Positions 1-64,000 of a stretch of 64,000 nt of DNA are shown piece after piece. Numbering within the stretch: the first letter of the stretch is position 1; each line of letters starts with the position of its first letter. The position numbers were made by a program, and so were the translations under genes. The stretch lies in the NCBI GenBank assembly GCA_945906815.1, contig CAMDRT010000002.1:62001-126000 (forward strand). Reading direction: 5' to 3'. This stretch comes from Bordetella parapertussis. Its GTDB lineage: Bacteria; Pseudomonadota; Gammaproteobacteria; Burkholderiales; SG8-41. The notes beneath the pieces are model-generated. The model was not told the origin of the DNA. It made no database searches and was given only the letters and a program-made list of their open reading frames with translations.

Positions 1-173
1 GGGATGCCAAACAGGCCGAAGCATGGCACACAGCCGGGGTCGCAAATGGCGGCACGTCGATCGAAGACCCGCCGGGCGTGCGTCAAGTGGCCACCGGCCA
101 GCTGTATCTCGCGTACCTGCGCGATCCCGATGGCAACAAACTGTGCGCGCTTCATCGCATGCCGGCTGCCTGA
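1..173 (+). CDS. VOC/glyoxalase-family protein, C-terminal fragment
   Basis: The frame that opens at base 3 codes for 56 residues and then stops at TGA; the 5' part lies outside the window. The C-terminal string YLAYLRDPDGNKLCALHR matches the last beta strands of vicinal-oxygen-chelate (glyoxalase/bleomycin-resistance) domains, where a conserved aromatic-x-x-DPDGN turn is followed by a metal-binding or structural strand. Family membership is therefore reasonable, but substrate and metal cannot be inferred from this piece. It converges on the leftward thioesterase gene; the 70 bases between them show no clear terminator. Confidence 0.6.
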   Translation, partial: DAKQAEAWHTAGVANGGTSIEDPPGVRQVATGQLYLAYLRDPDGNKLCALHRMPAA

Positions 174-243
174 CTTATCGCGGATCAACGTCAACTGTCG
201 ATAGCATTGCGGGCCCGATTGCAGTGCCGGCGGCGGTTGCGCC

Positions 244-636
244 CTACGCTTTGCTGCTCAGTTTCTTTTCCAGCGTCGCGAAGTATTTATCGAGATCGAC
301 TATAAAGCGCCCGTGCTCTGCTTCGCCGACCTGTTCGGTGTCGTCGAACACTTTGACTTTGAAAGACAACTTGCGCCGGTCTATGGCAATCAGCTCTGCT
401 TCGGCGCGCACGGTTTTGCCGATGGGCGTGGGCCCCATATGGCGCACGGTAATGGACACACCGACCTGTCCCTGCTGCGGCTTCAAATGCGGACGCACCA
501 GGTTGCTCGCCACGTTTTCCACAAAACGCGTCATCGCCCACGTGGCGAATACCTGGTAGCGGCCGCGCTGCGTGGTGCGCTCTTGCGTGACTTCCCAAAC
601 CTCGGTGTGTTTCATTCCCACTTTCAGTGTATCCAT
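244..636 (-). CDS. Hotdog-fold thioesterase (FlK-like)
   Basis: A 130-residue single-domain protein. The segment ATWAMTRFVENVASNLVRPHL, with the later V-x-VRHMGPTPIGKTV, resembles the hotdog acyl-CoA thioesterase family that includes fluoroacetyl-CoA thioesterase FlK; these cytoplasmic enzymes hydrolyse acyl-CoA thioesters. The ATG at 636 is chosen because a purine-rich CAGGGAAACC stands just before it; the longer reading to 660 has no such site. It is the last gene of a leftward block with acyl-CoA synthetase and beta-oxidation genes, so release of CoA from a pathway intermediate is a plausible but unproven role. Confidence 0.7.
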   Translation of the reverse strand: MDTLKVGMKHTEVWEVTQERTTQRGRYQVFATWAMTRFVENVASNLVRPHLKPQQGQVGVSITVRHMGPTPIGKTVRAEAELIAIDRRKLSFKVKVFDDTEQVGEAEHGRFIVDLDKYFATLEKKLSSKA

Positions 637-701
637 GGTTTCCCTGTGTGATTCGCGCAAAGCGGGATTTTAAACGTTCCCCCCTAACAGCGGCCCGCGG
701 C

Positions 702-1925
702 CTACCAGCACGCTTCCAGCACACCCAGCAGCAGGTCGCGTTCGCGCACAAATTCGCGCTTGGGGTCGGCGTTGAAATTCTTCAGCGAGTTATCCAGTAT
801 CCGCGGCAAACTGTCACGCGGAATATTCAGTTCGGATACACGCACCGGCATGCCCGCGGATCTGAAAATACGTTCCAGCTCGGTCGCGGCTTTGTCCGGC
901 GCCGTATCCATGCCGTCACTTTCGCGCCACACGCCGAGTCCCTGTGCGATCAACGCCATCGCCTGCGGATCACGGTTTCCCAGTTTGCGCATGACCATCG
1001 GCGACAATGCGGCGCTGGCGTCCCCCTGCCCGACATGCTCGTGCATCTGGAACAACGCGGTGGCAAACGCATACACCACGCGCTCCACCCAGTGTTTTGC
1101 GCTCAGCATGCCGCCGTCGTCGGCGTCACGGTTTTGCAAAAATGCCGCGGCGCACGCGGCGATGCGCGGGGTGACATCGCTGCTGTCATGCAAGTGCTCC
1201 AGCGCATAACGCGCGAGGCGAAACGCCTGCAGCCGGTCGCCTTCGGACAACGGGGCGATGCGCGTCGCCCCCAGATTCATGGTGCTGCGCCACACTGCGG
1301 AAATCGTGGTGGTGCGCACCAGCGACAGCGGCGCTGTCATCAACGCTTCGGCATCCCAGAACACCGCGACCGGCCGCGTCTTGGGATCAAAAAATTCCAT
1401 GCGGTTGCTGCGGTTCGGGTCTTTCACCGCCGAACCCGCGCGATTCTGCGCTGACGTAGCCGAGGTCAGCACGTTGACTATCGGCACCTTGGGCGCCAGC
1501 AGCTTGGGACTGATGGCAGCGCCGTGCTCCGGGTACTGCGTGATCAACGCATCGACCGGACCTTGCTCCGCCATCAGAATCGCCACCACGCGCGTGCCCT
1601 GCGTGACGCTGCCCGAACCCACACTGATCAGCATATCCGCCTGCGCGGCAGTGGCCGCCGCGGCGGCACGCGTCACCGCCGAAAGCGTAGTGTCTTTGTC
1701 CATTTCATCGAACACCCCCGCACAGTTGTCACCGAGGATGCGCCGCATGTGTGCAATCAGATCGGTCTTGCGCGACACCGTGCGGCCGCACACGATGAAG
1801 GCGCGTTGGGCGTGATTGCGTTTGAGTTCGGCGGGCAGACTTTCCAGCGCGTCCTTGCCACTGTAGAGCCGCACCGGATAAACGATGGCGCGAAAGTCAT
1901 TGGTGTAGGCGGGCGAGAGGCTCAT
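702..1925 (-). CDS. Iron-containing alcohol dehydrogenase family protein with altered metal site
   Basis: 407 residues, the usual family length. The N-terminal half is a dinucleotide-binding fold with ISVGSGSVTQGTR in place of the family GGGSxxD motif and the TSATSAQNR turn typical of Fe-ADH proteins. The C-terminal helical half should carry the metal ligands (Asp and three His). By eye the D-x-x-x-H helix reads ISAVWRSTMN, and the two later His positions read ATALF and VGQGD, so all four ligands look replaced. It may be a metal-independent relative or a protein of other function. It is leftward and downstream of the acyl-CoA synthetase genes with a 55-base gap, so co-transcription is likely. 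The family call is firm; activity is uncertain. Confidence 0.75.
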   Translation of the reverse strand: MSLSPAYTNDFRAIVYPVRLYSGKDALESLPAELKRNHAQRAFIVCGRTVSRKTDLIAHMRRILGDNCAGVFDEMDKDTTLSAVTRAAAAATAAQADMLISVGSGSVTQGTRVVAILMAEQGPVDALITQYPEHGAAISPKLLAPKVPIVNVLTSATSAQNRAGSAVKDPNRSNRMEFFDPKTRPVAVFWDAEALMTAPLSLVRTTTISAVWRSTMNLGATRIAPLSEGDRLQAFRLARYALEHLHDSSDVTPRIAACAAAFLQNRDADDGGMLSAKHWVERVVYAFATALFQMHEHVGQGDASAALSPMVMRKLGNRDPQAMALIAQGLGVWRESDGMDTAPDKAATELERIFRSAGMPVRVSELNIPRDSLPRILDNSLKNFNADPKREFVRERDLLLGVLEACW

Positions 1926-1980
1926 GGCACGTTCCTTGCGATTGCGGCGAGTTAATTAAAAATACAATACAAACAATTAC

Positions 1981-3435
1981 TTACAGTATTTTTCCCGCGC
2001 GCGTATAGACAAACCGCTCATGCGCTTTGAGCGCCGCCAGCGCGTGACCCGCATTCGACATTTCATCGTACACCGGCACTCCCAGCACGTTGGCTTTGTC
2101 ACGAAACGCGCGTTTGCGTTCTTCCAAAGCGGGTTCGCCGTCAGAGCGCAGCACCAGCAGAAAATGTGCCTGCCCCGGATATTTTTGCTGTACACGCAGC
2201 GCGGCAGCCATCAGGTTGTCGAGCACTTCGGGCTTGCTGCGCCCGACGAAGGCCGACAAATTCAAGTGCATCACCAGCGCGTCGGGCTTGCCGTTGCGGT
2301 AAATGATGTCGAGTATTTTTTCGGCGACGCGGCCATCGTCCTGTTGCAGCGTGCCCACCGGGCAGTCCACCGGGTTGGTGATGCTGGTGCCCGGCGGCAG
2401 CTTCAGGGCCGCCAGCGCATCGATGGTGCTGGCGTCAAACGGCGTGACATCGAGGCCGAGCCGCGCGAAATAATCCGTGGCCAGCACGCTGGTGCCGCCG
2501 CCGTTGCCGAACAGCGTGACCCGCTGAGTGGGTTGCGTTACTTTGGGTGTCAGCGACTGAAAAATCAACAGCGTATCGACGAACTGATCCAGCGTATCCA
2601 CCAGCACGCAGCCCGTCTGCCGCGATAGCGCCACCCAGGCGCGGTCGTCACCCGCGAGCGACCCGGTGTGCGAGGCGGCAGCCGCGAGGCCTTGTTGCGT
2701 GCGTCCGCCTTTGAGGATGACTACCGGCTTCTTTGCCCCCGCCGCGCGCAGCATTTCAAACAAACGGCGGCCATCCTTCGCGGTTTCGAGGTAGAGACCG
2801 ATCACCCGGGTCTGAGCATCAGCGAAATAGTACTCCAGCAGTTCCGACGGCACGACATCGGCGCAATTGCCGGCCGTGACCACTGCGGAGAACTTAACGC
2901 CGCGCGCGTAGCCACGCCGAATGACGTCCGTGCCCAATCCGCCGCTCTGCGACACGATGCCGACGGTGCCGACATCGCGCTGACCGACTTCGGCGAAGGT
3001 GACGCGGCCGCGTGGCGAAAAAAGTCCCATACAGTTCGGTCCGACCAAACGCAGGCCGCCCGCGCGTGCGGCAGCGACCAACTTATCCTGCAAATCGTGC
3101 CCTTCATCCACTTCCGCGAAACCACTGGAAATTACGTGCGCAAAGCGCAGGCGCCCCTGCGCTGCTTCGAGCATCGCAGGAATCAGCCCGCCCGCCACCG
3201 CGATGTAGGCGTAATCAATGGGCTTGGGCGTATCGGCCAGCGACTTATAAGCGGGAAGTCCGTCAATTTCGGCTGCGTTAGGGTGTATCGGATAAATTTC
3301 GCCCGCGTAACCCAGCTCACGGATGCGGCGGATAAAGGTGTTGGGTAGCGCAAAACTTTTGGCCGACGCGCCGACCACTGCCAGGGTCTTGGGCTCGAAG
3401 AAGGGGGTGAATTCTTTTAGGATGTCGTTGGGCAT
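1981..3435 (-). CDS. ADP-forming acyl-CoA synthetase, alpha (CoA-ligase) subunit
   Basis: 484 residues from the ATG that begins MPNDILKEFTPFF; an extended frame upstream consists of repeat sequence. The N-terminal CoA-binding Rossmann domain shows AVVGASAKSFALPN (about 16-30). Two succinyl-CoA-ligase-like domains follow, with IVSQSGGLGTDVIRRG and ASHTGSLAGDDRAW; the His in the latter aligns with the phosphohistidine of ADP-forming acetyl-CoA synthetases. The enzyme makes or cleaves acyl-CoA with ADP/ATP and phosphate. The ATP-grasp subunit is coded separately just upstream, so this is a split alpha/beta enzyme. The acyl substrate is unknown; nearby beta-oxidation genes point to a carboxylic acid used as carbon source. 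Confidence 0.85.
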   Translation of the reverse strand: MPNDILKEFTPFFEPKTLAVVGASAKSFALPNTFIRRIRELGYAGEIYPIHPNAAEIDGLPAYKSLADTPKPIDYAYIAVAGGLIPAMLEAAQGRLRFAHVISSGFAEVDEGHDLQDKLVAAARAGGLRLVGPNCMGLFSPRGRVTFAEVGQRDVGTVGIVSQSGGLGTDVIRRGYARGVKFSAVVTAGNCADVVPSELLEYYFADAQTRVIGLYLETAKDGRRLFEMLRAAGAKKPVVILKGGRTQQGLAAAASHTGSLAGDDRAWVALSRQTGCVLVDTLDQFVDTLLIFQSLTPKVTQPTQRVTLFGNGGGTSVLATDYFARLGLDVTPFDASTIDALAALKLPPGTSITNPVDCPVGTLQQDDGRVAEKILDIIYRNGKPDALVMHLNLSAFVGRSKPEVLDNLMAAALRVQQKYPGQAHFLLVLRSDGEPALEERKRAFRDKANVLGVPVYDEMSNAGHALAALKAHERFVYTRAGKIL

Positions 3436-3449
3436 GTTTAATAAGGACA

Positions 3450-3550
3450 GTGAAGAGGTGAAGGAGTGAACGGGTGAAGGGGGTACACCTTCTCGTCGCA
3501 CCTATTGCGGGAAATTGATACTGCGCGGGGTACCCCGTTCACTCGTTCAC
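3450..3550. repeat. Facing 8-base-period arrays (GTGAACGR type)
   Basis: Left arm 3450-3481 reads as four 8-base units, GTGAAGAG, GTGAAGGA, GTGAACGG and GTGAAGGG. Right arm 3537-3550 is the reverse complement of GTGAACGA GTGAAC. They could fold into a hairpin in the gap between the two acyl-CoA synthetase subunit genes. The right arm contains the stop codon of the beta-subunit gene: its TGA is part of a GTGAACGA unit. Confidence 0.75.
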
Positions 3551-4248
3551 GCCGTCAATAAAAACCTTGCATCCACCGCCACCGCGCCGCTTTCCGCTAC
3601 GATCAGTGGATTAATATCCACCTCGGCGAAGTCATCGGCGTGTTGCATCAGCAAGCCGTTTTCGCCGCCGATTTTTAGCAGCACATCGATGATGGCCTCG
3701 CGCGACACGGCTTTGCGCCCACGCGCGCCGTCGAGGATGGCGGCACCTTTCAGATCGTCCAGCATTTCCTGCGCATCCAGCCGCGTGATCGGGCAAATGC
3801 GAAATGACACGTCGCGCAGCACTTCGACAAAAATTCCACCCAGTCCCACCATCAGCAAAGGGCCGAAATGGGCATCGCGCACCGCACCGACCACCATCTC
3901 TTGTCCCGCGGGCGCCATGTCTTCAATCAGATAACCCTCGATGCGCGCGCCCTTGATTTTGGGCGACGCGGCCATGGCATGGATGGCGTCACGCACTTGC
4001 GCGGCTGACGTGAGGCCGACTTTCACGCCCCCCGCGTCACTCTTGTGCAGGATGTCGGGCGACATGATTTTGACCACCAGCGGCGTGCGTAATTTTGCGC
4101 ATGCAGCGTCCACCTCGCTCGCGTTTTTTACCGTCAGCGATTGCGGCACAGCGATGCCGTATTCCGCCAGCAGCGATTTTCCCGCCAGCTCATCAAGCGC
4201 GACGCGTTGCCGCGCGCGCGCTTGCGCTATCAAATCCAGTGACTTCAT
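3547..4248 (-). CDS. ADP-forming acyl-CoA synthetase, beta (ATP-grasp) subunit
   Basis: 233 residues with ATP-grasp_5 features: PLVVKIMSPDILHKSDAGGV (about 56-75), which includes the His expected to receive phosphate, EDMAPAGQEMVVGAVRDAHFGP, and the acidic DFAEVDINPL near the C terminus that binds magnesium-nucleotide. It phosphorylates or dephosphorylates the alpha-subunit phosphohistidine with ADP/ATP. It precedes the alpha gene in the leftward direction, separated by a repeat-filled gap of about 110 bases. Its length matches stand-alone beta subunits of archaeal-type ACD enzymes, so fusion to the alpha domain is absent rather than lost by frameshift. Confidence 0.85.
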   Translation of the reverse strand: MKSLDLIAQARARQRVALDELAGKSLLAEYGIAVPQSLTVKNASEVDAACAKLRTPLVVKIMSPDILHKSDAGGVKVGLTSAAQVRDAIHAMAASPKIKGARIEGYLIEDMAPAGQEMVVGAVRDAHFGPLLMVGLGGIFVEVLRDVSFRICPITRLDAQEMLDDLKGAAILDGARGRKAVSREAIIDVLLKIGGENGLLMQHADDFAEVDINPLIVAESGAVAVDARFLLTA

Positions 4249-4278
4249 TCTGTATCCGAAAAAAACGGCAAACCCATT

Positions 4279-4361
4279 TTAACCACGGAACACACGGAAT
4301 ACGCGGAAGAAAATCCCGGTGTCATGGGTTGTTCCACGTATTCCGTGTGTTCCGTGGTTAA
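4279..4361. repeat. 30-bp imperfect inverted repeat
   Basis: Arms 4279-4308 and 4332-4361 are reverse complements with one mismatch in 30 bases (core AACCACGGAACACACGGAAT), separated by 23 bases. It lies between the stop of the FadB-like gene and the start of the acyl-CoA synthetase beta gene, both leftward. The arms themselves have GGAAnACnC sub-repeats. It is probably a dispersed palindromic element; a transcribed copy would form a very stable hairpin that could attenuate or protect mRNA. Confidence 0.85.
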
Positions 4362-4367
4362 TCAGTA

Positions 4368-6482
4368 TTACATCGCCACCCTCGGCTTCGCTTCACGCAA
4401 CGGCGTGCCGCTGTCCGCCAGTTCGCGCAGCAGTTCCGCAGGTTTCCACCGCGCGCCGTAACGCTGATGCCACTCTTCGATTTGGCGATACACGTCGCGC
4501 ACGCCAATGCCGTCGGCCCAGAACATCAGGCCGCCGCGATAGCGCGGGAAGCCGAAACCATGCAGCCACATCACATCGATATCGCTGGCGCGCAAAGCCT
4601 TGCCCTCTTCCAGAATCTTGCACGCCTCGTTTACCGAGGCGTAGAGCAGGCGCTTCAGGATTTCGTCGTCGGTGAAGGTGCGCTGCGCGATGCCTAACTC
4701 GCGCGCCACATCCGCGATCACGCTTTTCACCACTTCGTCAGGGTGCGGTGTGCGATCGCCCTTCTCGTAGCGGTACCAGCCGGCGCCGGTCTTTTGTCCC
4801 TTGCGTCCCATTTCCACCAGACGATCGGGCACCAGCAGCTTGCGAAAATTCGGGTTCTCCGCGGCGCGGCGCTTGCGCGTGTCGTAGCCGATGTCGAGAC
4901 CGGACAGATCGCCCACGGCGAACGGCCCGATCGGATAGCCAAAGTCCACCATCACCTTGTCGATCTGCTCCGGCAGCGCGCCTTCTTCCAGCATCAGCAT
5001 CATCTCGGTGCCAAACGGCGCACGGCTGCGGTTCGCTGCAAAGCCGTCGCAGGAGCCCGCGACCGCGCTGATTTTTCCAATATCCCTGCCGACTTGCATG
5101 GTTTTGAGAATAGTCTCGACCGACGTCTTGCTGCCCTTCACCACTTCGTAGAGTTTCATCACGTTGGCGGGCGCAAAAAAGTGCGCGCCGGCGACATCCT
5201 GCGGGCGCCGGGTCATACCCGCCATGATGTCGGTGTCAATGGCGGACGAATTGCTGAGCAGCAGCGCGCCCGGCTTCATCACCGCATCGAGCTGGGCAAA
5301 CACTGCTTTCTTGACATCCGGGCGCTCGAACACCGCTTCGATCACCACGTCGCAATCGCCGATGTCCTGGTAACGCTCGACCGGAGTAATGCGCTGCATG
5401 CGCTCGTCCATCTGCGCCTGCGTGGTGCTGCCGCGCTTGACGCTGGTGGCGTAGTTGTCGCGCACGCGCTGCATGCCCTTGTCGAGCACGTCGCGCGACA
5501 ATTCCAGCACCTTTACCGGTATGCCGAAATCGGCAAACGACATCGCAATACCGCCGCCCATAGTGCCCGCGCCGATGACAGCAGCCGACTTAACATGCGG
5601 GGGTTTGAAGTCTTTGGGCGCGCCGGGAATTTTTGCCACTTCGCGCTCGGCAAAAAACGCATAACGCAACGCCTTGGCCTCGTCGGCGTTCTCCAGTTCG
5701 CTGAACAAGCGCCGCTCAGTGGCGATGCCCTCATCAAAAGGCTGCGTCACTGCTGCCTCGACACAGGCGATGCAATGATAAGGCGCTTTCTGGTTGCGCG
5801 CCCTGCGCGCTATCGATTTGCGCATGGCGTCAAACATGCCGGGATCCGCCTTGACCTCATTGATGTGATCGGTGCGGTCACGGATGCGTAGCAGCGGCCG
5901 TTTGTCCGCGATGCTTTGGGCGTAGGCTATGGCCTCGCGCCGCAAATCCTTGCCCGGCACAAGGGCGTCGACGATGCCCAGCGTCTTCGCTTCCGCGGCC
6001 GGCACATGGCGTCCACTGACGATCATCTCCATCGCGGCTTTCGGCCCGATCAAGCGCGGCAAACGCTGGGTGCCACCACCGCCGGGCAAAATGCCGATCA
6101 GCACTTCGGGCAAACCCACCTTAGCGCCAGACACCGCGATACGGTAATGGCAGCCCATCGCATGTTCGAGCCCGCCGCCCAGTGCAAAGCCGTGGATGGC
6201 GGCAACCACGGGCTTGGTAGCGCTGTCCAGCACATCCACACTGGAGCGCGGCAACACCGGGCGCGGCTTGCCGAATTGGCGGATGTCCGCGCCGGCAATG
6301 AAACTGCGGCCGGCACCGATCAGCACCATGGCTTTAACGCCGGCATCAGCCTCGCCTTTTGCTACCGCGGCAATGATGCCCTCTCTTACGCCTGGCCCCA
6401 ACGCGTTTACCGGCGGATAGTCGACGGTGATTACCCCTATGCCGTCTTCGACATCAAATCGAACTACTTCAGCTTCGCTCAT
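4368..6482 (-). CDS. Enoyl-CoA hydratase / 3-hydroxyacyl-CoA dehydrogenase (FadB/FadJ-like)
   Basis: 704 residues. Residues 1 to about 190 form a crotonase domain: GAGRSFIAGADIRQFG, the oxyanion-hole GFALGGGLEHAMGCHYRIA and LPEVLIGILPGGGGTQRLPR with its acidic residue. From about 295 a 3-hydroxyacyl-CoA dehydrogenase follows: NAD-binding VIGAGTMGGGIAMSFADFG, SNSSAIDTD, and GAHFFAPANVMKLYEVVKG with the catalytic His-Glu pair, then the C-terminal helical domain. It performs hydration and NAD-dependent oxidation in beta-oxidation. An ideal AAGGAGG lies 5 bases before the ATG. Its single-chain layout is closer to FadJ and peroxisomal bifunctional enzymes; no thiolase gene is nearby. Confidence 0.9.
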   Translation of the reverse strand: MSEAEVVRFDVEDGIGVITVDYPPVNALGPGVREGIIAAVAKGEADAGVKAMVLIGAGRSFIAGADIRQFGKPRPVLPRSSVDVLDSATKPVVAAIHGFALGGGLEHAMGCHYRIAVSGAKVGLPEVLIGILPGGGGTQRLPRLIGPKAAMEMIVSGRHVPAAEAKTLGIVDALVPGKDLRREAIAYAQSIADKRPLLRIRDRTDHINEVKADPGMFDAMRKSIARRARNQKAPYHCIACVEAAVTQPFDEGIATERRLFSELENADEAKALRYAFFAEREVAKIPGAPKDFKPPHVKSAAVIGAGTMGGGIAMSFADFGIPVKVLELSRDVLDKGMQRVRDNYATSVKRGSTTQAQMDERMQRITPVERYQDIGDCDVVIEAVFERPDVKKAVFAQLDAVMKPGALLLSNSSAIDTDIMAGMTRRPQDVAGAHFFAPANVMKLYEVVKGSKTSVETILKTMQVGRDIGKISAVAGSCDGFAANRSRAPFGTEMMLMLEEGALPEQIDKVMVDFGYPIGPFAVGDLSGLDIGYDTRKRRAAENPNFRKLLVPDRLVEMGRKGQKTGAGWYRYEKGDRTPHPDEVVKSVIADVARELGIAQRTFTDDEILKRLLYASVNEACKILEEGKALRASDIDVMWLHGFGFPRYRGGLMFWADGIGVRDVYRQIEEWHQRYGARWKPAELLRELADSGTPLREAKPRVAM

Positions 6483-6549
6483 GATTTCCTCCTTAGTTTC
6501 GCCCCCCGCCGGGGCATAGATATCTACACTTCCACCACCAAGGAAGCTC

Positions 6550-6642
6550 CTTCCCCTTCAGGGGGAAGGCGGGGATGGGGGTGGGATCAATAGTAGGCAG
6601 AGAACCCACCCCCATCCTAACCTTCCCCCTGAAGGGGAAGGG
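6550..6642. repeat. Long inverted repeat with nested palindromes
   Basis: Arms of 37 bases, 6550-6586 and 6606-6642, are reverse complements apart from about three central mismatches. Each arm also contains a smaller palindrome, CCTTCCCC-TTCA-GGGGGAAGG. It occupies the gap between the carboxylase gene and the FadB-like gene, both leftward, and resembles a dispersed REP/MITE-like element. No open reading frame or terminal T-run is present. Confidence 0.85.
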
Positions 6643-6676
6643 ACTGTCTTTGGTGCCCGGTAATACAGCGCAATCA

Positions 6677-8026
6677 TCAAACCTTTTTCTTCAACACTTC
6701 CGATAGTAATCCGGTATGCACATCACCGGCACGAAATTGTTCGCTACGCAGGATGGCAAGCACCGCCGGAATATTGTGCTTCAACCCCTGTATCTCAAAC
6801 GCCTCGAGCGCGACCACCAACTGGTCAATAGCGGCCTCGCGTGTAGGGGCATGCACAATCACTTTCGCGATCATCGGATCATAATGCGGCGTCACCTCGC
6901 GACCTTCCGCGTAGCCCGTCTCCACCCGCACCGCCGCGTGCGCCGGCGGACGAAATACATTGAGCCTGCCCGGCGACGGGTAGAAATTCTTGGGGTCTTC
7001 CGCATACACGCGCGCCTGGATCGCGTGGCCTTGCACGGTGATCGGGTGCGGCAAAATTTCCGCCAAACGTGCGCCCGCGGCGGCACGTATTTGCGCTTGC
7101 ACCAAATCGACGCCGGTGACTTCCTCGGTCACGCCGTGTTCCACCTGCAAACGCGTGTTCATTTCCAGAAAGTTGAACGAGCCGTCCGCACCCATCAGCA
7201 TTTCCACCGTGCCTATATTGTCATAGCCCAAGGTGCGCAGGATGCCGGTGATATGTTGCGCGACTGCGGCTGCTTTGCCGCGTGCAATTTTTGGCCCCGG
7301 CGCTTCTTCAATCACTTTCTGGTTGCGGCGCTGGGTCGAGCAATCGCGCTCGAACAGATGGGCAAGGTTGCCGTGCTGGTCGCCCAACACCTGAAACTCC
7401 ACATGGCGCGGCCGCTCGAACAAGCGCTCCAGATAGACCTCAGCGCTGCCGAAGCCGCGGTTCGCCATCGAGCGCGAGCGTTCCACCGCTTCCAGCAATT
7501 GCGCTTCGTCTTGCACCGGCAGCATGCCGATGCCACCACCACCCCCTGCAGGCTTCACCAATACCGGATAACCGATGTCACGCGCGATTTTGAGTATCGC
7601 CTCATGGTCCAGCGGCAACACCGGCGAACCTTTGGACATCGGCATGCCATGCTGCGCCGCCAGTTCGCGCGCGCGGGTCTTGTGCCCCATCGCGTCTATC
7701 CACTTTGGCGAGGGCCCGATAAAGCGTGATCCCACATCAATCACACGCTGTGCAAAGGCCGCATTCTCCGACAAAAAACCATAACCCGGATGCAGGCCAT
7801 CGGCCTGCGATTTCCTCACCACGTCGAGGATCAACTCCTGATTCAGATAACTTTCACGCGCGGGGGCTGCGCCGATGGCGTAGGTTTCACTCGCCATCGC
7901 CAGGTACGGCGCGTCGGCATCGGCCTCGGAATACAGCGCAACGGACTGGATGCCCATGTGGTTGAGGGCGCGTAACACTCTGGCTGCGACAGCGCCGCGG
8001 TTGGCGACTATGACTTTGCTAAACAT
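6677..8026 (-). CDS. Biotin carboxylase subunit of an acyl-CoA carboxylase
   Basis: 449 residues, the length of a free-standing AccC-type biotin carboxylase. It starts FSKVIVANRGAVAARVLRA and has the glycine-rich ATP-grasp loop KPAGGGGGIGM, the RDCSTQRRNQKVIEEAPGP segment and EMNTRLQVEHGVTEEVTG. In most family members the last motif reads EHPVTE, so Pro is Gly here. The enzyme uses ATP and bicarbonate to carboxylate biotin on a carrier protein. The protein ends after the carboxylase C domain with no biotinyl-lysine AMKM motif. The partner carboxyltransferase gene lies just upstream; the acyl-CoA substrate is unknown. Confidence 0.85.
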   Translation of the reverse strand: MFSKVIVANRGAVAARVLRALNHMGIQSVALYSEADADAPYLAMASETYAIGAAPARESYLNQELILDVVRKSQADGLHPGYGFLSENAAFAQRVIDVGSRFIGPSPKWIDAMGHKTRARELAAQHGMPMSKGSPVLPLDHEAILKIARDIGYPVLVKPAGGGGGIGMLPVQDEAQLLEAVERSRSMANRGFGSAEVYLERLFERPRHVEFQVLGDQHGNLAHLFERDCSTQRRNQKVIEEAPGPKIARGKAAAVAQHITGILRTLGYDNIGTVEMLMGADGSFNFLEMNTRLQVEHGVTEEVTGVDLVQAQIRAAAGARLAEILPHPITVQGHAIQARVYAEDPKNFYPSPGRLNVFRPPAHAAVRVETGYAEGREVTPHYDPMIAKVIVHAPTREAAIDQLVVALEAFEIQGLKHNIPAVLAILRSEQFRAGDVHTGLLSEVLKKKV

Positions 8027-8043
8027 GTCTTTCCGTTAAGTGC

Positions 8044-8158
8044 GTGAACGGGTGAACGAGTGAACGGGTGCCCCCTCCCCAGCCCTCCCCCGCGCGCGGG
8101 GGAGGGAGTGGTTTTTTGGGGTTACTCGTTCACTTGTTCACCCGTTCACTCGTTCACG
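8044..8158. repeat. Facing 8-base-period arrays around a GC palindrome
   Basis: Left array 8044-8070 reads GTGAACGG GTGAACGA GTGAACGG GTG. Right array 8121-8158 holds four to five units of the reverse complement. Between them is a perfect 24-base palindrome, 8083-8106, with arms CCCTCCCCCGCG and CGCGGGGGAGGG. The whole gap between the carboxyltransferase and biotin carboxylase genes is thus nested inverted repeat. The unit is the same as in the array near 3.5 kb. Confidence 0.85.
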
Positions 8159-8161
8159 AAG

Positions 8162-9697
8162 TTAGTAAGAAGTCGGCCAATTGCGCATCAAATGCTGCCC
8201 CACGCCCTTGGTCATGCGCAATTTGTAGACATCCAGCATACGAATCAAATAATCGCGCGTCTCCTGCGGGCGGATCACTGCCTGTGCCGCGTACACCGAT
8301 GCCAGGCCCCACACGTCGATGCCTTTCTCAATATCCTTCAACGCATCCTCATAGCCCGCTTCCCCTTGACCCACGCCATGCACAATCTTGGTGGCGAATT
8401 CAGGGCTCATGAAACTGATTTCCGCACTGGGCCATGCCGCGATGTCATCGGAGTGCCGCCCGCCGCCCATGCACACATAGGCGCGCCCATAACTTTTGCG
8501 AATAATCACCGACAGATGCGGTACGGTAAGCAGAGTCATCGCGTTCATGAAATTCATGATGCGGCCGGGGGCGCCGGCTTTTTCGGCTTCGGTGCCGATC
8601 TGAAATCCCGGCGTATCCACCAGCAACACGATGGGCAAGTTGAACGAATCGCACAACACCAGAAAATCGACAATCTTGCGACAGGCATCGGCGTCGAGCG
8701 CACCACCGCGATGCAGCGGATTGTTGGCGACGATGCCGACACTTTTGCCGCCCAGGCGCGCCAGGGTGGTAACCGCGCTTTTGCCGAACCTCGGCTTCAG
8801 TTCAAACATCGTGTCCTTGTCCACCACGCAACGGATGATGCGCTTGATGTCGTAGACCTGCGTGCGGCTCTCCGGCAGCATGGCAAACACCTTGTCCATG
8901 TCCGCGCCCGATCCCGCGGGCACCGGCGCGTCTGGCGGCGCTTCCTTGTGATGGCTGGGCATGTACGAGAGAAATTTTCTGATCGCCTCGAACACTTCTT
9001 CCTCGGTGTCGACGGCCAGATCAACCAGCCCCGTGATATCCGAGTGCAAGCGCCAACCGCCCAGGTCTTCGGCATTCACTTTTTCGCCCAGCGCCATCGA
9101 CACCAGGCCGGGACTGGAAACCGCGACGGTCGCACCTTTTTGCATGACGGCGAAATCACTGAGGCAAATCATCCACGTCGATGATCCGAACGACGGACCA
9201 AACGCCGCCGCCACCATCGGCGTCTCGCGCGTGCGCCGGAACTGCGTGTTGTCGTTGCCCAGCAGCATACCCATGCCGTGGCCGCCCATGGCATCAGGCA
9301 GGCGCGCGCCGGTAGATTCACCCAGCAGCACCAGCGGCATGCCGCGCTCGATGGCGGTGCGCTTCATGTGGCCGACTTTTTTGCCGTTGGTGTACGAAGT
9401 CGATGCGCCCTTGACGGTGAAATCATTCACCACCACCGCCACATCGCGACCGTCAATTTTGGCGTAGCCCGCGATCTTGCCGTCGGTTGGCGTTTCATCG
9501 GCCTGCTCGGGATATACGCCAGAGGTACCAAATAATCCGGATTCGATGAACGATTCCGCATCCACCAGTTTTGCGATGCGCTCGCGCGCGTTGAGTATCC
9601 CTTTCGCGCTGCGCTTGGCGTACTTGTCAGCGCCGCCGCCGGCAAGCGCCTTGGCGCGGCGTGCTTCGTATTCCGCCAGTAAGGCTTCAAGTGCCAT
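8162..9697 (-). CDS. Acyl-CoA carboxylase carboxyltransferase subunit
   Basis: 511 residues with both halves of the carboxyltransferase (crotonase-like) fold. The N half has SFIESGLFGT, GESTGARLPDAMGGHGMGM and ACGFGPSFG-like small-residue turns; the C half has VGIVANNPLHRGGALDADACR, PIVLLVDTPGFQIGTEAEKAG and IIRKSYGRAYVCMGGGRHSDD, the usual acyl-CoA and biotin site elements. It moves carboxyl from carboxybiotin to an acyl-CoA. A GGAG stands 7 bases before the ATG. It comes directly before the biotin carboxylase in the leftward block. Propionyl-, methylcrotonyl- and geranyl-CoA types cannot be separated by eye. Confidence 0.85.
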   Translation of the reverse strand: MALEALLAEYEARRAKALAGGGADKYAKRSAKGILNARERIAKLVDAESFIESGLFGTSGVYPEQADETPTDGKIAGYAKIDGRDVAVVVNDFTVKGASTSYTNGKKVGHMKRTAIERGMPLVLLGESTGARLPDAMGGHGMGMLLGNDNTQFRRTRETPMVAAAFGPSFGSSTWMICLSDFAVMQKGATVAVSSPGLVSMALGEKVNAEDLGGWRLHSDITGLVDLAVDTEEEVFEAIRKFLSYMPSHHKEAPPDAPVPAGSGADMDKVFAMLPESRTQVYDIKRIIRCVVDKDTMFELKPRFGKSAVTTLARLGGKSVGIVANNPLHRGGALDADACRKIVDFLVLCDSFNLPIVLLVDTPGFQIGTEAEKAGAPGRIMNFMNAMTLLTVPHLSVIIRKSYGRAYVCMGGGRHSDDIAAWPSAEISFMSPEFATKIVHGVGQGEAGYEDALKDIEKGIDVWGLASVYAAQAVIRPQETRDYLIRMLDVYKLRMTKGVGQHLMRNWPTSY

Positions 9698-9741
9698 GTG
9701 GTTCTCCAGAACTAGGTCAAAAATATTTTTAAAACAATACC

Positions 9742-10707
9742 TTACGTAACCGACGGCAAAGCACGTATCGCTGCCGTCAGCGCCGGCACGACTTTCGCAT
9801 AATCTCCCACCACACCAAACTTCGCATCCCGAAAAATCGTCGCATCCGCATCGCTGTTGATCGCAACCATAGTCTTTGCATTACCGCATCCGGCGAGATG
9901 GTGGCTGGCACCGGAAATGCCTACCGCTATATACAGCTCCGGCGTTACAGTTTTCCCGGTAAGCCCGATCTGCATCGCGTGCGGGCACCAGCCGAGATCG
10001 CAGGGCACGCGACTCGCCCCCACCACGCCGCCGAGTATAGCGGCCAATGGCTCCAACACTTTGAACCCTTGCGGCCCGCTCAATCCGCGACCGCCTGCGA
10101 TGATGACTTTGGCGTCTTCAAGGCGTTGTGCGCCGCCGCTGTCGCGTTTGCGTTCGATCACGCGCACGCGCGACGGCGGCAATGCCACCGCAACGATCTC
10201 ACCGCTACGCGTCACATCAGCCGCCAGCGCGCGGTAGATGCCCGGGCGCACCGTCGCTACCGCCGGGCGGTTTTTGAAGCTCACTATTTCACGTGCGTTG
10301 CCGCCATGGCAGGGACGCGTGAACTGCAGCGCAGCGTTATGCTCGGCTATGGCGACACACCCGGTCGCACAGCCATAGTCGAGGCGAAACGCGAGCCGCG
10401 GCGCGAGATCGGCGCCGCTGCTGTTGTGCGCAGTGAGTATCACTGCCGGGTTCTGTTCGCGCGCGAGGCCCGCTGCACAACCTGTCCACGCATCGCTGTT
10501 GTAGGCAGCGGCGGCAGGATCGTCGCTTAGGTAAACCCTATCAGCGCCCTGCGCGATCAATGTTTGCGCGACGCGCTGATCCGCGCCCAGCGCCAGCGCT
10601 GCAACCCTTGCGCCGCCCGCAAGTGTGCGTGCCAGCGCGAGCAACTCCAGGCCCACCGCCGCTGGTTTGCCACCAACCAGTTCCAGGATCACCAGCGCAC
10701 CGCTCAT
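9742..10707 (-). CDS. etfA: Electron transfer flavoprotein alpha subunit
   Basis: 321 residues. The N domain is poorly conserved as usual; the C-terminal FAD domain carries DAKVIIAGGRGLSGPQGFKV, GASRVPCDLGWCPHAMQIGLTG and ISGASHHLAGCGNAKTMVAIN with the D-x-D-A-x-IF segment after it, the classic EtfA signature. With EtfB it accepts electrons from acyl-CoA dehydrogenases and passes them to the quinone pool through ETF:quinone oxidoreductase. It overlaps the stop of etfB by four bases (ATGA), so the two are translationally coupled. Some residues differ from the common signature (Cys in DLGWCPH, Cys in GCGNAKT), suggesting a paralogue dedicated to this pathway rather than the main ETF. Confidence 0.85.
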   Translation of the reverse strand: MSGALVILELVGGKPAAVGLELLALARTLAGGARVAALALGADQRVAQTLIAQGADRVYLSDDPAAAAYNSDAWTGCAAGLAREQNPAVILTAHNSSGADLAPRLAFRLDYGCATGCVAIAEHNAALQFTRPCHGGNAREIVSFKNRPAVATVRPGIYRALAADVTRSGEIVAVALPPSRVRVIERKRDSGGAQRLEDAKVIIAGGRGLSGPQGFKVLEPLAAILGGVVGASRVPCDLGWCPHAMQIGLTGKTVTPELYIAVGISGASHHLAGCGNAKTMVAINSDADATIFRDAKFGVVGDYAKVVPALTAAIRALPSVT

Positions 10708-11498
10708 AGCACCCGCGCCTCACGCAGTCGCAACGCCAGCTTCGCGCCCTGTTCTTCAGGCGTGGCGCCGGCAATCAGCTCACAGCGGCCGTCCTTCACC
10801 GGCACAAACAATCGTTCGCGCACGCAGCGCGCGGCAAGCGTCGACGCCTGCAAGCCCAAATCCAGCGCCGACCATTGCACGAGGGGCTTGCGGGCAGCGC
10901 GCATGGTCTCGCGCAGGGTAGGCGCGCGCGGCGGCCCTATTTCATTCGACACCGTCACCACCGCCGGCAACATGACTTCAACGATTTCACTGCCGTCATC
11001 CAGCACGCGCTCCACGCGCAGCTGATGATCCGCAACGCTCACCTGCATGGCAAAGCTCAGCACCGGCACACCCAGCAACTCGCCCACCGCAGCACCCACG
11101 ATGCCGGCATCGCTATCCGCCGCCTGTCTTCCGCTCAACACCAGATCGACGGCGCCGAGTTTTTTCACCGCCGCCGTCAGTGCCTGCGCCGTGGTGACGC
11201 TGTCGCCCTCATTGAATGCGGCATCCGCCAGCAGCACGCCATCGTCCGCACCCATCGCGAGGCCGTGTTTCAGCGCGTTGCGCGACGTCTCATCGCCCAG
11301 CGTCAGCACCGTGATGCGTGTGCCTGCGTGGGCTTCGCGTATGCGCAGCGCCGCCTCGATGGCTTGTTCATCGAACGGACTGACCACATGTTTTAACCCC
11401 GCTGCCGGCACCATCTTCCGCGCCTGCGCATCGATGCTGAACATGCTGAAAGCGGCTTCGGGATCGGGAATGTATTTGATGCAAACGACGAGGTGCAT
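10704..11498 (-). CDS. etfB: Electron transfer flavoprotein beta subunit
   Basis: 264 residues starting MHLVVCIKYIPDPEAAFSM. Visible EtfB elements are the N-terminal VCIKYIPD strand-turn, VVSPFDEQAIEAALRIRE, the AMP-binding DLVLSGRQAADSDAGIVG and LPAVVTVSNEIGPPRAPTLRETMRA. It pairs with EtfA, which it precedes. No acyl-CoA dehydrogenase gene is present in the window. The leader just before the ATG consists of a 7-base-period repeat and lacks an obvious Shine-Dalgarno sequence, so translation may be weak or depend on other features. Confidence 0.85.
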   Translation of the reverse strand: MHLVVCIKYIPDPEAAFSMFSIDAQARKMVPAAGLKHVVSPFDEQAIEAALRIREAHAGTRITVLTLGDETSRNALKHGLAMGADDGVLLADAAFNEGDSVTTAQALTAAVKKLGAVDLVLSGRQAADSDAGIVGAAVGELLGVPVLSFAMQVSVADHQLRVERVLDDGSEIVEVMLPAVVTVSNEIGPPRAPTLRETMRAARKPLVQWSALDLGLQASTLAARCVRERLFVPVKDGRCELIAGATPEEQGAKLALRLREARVL

Positions 11499-11500
11499 TT

Positions 11501-11572
11501 TGCGTGAGGCGTGAGAGGTGAGGCGTGAAGCGCGCAGGCGGCAAGGTACGCCTCACGCCTTACCCCTCACGA
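11501..11572. repeat. Facing 7-base-period arrays (GTGAGGC type)
   Basis: Left arm reads GTGAGGC GTGAGAG GTGAGGC GTGAAGC; right arm, on the complement, reads GTGAGGG GTAAGGC GTGAGGC GTA. A 20-base GC-rich spacer separates them. It fills the gap between the sulfite-oxidase-like gene and etfB and runs up to the etfB start codon. Confidence 0.8.
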
Positions 11573-11573
11573 C

Positions 11574-12818
11574 CTAGTCGACGGTGACGTCGGTAGGCAC
11601 TATCCCATCAAAATGCTTGCGCTGATAATTCCACGGTATCTGCGGCTGCACACGTCCCGTCTCATCGGTGGCGCGGGCCATGATCTGATAGGCGCCCGGC
11701 TTATCCACCTCCCACAGCAGCGACCAGCGCACCCACAACCAGCGTTCGAGCGGCTCTTCGAGATGGGCATCGGCCCATGATTTGCCGCCATCGATGCTCA
11801 CTTCAACACGCTGCACCCTACCCATGCCGCTCCATGCGCGGCCTTGTATTTTGTGCGTGCCACGTTCCAGCGGCGAATCCTCGTCCAGCGGATTGAGGAT
11901 GATGCAGCGCACGCCCATCGCCGTGATCATTTCTTTTTGGGGGTCGTCGGGGCCGTTGCCATAGGTAAAGTAGTGATGCTGATAGTAATACTGTGGCAGG
12001 TGGTCGAGCACTTCGATCTGCTCCAGCCATTTCACCCACCAGTTACCGGACCAGCCCGGCGTCACCACGCGCACCGGCGCGCCATGGATGTGGGTGAGCC
12101 ATTCGCCGTTCATCGACCACGCCAGCAACGTGTCCGGGTGCATGGCTTTGGCCATCGGCAGGCCTTTTTCGTAATGGATAATACCCGGATCGACCAGCTT
12201 GAAATCGGAGCGTCCCACCGAGCGGTACTGCACGGCAAGATCGGGCTGCCCTCGGTCGAACCCCCGCAAGCGCACCGCCACTGCGTTATCCCTGATGCCC
12301 GCCTTTTTCAGCACTTCCATCAGCGGCACGCCGGTGAATTCACCCGCGCTCACCGCACAGGTGGTGGTGGATTCGTTGCTGATTTGATCGCTACTGGGCA
12401 CGATGTTTTTCTCGCGCTGCGCCGCGCGCGCATTCATGTCCTGTTGGTTGATGCGCGAGGGCTTGTTGCCGCCTCTTTGCTGGTAATCAAAAAAACCTGC
12501 ATCGTTGCCTGCGCACTCGGTCACGGCACGCACCGTGCGGCCCGGCAGCTTGCGCAAATCCTTCAGCGACATTTCGATGGGCCGATCCACCAGCCCGCCG
12601 ATGGACAAAATCCAGTCGTCGGGATGCATCGGCTCCGGCACCTCCAGCTGATTCACCACGTAATAGGCATCGGTGGGCGTGAGCAGACCTTCGAGTTCGG
12701 TAATCGGCGCACGGCCATTGATGACGCGACCCTGCGTGTCTTTGCCGGCGTTGATCACCGCGCGCTTGCGGTCCGGCCAACCCATCACCCAATCGCCTTC
12801 GATTTCAGGTCTAGCCAT
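11574..12818 (-). CDS. Sulfite oxidase-family molybdopterin oxidoreductase
   Basis: 414 residues from the ATG reading MARPEIEGDW. The molybdopterin domain includes VRAVTECAGN with the molybdenum-ligand Cys at about 102, and GEFTGVPLMEVLKKAG; the region with WLTHIHGAPVRVVTPGWSG and SGNWWVKWLEQIEV is the substrate/cofactor site, followed by an Ig-like dimerisation domain (VQRVEVSIDGGKSW). No haem domain and no Tat or Sec signal is visible at the N terminus, unlike typical periplasmic sulfite dehydrogenases. A stretch of about 35 residues after the Cys is an apparent insertion. The ATG follows the stop of the Gfo/Idh gene by one base, so coupling is expected. Substrate uncertain. Confidence 0.8.
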   Translation of the reverse strand: MARPEIEGDWVMGWPDRKRAVINAGKDTQGRVINGRAPITELEGLLTPTDAYYVVNQLEVPEPMHPDDWILSIGGLVDRPIEMSLKDLRKLPGRTVRAVTECAGNDAGFFDYQQRGGNKPSRINQQDMNARAAQREKNIVPSSDQISNESTTTCAVSAGEFTGVPLMEVLKKAGIRDNAVAVRLRGFDRGQPDLAVQYRSVGRSDFKLVDPGIIHYEKGLPMAKAMHPDTLLAWSMNGEWLTHIHGAPVRVVTPGWSGNWWVKWLEQIEVLDHLPQYYYQHHYFTYGNGPDDPQKEMITAMGVRCIILNPLDEDSPLERGTHKIQGRAWSGMGRVQRVEVSIDGGKSWADAHLEEPLERWLWVRWSLLWEVDKPGAYQIMARATDETGRVQPQIPWNYQRKHFDGIVPTDVTVD

Positions 12819-12819
12819 A

Positions 12820-13923
12820 TCAGGCCACCGGCAACGTCCGACCAGCATCCGAAGCCTGCTGGAGGGTGTCGATGAAGTGATGCAGGCCAACCGCGGTGTC
12901 AAACGTCGGCAGGCGACTGTCACTCTTACCGGTGCGGATCACTTCGGCGAACAGCGCATACATCTGTCCGACGTTGAACGGATCGCCGCGCGGGAAGCTC
13001 TCAGGAACATGGTTGAAGCGCTCCGGTATCGCAAGCTCGCTCAACGTCTGGCTACGCTGTGCACCCTGCACCCGCAGCATCTCACCGCGCTGCGACGAGA
13101 CGCTGCCGGTGGCGACCAGCGTGCCTACACGCCCGAAGATCTCCATCCGAAAACCGCCACCGGCCCAGGGGACGGCACCCACATGCACCGACGCCACCGC
13201 GCCGCTCACCAACTGTCCGCTAACCAGCACATTGTCCGGCGAGGTGACATCCACCATCTTTTTGGTGTCGGTCTCGTACCATTGCTTGGCCTGCGTGGTG
13301 ACCATACACGCCACCCGCGCGAAATTGCCCACCACGAAGCGCAAGGCGTCGATGACATGGCCGTTAGCGATGGTCAGGGTGTTCGCGCCCAGACTGGCAT
13401 CACGTTGCCAGGTGCGGCTGGAGGGGCGCTCCAGTGTGCCGTCACGCATGGTGGTGACGTGACAGGCCAGCACCTCTCCCACATAACCGGTTTCAATCAG
13501 TTCCTTGATATAAAGCAGTGCGGGACTGACCCGCGATTGCAGGCCGCAGGCCGTCAGCACGCCCTTGGCACGGGCCAGCGCCGCCAGTTCTTCGGCTTCG
13601 GCGGTGGTGCGCCCCAGCGGCCATTCGGTGTAGACATGTTTACCGGCTTCGATAGCGGCCTTGGTCGTTTCATAGTGCGATGGCACCCGCACCACCACCG
13701 CCACCGCGTCGATTTCTTGGGATGCCACCATCGCGCGATAATCGGTGAACGCGAGTTTCGCACCGAATGCCACGCGCGCCGCCTCCGCGCTCTCAGGGTT
13801 GCGCGTGCAAACCGCGGTCAGTTCGACATCGGGGCTGGCCCGCAGCGCCGGGAAGTGTGACTGGGAAGCCCAGGTCGAACCAACGTTGGCGCCTATAAAT
13901 CCCAGACGAATCTTGTTTGCCAT
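12820..13923 (-). CDS. Gfo/Idh/MocA-family oxidoreductase
   Basis: 367 residues. The N-terminal Rossmann fold starts IRLGFIGANVGSTWASQSHF, and the domain boundary contains VYTEWPLGRTTAEAEELAALA, the family EKPLA-type motif with EWPLG in place of EKP; the Lys normally used in catalysis appears to be Trp. The C domain has LGANTLTIANGHVIDALRFV. Family members are NAD(P)-dependent sugar or polyol dehydrogenases. AAGGAG precedes the ATG by about 8 bases. It is the first gene of the leftward pair with the molybdoenzyme. Because the catalytic Lys is missing, activity could differ from classical members. Confidence 0.8.
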   Translation of the reverse strand: MANKIRLGFIGANVGSTWASQSHFPALRASPDVELTAVCTRNPESAEAARVAFGAKLAFTDYRAMVASQEIDAVAVVVRVPSHYETTKAAIEAGKHVYTEWPLGRTTAEAEELAALARAKGVLTACGLQSRVSPALLYIKELIETGYVGEVLACHVTTMRDGTLERPSSRTWQRDASLGANTLTIANGHVIDALRFVVGNFARVACMVTTQAKQWYETDTKKMVDVTSPDNVLVSGQLVSGAVASVHVGAVPWAGGGFRMEIFGRVGTLVATGSVSSQRGEMLRVQGAQRSQTLSELAIPERFNHVPESFPRGDPFNVGQMYALFAEVIRTGKSDSRLPTFDTAVGLHHFIDTLQQASDAGRTLPVA

Positions 13924-14048
13924 GAAGCATGCTCCTTAGAAGGGTTACGTCTTGCAGTATTCCAGAAACCGCACGCGCCGCTGAAGGCGGTGCTGGTGCG
14001 TATGGCGGCTGTGCTACTTGTGGCTATACCCAAGCAATGAACAGCCCA

Positions 14049-14122
14049 CGATCATACACCCGTGGAAAGCAGCGGCCTCACCCGCATCATCCGGGAAATC
14101 GGCCGCGGCAAGAACGCTGCGC
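14049..14122 (+). pseudogene. Truncated duplicate of the ybiB 5' end
   Basis: Bases 14049-14122 match 14999-15072 with three differences in 74, including the 13 bases before the GTG start and the first 20 codons of ybiB (VESSGLTRIIREIGRGKNAA). After that the similarity ends and the frame is not kept. The intact gene follows 0.95 kb later, with the M23 peptidase gene between the copies. It is a remnant left by duplication or by insertion between repeats. Confidence 0.85.
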
Positions 14123-14166
14123 ACGCCATTGCAGCGGGGACGAAAGTGTGAACCGGTCAGCGCCTC

Positions 14167-14952
14167 TCACTGGCAGGCTACGGGCCACACGAATCGGGCA
14201 GCCGCAGGAAAAACTTTGCCGCTGCCGTCGACGTATCCCACCGCCAGCTGGCGTACGTCGCCTGCCAAAGCATCGCCGTCAGTGGGCGTTTTGAGGTTGG
14301 GAATATAGATCGTCAAAGGGTCGATTATGGTAGTGTCCCGGCCCATCAGAAATTCACCGTTCGCCTGGTCAACCAGCGGCAGCTTATGCTCATGTATTGC
14401 CCTCAGTGTCAGGTGCAAATGTGGGTAGCCGGCCTCCCTATAATGACCGCCCACTGTTCCTGTTTTTCCCGAGAGGGCGATGGTTTGACCCAATCGTACC
14501 AGCTTGCCCGGTTCTACACGCGGCTTCTCGACCAGATGCTGATACTTCGACAGAAACGCAAATGGCAACCCGGTATGCTGCGGTAGATGTAGCAGCCAGA
14601 CATAAATTCCCTCCATCATGCCGCCTTCGCCGACGGCAAACACCCGGCCCGGCGCAATGGCAAGCAGCGGCGTTCCTTCATTCAGCGACAGATCGATACC
14701 CCCATGCTTGCCAGCAGCACCACCCGTTTTACGCGGGCTGCCGTCGTAACGCGTGGGAGAGGCGTAAGGCGAGGCGATCGGGGTGCAAAGGGCGCCTCCC
14801 TCGAAGCGGACCGACAGCCCGGCACTGGGCTGCGACTGCCCAAAGTCAGCGCCGGGTTGGCCGCCGCCACGCCGCTGTGCCAGTGCCGGAGTGACGCACC
14901 CCAGCGCCATACTTAACGTAGCGATGACGACGGCTTGAATCAAGAAGCGCAT
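14167..14952 (-). CDS. M23-family metallopeptidase, exported
   Basis: 261 residues from the ATG reading MRFLIQAVVIATLSMALG. The first 26 residues form a Sec signal, with cleavage likely after PALA. The peptidase domain has GKHGGIDLSLNEGTPLLAIA (Zn ligands His and Asp), a GxVxxVGEGG turn, and PHLHLTL with the HxH pair, so the catalytic zinc site looks intact. Such enzymes cut peptidoglycan peptide cross-links in the periplasm. An insertion of about 20 residues follows the first ligands. The gene lies between two copies of the ybiB 5' end and points leftward, suggesting it was placed there by a rearrangement. A Cys at about 19 is not in a good lipobox. Confidence 0.8.
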   Translation of the reverse strand: MRFLIQAVVIATLSMALGCVTPALAQRRGGGQPGADFGQSQPSAGLSVRFEGGALCTPIASPYASPTRYDGSPRKTGGAAGKHGGIDLSLNEGTPLLAIAPGRVFAVGEGGMMEGIYVWLLHLPQHTGLPFAFLSKYQHLVEKPRVEPGKLVRLGQTIALSGKTGTVGGHYREAGYPHLHLTLRAIHEHKLPLVDQANGEFLMGRDTTIIDPLTIYIPNLKTPTDGDALAGDVRQLAVGYVDGSGKVFPAAARFVWPVACQ

Positions 14953-15011
14953 GTTTTTATGGATGCTTTCAAGAGTGAGTACGCTTTCGCCGACTGTGCG
15001 ATCATACACCC

Positions 15012-15968
15012 GTGGAAACCAGCGACCTCACCCGCATCATCAGGGAAATCGGCCGCGGCAAGAACGCTGCGCGCGATTTGAACCGTGACGACGCGCAGGC
15101 GTTGTTTGCCGCGATGCTGGCCGGCGCAGTACCGGATTTGCAGTTGGGTGCGGTGCTGATGGCACTGCGCATCAAGGGCGAGTCGCTGGAGGAACTGGCG
15201 GGGTTCCTTGCTGCGTGCGAGACGAGTTACCCGCATTTAAGCGCACCTGCGGGTACTGTGCCGCTGGTGATCCCGGCGTATAACGGCGCGCGGCAGTTGC
15301 CCAATTTGACACCATTGCTGGCGCAGCTGGTGGCGCGCGCAGGCGTGCCGGTGTTGGTGCAGGGGGTAACGGCTGACCCCGGCCGCGTGAGCACGCATGA
15401 GGTGTTGCTGGCGATGGGTGTCAGTGCCGCACAATCCCCGGCGCAAGCGCAATCACAGTTGCATCAACACGGCCTGGCGTTGATCGGCATTGAGGTGCTC
15501 GCGCCGCCGCTGGCGCGCGTGCTCGCCTTGCGGCGTGCGATGGGCGTGCGCAGTTCGGGGCATACGCTAGCGAAGATGCTGCAGCCCTTCAACACCCCGG
15601 CAGTGCGGCTGGTGAGCGTGACGCATCCCGAATACATAACCCGCATGCGCGCGTTTTTTACCTGCCATGCCGCCAACGCCCTGTTGCTGCGTGGCGCGGA
15701 GGGCGAAGCCGTAGCGCATCCGCGGCGCGAACCGGCAGTGGATTGGCTCGACGGCGTGTCAGTCGAATCCTGGCGTGCAGGGGCGGCCGAGAACCCGCAA
15801 TTGCCTGACAGCCGCGACGCTGCGGTGACGGCGGATTGGATCAACGGCGCACTGGCGGGCGTACATCCGGTGCCGGCGGCGATTGCGCATCAGGCCGCTT
15901 GTTGCATACGGGCGGCACGGATTGTGGCCGGCCCTACGCCTCGCACCGTGGCATCCGGCGACGCTTGA
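15012..15968 (+). CDS. ybiB: YbiB-like protein (anthranilate phosphoribosyltransferase fold)
   Basis: 318 residues from a GTG. It has the helical N domain (DAQALFAAMLAGAVPDLQLGAVLMALRIKGES) and the nucleoside-phosphorylase-type alpha/beta domain of the TrpD2/YbiB group, with VPLVIPAYNGARQLPNLTPLLA where real TrpD enzymes have the phosphate-binding GTGGD loop. That replacement is typical of YbiB, which binds nucleic acids and is linked to the SOS/LexA regulon in E. coli rather than to tryptophan synthesis. The gene is preceded by the only intact copy of a 74-base duplicated segment. The start is supported by conservation of the same GTG context in the remnant copy. Confidence 0.8.
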   Translation: METSDLTRIIREIGRGKNAARDLNRDDAQALFAAMLAGAVPDLQLGAVLMALRIKGESLEELAGFLAACETSYPHLSAPAGTVPLVIPAYNGARQLPNLTPLLAQLVARAGVPVLVQGVTADPGRVSTHEVLLAMGVSAAQSPAQAQSQLHQHGLALIGIEVLAPPLARVLALRRAMGVRSSGHTLAKMLQPFNTPAVRLVSVTHPEYITRMRAFFTCHAANALLLRGAEGEAVAHPRREPAVDWLDGVSVESWRAGAAENPQLPDSRDAAVTADWINGALAGVHPVPAAIAHQAACCIRAARIVAGPTPRTVASGDA

Positions 15969-16030
15969 ATCTTGTATGCGCCGCCACGGCGGCCATAGCG
16001 CAAATCGCCCTTCGCGAGAGGAGATGCATC

Positions 16031-17110
16031 GTGGGTCAGATACTCGGTCTCGGCATCACGCACTACCCCAACCTTGCTGCCAAAGTGAACATGAGCTGGC
16101 GTCTGCAACAGGCGCTGGAGGATGGCGCGCTCCCCGAGCACTTGCGCGCGGTGGAGAATTGGCCGCCGGCCATGCGCGAGCAGTGGGGCAACGACCACGG
16201 GCAGGCGCATTCCGATAAGCACCGTCAGGATCTGATCGACCAGTTCCGCAGGATGCGCGCGGAACTCGACGCGTTCAAACCCGACTTCGTGTTGATTTGG
16301 GGCGACGATCAGTACGAAAATTTCCGCGAAGATTGTGTGCCGGCCTTTTCCGTGCTCGCCTACGATGCGGTGGACATCCAGCCATGGAAGGGTTATCGCC
16401 GCGGGCGCAACGCGTGGGACGAGCCCGAGGACCACACCATTACCGTCAAGGGCCATCGCGCAGGCGGTAAGTATCTGGCGAGTGCACTGCTGACCGAAGG
16501 CATTGATGTCGCCTATGCCTACAAGCCGCTGCACCATGCGCTGGGACACGCGTTCGCGAATTCGGTGCTCTACCTCGATTATGACCGCAAGGGGTTTGAT
16601 TATCCGGTGGTGCCGTTTGCAGTGAACGCTTACGGACGCTGGTTGATCGGCGCGCGCGGTACCGCCATATCGCCATCGTCGTCCGCGCAATTGCCGGGGG
16701 CAGGAGATGATCTCAGTGCACTCGACCCGCCGGCGCCGCAGCCGTGGCGCTGCTTTGATGTGGGGGGCGCTGTGGCGCGGGCGCTGCAACTCAGCCCATG
16801 GCGCGTGGCGATTATCGCGTCGTCCAGCTGGAGCCATTCCTTTTTGGTGCGCAAACACGCGCGCTTGTACCCGGATGTCGAGGCGGACAAACGCTACTAC
16901 CAGGCGCTACAGCAGGGTGACTGGGCCTATTGGCGCAACACCACGCTGGAACAGATCGAGGATCGCGGACACCACGAGTTGCTCAACTGGTTTTGTCTGG
17001 TCGGCGCTATGCACGCGCTGGGTCACAAGCAACCTGACGCAGCGGTATTTCTCGAATCGTGGATCACCAATTCTGACAAGGTGTTCGCTGTATTTCGGCC
17101 CCAGCGGTAA
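16031..17110 (+). CDS. LigB-type extradiol dioxygenase superfamily protein
   Basis: 359 residues from a GTG placed 8 bases after GAGGAG; the longer frame upstream overlaps ybiB out of phase and lacks homology. The protein begins GQILGLGITHYPNLAAKVNM and contains DFVLIWGDDQYENFREDCVPAF and VAIIASSSWSHSFLV, which fit the class III (LigB) ring-cleavage fold, with His and Glu residues in positions that could hold Fe(II). The family opens protocatechuate or related catechols, but many genomic homologues have unknown substrates. It stands alone between ybiB and an exported protein, so no pathway context is given. Confidence 0.7.
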   Translation: MGQILGLGITHYPNLAAKVNMSWRLQQALEDGALPEHLRAVENWPPAMREQWGNDHGQAHSDKHRQDLIDQFRRMRAELDAFKPDFVLIWGDDQYENFREDCVPAFSVLAYDAVDIQPWKGYRRGRNAWDEPEDHTITVKGHRAGGKYLASALLTEGIDVAYAYKPLHHALGHAFANSVLYLDYDRKGFDYPVVPFAVNAYGRWLIGARGTAISPSSSAQLPGAGDDLSALDPPAPQPWRCFDVGGAVARALQLSPWRVAIIASSSWSHSFLVRKHARLYPDVEADKRYYQALQQGDWAYWRNTTLEQIEDRGHHELLNWFCLVGAMHALGHKQPDAAVFLESWITNSDKVFAVFRPQR

Positions 17111-17152
17111 CTACGCGCATGGCGGCGCTGTAGCGCCCATGATTGCGACCGC

Positions 17153-18061
17153 TTATTTCTCCGCTGTGCTTGCCGCCAGCGCGCGCCACTGCACGGACAA
17201 CGCCGCCAGCCCCTGGTAAAAAGCGGCCTCTTCCCGCTGCACCTGCGCTGCATCTTCGTGTGCCGGCGTGACGGTGACCAGAGCCACCGCGAGAAATTCG
17301 CGCGCCTTGCGCGCGGCGTCGGATTGCATAAATTCCCGCACTTCGGCGAGGGTGGTCGCCGCTATCGCCAGCCGCAGTGCATCGATGCTATCGGCGGCGG
17401 TGGCAAGCGCGCCATGCTGTAGGGCGGCGTCATTGGCCGCTACCCAGGCGCCGCCGATGCGCAGGCTTTCCTCATACAGCAGTGTTGCGCTTTCAAACAG
17501 CCTGACGAATTCGCGCCGCTCGCGATTGGCCGGCGCGCGAAACGCCGCGCGCTCGCGCTCAGACAGCGTGTCGTGCCCGATCATCACCCGCGCTAGCGCG
17601 CGCGCCATGGCCTCGGGATAAAAATCGAGAAACGCTGTTTCCAGCGCCAGCAGTGCGATGCCTGCGGCGGAACGGTAAAACTGGAGTAATGCCTCGAGTT
17701 CCTGCGCGCTGAACAGCCGCGCGTATTCACGTGCCAGTGCCTCGTCTATCCAGATGAAGCTCGCATCGCGCCCGATGCGAGCCATGTGATCTGCGTAGAG
17801 CGTGCGCCATTCGCTGGTGATGCGCCGCTCGGTCTCCGCCCAATGGGGATGCCCGGGCTTCCACACCGCTCCCTTGCCCACCGCTTTCAGCAAAATCGGG
17901 ATGTAGGCGCGGATGCGCATCTCTTCGAGTTGGCGTTTTTTGCCAACGTAACCACCTTTGACGCTCACCAGCTCGCGCGCAAGCGTCGCGGTATCTTGAG
18001 CATGCGCGAAGGCGGCGCAGCCTAGCGCCAGCAGCAGTAGAAAGGTCAATCGGCCAAGCAT
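17153..18061 (-). CDS. Exported DUF2059-like protein
   Basis: 302 residues with a Sec signal (MLGRLTFLLLLALGCAAFA, cleavage after AHA). The segment LFSAQELEALLQFYRSAAGIALL at about 117-139 is the hallmark of DUF2059, a helical periplasmic domain of unknown function. The rest is alpha-helical and rich in Ala, Arg and Glu; charged helices may form a bundle. It is downstream of the SEC-C protein gene with about 70 bases between. No enzymatic motif was recognised. Confidence 0.65.
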   Translation of the reverse strand: MLGRLTFLLLLALGCAAFAHAQDTATLARELVSVKGGYVGKKRQLEEMRIRAYIPILLKAVGKGAVWKPGHPHWAETERRITSEWRTLYADHMARIGRDASFIWIDEALAREYARLFSAQELEALLQFYRSAAGIALLALETAFLDFYPEAMARALARVMIGHDTLSERERAAFRAPANRERREFVRLFESATLLYEESLRIGGAWVAANDAALQHGALATAADSIDALRLAIAATTLAEVREFMQSDAARKAREFLAVALVTVTPAHEDAAQVQREEAAFYQGLAALSVQWRALAASTAEK

Positions 18062-18131
18062 AAAATTGTTTTAGTCATCAATGAATTTTCTCGATCGCCG
18101 CTACGCGTGCCCAATTAGAGCCGCCGCAGGA

Positions 18132-19592
18132 TCAGTTCTCTACGAGACCCGGCCGTTTACGCAAGCGCAGAAATACCGCCGGGTCGGTGGGCACATTGGT
18201 TTGGGCGTGCCGTTCCGCCTGAAGGATAAGCGACTCGACGAGCTCGCGGCCATCTGCATCCTTGACCGCATCCAGCGGTGTGCGGTTTCCAAGTAGGGGA
18301 ACCGGCAGATCCACCCAGCGCTCCCAGTGTGCCGCCGTCATCGCCATGAGTTTCTCGCGCACTTCAGGCAGTTCTTTAAGCCGCTGCTGCTCCTCTGCGG
18401 CAGCACTGCCGCGTCCGCCGTCCGCGGTGCGTGATTCGGCCAGCATTTTTTCAAGGGATTGAATTTCGCGCGCGCGATAGCGAACACTGTCACCGAGTGC
18501 AGTCTCGATCAACCGACGTACGCTAGCGGCCCGCGCCGCCGAATTGACCTCTGCGATGAGGCGCTTATCGTCAATCTCTAGGGTGCCCATGGTGGTGTTG
18601 TCCCATGCGGCGTGCATCTTGTTGCCGCGCTTCATCCAGGTAAAACGCACATGGGTGAGTTGGCCTGCGGCATCATGCGTTGCGTCCGCCAACTGCTCTT
18701 CTTCCGATAGCTCAAGCCCAAGGTGCTTTAATGCATCAAACGCAGCTTGCGGCGGCACATGGAGATCAAACACAAGCTTGTGCGGTGAAAGCGCCTCGCC
18801 GTCAGTGTTCTGCAAAGTCGGCATTTTGGGATGGAAGACACGCTCGGCGATCTCGTGAAACACTTCGAGCAACTCGAAATCGTAGTCGCGCAGGATTTGA
18901 CGCGTCATCAGCGGATGGGCAGAGGCCATGCGCGCGCGCAGTTCGATGATCTGTGCTTTCTCCAGAGGAGGAATCGCAAACGCATTGCTGGCTTCGAGCA
19001 TCGTCAGTGTGTCTACTGACGCGAGCTGTCCAAATAACAGATCGCCCCGCTGCAGCCCTTTTGACGCCGAGCGCTCGGTGACGGCGTACTCCTCACGCGT
19101 CAGGATGTCGCGCAAATCCATGCTCTGTCCGGGGACGCATGACATCACCTCGAAGAATGTAAACGGTGCACTCAGCAGCGATTCCATGTAGCGCCGCAGC
19201 AGTGGATCAATGCGGGTTCCTTGCGCCGCTAGATACGCCTTGATGGGGATGACGTCGTACAAGGACTGCTTCACCACCCGCGTATCGGCTGCATCAGGCG
19301 ACCAGCAAGAGAAGAACCAGGGCATGAACAGCTGCATAAGGGGCGTATTCATATCGAGCTCGACATCATCCTGCCCGATGAATTCTCCCCAGGCTTCATG
19401 GATCGCCGAGCGACCGTAGGCCTCGTGGATGAAGCCCAGCATTCTGGACGCATAACCCTCGAGCAAAGCGCGCATCCTGCGCCATGCCAAATCAGCAGGA
19501 GCCGAAATCGCGCTCGTTGCCGCAATCAGGCAGCAGTGTTTGTATTTCTTGCCGCTGCCGCAAGGGCAGGGATCGTTTCGACTAGGTTTCAT
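18132..19592 (-). CDS. SEC-C motif protein of unknown function
   Basis: 486 residues from the ATG reading MKPSRNDPCPCGSGKKYKHC, an N-terminal SEC-C zinc motif (C-x-C-x8-C-C) like that at the C terminus of SecA. The rest (about 30-486) is a long helical region with no recognised catalytic motif; segments such as GDLLFGQLASVDTLTMLE and FTWMKRGNKMHAAWDNTTMGTLEIDDKRLIAEVNS resemble large uncharacterised SEC-C proteins. A GTG 54 bases upstream is an alternative start. The SEC-C module usually mediates binding to ribosome or SecB-type partners; that role here is inference. Confidence 0.7.
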   Translation of the reverse strand: MKPSRNDPCPCGSGKKYKHCCLIAATSAISAPADLAWRRMRALLEGYASRMLGFIHEAYGRSAIHEAWGEFIGQDDVELDMNTPLMQLFMPWFFSCWSPDAADTRVVKQSLYDVIPIKAYLAAQGTRIDPLLRRYMESLLSAPFTFFEVMSCVPGQSMDLRDILTREEYAVTERSASKGLQRGDLLFGQLASVDTLTMLEASNAFAIPPLEKAQIIELRARMASAHPLMTRQILRDYDFELLEVFHEIAERVFHPKMPTLQNTDGEALSPHKLVFDLHVPPQAAFDALKHLGLELSEEEQLADATHDAAGQLTHVRFTWMKRGNKMHAAWDNTTMGTLEIDDKRLIAEVNSAARAASVRRLIETALGDSVRYRAREIQSLEKMLAESRTADGGRGSAAAEEQQRLKELPEVREKLMAMTAAHWERWVDLPVPLLGNRTPLDAVKDADGRELVESLILQAERHAQTNVPTDPAVFLRLRKRPGLVEN

Positions 19593-19661
19593 GTGCCGGT
19601 TTTGAGTGCGATTTTCAGTAGGTTGGGGGGCGAGAATTTTGGTCACGGCACGCGGACGGTA

Positions 19662-20615
19662 TCAAATACTGTATTCCCGCGCCAAATCTGATGCGCTCGC
19701 GTGCAGCGCCTGCGTAATCGTGGCTCGCGTCAATGTCGGCGCAAACAATTCAATAAAATCATATACATAGGATCGCAGCTCCACGCCGCGCCGGATCGCC
19801 AGCCGGGTGACGTTGCTGGCGAACAAATGTGCGGCGTCAAGCGCGCGCAAATCGCTGTCAGTTCGTTCGTCGAAGGCCATGGCGGCGATGATGCCGATGC
19901 CGAGGCCTTCGCGCACATAGGTTTTGATCACGTCGGAGTCGAGCGCAGTCAACACGATGTCAGGCTGCACGCCGGCGCGCGCGAACGCCTCGTCGATGTG
20001 CGGACGGCCGGTGAAGATCACTTCGTAGGTCACGATCGGATAACGCGCCAGGTCTTCCAGTGTCAGGCGCCCGGTTACCGCGAGCGGGTGAGCGGCGGGC
20101 ACCACCACCACGTGATTCCAGGTGTAGCAGGGAAAGCTCAGTAAATCGGTGGCGCGAGCCAGTGATTCGGTGGCGATGCCGATGTCGGCTTCGCCGCTGC
20201 GCACGGCATCTACGATGCGTTGCGGTTCGGCCTGATGGAACGCGAGTTTCACCTGCGGGAATTTTTTTCGGAACTGCGCCACCACACGCGGCAGCGCGTA
20301 GCGTGCTTGCGTGTGGGTGGTCGCCACCACCAGTTCGCCGGCGTCACGGCTACGAAAATCTGCTGCTGCGGTACGTAAGTTGGCTTGTTCTTGTAATAGG
20401 CGCTCCACGATAGCTGCAATTTCACGGCCGGCGGCAGTATGGCCGGTCAGCCGCTTGCCGCGGCGGGTAAATATTTCCACACCAAGTTCTTGTTCTAATT
20501 CACGAATTTGACGGCTGATCGCGGGCTGTGTGGTGTGCAGCACGCCTGCTACCAGGGTCAAATTGAAGTTTTGATGCGCCGTTTCGCGCACAGCTCTAAG
20601 TTGCTGTAGGTTCAT
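19662..20615 (-). CDS. cysB: CysB/Cbl-family LysR regulator
   Basis: 317 residues. The N-terminal winged helix NFNLTLVAGVLHTTQPAISRQIRELEQELG fits CysB-type LysR proteins, which start MNLQQLR-like rather than the usual LysR N terminus. The co-inducer domain includes VVATTHTQARYALPRVVAQFRKKFP and YPIVTYEVIFTGRPHIDEAF, matching the CysB region that senses O-acetylserine/N-acetylserine and thiosulfate. The gene diverges from cysI over a 132-base AT-rich gap, so it likely controls sulfite reduction and itself. Whether it is CysB or Cbl cannot be settled by eye. Confidence 0.85.
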   Translation of the reverse strand: MNLQQLRAVRETAHQNFNLTLVAGVLHTTQPAISRQIRELEQELGVEIFTRRGKRLTGHTAAGREIAAIVERLLQEQANLRTAAADFRSRDAGELVVATTHTQARYALPRVVAQFRKKFPQVKLAFHQAEPQRIVDAVRSGEADIGIATESLARATDLLSFPCYTWNHVVVVPAAHPLAVTGRLTLEDLARYPIVTYEVIFTGRPHIDEAFARAGVQPDIVLTALDSDVIKTYVREGLGIGIIAAMAFDERTDSDLRALDAAHLFASNVTRLAIRRGVELRSYVYDFIELFAPTLTRATITQALHASASDLAREYSI

Positions 20616-20747
20616 TTATTGATCTTATATGTGAAAAACGTATAAATAAAGTCATAAATAGTCGTTTACAGAATATAAGAGTTAGACGATGATCGCAACC
20701 CGGTCTAGAACCGTAAATAAAAGTCATTCAAAACAAGGGCTTTAAGT
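20616..20747. promoter_or_regulatory. Divergent cysB-cysI control region
   Basis: This 132-base gap is clearly more AT-rich than its surroundings (for example TATAAATAAAGTCATAAATA) and separates a CysB-type regulator from its probable target cysI. It contains several short A/T tracts and TTATA-like stretches compatible with CysB half-sites, but no consensus site can be fixed by eye. A weak sigma-70-like TTTACA with a 17-base spacer is present ahead of cysI. Confidence 0.55.
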
Positions 20748-22448
20748 ATGTATCGATACGACGAGATCGACCAGCGCATCGTCACGGAACGGGTGGAACA
20801 GTTTCGCGACCAGACGCGGCGTTTTCTTGCTGGGCAGCTGGCCGAAGACGACTTCAAGCCGCTGCGCCTGCAAAACGGGCTGTATGTGCAAAAGCACGCG
20901 CCGATGCTGCGTGTGGCGGTGCCCTACGGCCTGTTGTCATCGGCGCAGGTGCGCATGTTCGCGCACATCGCGCGCACATACGATCGCGGCTACGGTCATT
21001 TCAGCACGCGCCAGAACATACAGTTCAATTGGCCCAAGCTGGCGCAGGTGCCGGATATTCTTGCCGACCTCGCCACAGTCGAGATGCATGCGATTCAGAC
21101 CAGCGGCAATTGCATCCGCAACATCACCACGGACCACTTTGCCGGCGTAGCCCCTGACGAAATCATCAATCCGCTGGTGTGGACGGAAGTGTTGCGGCAG
21201 TGGTCCACCTTCCATCCGGAGTTTGCATTTCTGCCGCGCAAATTCAAAATTGCGGTTTCGGGCGCGACGCAGGATCGCGTCGCCCTACTGTTGCACGACA
21301 TCGGCCTGCAAGCAGTGCGTGACGCGCAAGGCGAAGTCGGATTTACCGTCATCGTCGGTGGCGGCATGGGGCGCACGCCGGTGATCGGAAAAGTGATGCG
21401 CGAGTTTCTGCCGTGGCAGCATTTGCTCACCTATCTCGAAGCCGTGCTGCGCGTCTATAACCGTTACGGCCGCCGCGACAATTTATATAAGGCGCGCATC
21501 AAGATTCTGGTGAAAGAACGCACGCTGGCGGTGTATCGCGACGAGGTCGAGGCCGAATGGGCGCAACTTGTCGATGGCCCCGGCACGCTGAGCAGGGAAG
21601 TTGTCGATGGCATCGCAGCGCGCTTCACGCAACCTGCCTATCGCCGATTGCCGCAGCAGGATGCCGAGTTGCAAACCTATCTCGCAGCAGACCGTGCGTT
21701 TGCGCGCTGGCATGGGCGCAACGTGCATGCGCACAAAGCGCCCGGCTACGCGGCGGTTACGTTGTCGCTCAAACGCCCCGGCGTGCCGCCGGGCGATGTC
21801 ACCGACGTGCAACTGGAGGCCATCGCCGGGTTGGTGGATCGCTACAGCTTTGGCGAACTGCGTGTCACCCATGAGCAAAATCTGGTGCTACCGGATGTCG
21901 AGCAGCGCGAACTGTATGCCCTGTGGCGGGAAGTCAAAGCGCTGGGTCTGGCGACGCCCAACATCGGCCTCATCACCAACATTATCGCCTGCCCCGGCGG
22001 CGACTTTTGTTCGCTGGCCAATGCGGTGTCGATACCGGTGGCACTGGCAATCGATGAGCGTTTTGAAAATCTCGATTATGTGCACGACATCGGCGAACTG
22101 GATCTGAATATCTCGGGCTGCATGAATTCGTGCGGGCACCATCACATCGGCCATATCGGTATACTTGGTGTCGATAAGGGCGGAGAGGAGTGGTATCAAA
22201 TTTCCATCGGCGGCGCGCAGGGCAACAACGCCTCACTGGGCAAAGTCATCGGCCCCTCGTTCGCGCGCGCGGACGTGCCCGACGTGATTGAGCAATTGAT
22301 CGCGTATTATCTCGAACAGCGCGATGCTCCCGAAGAACGTTTCATCGACGTGGTGCAGCGGCTGGGCGTGGAACCCTTTAAAAAGCATATCTATGGCGAC
22401 TCTGATAAAAAACAAACGCATCGCACCCGACAGCTGGCAGCCGCTTAA
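20748..22448 (+). CDS. cysI: Sulfite reductase haemoprotein (siroheme/4Fe-4S)
   Basis: 566 residues. The nitrite/sulfite reductase fold is clear: RTYDRGYGHFSTRQNIQFNW, an FKIAVSGATQDR segment in the first half, and near 415-462 the cluster ligands CPGGDFC and CMNSCGHHHIGHIG that hold the 4Fe-4S centre bridged to siroheme. It reduces sulfite to sulfide with six electrons. No CysJ flavoprotein gene is in the window, so electrons probably come from ferredoxin or an unlinked reductase. It is followed by an overlapping DUF934 gene and siroheme synthesis genes. Confidence 0.9.
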   Translation: MYRYDEIDQRIVTERVEQFRDQTRRFLAGQLAEDDFKPLRLQNGLYVQKHAPMLRVAVPYGLLSSAQVRMFAHIARTYDRGYGHFSTRQNIQFNWPKLAQVPDILADLATVEMHAIQTSGNCIRNITTDHFAGVAPDEIINPLVWTEVLRQWSTFHPEFAFLPRKFKIAVSGATQDRVALLLHDIGLQAVRDAQGEVGFTVIVGGGMGRTPVIGKVMREFLPWQHLLTYLEAVLRVYNRYGRRDNLYKARIKILVKERTLAVYRDEVEAEWAQLVDGPGTLSREVVDGIAARFTQPAYRRLPQQDAELQTYLAADRAFARWHGRNVHAHKAPGYAAVTLSLKRPGVPPGDVTDVQLEAIAGLVDRYSFGELRVTHEQNLVLPDVEQRELYALWREVKALGLATPNIGLITNIIACPGGDFCSLANAVSIPVALAIDERFENLDYVHDIGELDLNISGCMNSCGHHHIGHIGILGVDKGGEEWYQISIGGAQGNNASLGKVIGPSFARADVPDVIEQLIAYYLEQRDAPEERFIDVVQRLGVEPFKKHIYGDSDKKQTHRTRQLAAA

Positions 22449-22962
22449 ACCTGCTGCCGAAGGCGGCTCACCTGCGTTAACCCTTGCGTTAAGCGCAGGC
22501 GTAGCACTGGCCGGCGACTGGATCGTGCCGCTGGCCATCTGGCGTGAGCAGCGCACGCCATGGCGTGGGCGCAGCGCAGCAGACGGGCGTTGGGGCGTGC
22601 TGCTCGAAAACACCGATGATCCGCGTCTACTGGTCGAGGATTTCGACAAACTGGCGCTGATTGCCGTGCGCTTTCCAAAATTCACCGATGGCCGTGGTTA
22701 CTCGATAGCGCGTTTGTTGCGCCGGCTCGGCTGGAACGGCGAGTTGCGCGCGGTAGGCGATGTGCAGCGCGACCAGTTGTTCTATATGACGCGCTGTGGC
22801 TTCGATGCCTTTGCGCTGCGTGACGATCAGAATCCGCAGCTTGCGCTGACGGCGTTCAGCGATTTCAGCGCGCCCTATCAGCCGGCGATCGACGACGGCG
22901 TGCGCCTCGGCACAGCGCGCGCCGCACGCACAGCGGCGCGCAACACGCCGAACCCGTGGTAA
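22393..22962 (+). CDS. DUF934 protein linked to sulfite reduction
   Basis: 189 residues; the first 56 bases overlap cysI in another frame, so translation is coupled. Core residues DDPRLLVEDFDKLALIAVRFPKFTDGRGYSIARLLRR are the DUF934 signature found after cysI or cysH in beta- and alphaproteobacteria. Function is unproven, but constant association with sulfite reductase suggests a small accessory of assimilatory sulfate reduction. In related genomes cysH, cysD and cysN follow; here cobA follows instead. Confidence 0.85.
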   Translation: MATLIKNKRIAPDSWQPLKPAAEGGSPALTLALSAGVALAGDWIVPLAIWREQRTPWRGRSAADGRWGVLLENTDDPRLLVEDFDKLALIAVRFPKFTDGRGYSIARLLRRLGWNGELRAVGDVQRDQLFYMTRCGFDAFALRDDQNPQLALTAFSDFSAPYQPAIDDGVRLGTARAARTAARNTPNPW

Positions 22963-22966
22963 CAGC

Positions 22967-23734
22967 ATGAGCGGCACCGTTTATCTTGTCGGCGCCGGCC
23001 CCGGCGCGACGGATTTGCTCACGTTGCGTGCCGCGCGGTTACTGGAACACGCGGACATCGTGTTTCACGATGCGCTGGTAAACCCCGAAACGCTGGCCCT
23101 GGCCGCGCGCGCAATCAAAGTCGCGGTGGGTAAACGCAGCGGCAAACATTCCACCGCGCAGCGATTTATCAACAAGCAGTTGATCGACGCGGCGAAGAAG
23201 TATCAAACCGTGCTACGCCTCAAAGGCGGCGACCCGATGTTGTTTGGCCGCGCGCAGGAAGAAATCGACGCGCTGGTTGCGGCGGGCATCACACTCGAAA
23301 TCGTACCCGGCATCAGCGCCGCATTTGCCGCCAGCGCCGACCTGCAATTTTCGCTCACGCGCCGCGCAGTGGCGCGCAGCGTGGTGTTTGCTACCCCGCG
23401 TGAGGCGGCGGGCAGCAAACAAAACTCTTGGGCCAAGGCCGCTGCCGCCGCCGATACCGCCGTGCTTTACATGGCGGCAGGTGAAGCGCAGGCGGTCAGC
23501 GCGGCATTGATGGCCAACGGCGTACCCGCATCACGCCCGCTAGTGATCGTCGAAAATGCATCTAGCGTGCAGCGCAAAATTATTCGGACCAGCGTAGGCA
23601 AGCTGTCTGCTGCCGCACAAAACCTCGGCGCAGGCCCGGCACTGGTGATGGTGGGCGAAGTCTACGCGGATGTAGTTACGCCAGGATTGGAGTGGCCGCA
23701 GGCCGCTATTCAGGCGCACACCGGAAATAATTAA
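22967..23734 (+). CDS. cobA: Uroporphyrinogen-III C-methyltransferase
   Basis: 255 residues of a single SAM-dependent tetrapyrrole methylase domain: GTVYLVGAGPGATDLLTLRA at the N terminus, VVFHDALVNPE-like loop, LRLKGGDPMLFGRAQEEIDAL and VVPGISAAFAASA. It adds methyl groups at C2 and C7 of uroporphyrinogen III to give precorrin-2, on the route to siroheme. It lacks the CysG dehydrogenase/ferrochelatase half, so a separate oxidation step is needed. It lies four bases after DUF934, and siroheme supply for CysI is the evident role. Confidence 0.9.
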   Translation: MSGTVYLVGAGPGATDLLTLRAARLLEHADIVFHDALVNPETLALAARAIKVAVGKRSGKHSTAQRFINKQLIDAAKKYQTVLRLKGGDPMLFGRAQEEIDALVAAGITLEIVPGISAAFAASADLQFSLTRRAVARSVVFATPREAAGSKQNSWAKAAAAADTAVLYMAAGEAQAVSAALMANGVPASRPLVIVENASSVQRKIIRTSVGKLSAAAQNLGAGPALVMVGEVYADVVTPGLEWPQAAIQAHTGNN

Positions 23735-23767
23735 TCACGCGTTGTTTTTAAACAATGCGCAGACATC

Positions 23768-24379
23768 ATGCCGGCCCAGACCAAAAGACCCACCCAGGAA
23801 GAAATGAAATCGCGCATTGCGCGTTTCAAGGATCTGAAATCCACCAAGGCACAGCACGGTGCAAACAAAGGCATACCGCCTGAAGTGCTGGAACTGATTA
23901 CCGCCAAGACCACCTACAACATCATGTCCCCCGCGGGGCTGGGCGGGCAGCTTGCGCCCACGCCGCCGGTGACCGGCGGCGATGCCGGCGTGTTTCGCCT
24001 CGGCATCGTGACCTGCCCGCCGGGCAACGGTGCGGGCCTGCATGTGCATTGGAAGACGCACGAAACCTTCATGGCGCTGACCGGCAAGTGGGAGATGATC
24101 TGGGGCGACAAAGGCGAAGAAAAAACCGTACTCGAACCGTTTGACCTGATTGCCATGCCGCCGCAGGTAACGCGCACCTTCAAGAATATTTCAGATGCGG
24201 ATGCGCATCTGCTGGTGATCATTCAGGGCAAGGCCGACGCCTTCGACGACGTGGGACGCGTGCCAGAAACGGCAGAGAAAGTGGCGCAAAAGTTTGGCCC
24301 GCAGATGGTGGAAAAACTCAAGAGCCTCGGCTGGCAGTTCACGCTGGATGCAAATGCGCCGCCCGAGGCGATGGATTAG
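23768..24379 (+). CDS. Cupin-domain protein
   Basis: 203 residues. A single conserved cupin barrel is centred at about 85-150, with GAGLHVHWKTHETFMALTGKWE carrying the His-x-His-x(n)-Glu motif and a later IAMPPQVTRTFKNISDADAHL strand. The metal site looks intact. The N-terminal 45 residues are charged and helical. Many cupins bind small molecules or act as dioxygenases, but nothing fixes a substrate. It is placed between cobA and the sirohydrochlorin chelatase gene, so it may be part of the same transcript. Confidence 0.75.
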   Translation: MPAQTKRPTQEEMKSRIARFKDLKSTKAQHGANKGIPPEVLELITAKTTYNIMSPAGLGGQLAPTPPVTGGDAGVFRLGIVTCPPGNGAGLHVHWKTHETFMALTGKWEMIWGDKGEEKTVLEPFDLIAMPPQVTRTFKNISDADAHLLVIIQGKADAFDDVGRVPETAEKVAQKFGPQMVEKLKSLGWQFTLDANAPPEAMD

Positions 24380-24441
24380 ACGGCAATACGGATGCCTGCG
24401 ACTTTCGTCCCGCGCGTGGCGAATGCGCCCACAGCAGCGCA

Positions 24442-24852
24442 GTGATGGCGGCTATTAAAACCCAACGAACAACGGCCCCGCGTGCAGGCTTGATTCTGTT
24501 CGCGCATGGCTCGCGCAGTCCCGCCTGGCGCCAGCCTTTCGAGCGGCTGCTGAAGGATGTCGCCAAGCGCGGGAAATGTCCGACGGTGCTCGCGTTCGGC
24601 GAATTCATGTCACCGGGGCTGGTGCAAGCCACGCAAACACTGGCGGCTGCGGGTGTAAAAAAAGCGGTAATCGTGCCGCTGTTGCTCGGCGGCGGACGGC
24701 ATGTGCGCGCTGATTTGCCGAAGCTCGTAGCACAGGCGCGCGCGGCGAGCGGGATTAAGCTGCGTGTAGCAAAAACTATCGGCGACGACGCCGGCGTGTT
24801 GCGAGCCATAGCCGACTACAGCATCGCAGCCGCACACCCGCGCAAAGATTAA
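24442..24852 (+). CDS. cbiX: CbiX-type sirohydrochlorin chelatase
   Basis: 136 residues (135 if the ATG three bases downstream is used). It contains GLILFAHGSRSPAWRQPFERLL with the metal-binding His of the chelatase family and VKKAVIVPLLLGGGRHVRADLP with the second conserved His. The short length matches CbiXS/SirB single-domain chelatases. It inserts iron (or cobalt) into sirohydrochlorin. With cobA and cysI it gives a siroheme supply line, although the dehydrogenase that converts precorrin-2 to sirohydrochlorin was not seen. Confidence 0.8.
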   Translation: MMAAIKTQRTTAPRAGLILFAHGSRSPAWRQPFERLLKDVAKRGKCPTVLAFGEFMSPGLVQATQTLAAAGVKKAVIVPLLLGGGRHVRADLPKLVAQARAASGIKLRVAKTIGDDAGVLRAIADYSIAAAHPRKD

Positions 24853-24853
24853 G

Positions 24854-25531
24854 CTAGCGCAGCGCGCCAAAAACTTTCTTCACGATGTCGCTGGTCGCGC
24901 CGAGCGGGTTGGCGCGAAAGGCTTTTTCCTGTTCGCCGATCATGAAATACAGACCGTCCAGCGATTTTTGCGTGACATAGTCTTCGATGGTGGACTGATC
25001 TTTCTTGATCAGGCCAAAGGTCGCGGCTTGTGCGGCGAGCCCGTTGTATTGTTGCGCAAGACCCACGCGATCGGTGGCCTGTTTGACGATGGGCAAAAAG
25101 CGCTGCGTGAGTTGCGTGCTGGTGGTGCGCTTGAAGTAATCGGTGACTGAAGTCTGGCCACCGGCGAGTATGCCTTTGGCGTCCTGCAAGGTCATGCGCT
25201 TTGCCGCATCCACCAGCAGTTGTGTGGCCTCGGGCACCGCGGCCTCGGCCGCGCGATTCATCGAAAGCACCAGATCGTCAGCCTGTTTTTTCATGCCGAA
25301 AGTGCGCATTGCGCCTTCGACGCGGGCGAGCATCGGCGGCAGTGGTATCTTCACCTGCGGATTGGCAAAAAAGCCATTTTCAATGCCGAGCTGGGCGACC
25401 GCAGCCGCTGAGCCGTCGGTCAGCGCTTGTCGCAGGCCGCTGGCTGCGTCCGTATTGCTGATCCCTGCAAGTTGTGCGTGCGCCATAGCGCTGATGACAG
25501 ACAGTACGAAAATACTCAGAATGCGCAGCAT
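24854..25531 (-). CDS. Exported DUF4197 protein
   Basis: 225 residues with a Sec signal (MLRILSIFVLSVISAMAHAQ, cleavage after AHA). The segment GLRQALTDGSAAAVAQLGIENGFFANPQVKIPLP is typical of DUF4197, a helical periplasmic domain of unknown function seen widely in proteobacteria. Its C terminus is rich in helices ending IGEQEKAFRANP. It converges on cbiX, with only one base between the two stops. No catalytic motif is visible. Confidence 0.75.
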   Translation of the reverse strand: MLRILSIFVLSVISAMAHAQLAGISNTDAASGLRQALTDGSAAAVAQLGIENGFFANPQVKIPLPPMLARVEGAMRTFGMKKQADDLVLSMNRAAEAAVPEATQLLVDAAKRMTLQDAKGILAGGQTSVTDYFKRTTSTQLTQRFLPIVKQATDRVGLAQQYNGLAAQAATFGLIKKDQSTIEDYVTQKSLDGLYFMIGEQEKAFRANPLGATSDIVKKVFGALR

Positions 25532-25563
25532 GATCATTCCTTCCGAGATTTACCCCTGAGCCT

Positions 25564-26067
25564 ATGGGCAGGTTTCATTATCCTATGCTGTGCGTGCTGG
25601 CCGTGGCAATAGGCATAAGTGCGTATGCGCTGTTATTTCGCAATACCGCAGCCCCACCAGCGGTTTTTGCCTCGATCAAGGGCGAAACCATCGTGCTGAG
25701 CGAACGGCGCGGCAAAGTCGTGCTAGTGAATTTTTGGGCTACCGATTGCGCGGTGTGCGTTAAAGAAATGCCTGCCCTCATCGCCACCTACGAAAAATTT
25801 CGCGCGCGCGGCTTCGACACGATTGCGGTGGCGATGCGCCACGATCCGCCGAATTATGTGCTGGCGTATGCCGAAAAAAACGCGCTGCCGTTCACGGTCG
25901 CGTTCGATCCCATAGGCGCCCACGCCAAGGCGTTTGGCAATGTGAAACTCACGCCGACGATGTTTGTTGTCGACAAACGCGGCAACATCGTCAGCCGTAT
26001 TCAGGGTGCGCCGGATTTTGGCCAGTTGCACGCGTTGCTTGAAGCAACGCTCACAGAAAAAATCTAG
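25564..26067 (+). CDS. TlpA-like thioredoxin, membrane-anchored
   Basis: 167 residues. The N-terminal hydrophobic stretch [19 protein letters not shown] is probably an uncleaved anchor, followed by a thioredoxin fold with [21 protein letters not shown]; the active-site pair is C-A-V-C. The cis-Pro loop reads [12 protein letters not shown]. Such proteins reduce periplasmic disulfides, for example in cytochrome maturation. The stop overlaps the lipA stop by four bases on the other strand. Confidence 0.8.
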
Positions 26068-27002
26068 GCCACACCCGCATCATGTGCCTGCTGATCGGCG
26101 TGGTAGCTTGAGCGCACCAGCGGTCCGCTCGCCGCGTGTATGAAACCCATCTCGGCGGCTTTCGCGGCATACATGTCGAACACCGACGGTTCAACATAAC
26201 GTAGCACCGGCAGATGATGTGCGCTGGGTTGCAGGTATTGGCCGATGGTGAGCATATCGACCGCGTGCGCGCGCAGATCACGCATGGTGTTGAGGATCTC
26301 GTCATCGGTCTCGCCCAGACCCACCATGAGACCGGATTTTGCTGGTATGTGCGGGAATTTCTCTTTAAATTTTTTCAATAAAAGCAATGAGTTACCATAA
26401 TCCGCCCCAGGGCGCGCCTGCTTGTAAAGGCGCGGCACGGTTTCAAGATTGTGGTTCATCACATCGGGCGGACACGCGGCAAGTATGTCGAGCGCCACAT
26501 CAAGCCGGCCGCGAAAATCCGGCACCAGCACTTCAATGCGTGTTTGCGGCGAACGCGCGCGCACTTCGCGTATGCACGCGCGGAAATGCGCGGCACCGCC
26601 GTCGCGCAGATCATCGCGATCGACGCTGGTGATGACCACGTATTTGAGTTTCAGTGCGGCGATGGTGTCGGCCAGATGCACCGGCTCTTGCGCATCGGGC
26701 GGCAGAGGCTTGCCGTGGCCCACATCGCAGAACGGGCAACGGCGCGTGCACAAATCACCGAGAATCATGAAGGTCGCCGTGCCCTTGCCGAAGCATTCGC
26801 CGATGTTGGGGCAACTCGCTTCCTCGCACACGGTATGCAGTTTTTGGCTGCGCAAGATGTGCTTGATCTCGCGAAAACGCGGGCTGTCAGTGAGCCGCAC
26901 GCGGATCCAGTCGGGCTTTTTCAAGGGTACTGCAGGCACGATCTTAATCGGGATGCGCGCGGTTTTGGCCTGGCCCTTTTGTTTTTCCCCGACCAGGCTC
27001 AT
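26064..27002 (-). CDS. lipA: Lipoyl synthase
   Basis: 312 residues. It has two Fe-S cluster sites: the auxiliary [12 protein letters not shown] and the radical-SAM [11 protein letters not shown], and the C-terminal VRSSYHADQ motif that ligates the auxiliary cluster through Ser. The enzyme inserts two sulfurs into protein-bound octanoyl chains on E2 subunits and GcvH. It follows lipB with a four-base overlap and matches the E. coli and betaproteobacterial ybeD-lipB-lipA order. Confidence 0.95.
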
Positions 27003-27649
27003 GCCAATACTCGCAGCAAATGCGAGGTGAGCTTTGCACTCACGTTTTCAAGCGAGTCGCGCACGCCCCAAGCGCATATGTCGCGCATTTGCGTGACCGC
27101 CAGCCCCGCGTATCCGCACGGGTTGATGGCCAGAAAAGGAGAGAGATCCATGTCGATATTGAGCGCGAGTCCGTGATAACAGCAGCCGTTCTTGATGCGC
27201 AGGCCCAGCGCGGCAATTTTGGCCTCATTGCCGTCACGCGTCACATACACACCCGGCGCATCCGCGCGGTAGCGGGCCGCGACGCCGTACTCTGCAAGCA
27301 AGTCTATCACGGCGGATTCCAGCTTACGCACCAGCGTGCGCACGCCCAGGCCGCGCCGCTTCATGTCGAGCAACACGTATGCCACCAATTGCCCGGGACC
27401 GTGATAGGTGATTTGCCCGCCGCGATCGGATTTCACCATGGGAATGCCGGTGCCGGCGTACAGCAGATGTTGCGGTTTGCCGGCAAGTCCCAGGGTGTAT
27501 ACAGGCGTGTGCTGCAACAGCCAGATTTCGTCGGGCGTGGTGGCGTCGCGCGCAGCACTGAAAGCCTGCATAGCGCACCACGCGGACACATAGTCGATCA
27601 GCCCCCGGTTGCGGATAGCCGGTGAAAAATGCGCGCTCGGGGAGTTCAT
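26999..27649 (-). CDS. lipB: Octanoyl-ACP:protein octanoyltransferase
   Basis: 216 residues with [39 protein letters not shown] and the acyl-acceptor Cys in INPCGYAGL; the Lys in EAKIAALG is the second catalytic residue. It transfers octanoyl from acyl carrier protein to lipoyl domains before sulfur insertion by LipA. The upstream neighbour on the other strand is an exported protein of unknown function, so the promoter lies in the 51-base divergent gap. Confidence 0.93.
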
Positions 27650-27700
27650 GGCGGTGAAAGTTGTCCTCTAGGGTGAACGGTAGCACAATGCCGACTTTCC

Positions 27701-28225
27701 ATGCTTACTCTTCGCCTTATCTTCAACCTCATGATCCTGCGTTTATCTGCTCCGCCCTGCGTGCGCGTGTGGCTTGCCTTTGTGATGGCAGTTTTATGCG
27801 GCGGCGTCAGCGCTGCCGAACCCCGCACCTACACTAACGATCTGGCCGCGCTCTACAACGAGTATCAGCGTGTGCTGGTATTGCGCGACGCCTGCATCAT
27901 CGCGCAGCCCGGGAAGCGCGAAGAATTTTCCGAGGCCTATCAACACTGGTTCGCGCGGCATGAACGCATTGTTGATGATTTGGATAACCGCTTCGCCGCC
28001 ATCGTCAAGCGCGCCTCGAAAAATCAGGCGGACTACTCGAAGAATTACGGCAAGTATCAGTCCGAGGTCTATCAAATGCGCGCCGAAGGCATTAAAGCGT
28101 TGCTCACCAACAAGGAGAAACTCGCACTACAGTGCGAAGAATTTCCCGCTTACGTGCGGCATCCAAAATCCGATATTCCGGCGCTGTTTCCTGCGGAGTT
28201 CAAAAGCGTTTACCGCGTGCGTTGA
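27701..28225 (+). CDS. Exported protein of unknown function
   Basis: 174 residues with a signal sequence (LAFVMAVLCGGVSA). The mature part is helical and rich in charged residues (ASKNQADYSKNYGKYQSEVYQMRAEG at about 100-125) and has Cys residues near 65 and 142 that could pair in the periplasm. No family was recognised. It precedes the THX gene and diverges from lipB. A later in-frame ATG at 27731 is an alternative start that would keep the hydrophobic core of the signal. Confidence 0.6.
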   Translation: MLTLRLIFNLMILRLSAPPCVRVWLAFVMAVLCGGVSAAEPRTYTNDLAALYNEYQRVLVLRDACIIAQPGKREEFSEAYQHWFARHERIVDDLDNRFAAIVKRASKNQADYSKNYGKYQSEVYQMRAEGIKALLTNKEKLALQCEEFPAYVRHPKSDIPALFPAEFKSVYRVR

Positions 28226-28312
28226 GGCCGCACGCAAGGACATAATTGCGCTGGCGGCGTACGCTGCGCTGCGTGCAGGAGTAGAATCCACCCTTTATTC
28301 AGGAGCAACAGC

Positions 28313-28438
28313 ATGGGCAGAGGCGATAAACGCACGGCGAAGGGCAAGACGTTCAAAGGTTCTCACGGCAACTCGCGGCCGCAGGGCAAGAAGGCCGTAA
28401 AAACGGTAGCCGTCAAAAAATCCACCAAGAAGGCGTGA
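28313..28438 (+). CDS. Small ribosomal protein bTHX
   Basis: A 41-residue, very basic protein that begins MGRGDKRTAKGKTFKGSHGN and goes on with SRPQ and a Lys-rich tail. This matches the 30S subunit protein THX, which sits at the head of the small subunit and binds 16S rRNA. AGGAG stands 7 bases ahead of the ATG. It is short enough to be missed by length-filtered gene callers. Confidence 0.85.
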   Translation: MGRGDKRTAKGKTFKGSHGNSRPQGKKAVKTVAVKKSTKKA

Positions 28439-28481
28439 CGCGCTGCGCGCGCGCTTCGCTCGCGGCGCGCTCACGCTACCC

Positions 28482-28748
28482 TCACAGTACCTTGACTACC
28501 AACGGGTGGTCGCAAAGTTCCTGATATAAGCCATCCAGTTGCTTGCGCGACGTCGCGCGTATGGTGCAGGTGAGACTCAGGTATTTACCCTTGCTGCTGG
28601 GACGCATTTCCATTTCGGCCCCGTCGTAATCGGCCGCATGGCGCTTGACCACTTCGAGTATGGCCTGCGCGTAGCCCGCACGCTGATAGCCGATAATCTT
28701 CAGCGGGAAGTCACACGGAAAATCGAGCAGGCTGGGTTCCCCGGTCAT
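28482..28748 (-). CDS. ybeD: YbeD/DUF493 protein
   Basis: 88 residues with LLDFPCDFPLKIIGYQRAG and the C-terminal LSLTCTIRATSRKQLDGLYQELCDHPLVVKVL, the DUF493 signature. It is a small ferredoxin-fold regulatory-like domain of unsettled function whose gene sits next to lipB in many proteobacteria; here lipB is 0.9 kb away. The start at 28748 is taken because the region further upstream has no conservation. It is downstream of the aminotransferase gene on the same strand. Confidence 0.8.
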   Translation of the reverse strand: MTGEPSLLDFPCDFPLKIIGYQRAGYAQAILEVVKRHAADYDGAEMEMRPSSKGKYLSLTCTIRATSRKQLDGLYQELCDHPLVVKVL

Positions 28749-28777
28749 GGCATGATGCGGCGTTGCCGTCGCGCGCC

Positions 28778-29635
28778 TCACGCAGCGCGCATGACTTCAC
28801 GCTTGAATTCCTGATACAACGCGTGCATGCGGCGAAACAGCATGCCCGGCGCGCCGTCACCGACCGGTTTGCCGTCGAGCGTGGTGATGGCGAGCACTTC
28901 CTTGGTGGACGAGGTAACCCAGATTTCATCGGCGTTGCGTGTTTCAGCTTCGGAGATTTCGCGCACTTCGACTTCAAATTCGCGCGCGTGAGCGATTTCG
29001 AGCACCACGTCGTAGGTAATGCCGGGCAACACCAGGTTATTTTTCGGCGGCGCCAGCAGCACGCCGTTTTTCACCACGAACACATTGCTGGCCGACGCTT
29101 CGGTGAGCTTGCCGTCGCGAAATAGGATGGCCTCCACAGCGCCAGCGTCCACCGCCATCTGGCGCAGCAGGCAATTGCCGAGCAGCGACACCGATTTCAC
29201 ATCGCATTTCAGCCATCTGAAATCGGACGCGGTAATCGCCGCCACGCCCCTATCAATTTGCGCCTGCGGCGGCGTGGTCAGCGGGCTCGACATCATGAAT
29301 ACCGTCTGCTTCACGTCCCGCGGAAACGCGTGATCGCGCCTGGCGACGCCGCGCGTAACCTGCAGATAGATGGATTGGTCGTCGCCTTCATTTTTCGCGA
29401 CGATCTGGTGCATCAGCGCTGTCCATTCGCTGTCGCTAAAGGGATTGGCGAGCCGTATGCCGTCGAGACTGTGTTGCAGGCGCCGCAGATGTTCCGCCAG
29501 TCGAAACGGGCGGCGTGTATACGCGGGCACCACTTCGTAAACGCCGTCACCGAAAATAAAGCCGCGATCGAGCACCGGTATGCGGGCTTCGTCCAGCGGC
29601 ATGAACGCACCATTCAGATAGACTATTTCGCTCAT
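28778..29635 (-). CDS. dat: D-amino acid aminotransferase-like (fold IV)
   Basis: 285 residues. It belongs to the fold IV PLP transaminases: IVYLNGAFMPLDEARIPVLDRGFIFGDGVYEVVP at the N terminus, CDVKSVSLLGNCL with the PLP Lys, ILFRDGKLTEASASNVFVV and the VLPGITYDVVLE phosphate-binding region. The R-x-x-H pocket seen in branched-chain enzymes is not clear, so a D-amino acid or ADC-lyase-like role is the best guess. It lies between dacC and ybeD, an order seen in betaproteobacteria, where it may supply D-Glu or D-Ala for the cell wall. Confidence 0.8.
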   Translation of the reverse strand: MSEIVYLNGAFMPLDEARIPVLDRGFIFGDGVYEVVPAYTRRPFRLAEHLRRLQHSLDGIRLANPFSDSEWTALMHQIVAKNEGDDQSIYLQVTRGVARRDHAFPRDVKQTVFMMSSPLTTPPQAQIDRGVAAITASDFRWLKCDVKSVSLLGNCLLRQMAVDAGAVEAILFRDGKLTEASASNVFVVKNGVLLAPPKNNLVLPGITYDVVLEIAHAREFEVEVREISEAETRNADEIWVTSSTKEVLAITTLDGKPVGDGAPGMLFRRMHALYQEFKREVMRAA

Positions 29636-29653
29636 GAACACCTCAGTCAAAAC

Positions 29654-30787
29654 TTACTGCAATGACAAGCGCAGCGCATCCCATGCGCGCCCCAGTATAC
29701 CGGCCACCGGCACGTCTTCCAGCGCCACCAGCGGCAGCGTGTGATAGGGCTTGCCGTTGAGTTCCAGCTTGAGCGTGGCGATGGGCTGTCCGATGCGCAG
29801 GGGGGCGAGCAGCGGCTGCTGGCTTTCGATGCTGGCTTTCAGAGTGCCCGCCTGACCCTTGGGCACGGTGACATACAACCCCGCCACAAAGCCGGCTTTG
29901 ACGTTGTTGCTGGCACCTTTCCACACGCGCGGCGTAGTGGCTGCTTGCTGCGCATCATACAGGCGCACGGTATCAAAATACTGGTAGCCGTAGTTTAGAA
30001 GTTTCTGGCTTTCGGCGGCGCGCGCGGCATCCGATGTGGCACCCAGCACCACCGACACCAGCCGCCGGTTGTCGCGCTTGGCGGAGCTGATCAAACAATA
30101 CCCGGCGGCCTCGGTGTGGCCGGTTTTTACCCCGTCCACTGTCGGATCACGCCACAGCAGGCGGTTGCGATTGGGTTGGGTGATCTCGTTGTAGCGGTAT
30201 TCTTTTTGTGCGTAGAGCGGATAGTGCTCCGGGAATTCGCGTATCAGCGCTGCGGTGAGTTGCGCCAGATCGCGCGCGGTGGCAGTGTGCCGGGGCGCGG
30301 GCAAGCCGGTGGCATTGGCGAATTCGGTGCTGTTAAGCCCCATGCGCCTGGCTTCCTGATTCATGCGCGCGACGAAAGCCTCTTCGCTGCCCGACACGGC
30401 TTCGGCCAGCGCGATGGTGGCGTCGTTGCCCGATTGAATGATCATGCCGCGTAGCAGCTCGTTTACGGTGACGGGTATGTCGGCCTGGATAAACATGCGC
30501 GAGCCAGTAGCACGGCGCGCTTTCTCGGACACCGGCACCACTTGCTCGGGTTTGATGGTTTTCTGCTTGAGCGCATCAAACACCAGGTACGCGACCATCA
30601 GCTTGGTGAGCGAGGCAGGCTCGAAACGTTCATCGTGTTTGTAGCCGGTGATGAGCTGCCCGCTTTGCGTATCGAGCAATGCCCACGAGCGTGCGGCGAT
30701 CTGCGAGGCGGGCGGATCGGCAGCGCGCACGGGAGCGGCACACAGTGCAGCGCAAACCGGTAAGTAGGAGAAAAGGCGATATAACAC
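29654..30787 (-). CDS. dacC: D-alanyl-D-alanine carboxypeptidase (PBP5/6 type)
   Basis: 377 residues from a GTG; this start gives a proper signal peptide ending in AAPVRAA, while the longer frame adds 64 residues without homology. Motifs are SLTK (catalytic Ser and Lys), IQSGNDATIAL, and VDGVKTGHT, in the order of a DD-carboxypeptidase. The C-terminal beta-rich domain follows to the end, with a short amphipathic tail that could attach to the membrane. It trims D-Ala from peptidoglycan pentapeptides. It diverges from argB. Confidence 0.9.
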   Translation of the reverse strand: MLYRLFSYLPVCAALCAAPVRAADPPASQIAARSWALLDTQSGQLITGYKHDERFEPASLTKLMVAYLVFDALKQKTIKPEQVVPVSEKARRATGSRMFIQADIPVTVNELLRGMIIQSGNDATIALAEAVSGSEEAFVARMNQEARRMGLNSTEFANATGLPAPRHTATARDLAQLTAALIREFPEHYPLYAQKEYRYNEITQPNRNRLLWRDPTVDGVKTGHTEAAGYCLISSAKRDNRRLVSVVLGATSDAARAAESQKLLNYGYQYFDTVRLYDAQQAATTPRVWKGASNNVKAGFVAGLYVTVPKGQAGTLKASIESQQPLLAPLRIGQPIATLKLELNGKPYHTLPLVALEDVPVAGILGRAWDALRLSLQ

Positions 30788-30859
30788 GGCGTGATTATAC
30801 GCGGCTACGACAGCGCGCGATGCAGCATCACCCAGCAATTCGTCGTTTACACGGCGGCG

Positions 30860-30886
30860 GCGGGGCGGCATTAATTGCCGCCCCGC
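30860..30886. repeat. Perfect GC-rich inverted repeat in the dacC-argB gap
   Basis: Arms of 11 bases (GCGGGGCGGCA and its reverse complement) are separated by TTAAT. No T-run follows on either strand, so a factor-independent terminator is unlikely. It could be a cis-regulatory hairpin or a protein site in the divergent gap. Confidence 0.6.
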
Positions 30887-30904
30887 TTTGCTCGTGTAAA
30901 ATAA

Positions 30905-31827
<923 letters not shown>

Positions 31828-31828
<1 letters not shown>

Positions 31829-32493
31829 TGGGCGTGATGCAACGCGGCGGCGCATGGATCTTCGATCTCGACAACACGCTGCACAATGCCACAGTGCATG
31901 TGTTTCCGCGCATCAACCGCGCCATGACCCAGTACCTGCAAACGCATCTGAACCTCGACGAAGCTGAGGCCAACGCCCTGCGTCACCGCTACTGGCGGCG
32001 TTACGGCGCAACAATCCTGGGCCTGATTCGGCATCATGACACCGATCCTGCGCATTTTCTGTGGCACACGCATCAGTTTCCGGATTTGCATCGCGTGCTG
32101 ATCGCCGAGCCCATGCTGCGCGCCACCCTGAACCGGCTGCCCGGACGCAAGTTTGTGTTCTCCAACGCGCCGGTGCACTACGCGCAAAGCGTGTTGCGCG
32201 CGCTGGGCATCTTGGATCTGTTTTCCGCCGTCTATACCATAGAGCGTACCGGTTACCGCCCCAAGCCCGACGCCTTCGGTTTTCTGCGTTTATGCCGCAG
32301 CCATCATTTGCGTCCGCGCCGCTGTATCATGGTCGAAGACAATCTGGATAATCTGCGCACCGCCAAGCGGCTGGGGATGAAGACGGTATGGGTAACCGGT
32401 GCGTCCGTGTTGAAAAGCAAAGCACCGGGCTATGTCGACAATACCGTGCGCAGCGTGTCAAGGCTGCCGTGGTTACTTGAAAAATATCAGTAG
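31828..32493 (+). CDS. HAD-family pyrimidine 5'-nucleotidase
   Basis: 221 residues with a HAD phosphatase core: WIFDLDNTLHNATVHVF carrying the nucleophile DxD, KFVFSNAPVHYAQSVL (motif II Ser/Thr region), and RRCIMVEDNLDNLRTAKRLGMKTVWV (motif IV). Members cleave pyrimidine 5'-monophosphates or act on phosphoglycolate; this gene neighbours argB in betaproteobacteria (SdtN/PynA-like). The start overlaps argB. Substrate is assigned from context, not proven. Confidence 0.85.
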
Positions 32494-32502
32494 GGGAAAA
32501 GC

Positions 32503-33087
32503 GTGGCCAGATCCTCAGACCGCAAAAATCAGATTCTGCAAACGCTGGCGCACATGCTCGAAGGTCCGGCTGCGGCAAAAATCACCACCGCCGCGCTGGC
32601 CGCGCGTCTTGATGTATCTGAGGCCGCCTTGTACCGACATTTTTCCGGCAAGGCGCAAATGTTCGAGGGGCTGATTGAGTTTATCGAGCAGACCTTGTTC
32701 GCGCTCATCAATAAAATCACCACCGAGGAAAAAAGCGGCCTACGGCAGGCCGAGGCTATGATCGGCGTACTGTTGGGGTTCGCGCAAAAAAATCGCGGCA
32801 TGACCAGGGTGCTGATCGGCGATGCGCTGGTCAATGAAGATGAGAAACTGCAAACGCGTATCAATCAGCTCCATGAACGCCTGGAGGCGACGCTGCGCCA
32901 ATCCCTGCGCTTCGCGCTCGGTACGAATGAAATCGCGCAAGACGTCGATGCCGCCGCGCACGCCAATCTCATCATGAGCTACATCATTGGCCGCTGGCAC
33001 CAGTTCGCGAAAAGCGGCTTCAAGCGCGACCCGGCTGAAGCGTGGGGCCGGCAATGGAAGCAGTTGATGGAAGGCGTGCTGGCGTAG
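32503..33087 (+). CDS. slmA: Nucleoid occlusion factor SlmA
   Basis: 194 residues from a GTG shortly after GGGGA. The TetR-type N domain has RKNQILQTLAHMLEGPAAAKITTAALAARLDVSEAALYRHFSGKAQMFEGLIEF, the exact form of SlmA/Ttk. The C domain LIGDALVNEDEKLQTRINQLHERLE matches SlmA as well. It binds chromosomal sites and blocks FtsZ assembly over DNA. It comes right after the nucleotidase gene, the E. coli-like dut/pyr region context being only partly kept. Confidence 0.9.
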   Translation: MARSSDRKNQILQTLAHMLEGPAAAKITTAALAARLDVSEAALYRHFSGKAQMFEGLIEFIEQTLFALINKITTEEKSGLRQAEAMIGVLLGFAQKNRGMTRVLIGDALVNEDEKLQTRINQLHERLEATLRQSLRFALGTNEIAQDVDAAAHANLIMSYIIGRWHQFAKSGFKRDPAEAWGRQWKQLMEGVLA

Positions 33088-33113
33088 TGGCTTGAACCAT
33101 AAGGAGCTCAATC

Positions 33114-33428
33114 ATGTCTGATCTCACCACCGCACAGTTGGCGGAACTGTTGCTCGGCATCGCGCGGTCACAATTGGCGATGGCCGATGCCATTGAAAGC
33201 GCGAAGGCCGGGTTCAAGGCCACGCATCTTCGATCCACCGTCGAAAGCGCTGCGCGCATCAAGATGAACCGGCCGCTTGTGCTTTGCGATTTCCCGTCGC
33301 GCCTGCTGCTGCAGATGCTGGGACGCAATCCGCCGACGCAGGCGATGGTGACGCGCGATTTGCAGGCGCTGTTAGGGCAGGGTGCGGCGACGCACGGCGG
33401 CGGTGATTCGCTCGATATGACGTCGTAG
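33114..33428 (+). CDS. Small protein of unknown function
   Basis: 104 residues, mostly helical. The N half has SDLTTAQLAELLLGIARSQLAMADAIES, which could form an amphipathic helix or coiled coil; the C half ends GGGDSLDMTS. No known family was recognised and no signal or membrane segment is visible. AAGGAG precedes the ATG by 8 bases, and codon use resembles the neighbours, so translation is likely. It converges on moeB, leaving only 10 bases. Confidence 0.6.
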   Translation: MSDLTTAQLAELLLGIARSQLAMADAIESAKAGFKATHLRSTVESAARIKMNRPLVLCDFPSRLLLQMLGRNPPTQAMVTRDLQALLGQGAATHGGGDSLDMTS

Positions 33429-33438
33429 CCAGCGGCGT

Positions 33439-34197
33439 TCATGCGCCGGCGTGCGTCGCGCATATCACGCACTGCGGGTCTTGTTGCAGCCGAAGGGTGC
33501 GGATATCCATCGTCAGCGCATCGATCAATAACAATTTACCGCTGAGAATTTCCCCCGCGCCGGTCAGCACTTTCAGCGCTTCTGCGGCTTGTATGCAACC
33601 GATGATGCCGGTCAGCGGCGCGAACACACCCATCACCGCGCAGCGCATTTCTTCGCTTTGCGTATCTTCCGGGAACAGGCACGCGTAACACGGCGCAGTG
33701 GCGTCGCGCCTGTCGAACACCGCAACCTGTCCATCGAAGCGCACGCCCGCGCCTGAAACCAGCGCCTTCTTGTGTTTAACGCAGGCACGATTGACGGCAT
33801 GGCGGGTGGCGAAGTTGTCGCAGCCGTCGATCACCACATCCGCGCGCGCCACCAGCTGATCGAGTTCGTCACCGGCGACGCGCGAGGCGATCATTTCCAC
33901 CCGGGTTTCCGGGTTCACCGCCGCCAGCGTGTCGCGCGCGGAGGCCACCTTGGGCCGGCCGATGGCGTCCGTGCGATGCACGATCTGCCGTTGCAGATTG
34001 GTGAGATCCACGCTGTCGTCGTCGCACAAGGTGAGCGTGCCCACGCCGGCCGCCGCCAGATACAGCGCGATGGGCGAACCCAGTCCGCCCGCACCAATGA
34101 GCAGTGCGCGGGCGGCGCGCAGCTTTTCCTGACCTTCGATGCCGATTTCCGGCAACAGGATGTGGCGGCTGTAACGCAGTAATTGCTCGTCGTTCAT
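33439..34197 (-). CDS. moeB: Molybdopterin-synthase adenylyltransferase
   Basis: 252 residues with the ThiF/MoeB/HesA fold: RYSRHILLPEIGIEGQEKLR, LLIGAGGLGSPIALYLAAAG (ATP loop), DSVDLTNLQRQIVH and two zinc Cys pairs, CYACLFPE and CVICATHAG. It adenylates the C terminus of MoaD (or ThiS-type carriers). The C-terminal rhodanese domain found in the longer MoeZ/MoeBR proteins is absent. It is last in the gpmI-envC-ctpA-moeB block. Confidence 0.88.
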   Translation of the reverse strand: MNDEQLLRYSRHILLPEIGIEGQEKLRAARALLIGAGGLGSPIALYLAAAGVGTLTLCDDDSVDLTNLQRQIVHRTDAIGRPKVASARDTLAAVNPETRVEMIASRVAGDELDQLVARADVVIDGCDNFATRHAVNRACVKHKKALVSGAGVRFDGQVAVFDRRDATAPCYACLFPEDTQSEEMRCAVMGVFAPLTGIIGCIQAAEALKVLTGAGEILSGKLLLIDALTMDIRTLRLQQDPQCVICATHAGA

Positions 34198-34212
34198 GGC
34201 GCCGCAAGGATT

Positions 34213-34243
34213 ACGCCCGGTCGGGCATGGCGCAACCGGGCGT
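34213..34243. repeat. Inverted repeat between ctpA and moeB
   Basis: Arms ACGCCCGGT and ACCGGGCGT are separated by 13 bases in the 80-base gap. No T-run follows on the strand of the operon, so it may be an attenuator-like or processing hairpin rather than a strong terminator. Confidence 0.5.
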
Positions 34244-34277
34244 GGATTGTTGATAACTATTTGTTATTGCAGACTTT

Positions 34278-35732
34278 TTAGTTCGCGCCCGTGGCAGATG
34301 CAGCGCGCGACTTCAAAAACGCCATCGCTTGATTCAACTCATAGTCTTTCTTGGACACCACCTCACCGGGGCCGGGACGCAGTTCCTTGGGATCGATTTC
34401 GGGCCGCCCCTCCGGCGTGAAGTTGTATTTGGCGCGCGCGGCGGCGAGGGCTTTTTCTTTCTCTAAATCTTTAGTCGCAGGCGTAGCCAGTGCCGCCGGC
34501 GCCGCCGACTTGCCGTCATCCAGATGTTTACTCAAGTCCGCCTCGCGCAGCCGCAAACTGGCGTTTTTGTCGATGGCGCTCTCCAGCGGTATATCCGGCG
34601 TAATACCCTTGGCTTGTATCGAACGCCCGTTCGGCGTGTAGTAACGCGCGGTGGTGAGTTTGATCGCGGTGTTGTTACCCAGCGGCAATATGGTTTGCAC
34701 CGAACCTTTGCCGAAGGTTTGCTGGCCCATGATGACGGCGCGCTCATGATCCTGCAGCGCACCGGCGACAATTTCCGAAGCGGAAGCGGAGCCGCTGTTG
34801 ACCAACACCACCATCGGCAGCTTTTTAATGGCGGCGGGTAGTTTGCTTACAAAATCCTGCCGGTTGCGGCCACGCAGATAATGTTCGGGGCTGGCGTTCA
34901 GCCGCATCTTGGAATCCTCCGCGCGGCCTTCGGTGTACACCACCAGCTTGCCGGCGTCGACAAACATCGCGGTGACCGCCACCGCGCTGTTCAGCAATCC
35001 GCCCGGATCGTTGCGCAGGTCGAGAATCATGCCTTTCATCGGGCCTTTGACATGCGCTTCAATGGCCTTGGCGAGCAGCTCACCGGTGCCGTCCTGAAAC
35101 TGCGTTACTCTGAAATAGGCGTAGCCAGGCTCCAGGGTGGTGGCTTTAACGCTTTGAATTTTGATCACCGCGCGCGTCAGTGTGAGCACAATGGGATTGG
35201 GTTCGCCCTTGCGCACAATGGTCAGCCGTATATTCGTGTTGGGTTTGCCGCGCATCTGCTTGACCGCATCATTCAAGGTCATGCCTTTGACCGCGGTTTC
35301 ATCAAGCTTGACGATTAAATCGCCCGCCATCACGCCCGCGCGCGACGCCGGGGTGTCGTCGATCGGCGAAATCACTTTCACAAAACCGTCTTCCATGCCC
35401 ACTTCGATGCCAAGGCCGCCGAATTCGCCCTGCGTGCCCACCTGCATTTCGCGAAACGCTTCCTGATCGAGATAGGCCGAATGCGGATCCAGGCCGGTCA
35501 ACATGCCGTTGATGGCCTCGGTGATGAGCTTTTTGTCTTCGACCGGCTCAACGTAATCCTGCTTGACACGGCCAAACACCTCGGTGAACGCGCGCAACTC
35601 TTCGATCGGCAGCGGCAACGGCTGGCGCGAGGCGCCGTCACGCTGTGCCACCGCGGAATAGTTAAGACTGATCGCGACGCCAATGACAATACCAGCGATG
35701 ACGAGGCCGAATTGCCCCAGTTTGTTACGCAT
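34278..35732 (-). CDS. ctpA: C-terminal processing peptidase (S41)
   Basis: 484 residues from the ATG reading MRNKLGQFGLVIAGIVIG after a GGAG. The N-terminal hydrophobic segment is a signal anchor; then come a PDZ domain (GLGIEVGMEDGFVKVISPIDDTPASRAGV) and the S41 core with NSGSASASEIVAGAL (catalytic Ser) and GQQTFGKGSVQTI (catalytic Lys). It degrades or trims periplasmic proteins and is often tied to peptidoglycan hydrolases. It follows envC in the same direction, as in other betaproteobacteria. Confidence 0.92.
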   Translation of the reverse strand: MRNKLGQFGLVIAGIVIGVAISLNYSAVAQRDGASRQPLPLPIEELRAFTEVFGRVKQDYVEPVEDKKLITEAINGMLTGLDPHSAYLDQEAFREMQVGTQGEFGGLGIEVGMEDGFVKVISPIDDTPASRAGVMAGDLIVKLDETAVKGMTLNDAVKQMRGKPNTNIRLTIVRKGEPNPIVLTLTRAVIKIQSVKATTLEPGYAYFRVTQFQDGTGELLAKAIEAHVKGPMKGMILDLRNDPGGLLNSAVAVTAMFVDAGKLVVYTEGRAEDSKMRLNASPEHYLRGRNRQDFVSKLPAAIKKLPMVVLVNSGSASASEIVAGALQDHERAVIMGQQTFGKGSVQTILPLGNNTAIKLTTARYYTPNGRSIQAKGITPDIPLESAIDKNASLRLREADLSKHLDDGKSAAPAALATPATKDLEKEKALAAARAKYNFTPEGRPEIDPKELRPGPGEVVSKKDYELNQAMAFLKSRAASATGAN

Positions 35733-35813
35733 GAACTGCTCCAGAAAAAAATGCACTTTATATACGCCCTGCCAGCAAAATTGCCCTGCCACCTTAAAAG
35801 CTACCCTCACTCA

Positions 35814-37052
35814 TTACCGTGTGCCGGCCCAAGATAAAGGGTCAAAAGGCTTCCCTTGGTAGCGAAGCTCAAAGTATAGACCTGATTCCGCGCTTCCGCC
35901 GCTGCTGCCAACGGTGGCTACCGCATCCCCGCCGACTATGTGCTCGCCCACGCGTTTGAGCAGGGTTTCATTGTAGCCATACAGGCTCATGTAGCTCTCG
36001 CCGTGGTCGATAATCAACAGGTTGCCAAACCCGCGCAGCCAATCGGCGTAGACCACCCGCCCGGCGGCGACGGCACGCACTAATTCCCCACTGTTTGCCG
36101 CCAGAAACAGCCCCTTCCAGGTTAACCCACCATCACTGCGCGGCGTGCCAAAGCGGCCCGCAAGTTCCCCCCGCACCGGCAACGCCAATTGGCCGCGCAG
36201 CCGCGAAAATGCCCTTACTACGGTGGTGGGCTCCGGTATGCGCTCGTTGCGCTGGCGCGATGCTGCCGCTTTGGCCGCGCTGGGCGGCGCCGCAGGCGCA
36301 CTGCGGGGAATGACGCGCGCGAGCTGCTCGATCAGCCGGCTGATGCGGGTTTCGTTGCGTTGCATGGCGCCGATTTCATTGCGCTGACGAGCAATGTCGC
36401 TCGACAGGCGCGTCACCACATAGGCGCGCTTGAGTTTTTCGGCTTCCAGGCGTTTGCGCTGGTGAATTTGCGCCGCGCCTATGGCGACCAGCTCGGCGGC
36501 CTCGGCCGCAGTCTCCTCGCTCAGCGTAGCGAGCCGTGACATGCTGTCGCGTATGGCGCGTATGGTGTCGGCGCGCGCGCGCGCCACATAACCGAGATAG
36601 TGCACAGCGCGCGCGATGTCGTTGGGGTTTTCACCGCTCAACAGCAAGCGCAGCATTTCGGGTGGACCGCCACCGTAGCGCACATGCTGATCGTGCAGCA
36701 AGCGCGCGAAATGTTGCTGGTCACTCGCAAGCGTAGCGGAAACCTTGTGCGTCTCGCCACGCAGGGTTTCCGTGCGCCGTGAAACTTCGCTGGAAGCTTG
36801 CGCCAGCTCGGCAAGATCGCGATTGGCGTCAGAGATCGCGCGCTCCGATTCACGCAGTGCGTCAGCAGCTTCGTTGCGCGAACCTTCCGCGCCCGCCAGC
36901 CGCTGCTGCAGCGCCTCAATGCGCCCGCGCAGTTGCTGCAATTCTTCTTTGGCAACAGCGGCGCTGGGCGCAGCGAAGGCGGCAGGGCAGGAAAACATTA
37001 AAACCAACAGCAAACCGCAGCTGCGATGAAGGTCTTTTGCTGACGCGTTCAC
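35814..37052 (-). CDS. envC: EnvC-like murein hydrolase activator
   Basis: 412 residues from a GTG that overlaps the gpmI stop (GTGA), so coupling is expected. The signal sequence CGLLLVLMFSCPAAFA is followed by a long coiled coil (about 35-250, ELQQLRGRIEALQQRLAGAEG) and a LytM domain at the C terminus. In that domain the zinc residues are absent (GLYFELRYQG stands where HLHFE would be), as in EnvC and NlpD, which activate amidases during division instead of cutting murein. Confidence 0.88.
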   Translation of the reverse strand: MNASAKDLHRSCGLLLVLMFSCPAAFAAPSAAVAKEELQQLRGRIEALQQRLAGAEGSRNEAADALRESERAISDANRDLAELAQASSEVSRRTETLRGETHKVSATLASDQQHFARLLHDQHVRYGGGPPEMLRLLLSGENPNDIARAVHYLGYVARARADTIRAIRDSMSRLATLSEETAAEAAELVAIGAAQIHQRKRLEAEKLKRAYVVTRLSSDIARQRNEIGAMQRNETRISRLIEQLARVIPRSAPAAPPSAAKAAASRQRNERIPEPTTVVRAFSRLRGQLALPVRGELAGRFGTPRSDGGLTWKGLFLAANSGELVRAVAAGRVVYADWLRGFGNLLIIDHGESYMSLYGYNETLLKRVGEHIVGGDAVATVGSSGGSAESGLYFELRYQGKPFDPLSWAGTR

Positions 37053-38584
37053 TCGAATTCGAGCAGCGGCTTGCCGGTCATCTCCACGGGCTGTGGCAGG
37101 CCCATCATCTTGAGCAGCGTGGGCGCCACGTCCTGCAGCGCGCCGCCGCTGCTGGCTTTGGCGCGGCGGCCGATGTAAAGCAGTGGCACCGGGTTGAGGG
37201 TGTGCGCGGTGTGTGCTTGCTGGGTGGTAGTGTCGAGCATGGTTTCGGCATTGCCGTGATCAGCCGTGATCAGCACTTCGCCGCCGCTGGCTTGCATGGC
37301 TGCCACCGCGCGGCCGATGCATTCGTCCAGCGCTTCGATCGCGCGGATTGCGGCGGCGAGATCGCCCGTGTGGCCCACCATGTCGCCGTTAGCGTAGTTA
37401 CAGATGATGGCGGCGTATTGGCGGCTGTGAATCGCCGCTACCAGTTTGTCGGTGACTTCACGCGCGCTCATCTCCGGTTGCAAATCATAGGTGGCGACTT
37501 TGGGTGACGCTACCATCACCCGATCTTCACCAGCGTAAGGCGTTTCCACGCCGCCGTTGAAAAAGTACGTCACATGCGCATATTTTTCCGTCTCGGCGAT
37601 ACGCAACTGCTTTAATCCACGCGCCGCCAGATATTCGCCCAGGCCTCGTTTGATTTGCTGCGGCGGATACGCTGCGGGCAGCGCGGCGAAATCCTCGCCA
37701 TAGGCGGTGAGTGTGCTCACATACCCCAGCCGGGGGGCGTGCTCGCGTGCAAAGCCGGTGAACGTCGCCTGCGTCAGCGCATGGGTCAATGGCCGCGCAC
37801 GATCGGCGCGGAAATTCATGAACACCACCGCGTCACCGTCATGCATGCGCACCGGTTTGCTGCCCGGCGGCACAATAGCAGTAGGCTGCACGAACTCATC
37901 GCTTTCCCCGCGCAGATCGGCGAGCACATAGGCATCGTTGGCGGACGCCGCCCAGAATTCGGATTTGCCCTGCGTAATCACGTCATACGCGGGTTTGACG
38001 CGCTCCCAGCGTTGATCGCGATCCATCGCAAAATAGCGGCCGCTAACGGTAGCGATGCGACCGGCATTGAGCGCCTCGAACTTCTGCTGCAGCGCCGCCA
38101 GTGACGGTGCGGCGCTTTTCGGCGGCGTGTCGCGGCCATCGAGAAAGGCATGGACGTAAATGTTTTGGACACCGGCTTGCGCAGCCATGTCCACCAGTTC
38201 GTGTATCTGCGACTCGTGGCTGTGTACGCCGCCAGGCGATAACAAGCCCAGCACATGCAGCGCGTTGCGCTTACCGACTTCCAGGGCTTGCAACAGCACC
38301 GGGTTCTGGCGAAACGCGCCGCTTTCAATCGCGTGCTCGATCTTGGTGTAATCCTGATACACCACGCGGCCCGCGCCGATGCTCATGTGGCCGACTTCGG
38401 AGTTGCCCATCTGCCCGCTGGGCAGGCCCACCATTTTTTCCGAGGCATCGATAAGTGTATGGGGATAGGTCTGCCACCAATTATTCCAGTGCGGTTTACG
38501 CGCCTGGCAAATGGCGTTGTGCTCGCAGGCTTCGCGGTGACCGAAGCCGTCGAGTATGAGCAGCAAAACCGGGGTAATGGTCAC
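37049..38584 (-). CDS. gpmI: 2,3-bisphosphoglycerate-independent phosphoglycerate mutase
   Basis: 511 residues with the alkaline phosphatase-fold core: PVLLLILDGFGHREACEHNA, GQMGNSEVGHMSIGAGRVVYQD (catalytic Ser), GVHSHESQIHELVDMA, and VLITADHGNAETM near the end. It interconverts 2- and 3-phosphoglycerate using two manganese ions. It is the first gene of the leftward envC-ctpA-moeB block. A repeat-like AT-rich leader precedes the ATG. Confidence 0.93.
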   Translation of the reverse strand: MTITPVLLLILDGFGHREACEHNAICQARKPHWNNWWQTYPHTLIDASEKMVGLPSGQMGNSEVGHMSIGAGRVVYQDYTKIEHAIESGAFRQNPVLLQALEVGKRNALHVLGLLSPGGVHSHESQIHELVDMAAQAGVQNIYVHAFLDGRDTPPKSAAPSLAALQQKFEALNAGRIATVSGRYFAMDRDQRWERVKPAYDVITQGKSEFWAASANDAYVLADLRGESDEFVQPTAIVPPGSKPVRMHDGDAVVFMNFRADRARPLTHALTQATFTGFAREHAPRLGYVSTLTAYGEDFAALPAAYPPQQIKRGLGEYLAARGLKQLRIAETEKYAHVTYFFNGGVETPYAGEDRVMVASPKVATYDLQPEMSAREVTDKLVAAIHSRQYAAIICNYANGDMVGHTGDLAAAIRAIEALDECIGRAVAAMQASGGEVLITADHGNAETMLDTTTQQAHTAHTLNPVPLLYIGRRAKASSGGALQDVAPTLLKMMGLPQPVEMTGKPLLEFE

Positions 38585-38625
38585 TATTTGTTCACTATCT
38601 ACTGACTATTTGACTACCAAGGGAT
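38585..38625. repeat. Degenerate 7-8-base-period tract upstream of gpmI
   Basis: Read on the complement, the tract gives repeated ATAGT and TAGTCA units (AAATAGTGAC, AAATAGTCAG, TAGTCAAATAG). It ends at the gpmI start codon and resembles, in layout, the other short-period arrays found in gene gaps of this window. Confidence 0.45.
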
Positions 38626-38675
38626 CACGATAGGTTCATGTTTTTGTTGGCAAATTACTGAGCTGCCGCATACGG

Positions 38676-38681
38676 TATAAT
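38676..38681 (+). promoter_or_regulatory. Predicted -10 box for the rhodanese-glutaredoxin-secB transcript
   Basis: TATAAT matches the sigma-70 -10 consensus completely and stands 30 bases before the rhodanese TTG start; AGGAG lies between. A good -35 box at the right spacing is not obvious (TTGGCA is 23 bases upstream), so only the -10 is marked. Confidence 0.45.
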
Positions 38682-38705
38682 TCTAGCCCATTTTAGGAGT
38701 TCGCC

Positions 38706-39149
38706 TTGGAGCAGTTTTTCATAACGTTTTTCGCCTACTTGCAAAAAAGTCCGATGAATATGGTGTTGTTCGGCTTGGCGCTCACTTCCGGCGGCTTGCT
38801 GCTGTTTCCGATGCTGACGCGGGGCATGCGTCCCGGCGCCGAGGTCGGGCCGACGGAAGCGGTAACGCTGATTAACCGTAAAGATGCGACCGTAATTGAC
38901 GTTCGCGACGAAGGCGAATTCGCCGGCGGCCACATCAACAACGCGCGCCACATACCCGAAAAACAGCTCGCCGAGCGCATCAAAGAGCTGGATAAGTTTA
39001 AAACCAAACCGGTGATCGTCAGTTGCGCCAGTGGCCGGCGGGCGGCGGCTGTTAGCGACAGCTTGCGCAAGCAGGGCTTTACCGAAGTGGTGACGTTACG
39101 CGGGGGCATCGGCGCGTGGGTACAGGCCGGCATGCCGCTTGAAAAATAG
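38706..39149 (+). CDS. yibN: Membrane-anchored rhodanese (YibN-like)
   Basis: 147 residues from a TTG that follows AGGAG by 7 bases. One transmembrane segment (NMVLFGLALTSGGLLLFPML, about 18-37) is followed by a single rhodanese domain with VIDVRDEGEFAGGHINNARHIP and the active-site loop SCASGRRAA (Cys nucleophile). It faces the cytoplasm or periplasm depending on topology and may carry persulfide sulfur. The order yibN-grxC-secB-gpsA is the same as in E. coli. Its proximity to the putative selenoprotein glutaredoxin makes a link to sulfur or selenium handling tempting but unproven. Confidence 0.85.
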   Translation: MEQFFITFFAYLQKSPMNMVLFGLALTSGGLLLFPMLTRGMRPGAEVGPTEAVTLINRKDATVIDVRDEGEFAGGHINNARHIPEKQLAERIKELDKFKTKPVIVSCASGRRAAAVSDSLRKQGFTEVVTLRGGIGAWVQAGMPLEK

Positions 39150-39186
39150 TTTTTAACCAAAAATCTACTTACACATCAGGGATGTC

Positions 39187-39444
39187 ATGGCTAAAGTTTT
39201 GATGTATAGCACGGCAGTTTGACCGTACTGCGTATCCGCGGAGCGGCTACTGGCAAACAAAGGCGTGAAGGAAATCGAAAAAGTCTATATCGATCGTGAT
39301 CCCGCGCGCCGCACCGAAATGATGGAAAAAACCGGACGCCGCACGGTGCCGCAAATCTACATCGGCGACACCCATGTGGGCGGTTATGACGATCTGTCCG
39401 CGCTGGATCGCGCCGGCGGGCTTGACCCGCTGCTGGCGACATAA
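39187..39444 (+). CDS. grxC: Glutaredoxin 3 with in-frame TGA at the active site (putative selenoprotein)
   Basis: Reading through TGA at 39220-39222 gives 85 residues that align with GrxC over the whole length: MAKVLMYSTAV-U-PYCVSAERLL, then YIDRDPARRTEMMEKTGRR, TVPQIYIGDTHVGGYDDL (glutathione-binding TVP and GGYDD motifs) and GGLDPLL. The TGA is exactly the first Cys of the CPYC redox pair, so the site would be Sec12-Pro-Tyr-Cys15. No frameshift is needed, the second half keeps all family residues, and a hairpin with SECIS-like spacing follows. AGGGAT lies ahead of the ATG. The gene sits in the conserved yibN-grxC-secB-gpsA order. The alternative, a nonsense mutation or sequencing error, would have to hit this one codon by chance. 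No sel genes are in the window. Confidence 0.85.
39229..39255 (+). promoter_or_regulatory. Candidate bacterial SECIS hairpin
   Basis: The mRNA can pair TGC-GTA-CCGC (39229-39239, T39235 unpaired) with GCGG-TAC-GCA (39243-39255, C39247 and T39251-G39252 unpaired), leaving the apical loop GGA (39240-39242). The loop begins 17 bases after the TGA and has G in its first two positions, which meets published rules for bacterial SECIS elements. The hairpin lies inside the coding region just after the UGA, as SelB requires. Pairing was judged by eye. Confidence 0.6.
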
Positions 39445-39484
39445 CACCGCACACCATCACTTCAAACAAGCGAAAGTATTTGTA

Positions 39485-39979
39485 ATGAGCGAACAAGCGC
39501 AGCAACCGCTGTCACCGCAGGACACCACGCAGCCGATTTTCAGCATCGAAAAGATCTATCTGAAGGACATGTCGCTGGAAGCGCCCGGCACGCCCAAGAT
39601 TTTTTTGCTCAACGAAACGCCACAGGTCGAGGTGAACATACACACCGCAGCCACTGTGGTCGAAGCCGGCGCCCTCTACGAAGTCGTGCTCACCGCGACT
39701 ATTACGGCGAAGCTGCCCGAGCGCACGGTGTTTCTGGTTGAGGTGGCACAGGCGGGGTTGTTTCATATCCGCAATCTGCCGCCGCAGGATCTGGATGCTG
39801 TGCTCGGCATACTGTGCCCCACCACGCTATTGCCGTACGCACGCGAAGCGGTGTCGAGCACCATCGCGCGCGCGGGGTTCCCGCCGGTGGTTCTGCATCA
39901 CATGGATTTCAACCAGGTCTACGCGCAAGCCGCGCAGCAGCAGGCGGGCCAGCAGCCCGCGCCGTCGCAGGTGAATTGA
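39485..39979 (+). CDS. secB: Protein-export chaperone SecB
   Basis: 164 residues from the ATG reading MSEQAQQPLSPQ. It has the SecB fold signatures FSIEKIYLKDMSLEAPGTPKIF, VVLTATITAKLPERTVFLVEVAQAGLF and LCPTTLLPYAREAVSSTIARAGFPPVVLHHMDFNQVYAQ. It holds preproteins unfolded and hands them to SecA. The gene follows the glutaredoxin by 40 bases; the longer frame upstream overlaps that gene and is not conserved. Confidence 0.94.
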   Translation: MSEQAQQPLSPQDTTQPIFSIEKIYLKDMSLEAPGTPKIFLLNETPQVEVNIHTAATVVEAGALYEVVLTATITAKLPERTVFLVEVAQAGLFHIRNLPPQDLDAVLGILCPTTLLPYAREAVSSTIARAGFPPVVLHHMDFNQVYAQAAQQQAGQQPAPSQVN

Positions 39980-39980
39980 C

Positions 39981-40451
39981 ATGTTGCGCCGCGCCGCGTG
40001 GGTGCTGGTGCTGGTGCTGGGGGGGGCAGCCGCGCTGGTTGCGAACGTTGCAAATGTTGCAATAGCCGCGGAATTTCGCGCGGCTGCCGACGACGCCGTG
40101 GTGCTCTTCGATGCGCCCTCGGCGCAATCGCAAAAACGCTTTATCGTGAGCCAGGGTTATCCGCTGGAAGTCATCGTGGTACTGCAGGGCTGGATCAAGG
40201 TGCGTGACGCCAGTGGCGCGCTGAGCTGGGTCGAAGCAGGTAAAGTATCGGACAAGCTGCGCACCGTGATGGTAAAAGCGCGGCTCGCGCAAATTCGCCA
40301 GGCCGCGGATGATAACGCGCCGGTGGTGTTTCAGGCACAGCAAAACGTGGTGATGGAGCTCAGCGAAGTCGTCGCCGGTGGCTGGCTGCGCGTGCGTCAT
40401 CGCGACGGCGTTGCCGGCTTCGTGCGCGTCGCGCAGGTGTGGGGCGTCTGA
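39981..40451 (+). CDS. Exported protein with two SH3-like domains
   Basis: 156 residues with a signal sequence (about 1-29, ending AIAA). Two bacterial SH3-type (DUF1058/SH3_4) repeats follow: FRAAADDAVVLFDAPSAQSQKRFIVSQGYPLEVIVVLQGWIKVRDASGALSWV and VMVKARLAQIRQAADDNAPVV to VRHRDGVAGFVRVAQV; the blocks quoted here mark boundaries only approximately. Such domains bind cell-wall peptides. It starts one base after secB stops and its 3' end comes 10 bases before gpsA, consistent with one transcript. Confidence 0.75.
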   Translation: MLRRAAWVLVLVLGGAAALVANVANVAIAAEFRAAADDAVVLFDAPSAQSQKRFIVSQGYPLEVIVVLQGWIKVRDASGALSWVEAGKVSDKLRTVMVKARLAQIRQAADDNAPVVFQAQQNVVMELSEVVAGGWLRVRHRDGVAGFVRVAQVWGV

Positions 40452-40461
40452 CCACAAGCAG

Positions 40462-41442
40462 ATGAACATCGCCGTACTCGGTGCGGGTGCGTGGGGCACC
40501 GCGATATCGGTTCATCTTGCCGCCCGCCACCGCGTGACGCTGTGGGCGCGGGATCCTGCACAGGCGGCGGCGATGCAGGCCGAGCGCCAGAACCGCCGTT
40601 ACCTTCAAGGCGTTACGCTACCGGCGGGCGTTGCCCTTACCGCCGATATGGACGTCGCCCTGCGCGACGCGTCGCTGCTGCTGCTGGCGGTGACCAGCGG
40701 CGGATTGCGCGAAACCCTGCAACGTATAAAGCTGGCGCACAGCGATGCGCCGCTGTTATGGCTGTGCAAGGGCTTCGAGCGCGAGCACGCGCTGTTGCCG
40801 CATCAGGTGTGCGCGAGCACGTTGCCGCAGGCGGTATGCGGCGTGTTGTCCGGCCCCAGCTTCGCCGAAGAAGTCGCGCGCGGGCAGCCGACGGCGCTGA
40901 CCCTGGCGTCCACGGATACGGCGTTTGCCAGTGCCACCGCGCGTGAGCTGCACGGTGGATCGCTACGCGTGTATTCCAGCAGCGATGTGGTCGGGGTCGA
41001 GGTCGCGGCTGCGGTAAAAAACGTCATGGCCATCGCCACCGGTATCTGCGACGGACTGCGTCTGGGCCTGAACGCGCGCGCGGCGTTGATGACCCGCGGC
41101 CTGGCGGAAATCGCGCGGCTCGGCGTCGCACTTGGCGGACGCGCTGAAACGTTCATGGGACTTGCCGGCGTGGGCGATTTGATACTCACCTGCACCGGTG
41201 ACCTGTCGCGCAATCGGCGCGTGGGGCTGCGCCTGGCCGAAGGCACACCGCTGGCGCAGATACTCGGCGACTTGGGACATGTCGCTGAAGGCGTCTACAG
41301 CGCACGCGAAGTCGCGCGCCTCGCCAAAGCACACGCTATCGAGGTGCCAATCACCGATGCGGTATGCCGCGTGCTGGATGCGCCACAATCCGCAGCACAG
41401 GTCGCCCGCGGACTGCTGGAGCGCGACCCAAAATCCGAGTAA
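40462..41442 (+). CDS. gpsA: NAD(P)-dependent glycerol-3-phosphate dehydrogenase
   Basis: 326 residues starting MNIAVLGAGAWGTAIS, the Rossmann GxGxxG motif. Other marks are GPSFAEEVARGQPTALTLAS, EVAAAVKNVMAIATGICDGL with the catalytic Lys, and LMTRGLAEIARLGVALGG and GLAGVGDLILTCTGDLSRN. It reduces dihydroxyacetone phosphate to sn-glycerol 3-phosphate for phospholipid synthesis. The start is chosen because upstream residues in the frame are non-homologous and overlap the SH3 gene. Confidence 0.93.
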   Translation: MNIAVLGAGAWGTAISVHLAARHRVTLWARDPAQAAAMQAERQNRRYLQGVTLPAGVALTADMDVALRDASLLLLAVTSGGLRETLQRIKLAHSDAPLLWLCKGFEREHALLPHQVCASTLPQAVCGVLSGPSFAEEVARGQPTALTLASTDTAFASATARELHGGSLRVYSSSDVVGVEVAAAVKNVMAIATGICDGLRLGLNARAALMTRGLAEIARLGVALGGRAETFMGLAGVGDLILTCTGDLSRNRRVGLRLAEGTPLAQILGDLGHVAEGVYSAREVARLAKAHAIEVPITDAVCRVLDAPQSAAQVARGLLERDPKSE

Positions 41443-41501
41443 AGCGAGACGCTGTTGCACCGAAAACACAACGCCACCTTACGTAGAACAGGATATCCGC
41501 T

Positions 41502-42455
41502 GTGAGTATCCCGCCGCAAGACTTCGATGTCATTCGACACCGCGTGTTGCGCGCGATTTCGAGCAATCGCGCGCCGGGGATGAATTTCGCCGGCTATTTT
41601 CTCGGCTTCACACCACGGCGCTTCGCCACCGACGGTGTGGCATTCACGCTCGAAGCCGCGCCCCATTGCACGGACGCCGACGGCATCGTCAATCGCGCGG
41701 CGCTGCTGTTCGCCGCCGACACCGCGCTGGCGGCGGCGAACCGGGTATTTCTGGATCCGCACGTGCGCACTGCCACGCTGATGATCCGCGTGGAGTTCAC
41801 CGGCGAGCCGGCGCGCGGCATGATCGAGGCCAGCGCGCGCGGCAGCGGCTTTTCGCCGCGCACCGCATTGCCGGAAAGTGTGTGTGCCGGGCGCATGGTT
41901 TGCAACGCCCGCGAAGTGATGCGCATGTCGGGCACGTGGGTGTCACCGCCGGCGCCCAAAGGCGCGGTGATGGCCGGGCTACCGTGGGAGGGCGGGCAGG
42001 ATGGCACGCAATTACCTTTGCTCAAAAAGAAAGATCTCGATGCAGCGGAAAAAGCGCTGCTCCGCCGCGTCGAAAAAGCCTTGCGCAGCGCGAACAACGG
42101 CGACCTGCTCGCGACCCTGTGCAGCCCGGTGGTCAAGCGCACGGCCAGCGGCGCCAGCGGCAGGCTGGCGGTGGGCATGGCAGTGGGAAACCGCGTCGGC
42201 CACGTGCAGGGTGGATTTTTGATTAACGCCGCGCTCGCCACCGCAGAAGCTGCGGTGCCGGAACATCCCATCCTCACCGGCGCCTCGGCGTGGTACATCA
42301 GCCCCGGCATGGGCAAAGTCATCACCTCGCGCTCAACCCTGCTGCAAAGCGGCCGCAACGTGGCGGTGGTGCGCACCGAGTTGTTCGGGGCCGGTCGCAA
42401 GCGGGTGCTGGAAGTGGTTTCCAATCATGCGGTGGGGGCAAGCGGCGCGGCGTAA
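41502..42455 (+). CDS. Double hotdog-fold thioesterase-like protein
   Basis: 317 residues from a GTG. Two hotdog-like halves are suggested by GMNFAGYFLGFTPRRFATDGVAFTLEAAPHCTD in the N half and VGMAVGNRVGHVQGGFLINAALATAEAAVP in the C half, the latter with the PaaI/ACOT-like V-G-H-V-Q-G-G central helix. These fit a pseudo-dimer thioesterase or acyl-CoA-binding protein. Catalytic Asp/Glu positions are not obvious. The role is unknown and no metabolic neighbours are present. Confidence 0.55.
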   Translation: MSIPPQDFDVIRHRVLRAISSNRAPGMNFAGYFLGFTPRRFATDGVAFTLEAAPHCTDADGIVNRAALLFAADTALAAANRVFLDPHVRTATLMIRVEFTGEPARGMIEASARGSGFSPRTALPESVCAGRMVCNAREVMRMSGTWVSPPAPKGAVMAGLPWEGGQDGTQLPLLKKKDLDAAEKALLRRVEKALRSANNGDLLATLCSPVVKRTASGASGRLAVGMAVGNRVGHVQGGFLINAALATAEAAVPEHPILTGASAWYISPGMGKVITSRSTLLQSGRNVAVVRTELFGAGRKRVLEVVSNHAVGASGAA

Positions 42456-42547
42456 CGGTGCAGAATGAAACGTTAGTTCCGTGGGAGCACCAAAGTATGG
42501 ATGTTGGGCTTTGCAAGCTCAGCCGAACACCCACAGCGCTCAGGAGT

Positions 42548-43573
42548 TCAATCGACGCGCGCTCCGGTCGCGTTGACCAGTTTTGCCCATTTGGCGATTT
42601 CACTACGTATGTGCGACGCCAATTCTCCGGGTGTAGAGCCAATTCCCTCAACGCCAAGGGCATTGAGGCGTTCATTCACATCCGGCCGCGAGAGTGCCTT
42701 TACAGACTCTGCATGTAGCCGGGAGATGATCTCGTTCGGCGTTCCGGATGGAACCATCATGCCTTCCCAGATGAAAACATCGTATCCGTTTAGCCCCGAC
42801 TCGCTGATAGTCGGCAAATCTGGTGTAAGCGGCGAACGCTTCGCGCTGGTGACGGCGAGCCCCCGTAGCTTGCCGGTTTTGAGGTGCTGAATTACCGCAA
42901 CCGGGGTCAGGAAACTCAAAAATATCTCGCCGCCGATTAAAGCAACAAGCGCCGGCCCGCCACCCTTGTACGGGACATGATTCATGGTTATGCCTGCCAT
43001 GCTGCTGAAGAGTGCCGCAGCGAGGTGCGCGGCGCTGCCGCTGCCTGGTGATCCATAGTCAATCTGACCCGGACGAGCTTTGGCGAGTGCGATCAATTCT
43101 TTGACCGACTTTACCTGCGCTGAGGAATGCACCACCGCGATGGTCGTAACCGAGTTCATCAGCGTGACGGGTGCGAAGTCTCTGACGAAATCGTAATTGA
43201 GTTTGCGGTAAAGGGTAACGTTAATAGCGTGCGAGATGTTACCGATGAACAAGGTGTAACCGTCAGGCGCGGATTTTACCGCCATCTCGGCGCCGACAAT
43301 ACCATTGGCGCCGGGGCGGTTTTCGATCACCACGGGCCTTCCGAGCGCGTCCGCTAGCGGCGGCGCGAAAATACGGGCGAAGCCATCAGCTATCCCGCCC
43401 GGTGGAAATACAATGAGCATGCGCAGGGGACGATCGGGATAGTTGTACTGCGCTGGGGCACCCGTTGCATACAATGCGGCGAAAACCGCTATCGTCAGAG
43501 TAACTTCGCGCCCTGACCGATACTTAGCACCCGTAAATTGAACCATTTTGCGGGTGGAAGGTAACCGCGACAT
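42548..43573 (-). CDS. Bug/TctC-family periplasmic binding protein
   Basis: 341 residues with a signal sequence reading VTLTIAVFAALYATGAPAQ. The mature part starts YPDRPLRMLIVFPPGGIADGFARIFAPPLADALG and has RPVVIENRPGANGIVGAEMAVKSAPDGYTLFIGNISH, the Bug family signature. These proteins bind carboxylates for tripartite tricarboxylate transporters or act as sensors. No TctA/TctB genes lie nearby; orphan Bug genes are common in Burkholderiales. The start (43573, or 43546) is uncertain. Confidence 0.85.
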   Translation of the reverse strand: MSRLPSTRKMVQFTGAKYRSGREVTLTIAVFAALYATGAPAQYNYPDRPLRMLIVFPPGGIADGFARIFAPPLADALGRPVVIENRPGANGIVGAEMAVKSAPDGYTLFIGNISHAINVTLYRKLNYDFVRDFAPVTLMNSVTTIAVVHSSAQVKSVKELIALAKARPGQIDYGSPGSGSAAHLAAALFSSMAGITMNHVPYKGGGPALVALIGGEIFLSFLTPVAVIQHLKTGKLRGLAVTSAKRSPLTPDLPTISESGLNGYDVFIWEGMMVPSGTPNEIISRLHAESVKALSRPDVNERLNALGVEGIGSTPGELASHIRSEIAKWAKLVNATGARVD

Positions 43574-43754
43574 TGAGAAAATGCCTTCGAATCGAGCAAG
43601 ACAATTGAGCAACATGGCAGCGCTTTCGAGAAAGTGTTGGGTTGATTATGGAGGGCATCATTACCCCAATCTGGGCCGAAAAAGCACTGATCAATGCCAT
43701 TTGTACACCCTCAATATTTGCCGAACACCTGCCACAAGTGTTCCGCCAATGGAC

Positions 43755-44600
43755 TCAATCGCCGCTTGGGGCGGTAGATCCGGACGTCAAAATGGATTCG
43801 CTGCGCTTGTCGCCAAGTACGACAAGCCGGCCGGCCTTGCAGTCTGCCTGGACCATAGACCAAGGCAACCAGGCGACGCCCAAGCCTTTGAGCGTGTATT
43901 CGATAATGGCGTCAGTGGACTCGCAAGTCAAACGCCGGTGCAGACGTGGCGCCGTCGGATTTTGTGAAAGGTAGTCGTCAACCAGACGACCCAGTGCCAG
44001 GCTGTTGGCGTACGCCAGATACGGCACGGGCTTCGCGCCCAAAACATGCGCCGCCCGCGCTTGCAGCGTGGTTCGGCTCACAGGTACCAGTTTGTCGGCA
44101 GCCAGCGTGAGATGATTGAACCGGCGCGCGTCCAGGCGCCCGGCTAGCACTGGATGCTGGTAAACCATTGAGAACTCCACTTCATGCTGCTCCAGCATCT
44201 TCGCTGCCTCGGCCAGTGGTCGTATCAGGATGCGTATCTCGCTGTCTCGCAAGACCGCGCTCAGGCGAACCAGCCAATCTGAAAGCGTGGTGCGCGCAAG
44301 CGCTGGGCCTGTGGCGATAGTCACGGTGCGTCTCTGTGTTTCGCTCGAATGCCGCAATTCCTCACGGGAGCTTTCGAGCCCACTGAGAGCCTGTTGCGCC
44401 ACTTCCAGAAAGTTCTCACCTGCCAGTGTCAGGCTGACTGGACCACTTTTGCGTTGGATCAACGGCGCCCCGACCCAGGCTTCTAGCGCCTTGATGCGCC
44501 GCCCAAAAGCGGGCTGGGTGACGTGACGCAACTCGGCTGCGCGCGTAAAGCTGCGCGTTTGCGCCAGCGCTTGCAAGTCCTCCAGCCACTTGAGTTGCAT
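43755..44600 (-). CDS. LysR-family transcriptional regulator
   Basis: 281 residues from the ATG reading MQLKWLEDLQALAQTRSFTR. The winged helix is AAELRHVTQPAFGRRIKALEAWVG, and the effector domain has VTIATGPALARTTLSDWL and LVPVSRTTLQARAAHV. The gene is upstream of the Bug-type gene in the same direction, separated by about 180 bases, so it may control that transporter protein. The longer reading upstream holds Cys-rich sequence unlike LysR proteins. Confidence 0.85.
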   Translation of the reverse strand: MQLKWLEDLQALAQTRSFTRAAELRHVTQPAFGRRIKALEAWVGAPLIQRKSGPVSLTLAGENFLEVAQQALSGLESSREELRHSSETQRRTVTIATGPALARTTLSDWLVRLSAVLRDSEIRILIRPLAEAAKMLEQHEVEFSMVYQHPVLAGRLDARRFNHLTLAADKLVPVSRTTLQARAAHVLGAKPVPYLAYANSLALGRLVDDYLSQNPTAPRLHRRLTCESTDAIIEYTLKGLGVAWLPWSMVQADCKAGRLVVLGDKRSESILTSGSTAPSGD

Positions 44601-44618
44601 GGGGTGAGCCTCAGGCCG

Positions 44619-44653
44619 CGTAGGGTGGATTAGGCGCAGCCGTAATCCGCCAC
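44619..44653. repeat. REP-like palindrome with GGTGGATTA arms
   Basis: A GGTGGATTA / TAATCCGCC hairpin (one mismatch) encloses GGC-GCA-GCC and is preceded by GTA. Sequences of this form recur in intergenic regions of many proteobacteria. It lies just upstream of the LysR start in the 213-base gap that separates it from the Fic gene. Confidence 0.6.
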
Positions 44654-44813
44654 TCGTGTCGAAACATTTGGCACAATTTAAACATGCTTCGCATGATTGC
44701 ACAGTTCCCTCAACCTACCTTCCCCCAGGGGTAGGGGATACTGGCCTTCACCAGAATGACGGGCAAGGTTTTTCAACTTGTTGATGTTGGCTACGGAACT
44801 TTGCCGCTGGCGC

Positions 44814-45476
44814 TCACTCCATCGCGCTGCCAAGCACCAACCCGCATTCGATGTAGCGGCACAGGGTGGCGCCGGATCGATTCACGTCATGAATCACTCG
44901 CGACGCCAATCGCAGGTCTTTTTCTGAGGCAATCAGGTCGTCGTCAAGTGCGCGGTAGAGTGCGTCACGCGTCTCGAACGGATCAGTGGTGTGCGCCCAG
45001 GTTAATTGTTGCGATGTTTTTTCAGCGACCCAGCGGCGCGTAAATTCGCGCAGGGTGCGACTGTTGCCATCGACAAACGGATGCTGAAAGTCGAGATCGG
45101 CATAGAGCTTGGCGAGTGGCGGTGCGAGTAGTTCGGGCGTGCGGCATTGCCCCCAATCACCTGCGTTCGCAAACACCAGGACTTGCGGCAACTCTTGTTG
45201 CATTTCTTCGGCGGGCTTGTAGTACACCGCGTAACGCCGGTCATGCAGCGCACGGCCTTTACCCCATTGGCCGCGTTCTCTACGCAGCTCGCCGGCGTCG
45301 GGATAAACGTCCTGAAAAATGTGGCGGTTGATGGCGCGTAGATGCGCTACGTCGAACACGCCTTGGATAGGGCGTTCTTGAAGCTCCTGAATCCGGGACT
45401 TGGCAAGATCACCTTCGGCACGAGACAGCGCTTCGGGATCGGTGATCCCGAGAAGATTAGGCCGCGCGTCGGACAT
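44814..45476 (-). CDS. Fic-domain toxin (AMPylase)
   Basis: 220 residues. The Fic motif reads HPFVDGNSRTLREF with catalytic His at about 132, acidic D136 and the Arg ends; the canonical GNGR is GNSR here, a common variant. The flap region AVYYKPAEEMQQ precedes it. Fic enzymes attach AMP to hydroxyl side chains, and bacterial toxins of this class modify gyrase or topoisomerase IV. The start is 19 bases inside the antitoxin gene, so both are coupled. The N terminus lacks the inhibitory helix found in class II Fic proteins. Confidence 0.88.
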   Translation of the reverse strand: MSDARPNLLGITDPEALSRAEGDLAKSRIQELQERPIQGVFDVAHLRAINRHIFQDVYPDAGELRRERGQWGKGRALHDRRYAVYYKPAEEMQQELPQVLVFANAGDWGQCRTPELLAPPLAKLYADLDFQHPFVDGNSRTLREFTRRWVAEKTSQQLTWAHTTDPFETRDALYRALDDDLIASEKDLRLASRVIHDVNRSGATLCRYIECGLVLGSAME

Positions 45477-45675
45477 GTCGCGCAAGCGCGCGTTTCGTCA
45501 CTTCGTCTACCGTAATTTCGCCGCGAATATAGGCCGCACTATCAGCGTCATGTTCCGCTGAAACCGTAAAACCTTCCAACGCCACGCTCGCCGTTGCTTC
45601 ATGCACGTTGCGTTCACGTTGCTTGCGTGCGCGTGCGGCTTCTTTTTCGTTCGCGACCTCATTCATTTTGCCCAT
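45457..45675 (-). CDS. Class I Fic antitoxin (VbhA/FicA-like)
   Basis: 72 residues from the ATG after GGAG. A charged helix (NEVANEKEAARARKQRERNVHEA) leads to the inhibitory motif S30-V-A-L-E34-G35 (pattern S/T-x-x-x-E-G/N), whose Glu enters the toxin ATP site. The C-terminal part AAYIRGEITVDEVTKRALARH fits the antitoxin VbhA domain. It overlaps the toxin gene by 20 bases. A second upstream start (45732) would add 19 residues with no match. Confidence 0.88.
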   Translation of the reverse strand: MGKMNEVANEKEAARARKQRERNVHEATASVALEGFTVSAEHDADSAAYIRGEITVDEVTKRALARHVRRAA

Positions 45676-45804
45676 GATTTCGCTCCTTTTCGCAGCCAAA
45701 TTATACCTTGATGATGGCTTTGTGCGAACCATAATAAATTTTGTTAACCAATTGTTTTAATTGATATTTAATGGCGGATACGCAGCACGGGAAAGGTCTC
45801 TATT

Positions 45805-46269
45805 TTAAGCGCCATTCGCAAACCCTAACTGCCGCCAGGCCTCATAAACAACTACCGCCACCGCATTCGACAAGTTGAGACTGCGCGCAGTGGTTCGCAT
45901 CGGTAGCCGTATGCGTTGCTCTATAGGCAGTGCGTCGATCAATGGCTGCGGCAAGCCGCGGCTTTCGCTACCGAATACGAACACATCGTTTTCGCGATAC
46001 GCGGGCGCATCATGCCGCCGCGAGCCGCGTGTGGTTACCGCGAACAGTCGCCGTTCCGCGAAATGCACTTGGCACGCATGCCAATCGTCGTGGATAGTCA
46101 CATCGGCGAACTCGCGATAATCCATACCCGCCCTGGCGAGTTGTTTGTGTGAGATGGAAAACCCCAGCGGTTTGACCAAATGCAGGCGTGCGCCGGTGTT
46201 GACGGCGAGACGCATGGCGTTGCCGGTGTTGGGGGGAATCTCCGGCTGGTAGAGCACGATGTCAAACAT
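45805..46269 (-). CDS. trmL: tRNA (cytidine(34)-2'-O)-methyltransferase
   Basis: 154 residues with the SPOUT knot: MFDIVLYQPEIPPNTGNAMRLAVNTGARLHLV, FVFGSESRGLPQPLID and IRLPMRTTARSLNLSNAVAVVVYEAWRQ. It methylates the wobble base of tRNA-Leu isoacceptors. It follows comF by a few bases in the same direction. Confidence 0.93.
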   Translation of the reverse strand: MFDIVLYQPEIPPNTGNAMRLAVNTGARLHLVKPLGFSISHKQLARAGMDYREFADVTIHDDWHACQVHFAERRLFAVTTRGSRRHDAPAYRENDVFVFGSESRGLPQPLIDALPIEQRIRLPMRTTARSLNLSNAVAVVVYEAWRQLGFANGA

Positions 46270-46272
46270 CGG

Positions 46273-47025
46273 CTATGGCGCTATGCGCTGTCTGAACGCA
46301 TCCGGCAGCGTGCGCGCAACCATGAGTCCGGTGACACGCGACGCGCCTGCGCGCTTCAAATTGCGTGCGAGTTCGTTGAGGGTGGCGCCCGTGGTCATGA
46401 CATCATCGACGACCGCCACGTGTAGCCCTGAGAAATCTTCGTCGCAGACGAAGGCTTTGCGCATGTTTTTCGCGCGCGCCCTCCACGGCAGCGCAGCCTG
46501 CGGCGCGGTGTCGCGCACTTTGCGGCAAGCACGTGGCAGGAGCGTTATACCGGTGATTTTTGCAACGTGGCGCGCGATTTCCTGCGCCTGATTGAAGCCG
46601 CGTTCACGCAAACGCGCATCCGCCAAAGGCATGGGAATGATTACGTCGGGGCATGCGTCTAGGCTTTTCGCAATGGCGCTGCCGAACAGCGGCGCCAGCG
46701 CCAGCAAGCTGCGATATTTGAGCGCCTGCACCAGTGCGTCGGCTGGAAAGGCGTAGGTAAACGGCGCGCACACATGGTCGTAGGCGGGCGGGTCACTGAG
46801 GCACCTGCCGCAGCGTGCGCCGGAAGTAACCGGCAATGCGCAGGTGTCGCAGCGGCCCCGGTGTGCGCTCGCGAGCCAAGGCAGGTCGCTGTCGCACGGC
46901 GCGCACAGCACAGCGCCGACGCTGGGGCCGCCGCATAACAGGCACGACGGTGCGATTAGGCGTTGTATAAGGTTTGAACAGATGGCCAAAACTTCAGCCT
47001 GTGAATTTGACAAGAAAGACTTCAT
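46273..47025 (-). CDS. comF: ComF-family amidophosphoribosyltransferase-like protein
   Basis: 250 residues. The N-terminal zinc ribbon has four Cys pairs (CLLCGG, CAPC, CDTCALP, CGRC), and the C half is a PRT fold with VPMPLAD-like binding loop (IIPMPLADARLRERGFNQAQ) and the PRPP motif VAVVDDVMTTGATLNE. ComF helps internalise single-stranded DNA in natural competence. It diverges from bioB, with a 40-base gap, and precedes trmL. Confidence 0.88.
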   Translation of the reverse strand: MKSFLSNSQAEVLAICSNLIQRLIAPSCLLCGGPSVGAVLCAPCDSDLPWLASAHRGRCDTCALPVTSGARCGRCLSDPPAYDHVCAPFTYAFPADALVQALKYRSLLALAPLFGSAIAKSLDACPDVIIPMPLADARLRERGFNQAQEIARHVAKITGITLLPRACRKVRDTAPQAALPWRARAKNMRKAFVCDEDFSGLHVAVVDDVMTTGATLNELARNLKRAGASRVTGLMVARTLPDAFRQRIAP

Positions 47026-47035
47026 TACGGATGAT
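47007..47035 (+). promoter_or_regulatory. Predicted sigma-70 promoter for bioB
   Basis: TTGACA (47007-47012, full -35 match), a 17-base spacer and GATGAT (47030-47035) stand about 30 bases before the bioB ATG. The -35 lies inside the comF 5' end, so the divergent genes may compete. No clear BirA operator was found by eye. Confidence 0.5.
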
Positions 47036-47065
47036 GCAAGTTATTCAATATATTGAGTTTTCGCC

Positions 47066-48064
47066 ATGGACACCGCTAATTCCTCCGCGCCCACACTCGG
47101 CGTCGCGAACGTTCCGGTCGCAAGTTGGAGCGTGGATCAAGTCACCGCACTGCTGGACCTGCCACTGAATGATCTCATTTATCGTGCGCAGACGGTTCAC
47201 CGCGCGCATTTTGACGCCAACGCGGTGCAGCGCTCCACCCTGTTGTCGATCAAAACCGGTGGCTGCCCCGAAGACTGCGGTTATTGTCCGCAGGCGGCGC
47301 GCTATCACACCGGCGTAGACAACGAAGCCATGTTGTCGGTCGATCAAGTCGTGGCAGCGGCGCAATGCGCCAAAGAAAATGGCGCGACGCGTTTCTGTAT
47401 GGGCGCGGCGTGGCGCGGGCCTAAGCAGCGTGATCTGGATAAAGTGGTGGAGATGGTGCGCGCTGTTCGTGAGCTGGGCATGGAAACCTGCGCCACGCTC
47501 GGCATGCTCAAGGCGGGTCAGGCTGAACAATTAAAAACCGCGGGACTCGATTACTACAATCACAACATCGATACCGCGCCCGAGCTTTACGGCGAGATTA
47601 TTAGCACGCGCACGCAGCAGGATCGGCTGGATACGCTGTCGCGCGTGCGTGATGCCGGCATGCATGTGTGTTGCGGGGGCATAGTAGGCATGGGCGAGAC
47701 GCGGCGTGCGCGCGCGGCGCTGATTGTGCAATTGGCGAATATGGATCCGTATCCCGAGTCGGTGCCGATCAACAACCTGGTGCAGGTGGCAGGCACGCCG
47801 CTGCACGGAACAGAGCCACTCGATTTGCTGGAGTTTGTGCGCACCGTGGCGTGCGCGCGCATCACCATGCCCCAAGCGATGGTGCGCCTGTCGGCAGGAC
47901 GCCAGGAAATGCCCGAAGGCATCCAGGCCTTATGTTTTCTGGCCGGGGCCAATTCGATTTTTTATGGCGAAAAACTGTTGACTACCGGCAACCCCGAAGT
48001 CGAGCGTGATCAGGCGTTGTTTGCGAAGCTGGGCCTGCATGCGATGCCAGCGCAGGGTGCATGA
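47066..48064 (+). CDS. bioB: Biotin synthase
   Basis: 332 residues. Radical-SAM motif C67-x3-C71-x2-C74 is in [20 protein letters not shown]; the [2Fe-2S] cluster residues follow with [21 protein letters not shown] and [29 protein letters not shown] is near the end. It inserts sulfur into dethiobiotin. It heads a tight bioBFHCD cluster, overlapping bioF by the ATGA quartet. Confidence 0.95.
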
Positions 48065-49263
48065 TTGCGGATGAAGGGCGCATCGCCATGCCTTTCTCCG
48101 CACTGCTTGAGGACCTGACAGCGCTCGACGACAAAAACCTGCGCCGCCGTCGCCGCACGCTCGATTGCGCGCAGAGCACGCAGATAACCGTCGACGGCAA
48201 GCATTACCTCGCGTTTTGCAGCAACGATTATCTGGGTCTTGCCAGTCATCCGGCGTTGATCGCTGCCGCGCAGGCCGGCGCAATGCAGTATGGCGTGGGT
48301 GCCGGCGCGTCGCATCTGGTGCTGGGGCATACGCGCGCGCATGAGGAATTGGAGCAGCAACTGGCGGGGTTCGTCGGCCTGCCACGCGCGCTGCTGTTTT
48401 CAACGGGTTATATGGCAAATTTGGGCATTGTGACCGCACTGGTGGGGCGTGAGGACGCGGTGTTTGCCGACCGCCTGAATCACGCTTCGCTCAACGACGC
48501 GTGTTTGCTGGCGCGCGCGCAGCTCAAGCGCTATGCACACCATGACCTGGCGCAACTGGAGCGCCTGCTTGCTGCGAGCAGGGCGCGCCGCAAATTGATA
48601 GTGGTAGATGCGGTGTTCAGCATGGATGGCGATATTGCGCCGCTGCCGGAGCTACTCGCACTCGCCGAGCGTTATGACGCATGGCTGCTACTCGACGACG
48701 CGCATGGCTTTGGCGTGCTGGGCGCGGGCGGGCGCGGCGTGCTGGAATATTTTGCTATTCGCTACGCCCCGCGCATCATTTACATGGCCACACTGGGCAA
48801 GGCGGCAGGCGTTTGCGGCGCGTTTGTCGCGGGGCACGACACGCTGATCGAAACACTGATGCAACGCGCACGCACCTACATCTATACTACGGCGATGCCG
48901 CCGCTGCTGGCGTGTGCGGTGTCGAAAAGTATCCTGTTGATCGCCGCGGGCGCGTCACTGCGCAAACGCTTGTCGGAAAACATTGTGCTATTAAAACAAT
49001 TACTTGCTGATGACCAACCCGAGGGCTGGCGGCTGCTGCCTTCGCTCACCGCGATCCAGCCGCTGGTGATCGGCGACAACCGCGCGGCGACCGAGGTCGC
49101 GGAAAAACTCGCCGCGCGCGGGATGCTGGTTCCCGCCATTCGTCCGCCAACAGTGCCGCCAGGCACGGCGCGGCTACGGATATCGTTGTCAGCGGCGCAC
49201 ACGACTGACGACGTGCGTGTGCTGTGCCACGCACTGCGTGACGCCGCCCAGGCAGTGCATTGA
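48061..49263 (+). CDS. bioF: 8-amino-7-oxononanoate synthase
   Basis: 400 residues of the alpha-oxoamine synthase type: [20 protein letters not shown]-like N segment ([16 protein letters not shown]), [38 protein letters not shown], and [14 protein letters not shown] with the PLP Lys. It condenses pimeloyl-ACP with alanine. A second possible ATG at 48088 lies closer to the conserved part. It is coupled to bioB. Confidence 0.93.
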
Positions 49264-49265
49264 AG

Positions 49266-50027
49266 ATGCCAGCCAGCGGACCGCCCCTAATATTGCTGCA
49301 CGGCTGGGCCAGCCACGCACAGGTGTTTCGCGGGCTGGCGCGTGCGCTGGAGAAACGCTTTCGCGTTCAGCTCATGCCGTTGCCCGGCTACGGCGATGTC
49401 GCGCCCTGCGTGCCCTATACGCTGGAGCACATCGCGGATACGCTCGCGGCCGGCGCGCCCAAACAGTGCAGCGTGGTGGGTTGGTCGCTGGGCGCACAGG
49501 TGGCGCTGACCTGGGCGCAGCGCGCACCGAGGCAGGTGCAGCGCCTGGCGTTGCTAGCCGCTACCCCGAGTTTCACCCAACGCAGCGGCTGGCCGCACGC
49601 GGTGACGCCGGTGGTGATGCGCCAGTTCACTGCGGCGATAGGGCGCGATTGTCCGAGCGTGTTGCGCCGCTTTGTGGCGTTGCAGTCCCTCGGCGACAAA
49701 CAGGCGGTGCGGGTGGCGCACCAGTTGCGCACAGCGCTGTTTACAAACCCGCTGCCGGCGCAGGCCGTGTTCGAAAACGGGCTGGAAATTCTGCGTACTG
49801 CGGACTTGCGCGCACAGTTGCCGTCTATTCGCCAACCCACAGTGCTGATACACGGCGAACACGACGCGGTAACGCCCTGTCAGGCAGGCGAGGCCTTGGG
49901 CGAGGCACTGCCCAACGCGCGTTTTCATAAAATTTCCGGTGCCGGACACGCGCCGTTTTTGTCCGATCCCCATGCGGTGGCTGCGCTACTGCACGCCTTT
50001 TTCGATGAAACCATCGCCGCAGTTTGA
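49266..50027 (+). CDS. bioH: Pimeloyl-ACP methyl ester esterase
   Basis: 253 residues of alpha/beta hydrolase fold: ILLHGWASHAQVFRGLARAL, the nucleophile elbow VVGWSLGAQVALTW, HGEHDAVTPCQAGEALGE and SGAGHAPFLSDP with the catalytic His. It releases the methyl group added by BioC, ending the synthesis of pimeloyl-ACP. The ATG at 49266 follows bioF by two bases; TTG 6 bases earlier is possible. Confidence 0.88.
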   Translation: MPASGPPLILLHGWASHAQVFRGLARALEKRFRVQLMPLPGYGDVAPCVPYTLEHIADTLAAGAPKQCSVVGWSLGAQVALTWAQRAPRQVQRLALLAATPSFTQRSGWPHAVTPVVMRQFTAAIGRDCPSVLRRFVALQSLGDKQAVRVAHQLRTALFTNPLPAQAVFENGLEILRTADLRAQLPSIRQPTVLIHGEHDAVTPCQAGEALGEALPNARFHKISGAGHAPFLSDPHAVAALLHAFFDETIAAV

Positions 50028-50895
50028 TAAACGCGCGCTGCGCCATTCGTTCGCGCGCGCGGCGCGCAGCTACGATGCCGCCGCCGTATTGCAGCACGAG
50101 GTGTGCAGGCGCATGGACGAGCGGCTGGATCTGATTAAATTGCAGCCCGCCACCCTGCTGGATGCCGGCAGCGGCACCGGCAATGCATGGTCCGCGTTGC
50201 GCCGGCGCTACCCGAAGGCACGCGTGATTGCGCTCGATCTGGCGCTAAGCATGCTGCAACTGGCGCGCGACCGGTCACGCGCGCCGTGGTGGAAATCATG
50301 GCTCAGGTCACCCGCAAGCGCACTGTGCGGCGACATGGAACAACTGCCGCTGCTGGGCGCGAGCGTGGACCTGGTGTGGTCCAATCTCGCACTGCAGTGG
50401 GCGAACGACCCTGACCAGGCGTTCGCCGAGTTTCACCGCGTGCTCGCCCCCGGCGGGCTGCTGCTGTTCAGCACGTTTGGACCCGATACGCTGAAGGAAT
50501 TGCGCGCGGCTTTTGCCAGTATCGCAGGCGTGGACCAGCATACCCACGTCAGCCGCTTTATCGATCTGCACGACATTGGCGATATTCTGGTCCAGCGCGG
50601 CTTTGCCGACCCGGTGATGGACATGGAGTCGTTCACGCTGACCTACAGCGACGTGCGCGCGCTGATGCACGATCTGAAAGCGATCGGCGCGCATAACGTG
50701 ACGCGGCAGCGCCCGCCGGGATTAAGCGGTAAATCACGATGGGCGGCGGTGACGGCGGCGTACGAGCGGCTGCGGCGCGACGGCAAACTACCGGCGACGT
50801 TCGAGGTGGTGTACGGCCACGCGTGGAAGCCGCTGCCGCGCATCACGGCCAGCGGCAAGCGCGTGATCGATATCAAACCAGCGCGCACCAACTGA
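50005..50895 (+). CDS. bioC: Malonyl-ACP O-methyltransferase
   Basis: 296 residues from the ATG that overlaps bioH by 23 bases. Class I SAM fold: KRALRHSFARAARSYDAAAVLQ at the N terminus, TLLDAGSGTGNAWSALRRRYP, and LVWSNLALQWANDPDQAFAEFHRVLAPGGLLLFSTFG. It methylates malonyl-ACP so that the fatty acid cycle can build the pimeloyl chain. The C-terminal part is longer than in E. coli BioC. Confidence 0.9.
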   Translation: MKPSPQFDKRALRHSFARAARSYDAAAVLQHEVCRRMDERLDLIKLQPATLLDAGSGTGNAWSALRRRYPKARVIALDLALSMLQLARDRSRAPWWKSWLRSPASALCGDMEQLPLLGASVDLVWSNLALQWANDPDQAFAEFHRVLAPGGLLLFSTFGPDTLKELRAAFASIAGVDQHTHVSRFIDLHDIGDILVQRGFADPVMDMESFTLTYSDVRALMHDLKAIGAHNVTRQRPPGLSGKSRWAAVTAAYERLRRDGKLPATFEVVYGHAWKPLPRITASGKRVIDIKPARTN

Positions 50896-51608
50896 TGCCG
50901 ACGCCTCACACCTCACGCCTCACGCCCAACGGCTTTTTTATCACCGGCACCGACACGGGCGTGGGTAAGACGCTGGTGGCCTGCGCACTGTTGCGCGCGT
51001 TTGCCGCACGCGGATTACGCGTGATCGGCATGAAGCCGGTGGCTGCCGGCGCACAACTGCACAACGACGTTTGGATCAACGACGACGTGGAGCAATTAAT
51101 CTCCGCGAGTAACGTGGAGGCGCCGCGCGACGCTATCAATCCTTATTGCTTCGCGCCGGCGATAGCGCCCCATATCGCTGCCGCACTGCAAAATAAAACG
51201 ATTGAAAACAATTGCTTACTCGATAAATATCAACGTTTGTCAGCGCTCGCTGACGTGGTGGTGGTCGAGGGGGCGGGCGGTTTTTGCGTGCCGCTTAATG
51301 ATCTTGAGAGTAGCGCCGATCTGGCGCGGCAGCTCGCGTTGCCGGTGTTGCTGGTGGTGGGGTTGCGGCTCGGCTGCCTGAATCATGCCCTGCTCACCTG
51401 TGAAGCGATACGCGCGCGTGGACTGACCCTCGCAGGCTGGGTCGCCAACCAGATTGATCCGGCGCTGGCGCACACGGATGCCAATATCGCCGCATTGCAG
51501 ACCCGGCTTGACGCGCCGCTGCTCGCGCACGTTGCGTTTTGCAATTTTCCCGATGCCGCCGCAATCGCGCCGCAAATTGACCTGAAGCACCTCGGCGCAC
51601 TGCTGTAG
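50895..51608 (+). CDS. bioD: Dethiobiotin synthetase
   Basis: 237 residues; the ATG overlaps the bioC stop (TGATG). P-loop FFITGTDTGVGKTLVACALL, GMKPVAAGAQ and VVVEGAGGFCVPLNDLESS are present. It closes the ureido ring with CO2 and ATP. The first 12 residues (MPTPHTSRLTPN) are coded by three 7-base CTCACGC-type repeats, like arrays found in gene gaps elsewhere in the window; they are absent from homologues and probably were added by repeat insertion. Confidence 0.92.
   Translation: MPTPHTSRLTPNGFFITGTDTGVGKTLVACALLRAFAARGLRVIGMKPVAAGAQLHNDVWINDDVEQLISASNVEAPRDAINPYCFAPAIAPHIAAALQNKTIENNCLLDKYQRLSALADVVVVEGAGGFCVPLNDLESSADLARQLALPVLLVVGLRLGCLNHALLTCEAIRARGLTLAGWVANQIDPALAHTDANIAALQTRLDAPLLAHVAFCNFPDAAAIAPQIDLKHLGALL
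50901..50931. repeat. 7-base-period array within the bioD 5' end
   Basis: On the complement it reads GTGAGGC GTGAGGT GTGAGGC, the unit found at 11.5 kb. Three units (21 bases, a multiple of three) keep the frame and add residues to the BioD N terminus. Confidence 0.7.
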
Positions 51609-51675
51609 CTCGAAAAATTCGTATGGCTATGCGCCCGCGTACCGAGTAATCTCACGGATTCAAAGGGTTACAAGG

Positions 51676-51704
51676 TTGCTTCGAAAGCCCTCACCGTGTT
51701 AAAT
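51676..51704 (+). promoter_or_regulatory. Predicted sigma-70 promoter for the cox operon
   Basis: TTGCTT (51676-51681), a 17-base spacer and TTAAAT (51699-51704). Transcription would begin near 51711, which argues for the GTG at 51734 as the start of the first gene rather than a TTG at 51710. Confidence 0.5.
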
Positions 51705-51733
51705 TCTCATTGTTTTCAGAGGGGCCTGCGTCT

Positions 51734-52228
51734 GTGTCCAACAACGATCCTATTGAGGGCGCTGGTCACCAGGGAGTGGGGAAGTCCGAGGTGTTCGCAC
51801 TGTGTACGCGCCGCATCAATGGGGTGCGCACGCGTGATGTCGGCATCATCTTCGGGTCTCTGGCGACATTTTCACTGGTGGTGGCAGTGGGGTTTGCGGC
51901 GCACGGCGCGTGGTTAATTTTGCCGTTTGCCGGGCTGGAAGCCATGGCGCTGTATCTGGCGTTCAACTGGGTAGTGCGCCACGCGGACGATGCGGAGCAG
52001 TTGGTGATCCACGGTGACGCGGTGATGTTGGCAGTGCGGGAAGAAGCGCACACGCGGCATTACGCATTTAACCGCGTGTGGGCGCGCCTGGTGGTGCAGC
52101 GGCGTGAGCGGGAAGTGCGGCTGGCGCTGTGCTCGGGCAGCAACGAAGTGGAAATAGGCCGCTATCTCGACAGCAGCGGCAGACAAAGATTGGCGCAGGA
52201 GCTGAAGTCCAGGCTCCATGTGCGTTGA
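51734..52228 (+). CDS. DUF2244 membrane protein
   Basis: 164 residues from GTG. Two membrane segments (about VGIIFGSLATFSLVVAVGFAA and LILPFAGLEAMALYLAFNWVV) precede a cytoplasmic part with HYAFNRVWARLVVQRRER, typical of DUF2244. It is the first gene of the cytochrome oxidase operon, as in other proteobacteria. Its function is unknown; association with coxB suggests assembly or regulation. Confidence 0.75.
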   Translation: MSNNDPIEGAGHQGVGKSEVFALCTRRINGVRTRDVGIIFGSLATFSLVVAVGFAAHGAWLILPFAGLEAMALYLAFNWVVRHADDAEQLVIHGDAVMLAVREEAHTRHYAFNRVWARLVVQRREREVRLALCSGSNEVEIGRYLDSSGRQRLAQELKSRLHVR

Positions 52229-52275
52229 TGGCGCAAGCAGAGCGGTAAGACAGGTTGTAACTATCCGGGGGAAGA

Positions 52276-53409
52276 ATGCGTAACAAGCTGGCCAAAATTT
52301 TCGCGGCATTGCTGATGGCCCCTGCCATCGCATTCGCAGACTACAAGCTCAACCTTCAGACGCCGAATACCGCGCTGGGTCACTCCATATACGATTTGCA
52401 TTCGATTATCACCTGGATCTGCGTGGTGATTTTCATCGTGGTGTTCGGCTTTATGTTCTACGCCATATTCGCGCACCGCAAATCGGTCGGCCACAAGGCG
52501 GCGCATTTTCATGAGCATTTCTGGGTTGAAGTCGCGTGGACCATCGTGCCCGCTGTCATTCTGCTGGCGATGATGTTCCCGGCAACCAAGTCACTGATCA
52601 TGCTGCGCGACACCTCCGCTGCGGATTTGACCATCAAGGCCACCGGCTACCAGTGGAAGTGGGGCTACGACTACATCAAGGGTGAAGGCGAAGGCATCAG
52701 CTTCTTCAGCAACCTCTCCACGCCGCGCGCGCAAATCGACGGCACCGAGAAGAAGGGCGAACACTACCTGCTCGAAACCGACACCCATGTGGTCGTGCCA
52801 GCGGGCAAGAAAGTGCGCGTGCTGGTCACCGCCGCCGATGTGATACACGCGTGGTGGGTGCCGGCGCTGGCAGTGAAACAAGATGCCGTGCCGGGGTTTA
52901 TCCGCGATCTGTGGTTCAAAGCTGAAGCGCCGGGCATCCATCGCGGTCAGTGCGCTGAGCTCTGCGGCAAGGATCACGGTTACATGCCTATCGTGGTTGA
53001 AGTGAAATCGGCGGCTGACTACAGTAAGTGGGTGGAAAGCCAGAAAGCCGGCATGAAAAAAGCGGCCGTCGCGGACGCACCCGATAAGCCGTGGACGCTG
53101 GATGAATTGAAAGCGCGCGGCGAAAAAGTGTATGCCTCCAATTGTGTGGCCTGCCATCAGGCCTCGGGGGCGGGCACGCCCCCAGCGTTCCCGCCGCTAA
53201 CCGGCTCGAAAGTTGTTAACGGCCCCAAAGCCACTCAGATCGACCTCGTAATGAACGGCAAGGCCGGCACGGCTATGGCACCGTTCAAGCATCTGTCCGA
53301 TGCCGATCTGGCGAGCGTGATCACCTACACCCGCAACACCTGGGCCAACAAAACCGGCGACATGGCGACCCCCGCCGAAGTCAAGGCCGCTCGTGGCGCC
53401 GGGAAATAG
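52276..53409 (+). CDS. coxB: Cytochrome c oxidase subunit II with fused cytochrome c
   Basis: 377 residues: signal peptide, two membrane helices (IITWICVVIFIVVFGFMFYAIF and WTIVPAVILLAMMFPATK), a cupredoxin domain with the CuA motif HRGQCAELCGKDHGYM, and a C-terminal class I cytochrome c (VYASNCVACHQASG, distal Met in GTAMAPF). The fusion marks a caa3-like oxidase in which the tethered haem passes electrons to CuA. It begins the core gene set. Confidence 0.94.
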   Translation: MRNKLAKIFAALLMAPAIAFADYKLNLQTPNTALGHSIYDLHSIITWICVVIFIVVFGFMFYAIFAHRKSVGHKAAHFHEHFWVEVAWTIVPAVILLAMMFPATKSLIMLRDTSAADLTIKATGYQWKWGYDYIKGEGEGISFFSNLSTPRAQIDGTEKKGEHYLLETDTHVVVPAGKKVRVLVTAADVIHAWWVPALAVKQDAVPGFIRDLWFKAEAPGIHRGQCAELCGKDHGYMPIVVEVKSAADYSKWVESQKAGMKKAAVADAPDKPWTLDELKARGEKVYASNCVACHQASGAGTPPAFPPLTGSKVVNGPKATQIDLVMNGKAGTAMAPFKHLSDADLASVITYTRNTWANKTGDMATPAEVKAARGAGK

Positions 53410-53457
53410 GCAGCATCATAAGTTCGTAAACAAATTATTTAGAGAACCGGAGTCCAG

Positions 53458-55059
53458 ATGAGCACCGCATCCCATGACCACGCGCACGGACACGCAGACG
53501 ACGATCACGCGCATGCGCACAAGCCCTACGGCATGATGCGCTGGATAGGGTCTACCAATCACAAAGACATCGGCACCATGTACTTGTGGTTTAGTTTCTC
53601 GATGTTCATGGTCGGCGGCGTGATGGCGCTGATTATCCGCGCCGAATTGTTCCAGCCCGGCTTGCAGATCGTGCAGCCGGAATTCTTTAACTCGATGACC
53701 ACCTATCATGGCCTGATCATGGTGTTCGGCGCCATCATGCCGGCGTTCGTGGGATTTGCGAATTGGCTGATTCCGATGCAGATCGGCGCGCCTGACATGG
53801 CGTTTCCGCGCATGAACAACCTGTCGTTCTGGCTGTTGCCGCCGGCGGCGCTGCTGTTGATCGCCGCGCAATTCGCGCCAGGTGGCGGCGCGGGCGTGGG
53901 CTGGACCATGTATGCCCCACTCACCACGCAAGCCGGCCCGGCGATGGACCTCACCATTTTCGCGGTGCACATACTCGGTATGTCGTCGATCATGGGTTCG
54001 ATCAATATCATTACCACCATCCTCAACCTGCGCGCGCCCGGCATGGGGCTGATGAAAATGCCGCTGTTTTGCTGGACCTGGCTGATTACCGCGTACCTGC
54101 TGGTGGCCTCGATGCCGGTGCTCGCAGGCGCAGTGACCATGACGCTGACCGACCGTCACTTTGGCACCAATTTTTTCAATGCAGCGGGCGGTGGCGACCC
54201 GGTGCTGTATCAGCACATTTTCTGGTTCTTCGGCCATCCCGAGGTGTACATCATCGCGATTCCTGCGTTCGGCGTGATCTCGCAGGTGATACCGGCGTTC
54301 TCGCGTAAACCGCTGTTTGGTTACGCCTCCATGGTGTACGCGACATCCTCCATCGCAATTCTGTCGTTCATCGTGTGGGCACACCACATGTACACCGTCG
54401 GCATGCCGGTCGAAGCCCAGCTCTTCTTCATGTACGCCACCACGCTGATCGCGATACCCACCGGCGTAAAAGTATTCAACTGGGTGGCGACGATGTGGAA
54501 AGGTTCGCTCACGTTCGAGACACCGATGCTGTTTGCGCTGGGATTCCTGTTCCTGTTTACCCTCGGTGGATTCACCGGACTGGTACTGTCTATCGTGCCG
54601 GTGGACGTGCAGTTGCATGACACCTATTACGTGGTGGCGCACTTCCATTACGTAATGGTGGCGGGCGCTTTGTTCTCGGCATTCGCAGGCATCTACTTCT
54701 GGCTGCCGAAGTGGACCGGTCGCATGTACAACGAGACGCTGGGCAAATGGCATTTTTGGCTGTCGCTGATATTTTTCAACATCACCTTCTTTGTGCAGCA
54801 TTTCCTCGGTCTGGCAGGCATGCCGCGACGCGTGCCCGACTATGCGCTGCAGTTCACTGAGTTCAACGCCATTTCGTCAATCGGCGCGTTTGGATTTGGC
54901 CTGTCGCAATTGCTGTTCCTCTACATTGTCATCAAGTGCATCACCAGCGGCGAAAAAGCCGAACAAAAACAATGGGAGGGCGCGGATAGTCTGGAGTGGA
55001 CGCATCTGCCCTCGCCGCCGCCTTACCACAGCTTTGTGACGCCGCCGGTGCTGAAGTAA
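53458..55059 (+). CDS. coxA: Cytochrome c oxidase subunit I
   Basis: 533 residues with 12 predicted helices. Heme and copper ligands: MVFGAIMPAFVGFANW region after TYHGLIM, FWFFGHPEVYIIAIPAFG (CuB His and the cross-linked Tyr), VWAHHMYTVGM, and DTYYVVAHFHYVMVAG (haem a and a3 His). The D-channel NLPFF/NANF type residues were not examined fully. A His-rich N terminus (HDHAHGHADDDHAHAH) may aid metal binding. It reduces O2 and pumps protons. Confidence 0.95.
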   Translation: MSTASHDHAHGHADDDHAHAHKPYGMMRWIGSTNHKDIGTMYLWFSFSMFMVGGVMALIIRAELFQPGLQIVQPEFFNSMTTYHGLIMVFGAIMPAFVGFANWLIPMQIGAPDMAFPRMNNLSFWLLPPAALLLIAAQFAPGGGAGVGWTMYAPLTTQAGPAMDLTIFAVHILGMSSIMGSINIITTILNLRAPGMGLMKMPLFCWTWLITAYLLVASMPVLAGAVTMTLTDRHFGTNFFNAAGGGDPVLYQHIFWFFGHPEVYIIAIPAFGVISQVIPAFSRKPLFGYASMVYATSSIAILSFIVWAHHMYTVGMPVEAQLFFMYATTLIAIPTGVKVFNWVATMWKGSLTFETPMLFALGFLFLFTLGGFTGLVLSIVPVDVQLHDTYYVVAHFHYVMVAGALFSAFAGIYFWLPKWTGRMYNETLGKWHFWLSLIFFNITFFVQHFLGLAGMPRRVPDYALQFTEFNAISSIGAFGFGLSQLLFLYIVIKCITSGEKAEQKQWEGADSLEWTHLPSPPPYHSFVTPPVLK

Positions 55060-55082
55060 GCCTTGCGCAATTGAATTAATCC

Positions 55083-55220
55083 ATGGCGAATGACGTAAAG
55101 GAAGATGAGCGTCAGCAACAGATCAAACGCAACATCCGCCTCACCGGGGCGGCGTTGTGGCTGGTAGTGGGCGCTATCTTTTTTTACATGATCGCAAAGT
55201 ATTACTGGCTGACCAGATGA
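55083..55220 (+). CDS. Small cytochrome oxidase assembly/associated membrane protein
   Basis: A 45-residue protein: MANDVKEDERQQQIKRNIRL followed by a single hydrophobic helix (TGAALWLVVGAIFFYMIAKYY). Its stop overlaps the ctaG start (ATGA). Homologous small ORFs stand between coxA and ctaG in many betaproteobacteria and are annotated as small assembly proteins. It is too short for many callers. Confidence 0.8.
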   Translation: MANDVKEDERQQQIKRNIRLTGAALWLVVGAIFFYMIAKYYWLTR

Positions 55221-55780
55221 CTCCGGGGCAAACCCAGCATACCCAGAAGGCCAACTGGCGGACGTGCACGCGGCTTAGTGTGTTCGCGCTGTTGATGTTC
55301 GGGTTCGGTTTTGCCATGGTGCCGTATTACAAAACGTTCTGTGAAATCACCGGCATCAACAACCTGCTGCAACCAAATGCCCCGGCGGGCAATACGCAGG
55401 TCGATAAAACGCGCTGGGTAACGCTGGAGTTCGACGCCAATATTCACGGCATGCCGTGGCAGTTCGTGCCGTTGCAGCGCAGCGTGCGCGTGCATCCGGG
55501 CGAGATGACACAGGTGTCGTTTGAGATCAAAAATATCGGCGGCAGCGCGTTGGCAGGGCAGGCGATACCAAGTTACGGGCCCAAGCATGGCGCGGAATTC
55601 GTGAAAAAGCTGGAATGTTTTTGTTTTAAGCAGCAGGTGCTGGCAGCGGGCGAAACGCGCCAGATGCCGGTGCAGTTTGTGATTGATCCCGCATTGCCGG
55701 CCGACATAACCACGTTAACCTTGTCTTATACTTTTTTCGAGGTTAAGGGCGCGAACATGGCTGCCGGCAAAGCAGGCTGA
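55217..55780 (+). CDS. ctaG: Cytochrome c oxidase assembly protein CtaG/Cox11
   Basis: 187 residues: one membrane helix (LSVFALLMFGFGFAMVPYYKTFCEITGI, with the conserved Cys), an Ig-like periplasmic copper domain and the CFCF motif in KKLECFCFKQQVL. It delivers copper to CuB of subunit I. The ATG overlaps the stop of the small upstream gene. Confidence 0.94.
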   Translation: MTPGQTQHTQKANWRTCTRLSVFALLMFGFGFAMVPYYKTFCEITGINNLLQPNAPAGNTQVDKTRWVTLEFDANIHGMPWQFVPLQRSVRVHPGEMTQVSFEIKNIGGSALAGQAIPSYGPKHGAEFVKKLECFCFKQQVLAAGETRQMPVQFVIDPALPADITTLTLSYTFFEVKGANMAAGKAG

Positions 55781-55783
55781 TGG

Positions 55784-55984
55784 ATGGCGGGAGAAACGCC
55801 AGCAGTACCCAAGACGGCATCGCTGTTGCAGGTGATAAAAATGGTGCTGTCAGCGTTCATAGGCATACGCAAGCAGGGCCAGGAAATCAAAGTAACGCCA
55901 TTGCAGGTGGTGACTATAGGAATTATCGCTGCCGCGCTGTTTGTGGTCTCCATAATCACGGTGGTGCGGCTGGTGTTAAGTTAG
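55784..55984 (+). CDS. DUF2970 membrane protein
   Basis: 66 residues with VIKMVLSAFIGIRKQGQE, the DUF2970 motif, and a C-terminal hydrophobic helix (VTIGIIAAALFVVSIITVVRL). It is tied to cox operons in betaproteobacteria and has no known function. It begins four bases after ctaG. Confidence 0.8.
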   Translation: MAGETPAVPKTASLLQVIKMVLSAFIGIRKQGQEIKVTPLQVVTIGIIAAALFVVSIITVVRLVLS

Positions 55985-56012
55985 AACGAACAGAATTTTT
56001 TAGGAGAAACGC

Positions 56013-56876
56013 ATGAGTACGCAGCAGAATACCGACACCTACTACCTGCCGGGACTGTCGCATTGGCCGATCACGGCAGCATTCTCGATGCTGTTGCTGG
56101 GCTTTGGCGCGGCGTTTTCGGTCAACGGCATGACGGGCGGCAATCTCATGCTGCTGCTGGGCTTTCTGGTGCTGTTTGTGATGTTCGCAGGCTGGTTCAA
56201 CACGGTGGCGCATGAGTCCGAGGGCGGCCTCTACAACAAGCAGGTGGGCATGTCGTTTCGCTGGGGCATGAGCTGGTTCATCTTTTCCGAAGTGATGTTC
56301 TTCGGCGCTTTCTTCGGCGCGCTCGGTTACATGCGGCTGTACTCGGTGCCCGATCTGGGCAGCCTCGAACACCAGCAACTGCTGTGGCCCGCCTTCAAGG
56401 ACTCGGCTTGGCCCACAGCCGGCCCGCACTTCAAACCCGGCGATTTCACGCCGATGGGCGCGTGGGGCATACCCGCGATTAATACGGCGCTGCTGCTCAG
56501 TTCGGGCGTTACCCTCACCATCGCCCACTGGGGGCTGCTGCAAAAAAACCGCGCTAAACTGATCTGGGGTCTGGTCGCCACCATCGCGCTGGGCATGACC
56601 TTCCTCGGTTTTCAGGTTTACGAATACGCGCATGCGTATTCCGAGATGAACCTTAAACTCACCAGCGGCGCCTACGGCTCGACGTTCTTCATGTTGACCG
56701 GCTTCCACGGCTTTCACGTGACGGTGGGCACCATCATGTTATGGGTGGTTCTGTTTCGCAGTGTGGCTGGGCATTTCTCGCCAGAAAATCACTTTGGTTT
56801 CGAGGGCGTGGCTTGGTACTGGCACTTTGTGGACGTGGTATGGGTGCTGCTGTTCGTGCTGGTTTACATCCTCTGA
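56013..56876 (+). CDS. coxC: Cytochrome c oxidase subunit III
   Basis: 287 residues, seven helices. WGMSWFIFSEVMFFGAFFGA contains the conserved acidic site, and EYAHAYSEMNLKLTSGAYGSTFFMLTGFHGFHVTVG and YWHFVDVVWVLLFVLVYIL are typical. It stabilises the oxidase and aids proton uptake. AGGAG precedes the ATG. It closes the first part of the operon; a terminator follows. Confidence 0.95.
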   Translation: MSTQQNTDTYYLPGLSHWPITAAFSMLLLGFGAAFSVNGMTGGNLMLLLGFLVLFVMFAGWFNTVAHESEGGLYNKQVGMSFRWGMSWFIFSEVMFFGAFFGALGYMRLYSVPDLGSLEHQQLLWPAFKDSAWPTAGPHFKPGDFTPMGAWGIPAINTALLLSSGVTLTIAHWGLLQKNRAKLIWGLVATIALGMTFLGFQVYEYAHAYSEMNLKLTSGAYGSTFFMLTGFHGFHVTVGTIMLWVVLFRSVAGHFSPENHFGFEGVAWYWHFVDVVWVLLFVLVYIL

Positions 56877-56906
56877 TCCGCTGTAAGCATCCCGCAATTG
56901 CGAAAA

Positions 56907-56935
56907 AAGCCGCACCTTCGGGTGCGGCTTTTTTT
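56907..56935. terminator. Rho-independent terminator after coxC
   Basis: Stem AAGCCGCACC / GGTGCGGCTT with a TTCG tetraloop is followed by T5 and preceded by a run of A, so it can act in both directions: after coxC and after the leftward DUF2909 gene. Confidence 0.9.
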
Positions 56936-56953
56936 CTCCGGGCGGAAAACGGA

Positions 56954-57148
56954 TTACAACTTTCCGGTAATAAATCCGAAATGTATACCCGCCATCAACA
57001 GCAGGAACAGCGTCACCGACAGCGCCACGCGCACGGTCAGCGCGCGCACCATGCGCTCGCTGGCACCATTGTGTCTGAGCATGAAGTACGCCGCCGAGCC
57101 GAGGCTGTAGACGATGCACAGCAGGAAAAGAATGACGATATATTTCAT
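56954..57148 (-). CDS. DUF2909 twin-transmembrane protein
   Basis: 64 residues from the ATG reading MKYIVILFLLCIVYSLGSAA. Two hydrophobic helices separated by a short RHNGASERMVRALTVR loop fit DUF2909, a small family associated with cox operons. It is leftward, opposite to its neighbours, so its promoter lies in the SURF1 5' region. Confidence 0.75.
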   Translation of the reverse strand: MKYIVILFLLCIVYSLGSAAYFMLRHNGASERMVRALTVRVALSVTLFLLLMAGIHFGFITGKL

Positions 57149-57183
57149 GGCGGCAGTGTAATCCAAGCGCGTGGGAAGCGCCA

Positions 57184-57918
57184 ATGAGGATGGCGGGCCG
57201 CGAATTCACGCCTGCGTGGTGGGCAACGCTGGCCATGCTGGGCGGCGTGGCGCTGACGGTCGCGCTGGGATTCTGGCAGTTGCATCGCGCCGACAGCAAG
57301 CAGGCGTTGCAAAACCGTATCGATGCGTACGCGCGGCAGCCGCCGCGGGTGATCGGGGAAAGTGCGGTAATAACCGACGAGGTGCTGTTCAGGCCGGTTG
57401 AAGCGCGCGGCCAGTTCGACCCGCGCCATGCCGTTTTCATCGACAATCGCATCTACAAACAGCAGGCAGGCTATTACGTCATGATGCCGCTGCGGCTGTC
57501 CGGCTCCGCGAAGGTTGTGCTGGTGAACCGCGGCTGGGTCGCTGCGGGCCGCGACCGCAATCGCGCGCCGCCGGTTATAACACCCGCCGGTGAAGTGCTG
57601 GTACGCGGCACGGCCACGCTGGCGAGCGCGCGTTTCATCGAGCTATCGAGCACAATGGCCGAAGGCAACATCTGGCAAAATATGGTGCTGGAGCGCTACC
57701 GGCAGGAGACCCAACTGGACCTGCAACCGATCATCGTGCAACAGTTGGAACCGTTGCCGCCGTTGGCGGACGGGCTCATACGCGATTGGCCGCCGCACGA
57801 TCTCAAGCGCAACACCCATCTCGCCTATGCGGTGCAGTGGTTCGCGCTGGCGGCGGCAATTTTTATCTACTACGTGGTCATCAATGTCCGAAGAAAAACA
57901 GGCTCACCCACCCGCTGA
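57184..57918 (+). CDS. SURF1-family cytochrome oxidase assembly protein
   Basis: 244 residues with two terminal membrane helices (ATLAMLGGVALTVALGFWQLHRAD and HLAYAVQWFALAAAIFIYYVVIN), the conserved FWQLHRAD and VLVNRGWVAAGRDR segments. It helps insert haem a into subunit I. The reading frame overlaps the start of the next gene. Confidence 0.92.
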   Translation: MRMAGREFTPAWWATLAMLGGVALTVALGFWQLHRADSKQALQNRIDAYARQPPRVIGESAVITDEVLFRPVEARGQFDPRHAVFIDNRIYKQQAGYYVMMPLRLSGSAKVVLVNRGWVAAGRDRNRAPPVITPAGEVLVRGTATLASARFIELSSTMAEGNIWQNMVLERYRQETQLDLQPIIVQQLEPLPPLADGLIRDWPPHDLKRNTHLAYAVQWFALAAAIFIYYVVINVRRKTGSPTR

Positions 57919-58498
57919 ATACCAAACCGCGCAGCGTAAAAGCCGGCGCACGCTGCTGCTGGTGGCTGCCGTATGCATCGCACCCTTTGTCGGCTCGTTC
58001 GCGCTGTACTGGTTTTGGCAGCCGTCGGGCCGCATCAACTACGGTGAATTGGTCGAAGGCGTAACCGTGCCGTCCGCAACACTCGCGCCTGCCGCGGACG
58101 GCGGCAAGCCGCTTGATTTTTCGCAGCTGCGCGGACGCTGGCTGTTTGTCACCGTGGATTCCGGCGCGTGCGACGACTATTGCCAGAAAAAACTCTGGAA
58201 AATACGCCAAGTGCGATTGACGCAGGGCAAGTCTCTCGATCGCATTGAGCGCGTGTGGCTCCTCACCGACACCCACAATGTCGCCACCCCTGTGCTCAAG
58301 GAATACGAGGGTACGTGGATGGCCCGCGCGCAAGGCAGCACGATACTCAATGCATTTCCACACCACGACGCCCAGCGCGATCACATCTACCTCGTCGATC
58401 CGCTGGGCAATGTAATATTGCGCTACCCCAAAGACGCCGACCCCAGCCGCATGAAAAAGGATTTGCAACGGCTGCTGCGTGTGTCGCGCATCGGTTGA
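57884..58498 (+). CDS. Sco-like membrane thioredoxin-fold protein in cox operon
   Basis: 204 residues: N-terminal membrane helix (LLLVAAVCIAPFVGSFALYW), then a thioredoxin-type domain with DFSQLRGRWLFVTVDSGACDDYCQKKLW; the Cys-x3-Cys pair stands where SCO proteins carry CxxxC for copper. The usual SCO His near the end was not identified with certainty (HDAQRDHIYLVDPLG is the matching region). It overlaps SURF1 by 35 bases. A copper or disulfide role in oxidase assembly is inferred. Confidence 0.7.
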   Translation: MSEEKQAHPPAEYQTAQRKSRRTLLLVAAVCIAPFVGSFALYWFWQPSGRINYGELVEGVTVPSATLAPAADGGKPLDFSQLRGRWLFVTVDSGACDDYCQKKLWKIRQVRLTQGKSLDRIERVWLLTDTHNVATPVLKEYEGTWMARAQGSTILNAFPHHDAQRDHIYLVDPLGNVILRYPKDADPSRMKKDLQRLLRVSRIG

Positions 58499-58500
58499 AT

Positions 58501-59523
58501 ATGCGTAAGCATTTGTATTTTAATATTATTTTATTTACAACCCTGCTCACGTTGGTGGTCGTGGTGGTAGGGGCATTTGTGCGGCTCACCGGCGCAGGCT
58601 TGGGTTGTCCCGACTGGCCGGGCTGCTACGGCCAGATAACGCCGGCGCGCGCCGCGCAAGACATTGCCAAAGCCGTCGCCGAACAAGGCGGCACACACGG
58701 CCCGGTGTCGATACAAAAAGCATGGCACGAAATGTTTCACCGCTATCTCGCGGCTGCACTGGGACTGTGGATACTGGTCATTGCATTGATGGCATGGGTG
58801 CAGCGGCGGCGGTTGGCGCAATCGCCATGGCTGGCGAGCGGGCTGTTGGCGCTGGTCATTTTTCAGGCCGCGCTGGGCATGTGGACAGTCACCCTGTTGT
58901 TGAAGCCAGTGATTGTCACCCTGCATTTGCTCGGCGGCATGGCGACACTGGCGCTGCTGGCGTGGCTAGCCGTGCGGCAGCTGCATTGGCCTGCCCTGCA
59001 GGCCAGTGCTGCGGCACTGCGCGCGTGGGCAGCACTGGGACTCCTTTTACTGGTGGCGCAGATTGCGCTCGGTGGTTGGGTGAGCACTAACTACGCTGCG
59101 CTCGCGTGCATCGATCTGCCGACCTGCCATGGCGAGTGGGTGCCGAAAAAAATGGATTTTCAGCATGGCTTTCAATTGTTACGCGAACTGGGGCAAACCG
59201 CGGCGGGCGACAAATTAAGCTATGACGCACTCACTGCCATCCACTGGACGCATCGCGTGGGCGCGCTGGTGGTTACCTCGTACCTCGCGTGGCTGGCGTG
59301 GCGGGCGGCTGGCGTAAATGGCCTGCGCGGCATCGCCATCGTGATCGGCGTGTTGCTGGCGGCGCAGGTGTTACTGGGTATCGGCAACATACTGACAGGT
59401 CTTAAACTCGCGGTGGCGGTGGCACACAACGCCGGAGCCGCGCTGTTGCTGGTGGCGCTGGTGGTGCTAAACTTCGCGCTTGCGGCACAGTCAGGACTGA
59501 GCACCTTCAGGACTGAGGACTGA
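58501..59523 (+). CDS. ctaA: Haem A synthase
   Basis: 340 residues, eight helices. [20 protein letters not shown] and [16 protein letters not shown] give the N-half His and Cys pair, and [23 protein letters not shown] and [15 protein letters not shown] the C-half His residues. It oxidises haem O to haem A. The last residues and stop lie in a 7-base repeat (ACTGAGG units). Confidence 0.93.
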
Positions 59524-59585
59524 GAAGTCCCCCAGTCCTAATGCCTCAGCCCTAATTCCTCAGTCCTCAGCCCTAATTCCTGCCC
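59509..59585. repeat. 7-base-period array (AGGNNNN) between ctaA and ctaB
   Basis: On the + strand it starts AGGACTG AGGACTG AG, which also codes the ctaA C terminus and stop. The complement of the rest reads AGGAATT AGGGCTG AGGACTG AGGAATT AGGGCTG AGGCATT AGGACTG, seven units in phase. The gap consists almost wholly of this array. Confidence 0.85.
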
Positions 59586-59587
59586 CT

Positions 59588-60481
59588 ATGTCCTCCGCCA
59601 ACGCTACACCCGGCTCGCGCGCGCAGCAGTTTTATCTGCTGACCAAACCGCGCGTGGTGTCGCTGATCGTGTTTACCGCGATCATCGGCATGCTGCTGTC
59701 GGTGCCCGGCATGGTGGCTTTGCAACCGTTTCTGGCCGGCACGGTGGGCATCGCACTGGTGGCGGGCGCGGCGGCGGCAATGAATTGTCTGGTGGAGCAG
59801 AAAATAGACGCGATGATGGCGCGCACCCGCGCGCGCCCGCTACCGCGCGGGCAGCTCACGTCGCTGCAAACATTGATATTTGCCAGCCTCGTTGGCGGTA
59901 GCGGGCTGGCGATTCTGTATGTTTGGGTCAATACGCTGACGATGTGGCTGACGCTCGCCACCTTCGTGGGTTACGCCGTGATCTACACCGTGATCCTCAA
60001 ACCGATGACGCCGCAGAATATCGTGATCGGTGGCGCATCGGGGGCGATGCCGCCGGTGCTGGGCTGGGCGGCGATGACCGGCGAGGTGACGGCTGAAGCG
60101 CTGACACTGTTCCTGATTATCTTCGCCTGGACGCCGCCACACTTCTGGGCGCTCGCCTTGTACCGGCGCGACGAATACGCGCAGGCTGGCGTGCCGATGT
60201 TGCCGGTCACGCACGGCGAAAAATTCACGCGGCTCAATGTGTTGCTCTACACCATCATCCTCGTCGCCTGTTCGTTATTGCCCTTCGCGGTGAAGTTATC
60301 GGGACTGATTTATCTGGCATCGGCGCTCGCCCTGGGCGCGGGATTCATGGTGTACGCGGTGAAAATCTATCGCAATTACAGCGATCTGCTGGCGCGCAAG
60401 ACTTTTCGTTTCTCGATCATTTATCTCACCGCGCTGTTTGCCGCGCTGCTGATCGATCACTACTTGCGTATCTTGCTGTAG
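59588..60481 (+). CDS. ctaB: Protohaem IX farnesyltransferase
   Basis: 297 residues, UbiA-type prenyltransferase with about nine helices. First Asp-rich motif [21 protein letters not shown]; second region around [20 protein letters not shown]. It converts haem B to haem O, the substrate of CtaA. It follows ctaA after the repeat-filled gap. Confidence 0.94.
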
Positions 60482-60485
60482 CGCG

Positions 60486-61076
60486 ATGCGAGTGCTTGCT
60501 TCCGCTGCATGGATCGCACTGGCGTGCCTGCTGGCTGCATGCGGTCCATCCGCGGCGCCGCAATTCCAGTTGACCGATGTGACCGGCGCGAACTTCGGCA
60601 AGGCGCTGGCGCTCACCGATCACAGCGGCAAGCCACGCACGCTGGCGGATTTTCAGGGCAAGGTGGTGGTGATCTTTTTCGGCTTTACGCAATGCCCGGA
60701 TGTGTGTCCGACCACGCTCGCCGAGATGGCCAAGGTGGTCAAGGAGTTGGGCGCCGACGGCGGCAAACTACAGGTGTTATTGGTATCGGTCGACCCCGAG
60801 CGCGATACGCCTGAGCTGATGAAGCAATACGTCACCGCGTTTCATCCCTCGTTTTTGGGACTGGTGGGCGACGCCGAAGCAACGGCGCGCACCGCGAAAG
60901 AATTCAAGGTTTACGTGCAAAAACAGCCCACCCGTGGCAGCGGTTACAACGTTGATCATTCGGCGGGCAGCTTTATTCTCGATCAGCAGGGGCGTCTGCG
61001 GCTGTTCGCGCAACATGGCGTCAGCGCGCCTACCCTGCTGAGCGATATCCGCATCCTGTTAAAGCAGGCGTCCTGA
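60486..61076 (+). CDS. SCO1/SenC-family copper chaperone (lipoprotein)
   Basis: 196 residues. Lipobox LACLLAACGP gives a lipid-anchored Cys at about 19. The thioredoxin fold has FFGFTQCPDVCPTTLAEMAK with the CxxxC copper site, VSVDPERDTPELMKQYV, and the copper His in NVDHSAGSF. It delivers copper to the CuA site of CoxB. It ends the oxidase operon and is followed by a terminator. Confidence 0.93.
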   Translation: MRVLASAAWIALACLLAACGPSAAPQFQLTDVTGANFGKALALTDHSGKPRTLADFQGKVVVIFFGFTQCPDVCPTTLAEMAKVVKELGADGGKLQVLLVSVDPERDTPELMKQYVTAFHPSFLGLVGDAEATARTAKEFKVYVQKQPTRGSGYNVDHSAGSFILDQQGRLRLFAQHGVSAPTLLSDIRILLKQAS

Positions 61077-61126
61077 TTCAGGCCGGATACACCCGCTTTT
61101 CGACCCAGATTAACCTTCCCCATACA

Positions 61127-61152
61127 AAAATCCCGGCTCACGCCGGGATTTT
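61127..61152. terminator. Bidirectional terminator between sco and rpoH
   Basis: AAAATCCCGGC pairs with GCCGGGATTTT across a TCAC loop; A and T runs flank it on both sides. It lies between convergent genes and serves both. Confidence 0.9.
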
Positions 61153-61173
61153 AATTCGCGCCGCATTAAAAAC

Positions 61174-62031
61174 TCATGCCGCCGCCAAAGCCACCATCGC
61201 CTGTTTCATCTTGCCCAGCGCTTTATATTCGATCTGACGTATACGTTCGGCCGACACACCGAATTCACCCGCCAAATCGTGCAGCGTCGCCGGGTCATTT
61301 GCGGCGAGCCAGCGCGCCTCGATAATACGACGACTGCGGGCATCCAGGCCGCCCAATGCTTGTTCAAGACCTTCGCCGCGCAGACGCGCGTTTTGTTGCT
61401 GCTCAATCACCAGGCCGGGTTCTGTATCTTCGGCAGCGAGATAGGCAATCGGGCTGTAGCTGTCGTCCTCATCCGCGCCACTGGGCTCGAGTGCTACGTC
61501 CTGCCCACCGAGGCGGGTTTCCATTTCAACGACTTCTTCGGCTTTGACGCCCAATTTTTTGGCAATGGATTTGACTTCATCGCTACCCAGCGTGTTAAGC
61601 CCCGGCTTCATGCTGCGCAGGTTGAAAAAGAGTTTGCGTTGCGCCTTGGTGGTGGCGATTTTGACGATGCGCCAGTTACGCAGTATGTACTCATGCATCT
61701 CTGCGCGTATCCAGTGCATGGCAAACGACACCAGCCGCACGCCGCGCTCCGGGTCGAAACGCTTCACCGCTTTCATCAGACCGATGTTGCCTTCCTGAAT
61801 CAGGTCGGACTGTGGCAAGCCGTAACCCATATAGCCCCGCGCAATAGCAACCACTACCCGCAAATGCGAAACCACCAGTTCACGCGCGGCATCCAGATCA
61901 CCGCTGTCGCGAAACCGGCGCGCATAGGCCGTCTCCTGCTCTTGCGTGAGGAATTGAAAGCGCCTGACTGACTGGATATAAGTATCCAGACTTCCCCCTG
62001 CCGAGGGCATGGGTAACGCAAGCGTAGACAT
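61174..62031 (-). CDS. rpoH: Heat-shock sigma factor RpoH
   Basis: 285 residues from the ATG reading MSTLALPMPSAGGS, preceded by GGGAG. Region 2 has LIQEGNIGLMKAVKRFDPERG and ALHWIRAEMHEYILRNWRI-like sequence; the RpoH box QRKLFFNLR marks sigma-32; region 4 ends EFGVSAERIRQIEYKALGKM. It directs RNA polymerase to heat-shock genes. A CIRCE element overlaps its promoter. Confidence 0.95.
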   Translation of the reverse strand: MSTLALPMPSAGGSLDTYIQSVRRFQFLTQEQETAYARRFRDSGDLDAARELVVSHLRVVVAIARGYMGYGLPQSDLIQEGNIGLMKAVKRFDPERGVRLVSFAMHWIRAEMHEYILRNWRIVKIATTKAQRKLFFNLRSMKPGLNTLGSDEVKSIAKKLGVKAEEVVEMETRLGGQDVALEPSGADEDDSYSPIAYLAAEDTEPGLVIEQQQNARLRGEGLEQALGGLDARSRRIIEARWLAANDPATLHDLAGEFGVSAERIRQIEYKALGKMKQAMVALAAA

Positions 62032-62062
62032 GCTGTCTCCCGATGTAATGATTGCACTTGTA

Positions 62063-62092
62063 ATTTTAGCACTCTTGGTGTTTGAGTGCCAA
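62063..62092 (-). promoter_or_regulatory. Predicted rpoH promoter
   Basis: On the rpoH strand TTGGCA (62092-62087) and TAAAAT (62068-62063) stand 18 bases apart and 32 bases upstream of the ATG, a good sigma-70 pattern. It coincides with the CIRCE element. Confidence 0.65.
62066..62092. promoter_or_regulatory. CIRCE/HrcA operator at rpoH
   Basis: TTAGCACTC, nine bases, GAGTGCCAA: the consensus is TTAGCACTC-N9-GAGTGCTAA, so 17 of 18 positions match. The element covers the spacer and both boxes of the predicted rpoH promoter, so bound HrcA would block RNA polymerase. No hrcA gene is present in the window. Confidence 0.88.
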
Positions 62093-62327
62093 ATCGCTGA
62101 CGAGTTCCACACAGTTTTTTAATAAAATTCCTTTAAAACAAATGCTTATTGACGTTAACCCGGTTTATATCAATCCCCTTTAAGGGCTATGCGCTAGCGT
62201 AAATACTGCCGAACCGTGACGCAAATCGCTAGTGCCGGCCCTGCGGCTCTCGCCCTGTAGAACAGCTACTTGTGTGCGCCATGGCGGCTTAAAATACGGC
62301 CTGCGTGACTCAATCAGACTACCCTAG

Positions 62328-63080
62328 ATGACACTTTCGGTTTCGATTACCACCTACAACGGCGAGCCGTTGGTGCGCCGCTGCCTGGAATCCGTGGCGT
62401 GGGCGGACGAAATCATTACGGTCGATTCCGGCAGCACCGATAACACACGTGATATTTGCCGCGAACTGGGTGCCAAGGTCACGCAAACGCCGGATTTTCC
62501 CGGCTACGGCCAGCAAAAAAACCGGGCGCTGGATCGCACCACCGGCGATTGGGTGTTGGCGCTGGATCACGATGAAATGGTGTCGCCCGAGCTGCGCGCA
62601 GAAATAGAAGCCACGATCAAAAACCCTGGCGATGCGGTGGCATTCACCATGCCGCGGCTGTCGAATTTTTGCGGGCGCGATATGCGGCACTGCGGCTGGT
62701 GGCCGGATCCGGTCACGCGGCTTTTCCGCAAGGGCGCTGCGCGTTTTTCGGAAGACCATTTGCACGACCGCATCCTCGTGAATGGCAAGATCGGCAAACT
62801 GCGCCATCCGCTACGGCATCAGCCGATGCCGACGCTGGAGCATGTCATCAATAAAATGAATGGTTACTCCTCTGGCGGCGCGCACTTCAATTTCGAGCGC
62901 GGCAAGCGCGCATCGCTCGCCCAGGCGATCTTTCACGGCGGGTGGGCGTTCGTGCGCACCTATATATTGCAGGCCGGATTTCTCGATGGGCGTGAAGGTT
63001 TCATGCTTTCCGTGTCCAACGCCGAGGGCACCTATTACCGCTACCTCAAGCTGATGCTGCTGGGCAGCAAGCCCCGGTGA
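62328..63080 (+). CDS. Family 2 glycosyltransferase (WaaE/KdtX-like)
   Basis: 250 residues. GT-A fold: LSVSITTYNGEPLVRRCLESVAWADEIITVDSGSTDNT, VLALDHDEMVSPEL with the acidic metal site, and PDPVTRLFRKGAARFSEDHLHDRI. It is close in form to LPS core glucosyl/heptosyltransferases of the WaaE type, with C-terminal basic residues that touch the membrane. It starts the LPS gene cluster, followed by another GT2 and a GT9 gene. Confidence 0.85.
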   Translation: MTLSVSITTYNGEPLVRRCLESVAWADEIITVDSGSTDNTRDICRELGAKVTQTPDFPGYGQQKNRALDRTTGDWVLALDHDEMVSPELRAEIEATIKNPGDAVAFTMPRLSNFCGRDMRHCGWWPDPVTRLFRKGAARFSEDHLHDRILVNGKIGKLRHPLRHQPMPTLEHVINKMNGYSSGGAHFNFERGKRASLAQAIFHGGWAFVRTYILQAGFLDGREGFMLSVSNAEGTYYRYLKLMLLGSKPR

Positions 63081-63886
63081 AAACCGCGGTCATCGTCACC
63101 ACCTATAACCGGCCGCACGCACTCGCGGCAGTGCTTGACGGGTACATCGATCAAGCCGGCCATGACTTCGAGTTGCTGGTCGCCGACGATGGCTCTACGG
63201 ACGAAACACGACACCTGATTGAAAGCCAGGCCGCGCGCGCGCCGTTCAGCTTGCGACACGTGTGGCAGGAGGACACCGGCTTCAGGCCTGGCGCCGCACG
63301 CAATCGCGCGGCTGCGCGCACGGCCGCCGATTATCTTATTTTCGTCGATGGCGATTGCGTGCCCGCGTCCGATTTCGTTAATCAGCACCAGGCGCTCGCC
63401 GAGCCGGGATATTTTCTTTCCGGCAACCGCGTGCTGCTGTCGCAATCGTTCACGCAGCAGGTACTTGCAGCGCGCGCGCCGATACACCGCTGGCGCGCCG
63501 CGCGCTGGCTGCGCGCATGGGCCGCGCGTGATGTGAATCGGCTGCTGCCGTTGCTCAAGTTGCCTGATGCGTCATGGCGCAAAAGCTCACCGCGGCAATG
63601 GCAGGGTGTGAAGACCTGCAACCTGTCCTTGTGGCGCAAGGACTTCATGCGCGCCAATGGCTTTGACGAGTCTTATTCCGGCTGGGGACTCGAAGACAGC
63701 GATCTGGCGATCCGCCTGTTACACGCCAGCGTGCAGCACAAAAGCGCGCGTTTCGCGACCCCGGTGTTTCACCTGTGGCACCGTGAAAATGACCGTAGCC
63801 GGCTGGACGAAAATCAAAAACTGCTCGACGAAATCATCCGTTCCGAACGCATCGAAGCGCGCCTCGGTGTGCGCCAGTATTTATGA
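63077..63886 (+). CDS. Family 2 glycosyltransferase with C-terminal GT7-like part
   Basis: 269 residues; it overlaps the previous gene by four bases. AVIVTTYNRPHALAAVLDG, LLVADDGSTDETR and IFVDGDCVPASDFV (DxD) are GT-A motifs; the C part has TCNLSLWRKDFMRANGFDESYSGWGLEDSDLAIRLLHA, the glyco_tranf_7 motif. The substrate is unknown; LPS or capsule assembly is likely from context. Confidence 0.85.
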   Translation: MKTAVIVTTYNRPHALAAVLDGYIDQAGHDFELLVADDGSTDETRHLIESQAARAPFSLRHVWQEDTGFRPGAARNRAAARTAADYLIFVDGDCVPASDFVNQHQALAEPGYFLSGNRVLLSQSFTQQVLAARAPIHRWRAARWLRAWAARDVNRLLPLLKLPDASWRKSSPRQWQGVKTCNLSLWRKDFMRANGFDESYSGWGLEDSDLAIRLLHASVQHKSARFATPVFHLWHRENDRSRLDENQKLLDEIIRSERIEARLGVRQYL

Positions 63887-64000
63887 ATCCACCACCGCGC
63901 CGCGTGCTGGTGATCGTCACACGCCGCATCGGCGACGTGCTGTTGGCGACGCCCGTGTTACGCTCGCTGAAACGCGCCTGGCCCAACACATCCATCGATG
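63883..64000 (+). CDS. Family 9 glycosyltransferase (heptosyltransferase-like), N-terminal part
   Basis: The frame starts ATG overlapping the previous stop and reads RRVLVIVTRRIGDVLLATPV and LRSLKRAWPN, the N-terminal motif of ADP-heptose:LPS heptosyltransferases (WaaC/WaaF). The rest lies beyond the window end. It probably adds heptose or another sugar to the LPS core. Confidence 0.8.
   Translation, partial: MNPPPRRVLVIVTRRIGDVLLATPVLRSLKRAWPNTSID

Follow-up and report, generated by a model that had tools for sequence, protein, structure and literature searches.

The window analysed here, a stretch of 64,000 nucleotides from a draft assembly of 4.77 Mb in 97 contigs (95% complete), carries a grxC-type glutaredoxin gene whose frame runs from an ATG at 39187-39189 to a TAA at 39442-39444, with a single in-frame TGA across its 85 codons (Table 1). 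With the TGA read as selenocysteine (Sec, U) the translation is MAKVLMYSTAV-U-PYC...TVPQIYI...GGYDDL...GGLDPLL. The original prediction placed the TGA at the nucleophilic Cys of the CPYC motif in an otherwise open frame, and direct reading bears this out, with U12 falling on the first Cys of glutaredoxin 3 (Grx3) of structure 1fov. It had also placed the gene between yibN and secB, which agrees with the rhodanese-domain protein and the SecB that the profiles recognise on either side. Among the eight named loci with the TGA, a motif scan found the secB motif downstream in all eight and the rhodanese motif upstream in seven, the eighth (L052) being without a match to the rhodanese pattern used.

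Table 1. Features of the glutaredoxin locus in window coordinates, followed by features elsewhere, which carry a genome (G), contig (C) or locus (L) prefix; G000 is the window's own genome.
Feature	Position	Strand	Details	Basis
grxC-type glutaredoxin gene	39187..39444	+	85 codons, TGA read as Sec, TAA stop	direct reading and profile matches
In-frame UGA, codon 12	39220..39222	+	nucleophilic Cys of C-P-Y-C, predicted Sec	
AGGGA	39178..39182	+	likely ribosome-binding site 5' of ATG	deduced from sequence
Rhodanese-domain protein	38706..39149	+	upstream neighbour	profile match
secB	39485..39979	+	downstream neighbour, stop codon TGA	profile match
Predicted bacterial SECIS	39229..39255	+	outer TGC/GCA pairs plus upper stem, -8.2 kcal/mol	
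Upper stem of predicted SECIS	39232..39250	+	GTATCCGC / GCGGCTAC, 7/8 pairs in the window, -6.0 kcal/mol alone	
Competing hairpin	39223..39246	+	loop UAUC, more stable in the window sequence, outside SECIS limits	
tRNA-Sec	G000:C12:1467-1557		75.8 bits, cut-off 47	
Thioredoxin-reductase-like gene	L126:1634-2542	-	between tRNA-Sec and selB	TIGR01292, 225.4 bits, under cut-off 343
TlpA-like thiol oxidoreductase	L220:1338-1940 (G000 C10)		TGA in WATWUDIC	Pfam match
Peroxiredoxin-like protein	L220:1955-2506 (G000 C10)		TGA in FTKTUTQE; in tandem with the TlpA-like gene	Pfam match
Peroxiredoxin-family gene	L219:1316-1774 (G000 C4)	-	TGA in FTGGUKNQ; likely peroxidatic position	Pfam match
Formate-dehydrogenase-like molybdoenzyme	L221:2017-5286 (G000 C18)		TGA in ARIUHAPT	Pfam match
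Additional AhpC-TSA matches	G309:C42:21002-21376; G308:C42:4410-4784; G300:C45:105036-105407		one TGA each	
Weak SelB-search matches	G345:C254; G363:C10; G330:C313; G346:C283; G349:C53; G347:C216; G046:C19		one in-frame TGA or TAA	

The protein read in this way reaches 111.6 bits against TIGR02181, the glutaredoxin 3 profile (cut-off 90), and 69.7 bits against the Pfam Glutaredoxin profile; with NF007923, a profile also named glutaredoxin 3, it gives 97.7 bits and stays under the cut-off of 129. Instead of the C-P-Y-C with a Cys nucleophile expected of GrxC it has U-P-Y-C, the Sec form of the family, and the other GrxC residues are intact as had been claimed, with the TVPQ motif present as TVPQIYI, the GG motif as GGYDDL, and GGLDPLL following. 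We take the TVPQ motif to be the cis-Pro loop and the GG motif to be the glutathione site. In the alignment the in-frame UGA matches the Cys of the homologues and the flanks are conserved on both sides. Among solved structures the best match by sequence is E. coli Grx3 (GrxC; 1fov, presumably the E. coli protein), at 85.8 bits over residues 3-83, which has the same TVPQ, GGYDDL and GGLDPLL blocks, aligns gap-free around the active site and sets the first Cys of its CPYC against U12, but has a Cys nucleophile and no Sec. Structures 4tr0 and 4tr1, which we take to be those of the Clostridium oremlandii glutaredoxin, give 58.9 and 54.3 bits and so rank behind E. coli Grx3; the hosts of Sec-glutaredoxins were otherwise compared by description. 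The UXX-star glutaredoxin-like selenoproteins (NF041212, NF041114 and NF047338) likewise carry, by their family names, Sec as the first active-site residue. However, the window protein reaches only 29.7, 22.7 and 26.6 bits against their cut-offs of 66, 72 and 97, under all three, and is therefore not a UXX-star member. No second close GrxC copy was found in the window's genome, where the single other match shares 30% identity.

Within the genus, 13 of 14 genomes carry the glutaredoxin with exactly one TGA, and the remaining one (G304) has Cys at this codon. The family set comprises 74 genomes, and the TGA occurs in one of the 60 outside the genus, namely G313 of another genus; the other 59 divide into 51 with a stop-free near-full-length copy, one with a fragment, four with distant matches only and three with none. 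An order-wide search of 300 genomes gave a match in 293, and among the matches listed the TGA appears only in the four that belong to the genus. The named TGA loci (L046-L053) overlap the numbered genomes, with identical sequences, and were left out of the genome count, while the locus table used for the codon-12 comparison (113 loci) includes duplicates. Removal of duplicates left 14 distinct TGA and 19 distinct Cys sequences for the analyses of hairpin energy, pairing and synonymous differences. Over codons 13-84 the 14 distinct TGA sequences (91 pairs) have a median dN/dS of 0.087, the largest ratio being 0.57, with a median dN of 0.054 and a median dS of 0.577, which indicates purifying selection downstream of the TGA. 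None of these 14 copies contains a further stop.

The genome also encodes components expected for Sec decoding, and tRNA-Sec, SelA and SelB lie together on contig C12. The tRNA-Sec model scores well over its cut-off, which 5 of 14 control genomes exceed as well, and ARAGORN reports a tRNA-SeC with anticodon tca. SelA reaches 578.5 bits with TIGR00474 (cut-off 267.9) and SelB 455.8 bits with TIGR00475 (cut-off 242.25), the latter cut-off also being exceeded in 2 of 14 control genomes. The thioredoxin-reductase-like gene between tRNA-Sec and selB is a possible redox partner tied to the use of Sec.

These data bear directly on whether the glutaredoxin gene is dead, that is, whether codon 12 has suffered a nonsense mutation and the frame is decaying. 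Standard gene calling would yield only an 11-codon stub, and UGA serves as an ordinary stop elsewhere in the genome, as in secB. Yet a decaying frame would hardly share its TGA among 14 distinct sequences under such a low median dN/dS, escape a second stop in every one of them, keep its neighbours, judging by motifs, at the eight named loci and sit in a genome with tRNA-Sec, SelB and SelA, so that we regard a dead gene as very improbable. The original prediction had likewise called this a genuine selenoprotein and not a dead gene, and both the codon carried by relatives and the intact state of their copies agree with that prediction. Its appeal to the rarity with which a random stop would strike this one codon was overstated and is insufficient by itself, although the conclusion drawn from it stands.

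Of the machinery that had been named as a check, only SelD is missing from the assembly: the best match in the window's genome is 69.7 bits, with nothing over the cut-off of 125. In all 13 other genomes of the genus SelD is over the cut-off, each time with one internal TGA, and in the three genomes of the genus that were read the context of this TGA is SHGGGUGCK. In G305 selD occupies L214:3942-5000. The alignment of contig C57 from the window's genome begins at L214:5004, 3 bases beyond selD; the first 105 bases of C57 do not align to L214, and the left side of the gap before C57 was not found in the assembly. A break between contigs where selD would be expected can account for its absence, and the gene most likely sits in the assembly gap before C57. 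A position beside a PhoH-like gene, as in G303, was also considered and rejected; the PhoH-like gene of the window's genome lies inside contig C1 with no selD match, and the gene order there therefore differs from that of G303.

The same machinery would equally serve a pathway that, under selenium scarcity, reads the UGA mainly as cysteine and produces a mixed Sec/Cys enzyme. Misuse of sulfur by Sec pathways is known from work on eukaryotes. That SelD itself contains a TGA in every one of the 13 other genus members points instead to a selenium-adapted lineage, and we give a predominantly Cys-containing product very little weight.

Four further genes of the window's genome contain an in-frame UGA (Table 1), and Pfam matches were obtained for them. 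In the two peroxiredoxins, the TlpA-like protein and the formate-dehydrogenase-like protein the UGA likely marks a catalytic position, a reading that draws in part on the TxxU and UxxC motifs listed in an excerpt of PMC13188914. Three AhpC-TSA matches each recur with a TGA in all 14 genomes of the genus, judged by score and position; the G131 copy of the first is a fragment, and letter-by-letter reading covered the window's genome and, for the tandem pair, G304. Hairpins whose loop begins with G lie 15 to 20 nt after the UGA in the formate-dehydrogenase-like gene, the first peroxiredoxin, the TlpA-like gene and the SelD genes of G305 and G306, whereas in the second peroxiredoxin and the G303 SelD the best hairpin has a loop that lacks a leading G. 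Counting the glutaredoxin, the four other UGA genes and SelD, six selenoproteins are predicted, which meets the threshold of six for a selenoprotein-rich organism given in an excerpt of PMC5029168. The window also carries the cytochrome oxidase genes COX2, COX1, Cox11 and COX3, and the organism can therefore probably respire oxygen.

Some observations on these gene families stand apart. Stop-free matches to the formate dehydrogenase alpha subunit are present in the window's genome on contigs C15 (over the cut-off) and C21 (under the cut-off), and three genomes of the genus have an additional AhpC-TSA match with one TGA that was not seen in the window's genome. The window was also scanned by codon usage for more read-through TGA frames, with thresholds that missed the glutaredoxin itself, and none of the 10 candidates was convincing by eye: the one at 55778 is the normal stop of cox11, and the rest resemble shadow frames of other genes. 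Given these thresholds, the scan does not prove that such frames are absent.

Reassignment of UGA to Trp or Gly in the lineage could in principle account for a TGA inside a conserved frame, but secB and cox11 of the window end in TGA (few genes were looked at), all five read-through TGAs read in the window's genome fall in Sec-like redox or formate-dehydrogenase motifs, and tRNA-Sec, SelA and SelB are all present, which leaves reassignment with a negligible chance. An assembly or sequencing error that turned TGC or TGT into TGA could occur in a draft of 97 contigs, yet it is extremely improbable given that 13 of the 14 genus members, as well as G313, share this TGA and that the named contigs carrying it belong to several different accession series.

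Decoding of the glutaredoxin UGA as Sec would call on a bacterial SECIS element, and a candidate hairpin lies just 3' of the codon. Its loop is the GGA at 39240-39242, 17 nt after the UGA, and its upper stem consists of 4 continuous pairs extended beyond one mismatch. The stem consensus is GTA[T/A]CCGC...GCGG[C/T]TAC, and the G313 version reads GTGGCCGC...GCGGCTGC. An excerpt of PMC13188914 gives as limits for bacterial SECIS elements a loop of 3-9 nt with G within its first two positions, an upper stem of 4-16 bp, an energy of at most -7.5 kcal/mol and a UGA-loop spacing of 16-37 nt. The window hairpin is within these published limits, the energy threshold being reached only with the outer pairs (-8.2 kcal/mol as against -6.0 for the upper stem). 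In all 14 distinct TGA sequences 7 or 8 of the 8 pairs of the GGA-loop stem are formed, compared with 3 to 5 pairs in 18 of the 19 distinct Cys sequences and 7 in the remaining one, from G304; G304 shows that a Cys copy, too, can carry the stem. Synonymous differences are also reduced over this region, with 0.148 of comparable pairs in the TGA group in codons 16-22 and 0.335 in codons 23-84, as against 0.372 and 0.411 in the Cys group (15 of the 19 sequences, of equal length). Within the TGA group, codons 18, 19, 20 and 23 are free of synonymous change, but so are codons 8 and 11, which precede the UGA. The stem uses codons that are rare in ten window genes (GTA, 11% of Val; CTA and TTA, 4% and 5% of Leu).

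Taken for the window sequence alone, the statistics are weak. Equal stability was found in 29% of 1000 synonymous recodings and equal pairing in 12% of 5000, so that neither the energy nor the pairing of the window hairpin is exceptional. Moreover, the minimum-energy fold of the 43 nt from the UGA is a competing hairpin with a UAUC loop (-12.4 kcal/mol, z -0.93, 30 of 200 shuffles as stable), and across the 14 TGA sequences this hairpin is the minimum-energy fold in nine and the GGA stem in five. The competing hairpin breaks the model for bacterial SECIS elements, with a spacing of 10 nt and a loop without G, and a ribosome positioned on the UGA would cover the start of its stem, freeing the GGA stem. 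In the competing hairpin 93.7% of cells are paired, 4 of the 7 distinct rows break one particular pair and no two-sided change is seen, compared with 96.4% of cells and one pair with a two-sided change in the GGA stem, a small difference. Covariation for the GGA stem is not significant (60 of 500 shuffles reach its score, with 7 distinct 33-nt rows from the 14 sequences) and cannot prove the stem because the TGA sequences are too similar. As neither the energy nor the covariation statistics are significant, the SECIS claim rests on conservation and the published limits, and the support for this putative element is comparative.

Taken together, these results argue that the gene encodes a predicted dithiol-type glutaredoxin 3 with a Sec nucleophile (U12-P-Y-C15), its UGA being decoded by SelA, SelB, SelD and tRNA-Sec together with the downstream hairpin, a reading drawn from sequence comparisons to which we assign a probability of about 95%. 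In the corresponding mechanism SelA and SelD, the latter presumed for the window's genome, would charge tRNA-Sec with selenocysteine, and SelB would bring the Sec-tRNA to the ribosome, held by the hairpin just 3' of the UGA, leading to insertion of Sec rather than termination. The enzyme would then carry out glutathione-driven reduction of disulfides and glutathione mixed disulfides, in which the selenolate would attack and Cys15 resolve. Its substrates may include the Sec-peroxiredoxins of the same genome, which are plausible partners.

Sec decoding is general in the family, in which SelB is over the cut-off in 66 of 74 genomes, and the Sec glutaredoxin is seen in one clade only, a distribution that fits a change from Cys to Sec in a lineage already able to decode Sec. 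The apparent switch concerns the only close GrxC of the window's genome. Trees were built from SelB (20 of the 66 genomes over the cut-off) and from glutaredoxin DNA (28 rows, codon 12 masked), with 200 bootstrap trees. In both, G304 forms a long branch and is unplaced; the trees as drawn have two state changes, and one change only is found in 20% (SelB) and 40% (glutaredoxin) of the bootstrap trees. These trees therefore do not show a gain of Sec followed by its loss. The Cys of the G304 glutaredoxin may be ancestral, or it may have reverted from Sec. This genome (L153, L216) has a Cys glutaredoxin (77% identical) with 7 of 8 stem pairs, together with SelB and with TGA in its SelD and peroxiredoxin-type matches. 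In a more tentative scenario, which we consider possible without favouring it, GrxC switched from Cys to Sec in one Sec-decoding betaproteobacterial clade and now acts as the glutathione-linked reductant of Sec-peroxiredoxins, so that a cell equipped with cytochrome c oxidase would reduce peroxide through an all-selenium relay; G304 would perhaps preserve the before- or after-image of the switch.

Selenoprotein glutaredoxins have been described before, as the original prediction had noted. An excerpt of the 2026 review PMC13188914 lists glutaredoxin with the motif UxxC as verified, and the listing in an excerpt of PMC9312934 is the same; the accessible part of PMC1794560 counts it among 25 bacterial selenoprotein families and names it in Geobacter sulfurreducens, Alkaliphilus and Moorella. 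Ten Sargasso Sea sequences with UXXC are given in an excerpt of PMC1088965, and the family is named again for marine data in part of PMC2398784. The glutaredoxins of C. oremlandii, Geobacter, Moorella, Alkaliphilus and the Sargasso Sea likewise have Sec for the first active-site Cys. However, the three genera of PMC1794560, as far as that excerpt goes, are anaerobic or facultative Deltaproteobacteria and Clostridia, whereas the window holds a GrxC-type protein in a betaproteobacterial rhodanese-grx-secB locus. For Betaproteobacteria the same part of this 2006 survey gives one family with 10 proteins and names FdhA as the only selenoprotein. PMC12013277 makes no mention of glutaredoxin or Betaproteobacteria, and among the matches listed by literature searches on Betaproteobacteria or Burkholderiales none described a Sec-glutaredoxin or a larger selenoproteome, which is no proof of absence in print. 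What is new, on the predicted reading, is therefore not the UxxC family, which was already known, but its lineage, the apparent Cys-to-Sec switch and a selenoprotein-rich, oxidase-bearing betaproteobacterium.

Gene callers that treat UGA as a stop will truncate or lose the glutaredoxin gene in genomes carrying the TGA. If Sec is confirmed, the selenoproteome of Betaproteobacteria extends past formate dehydrogenase, and the clade and its relatives offer one orthologue in both a Cys and a Sec form, with G304 as a possible intermediate, in which the benefit of selenium in glutaredoxin and the origin of a SECIS within coding sequence could be tested.

Two side observations may be added. In seven genomes of the family the SelB search also hit sequences, likely EF-Tu, at about 186 to 194 bits, each containing one in-frame TGA or TAA (Table 1); these matches perhaps overrun the end of the gene. 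Three MAG contigs titled Bordetella parapertussis (L048, L053 and L055) carry a glutaredoxin that groups with those of uncultured betaproteobacteria, and these are probably mislabelled records.
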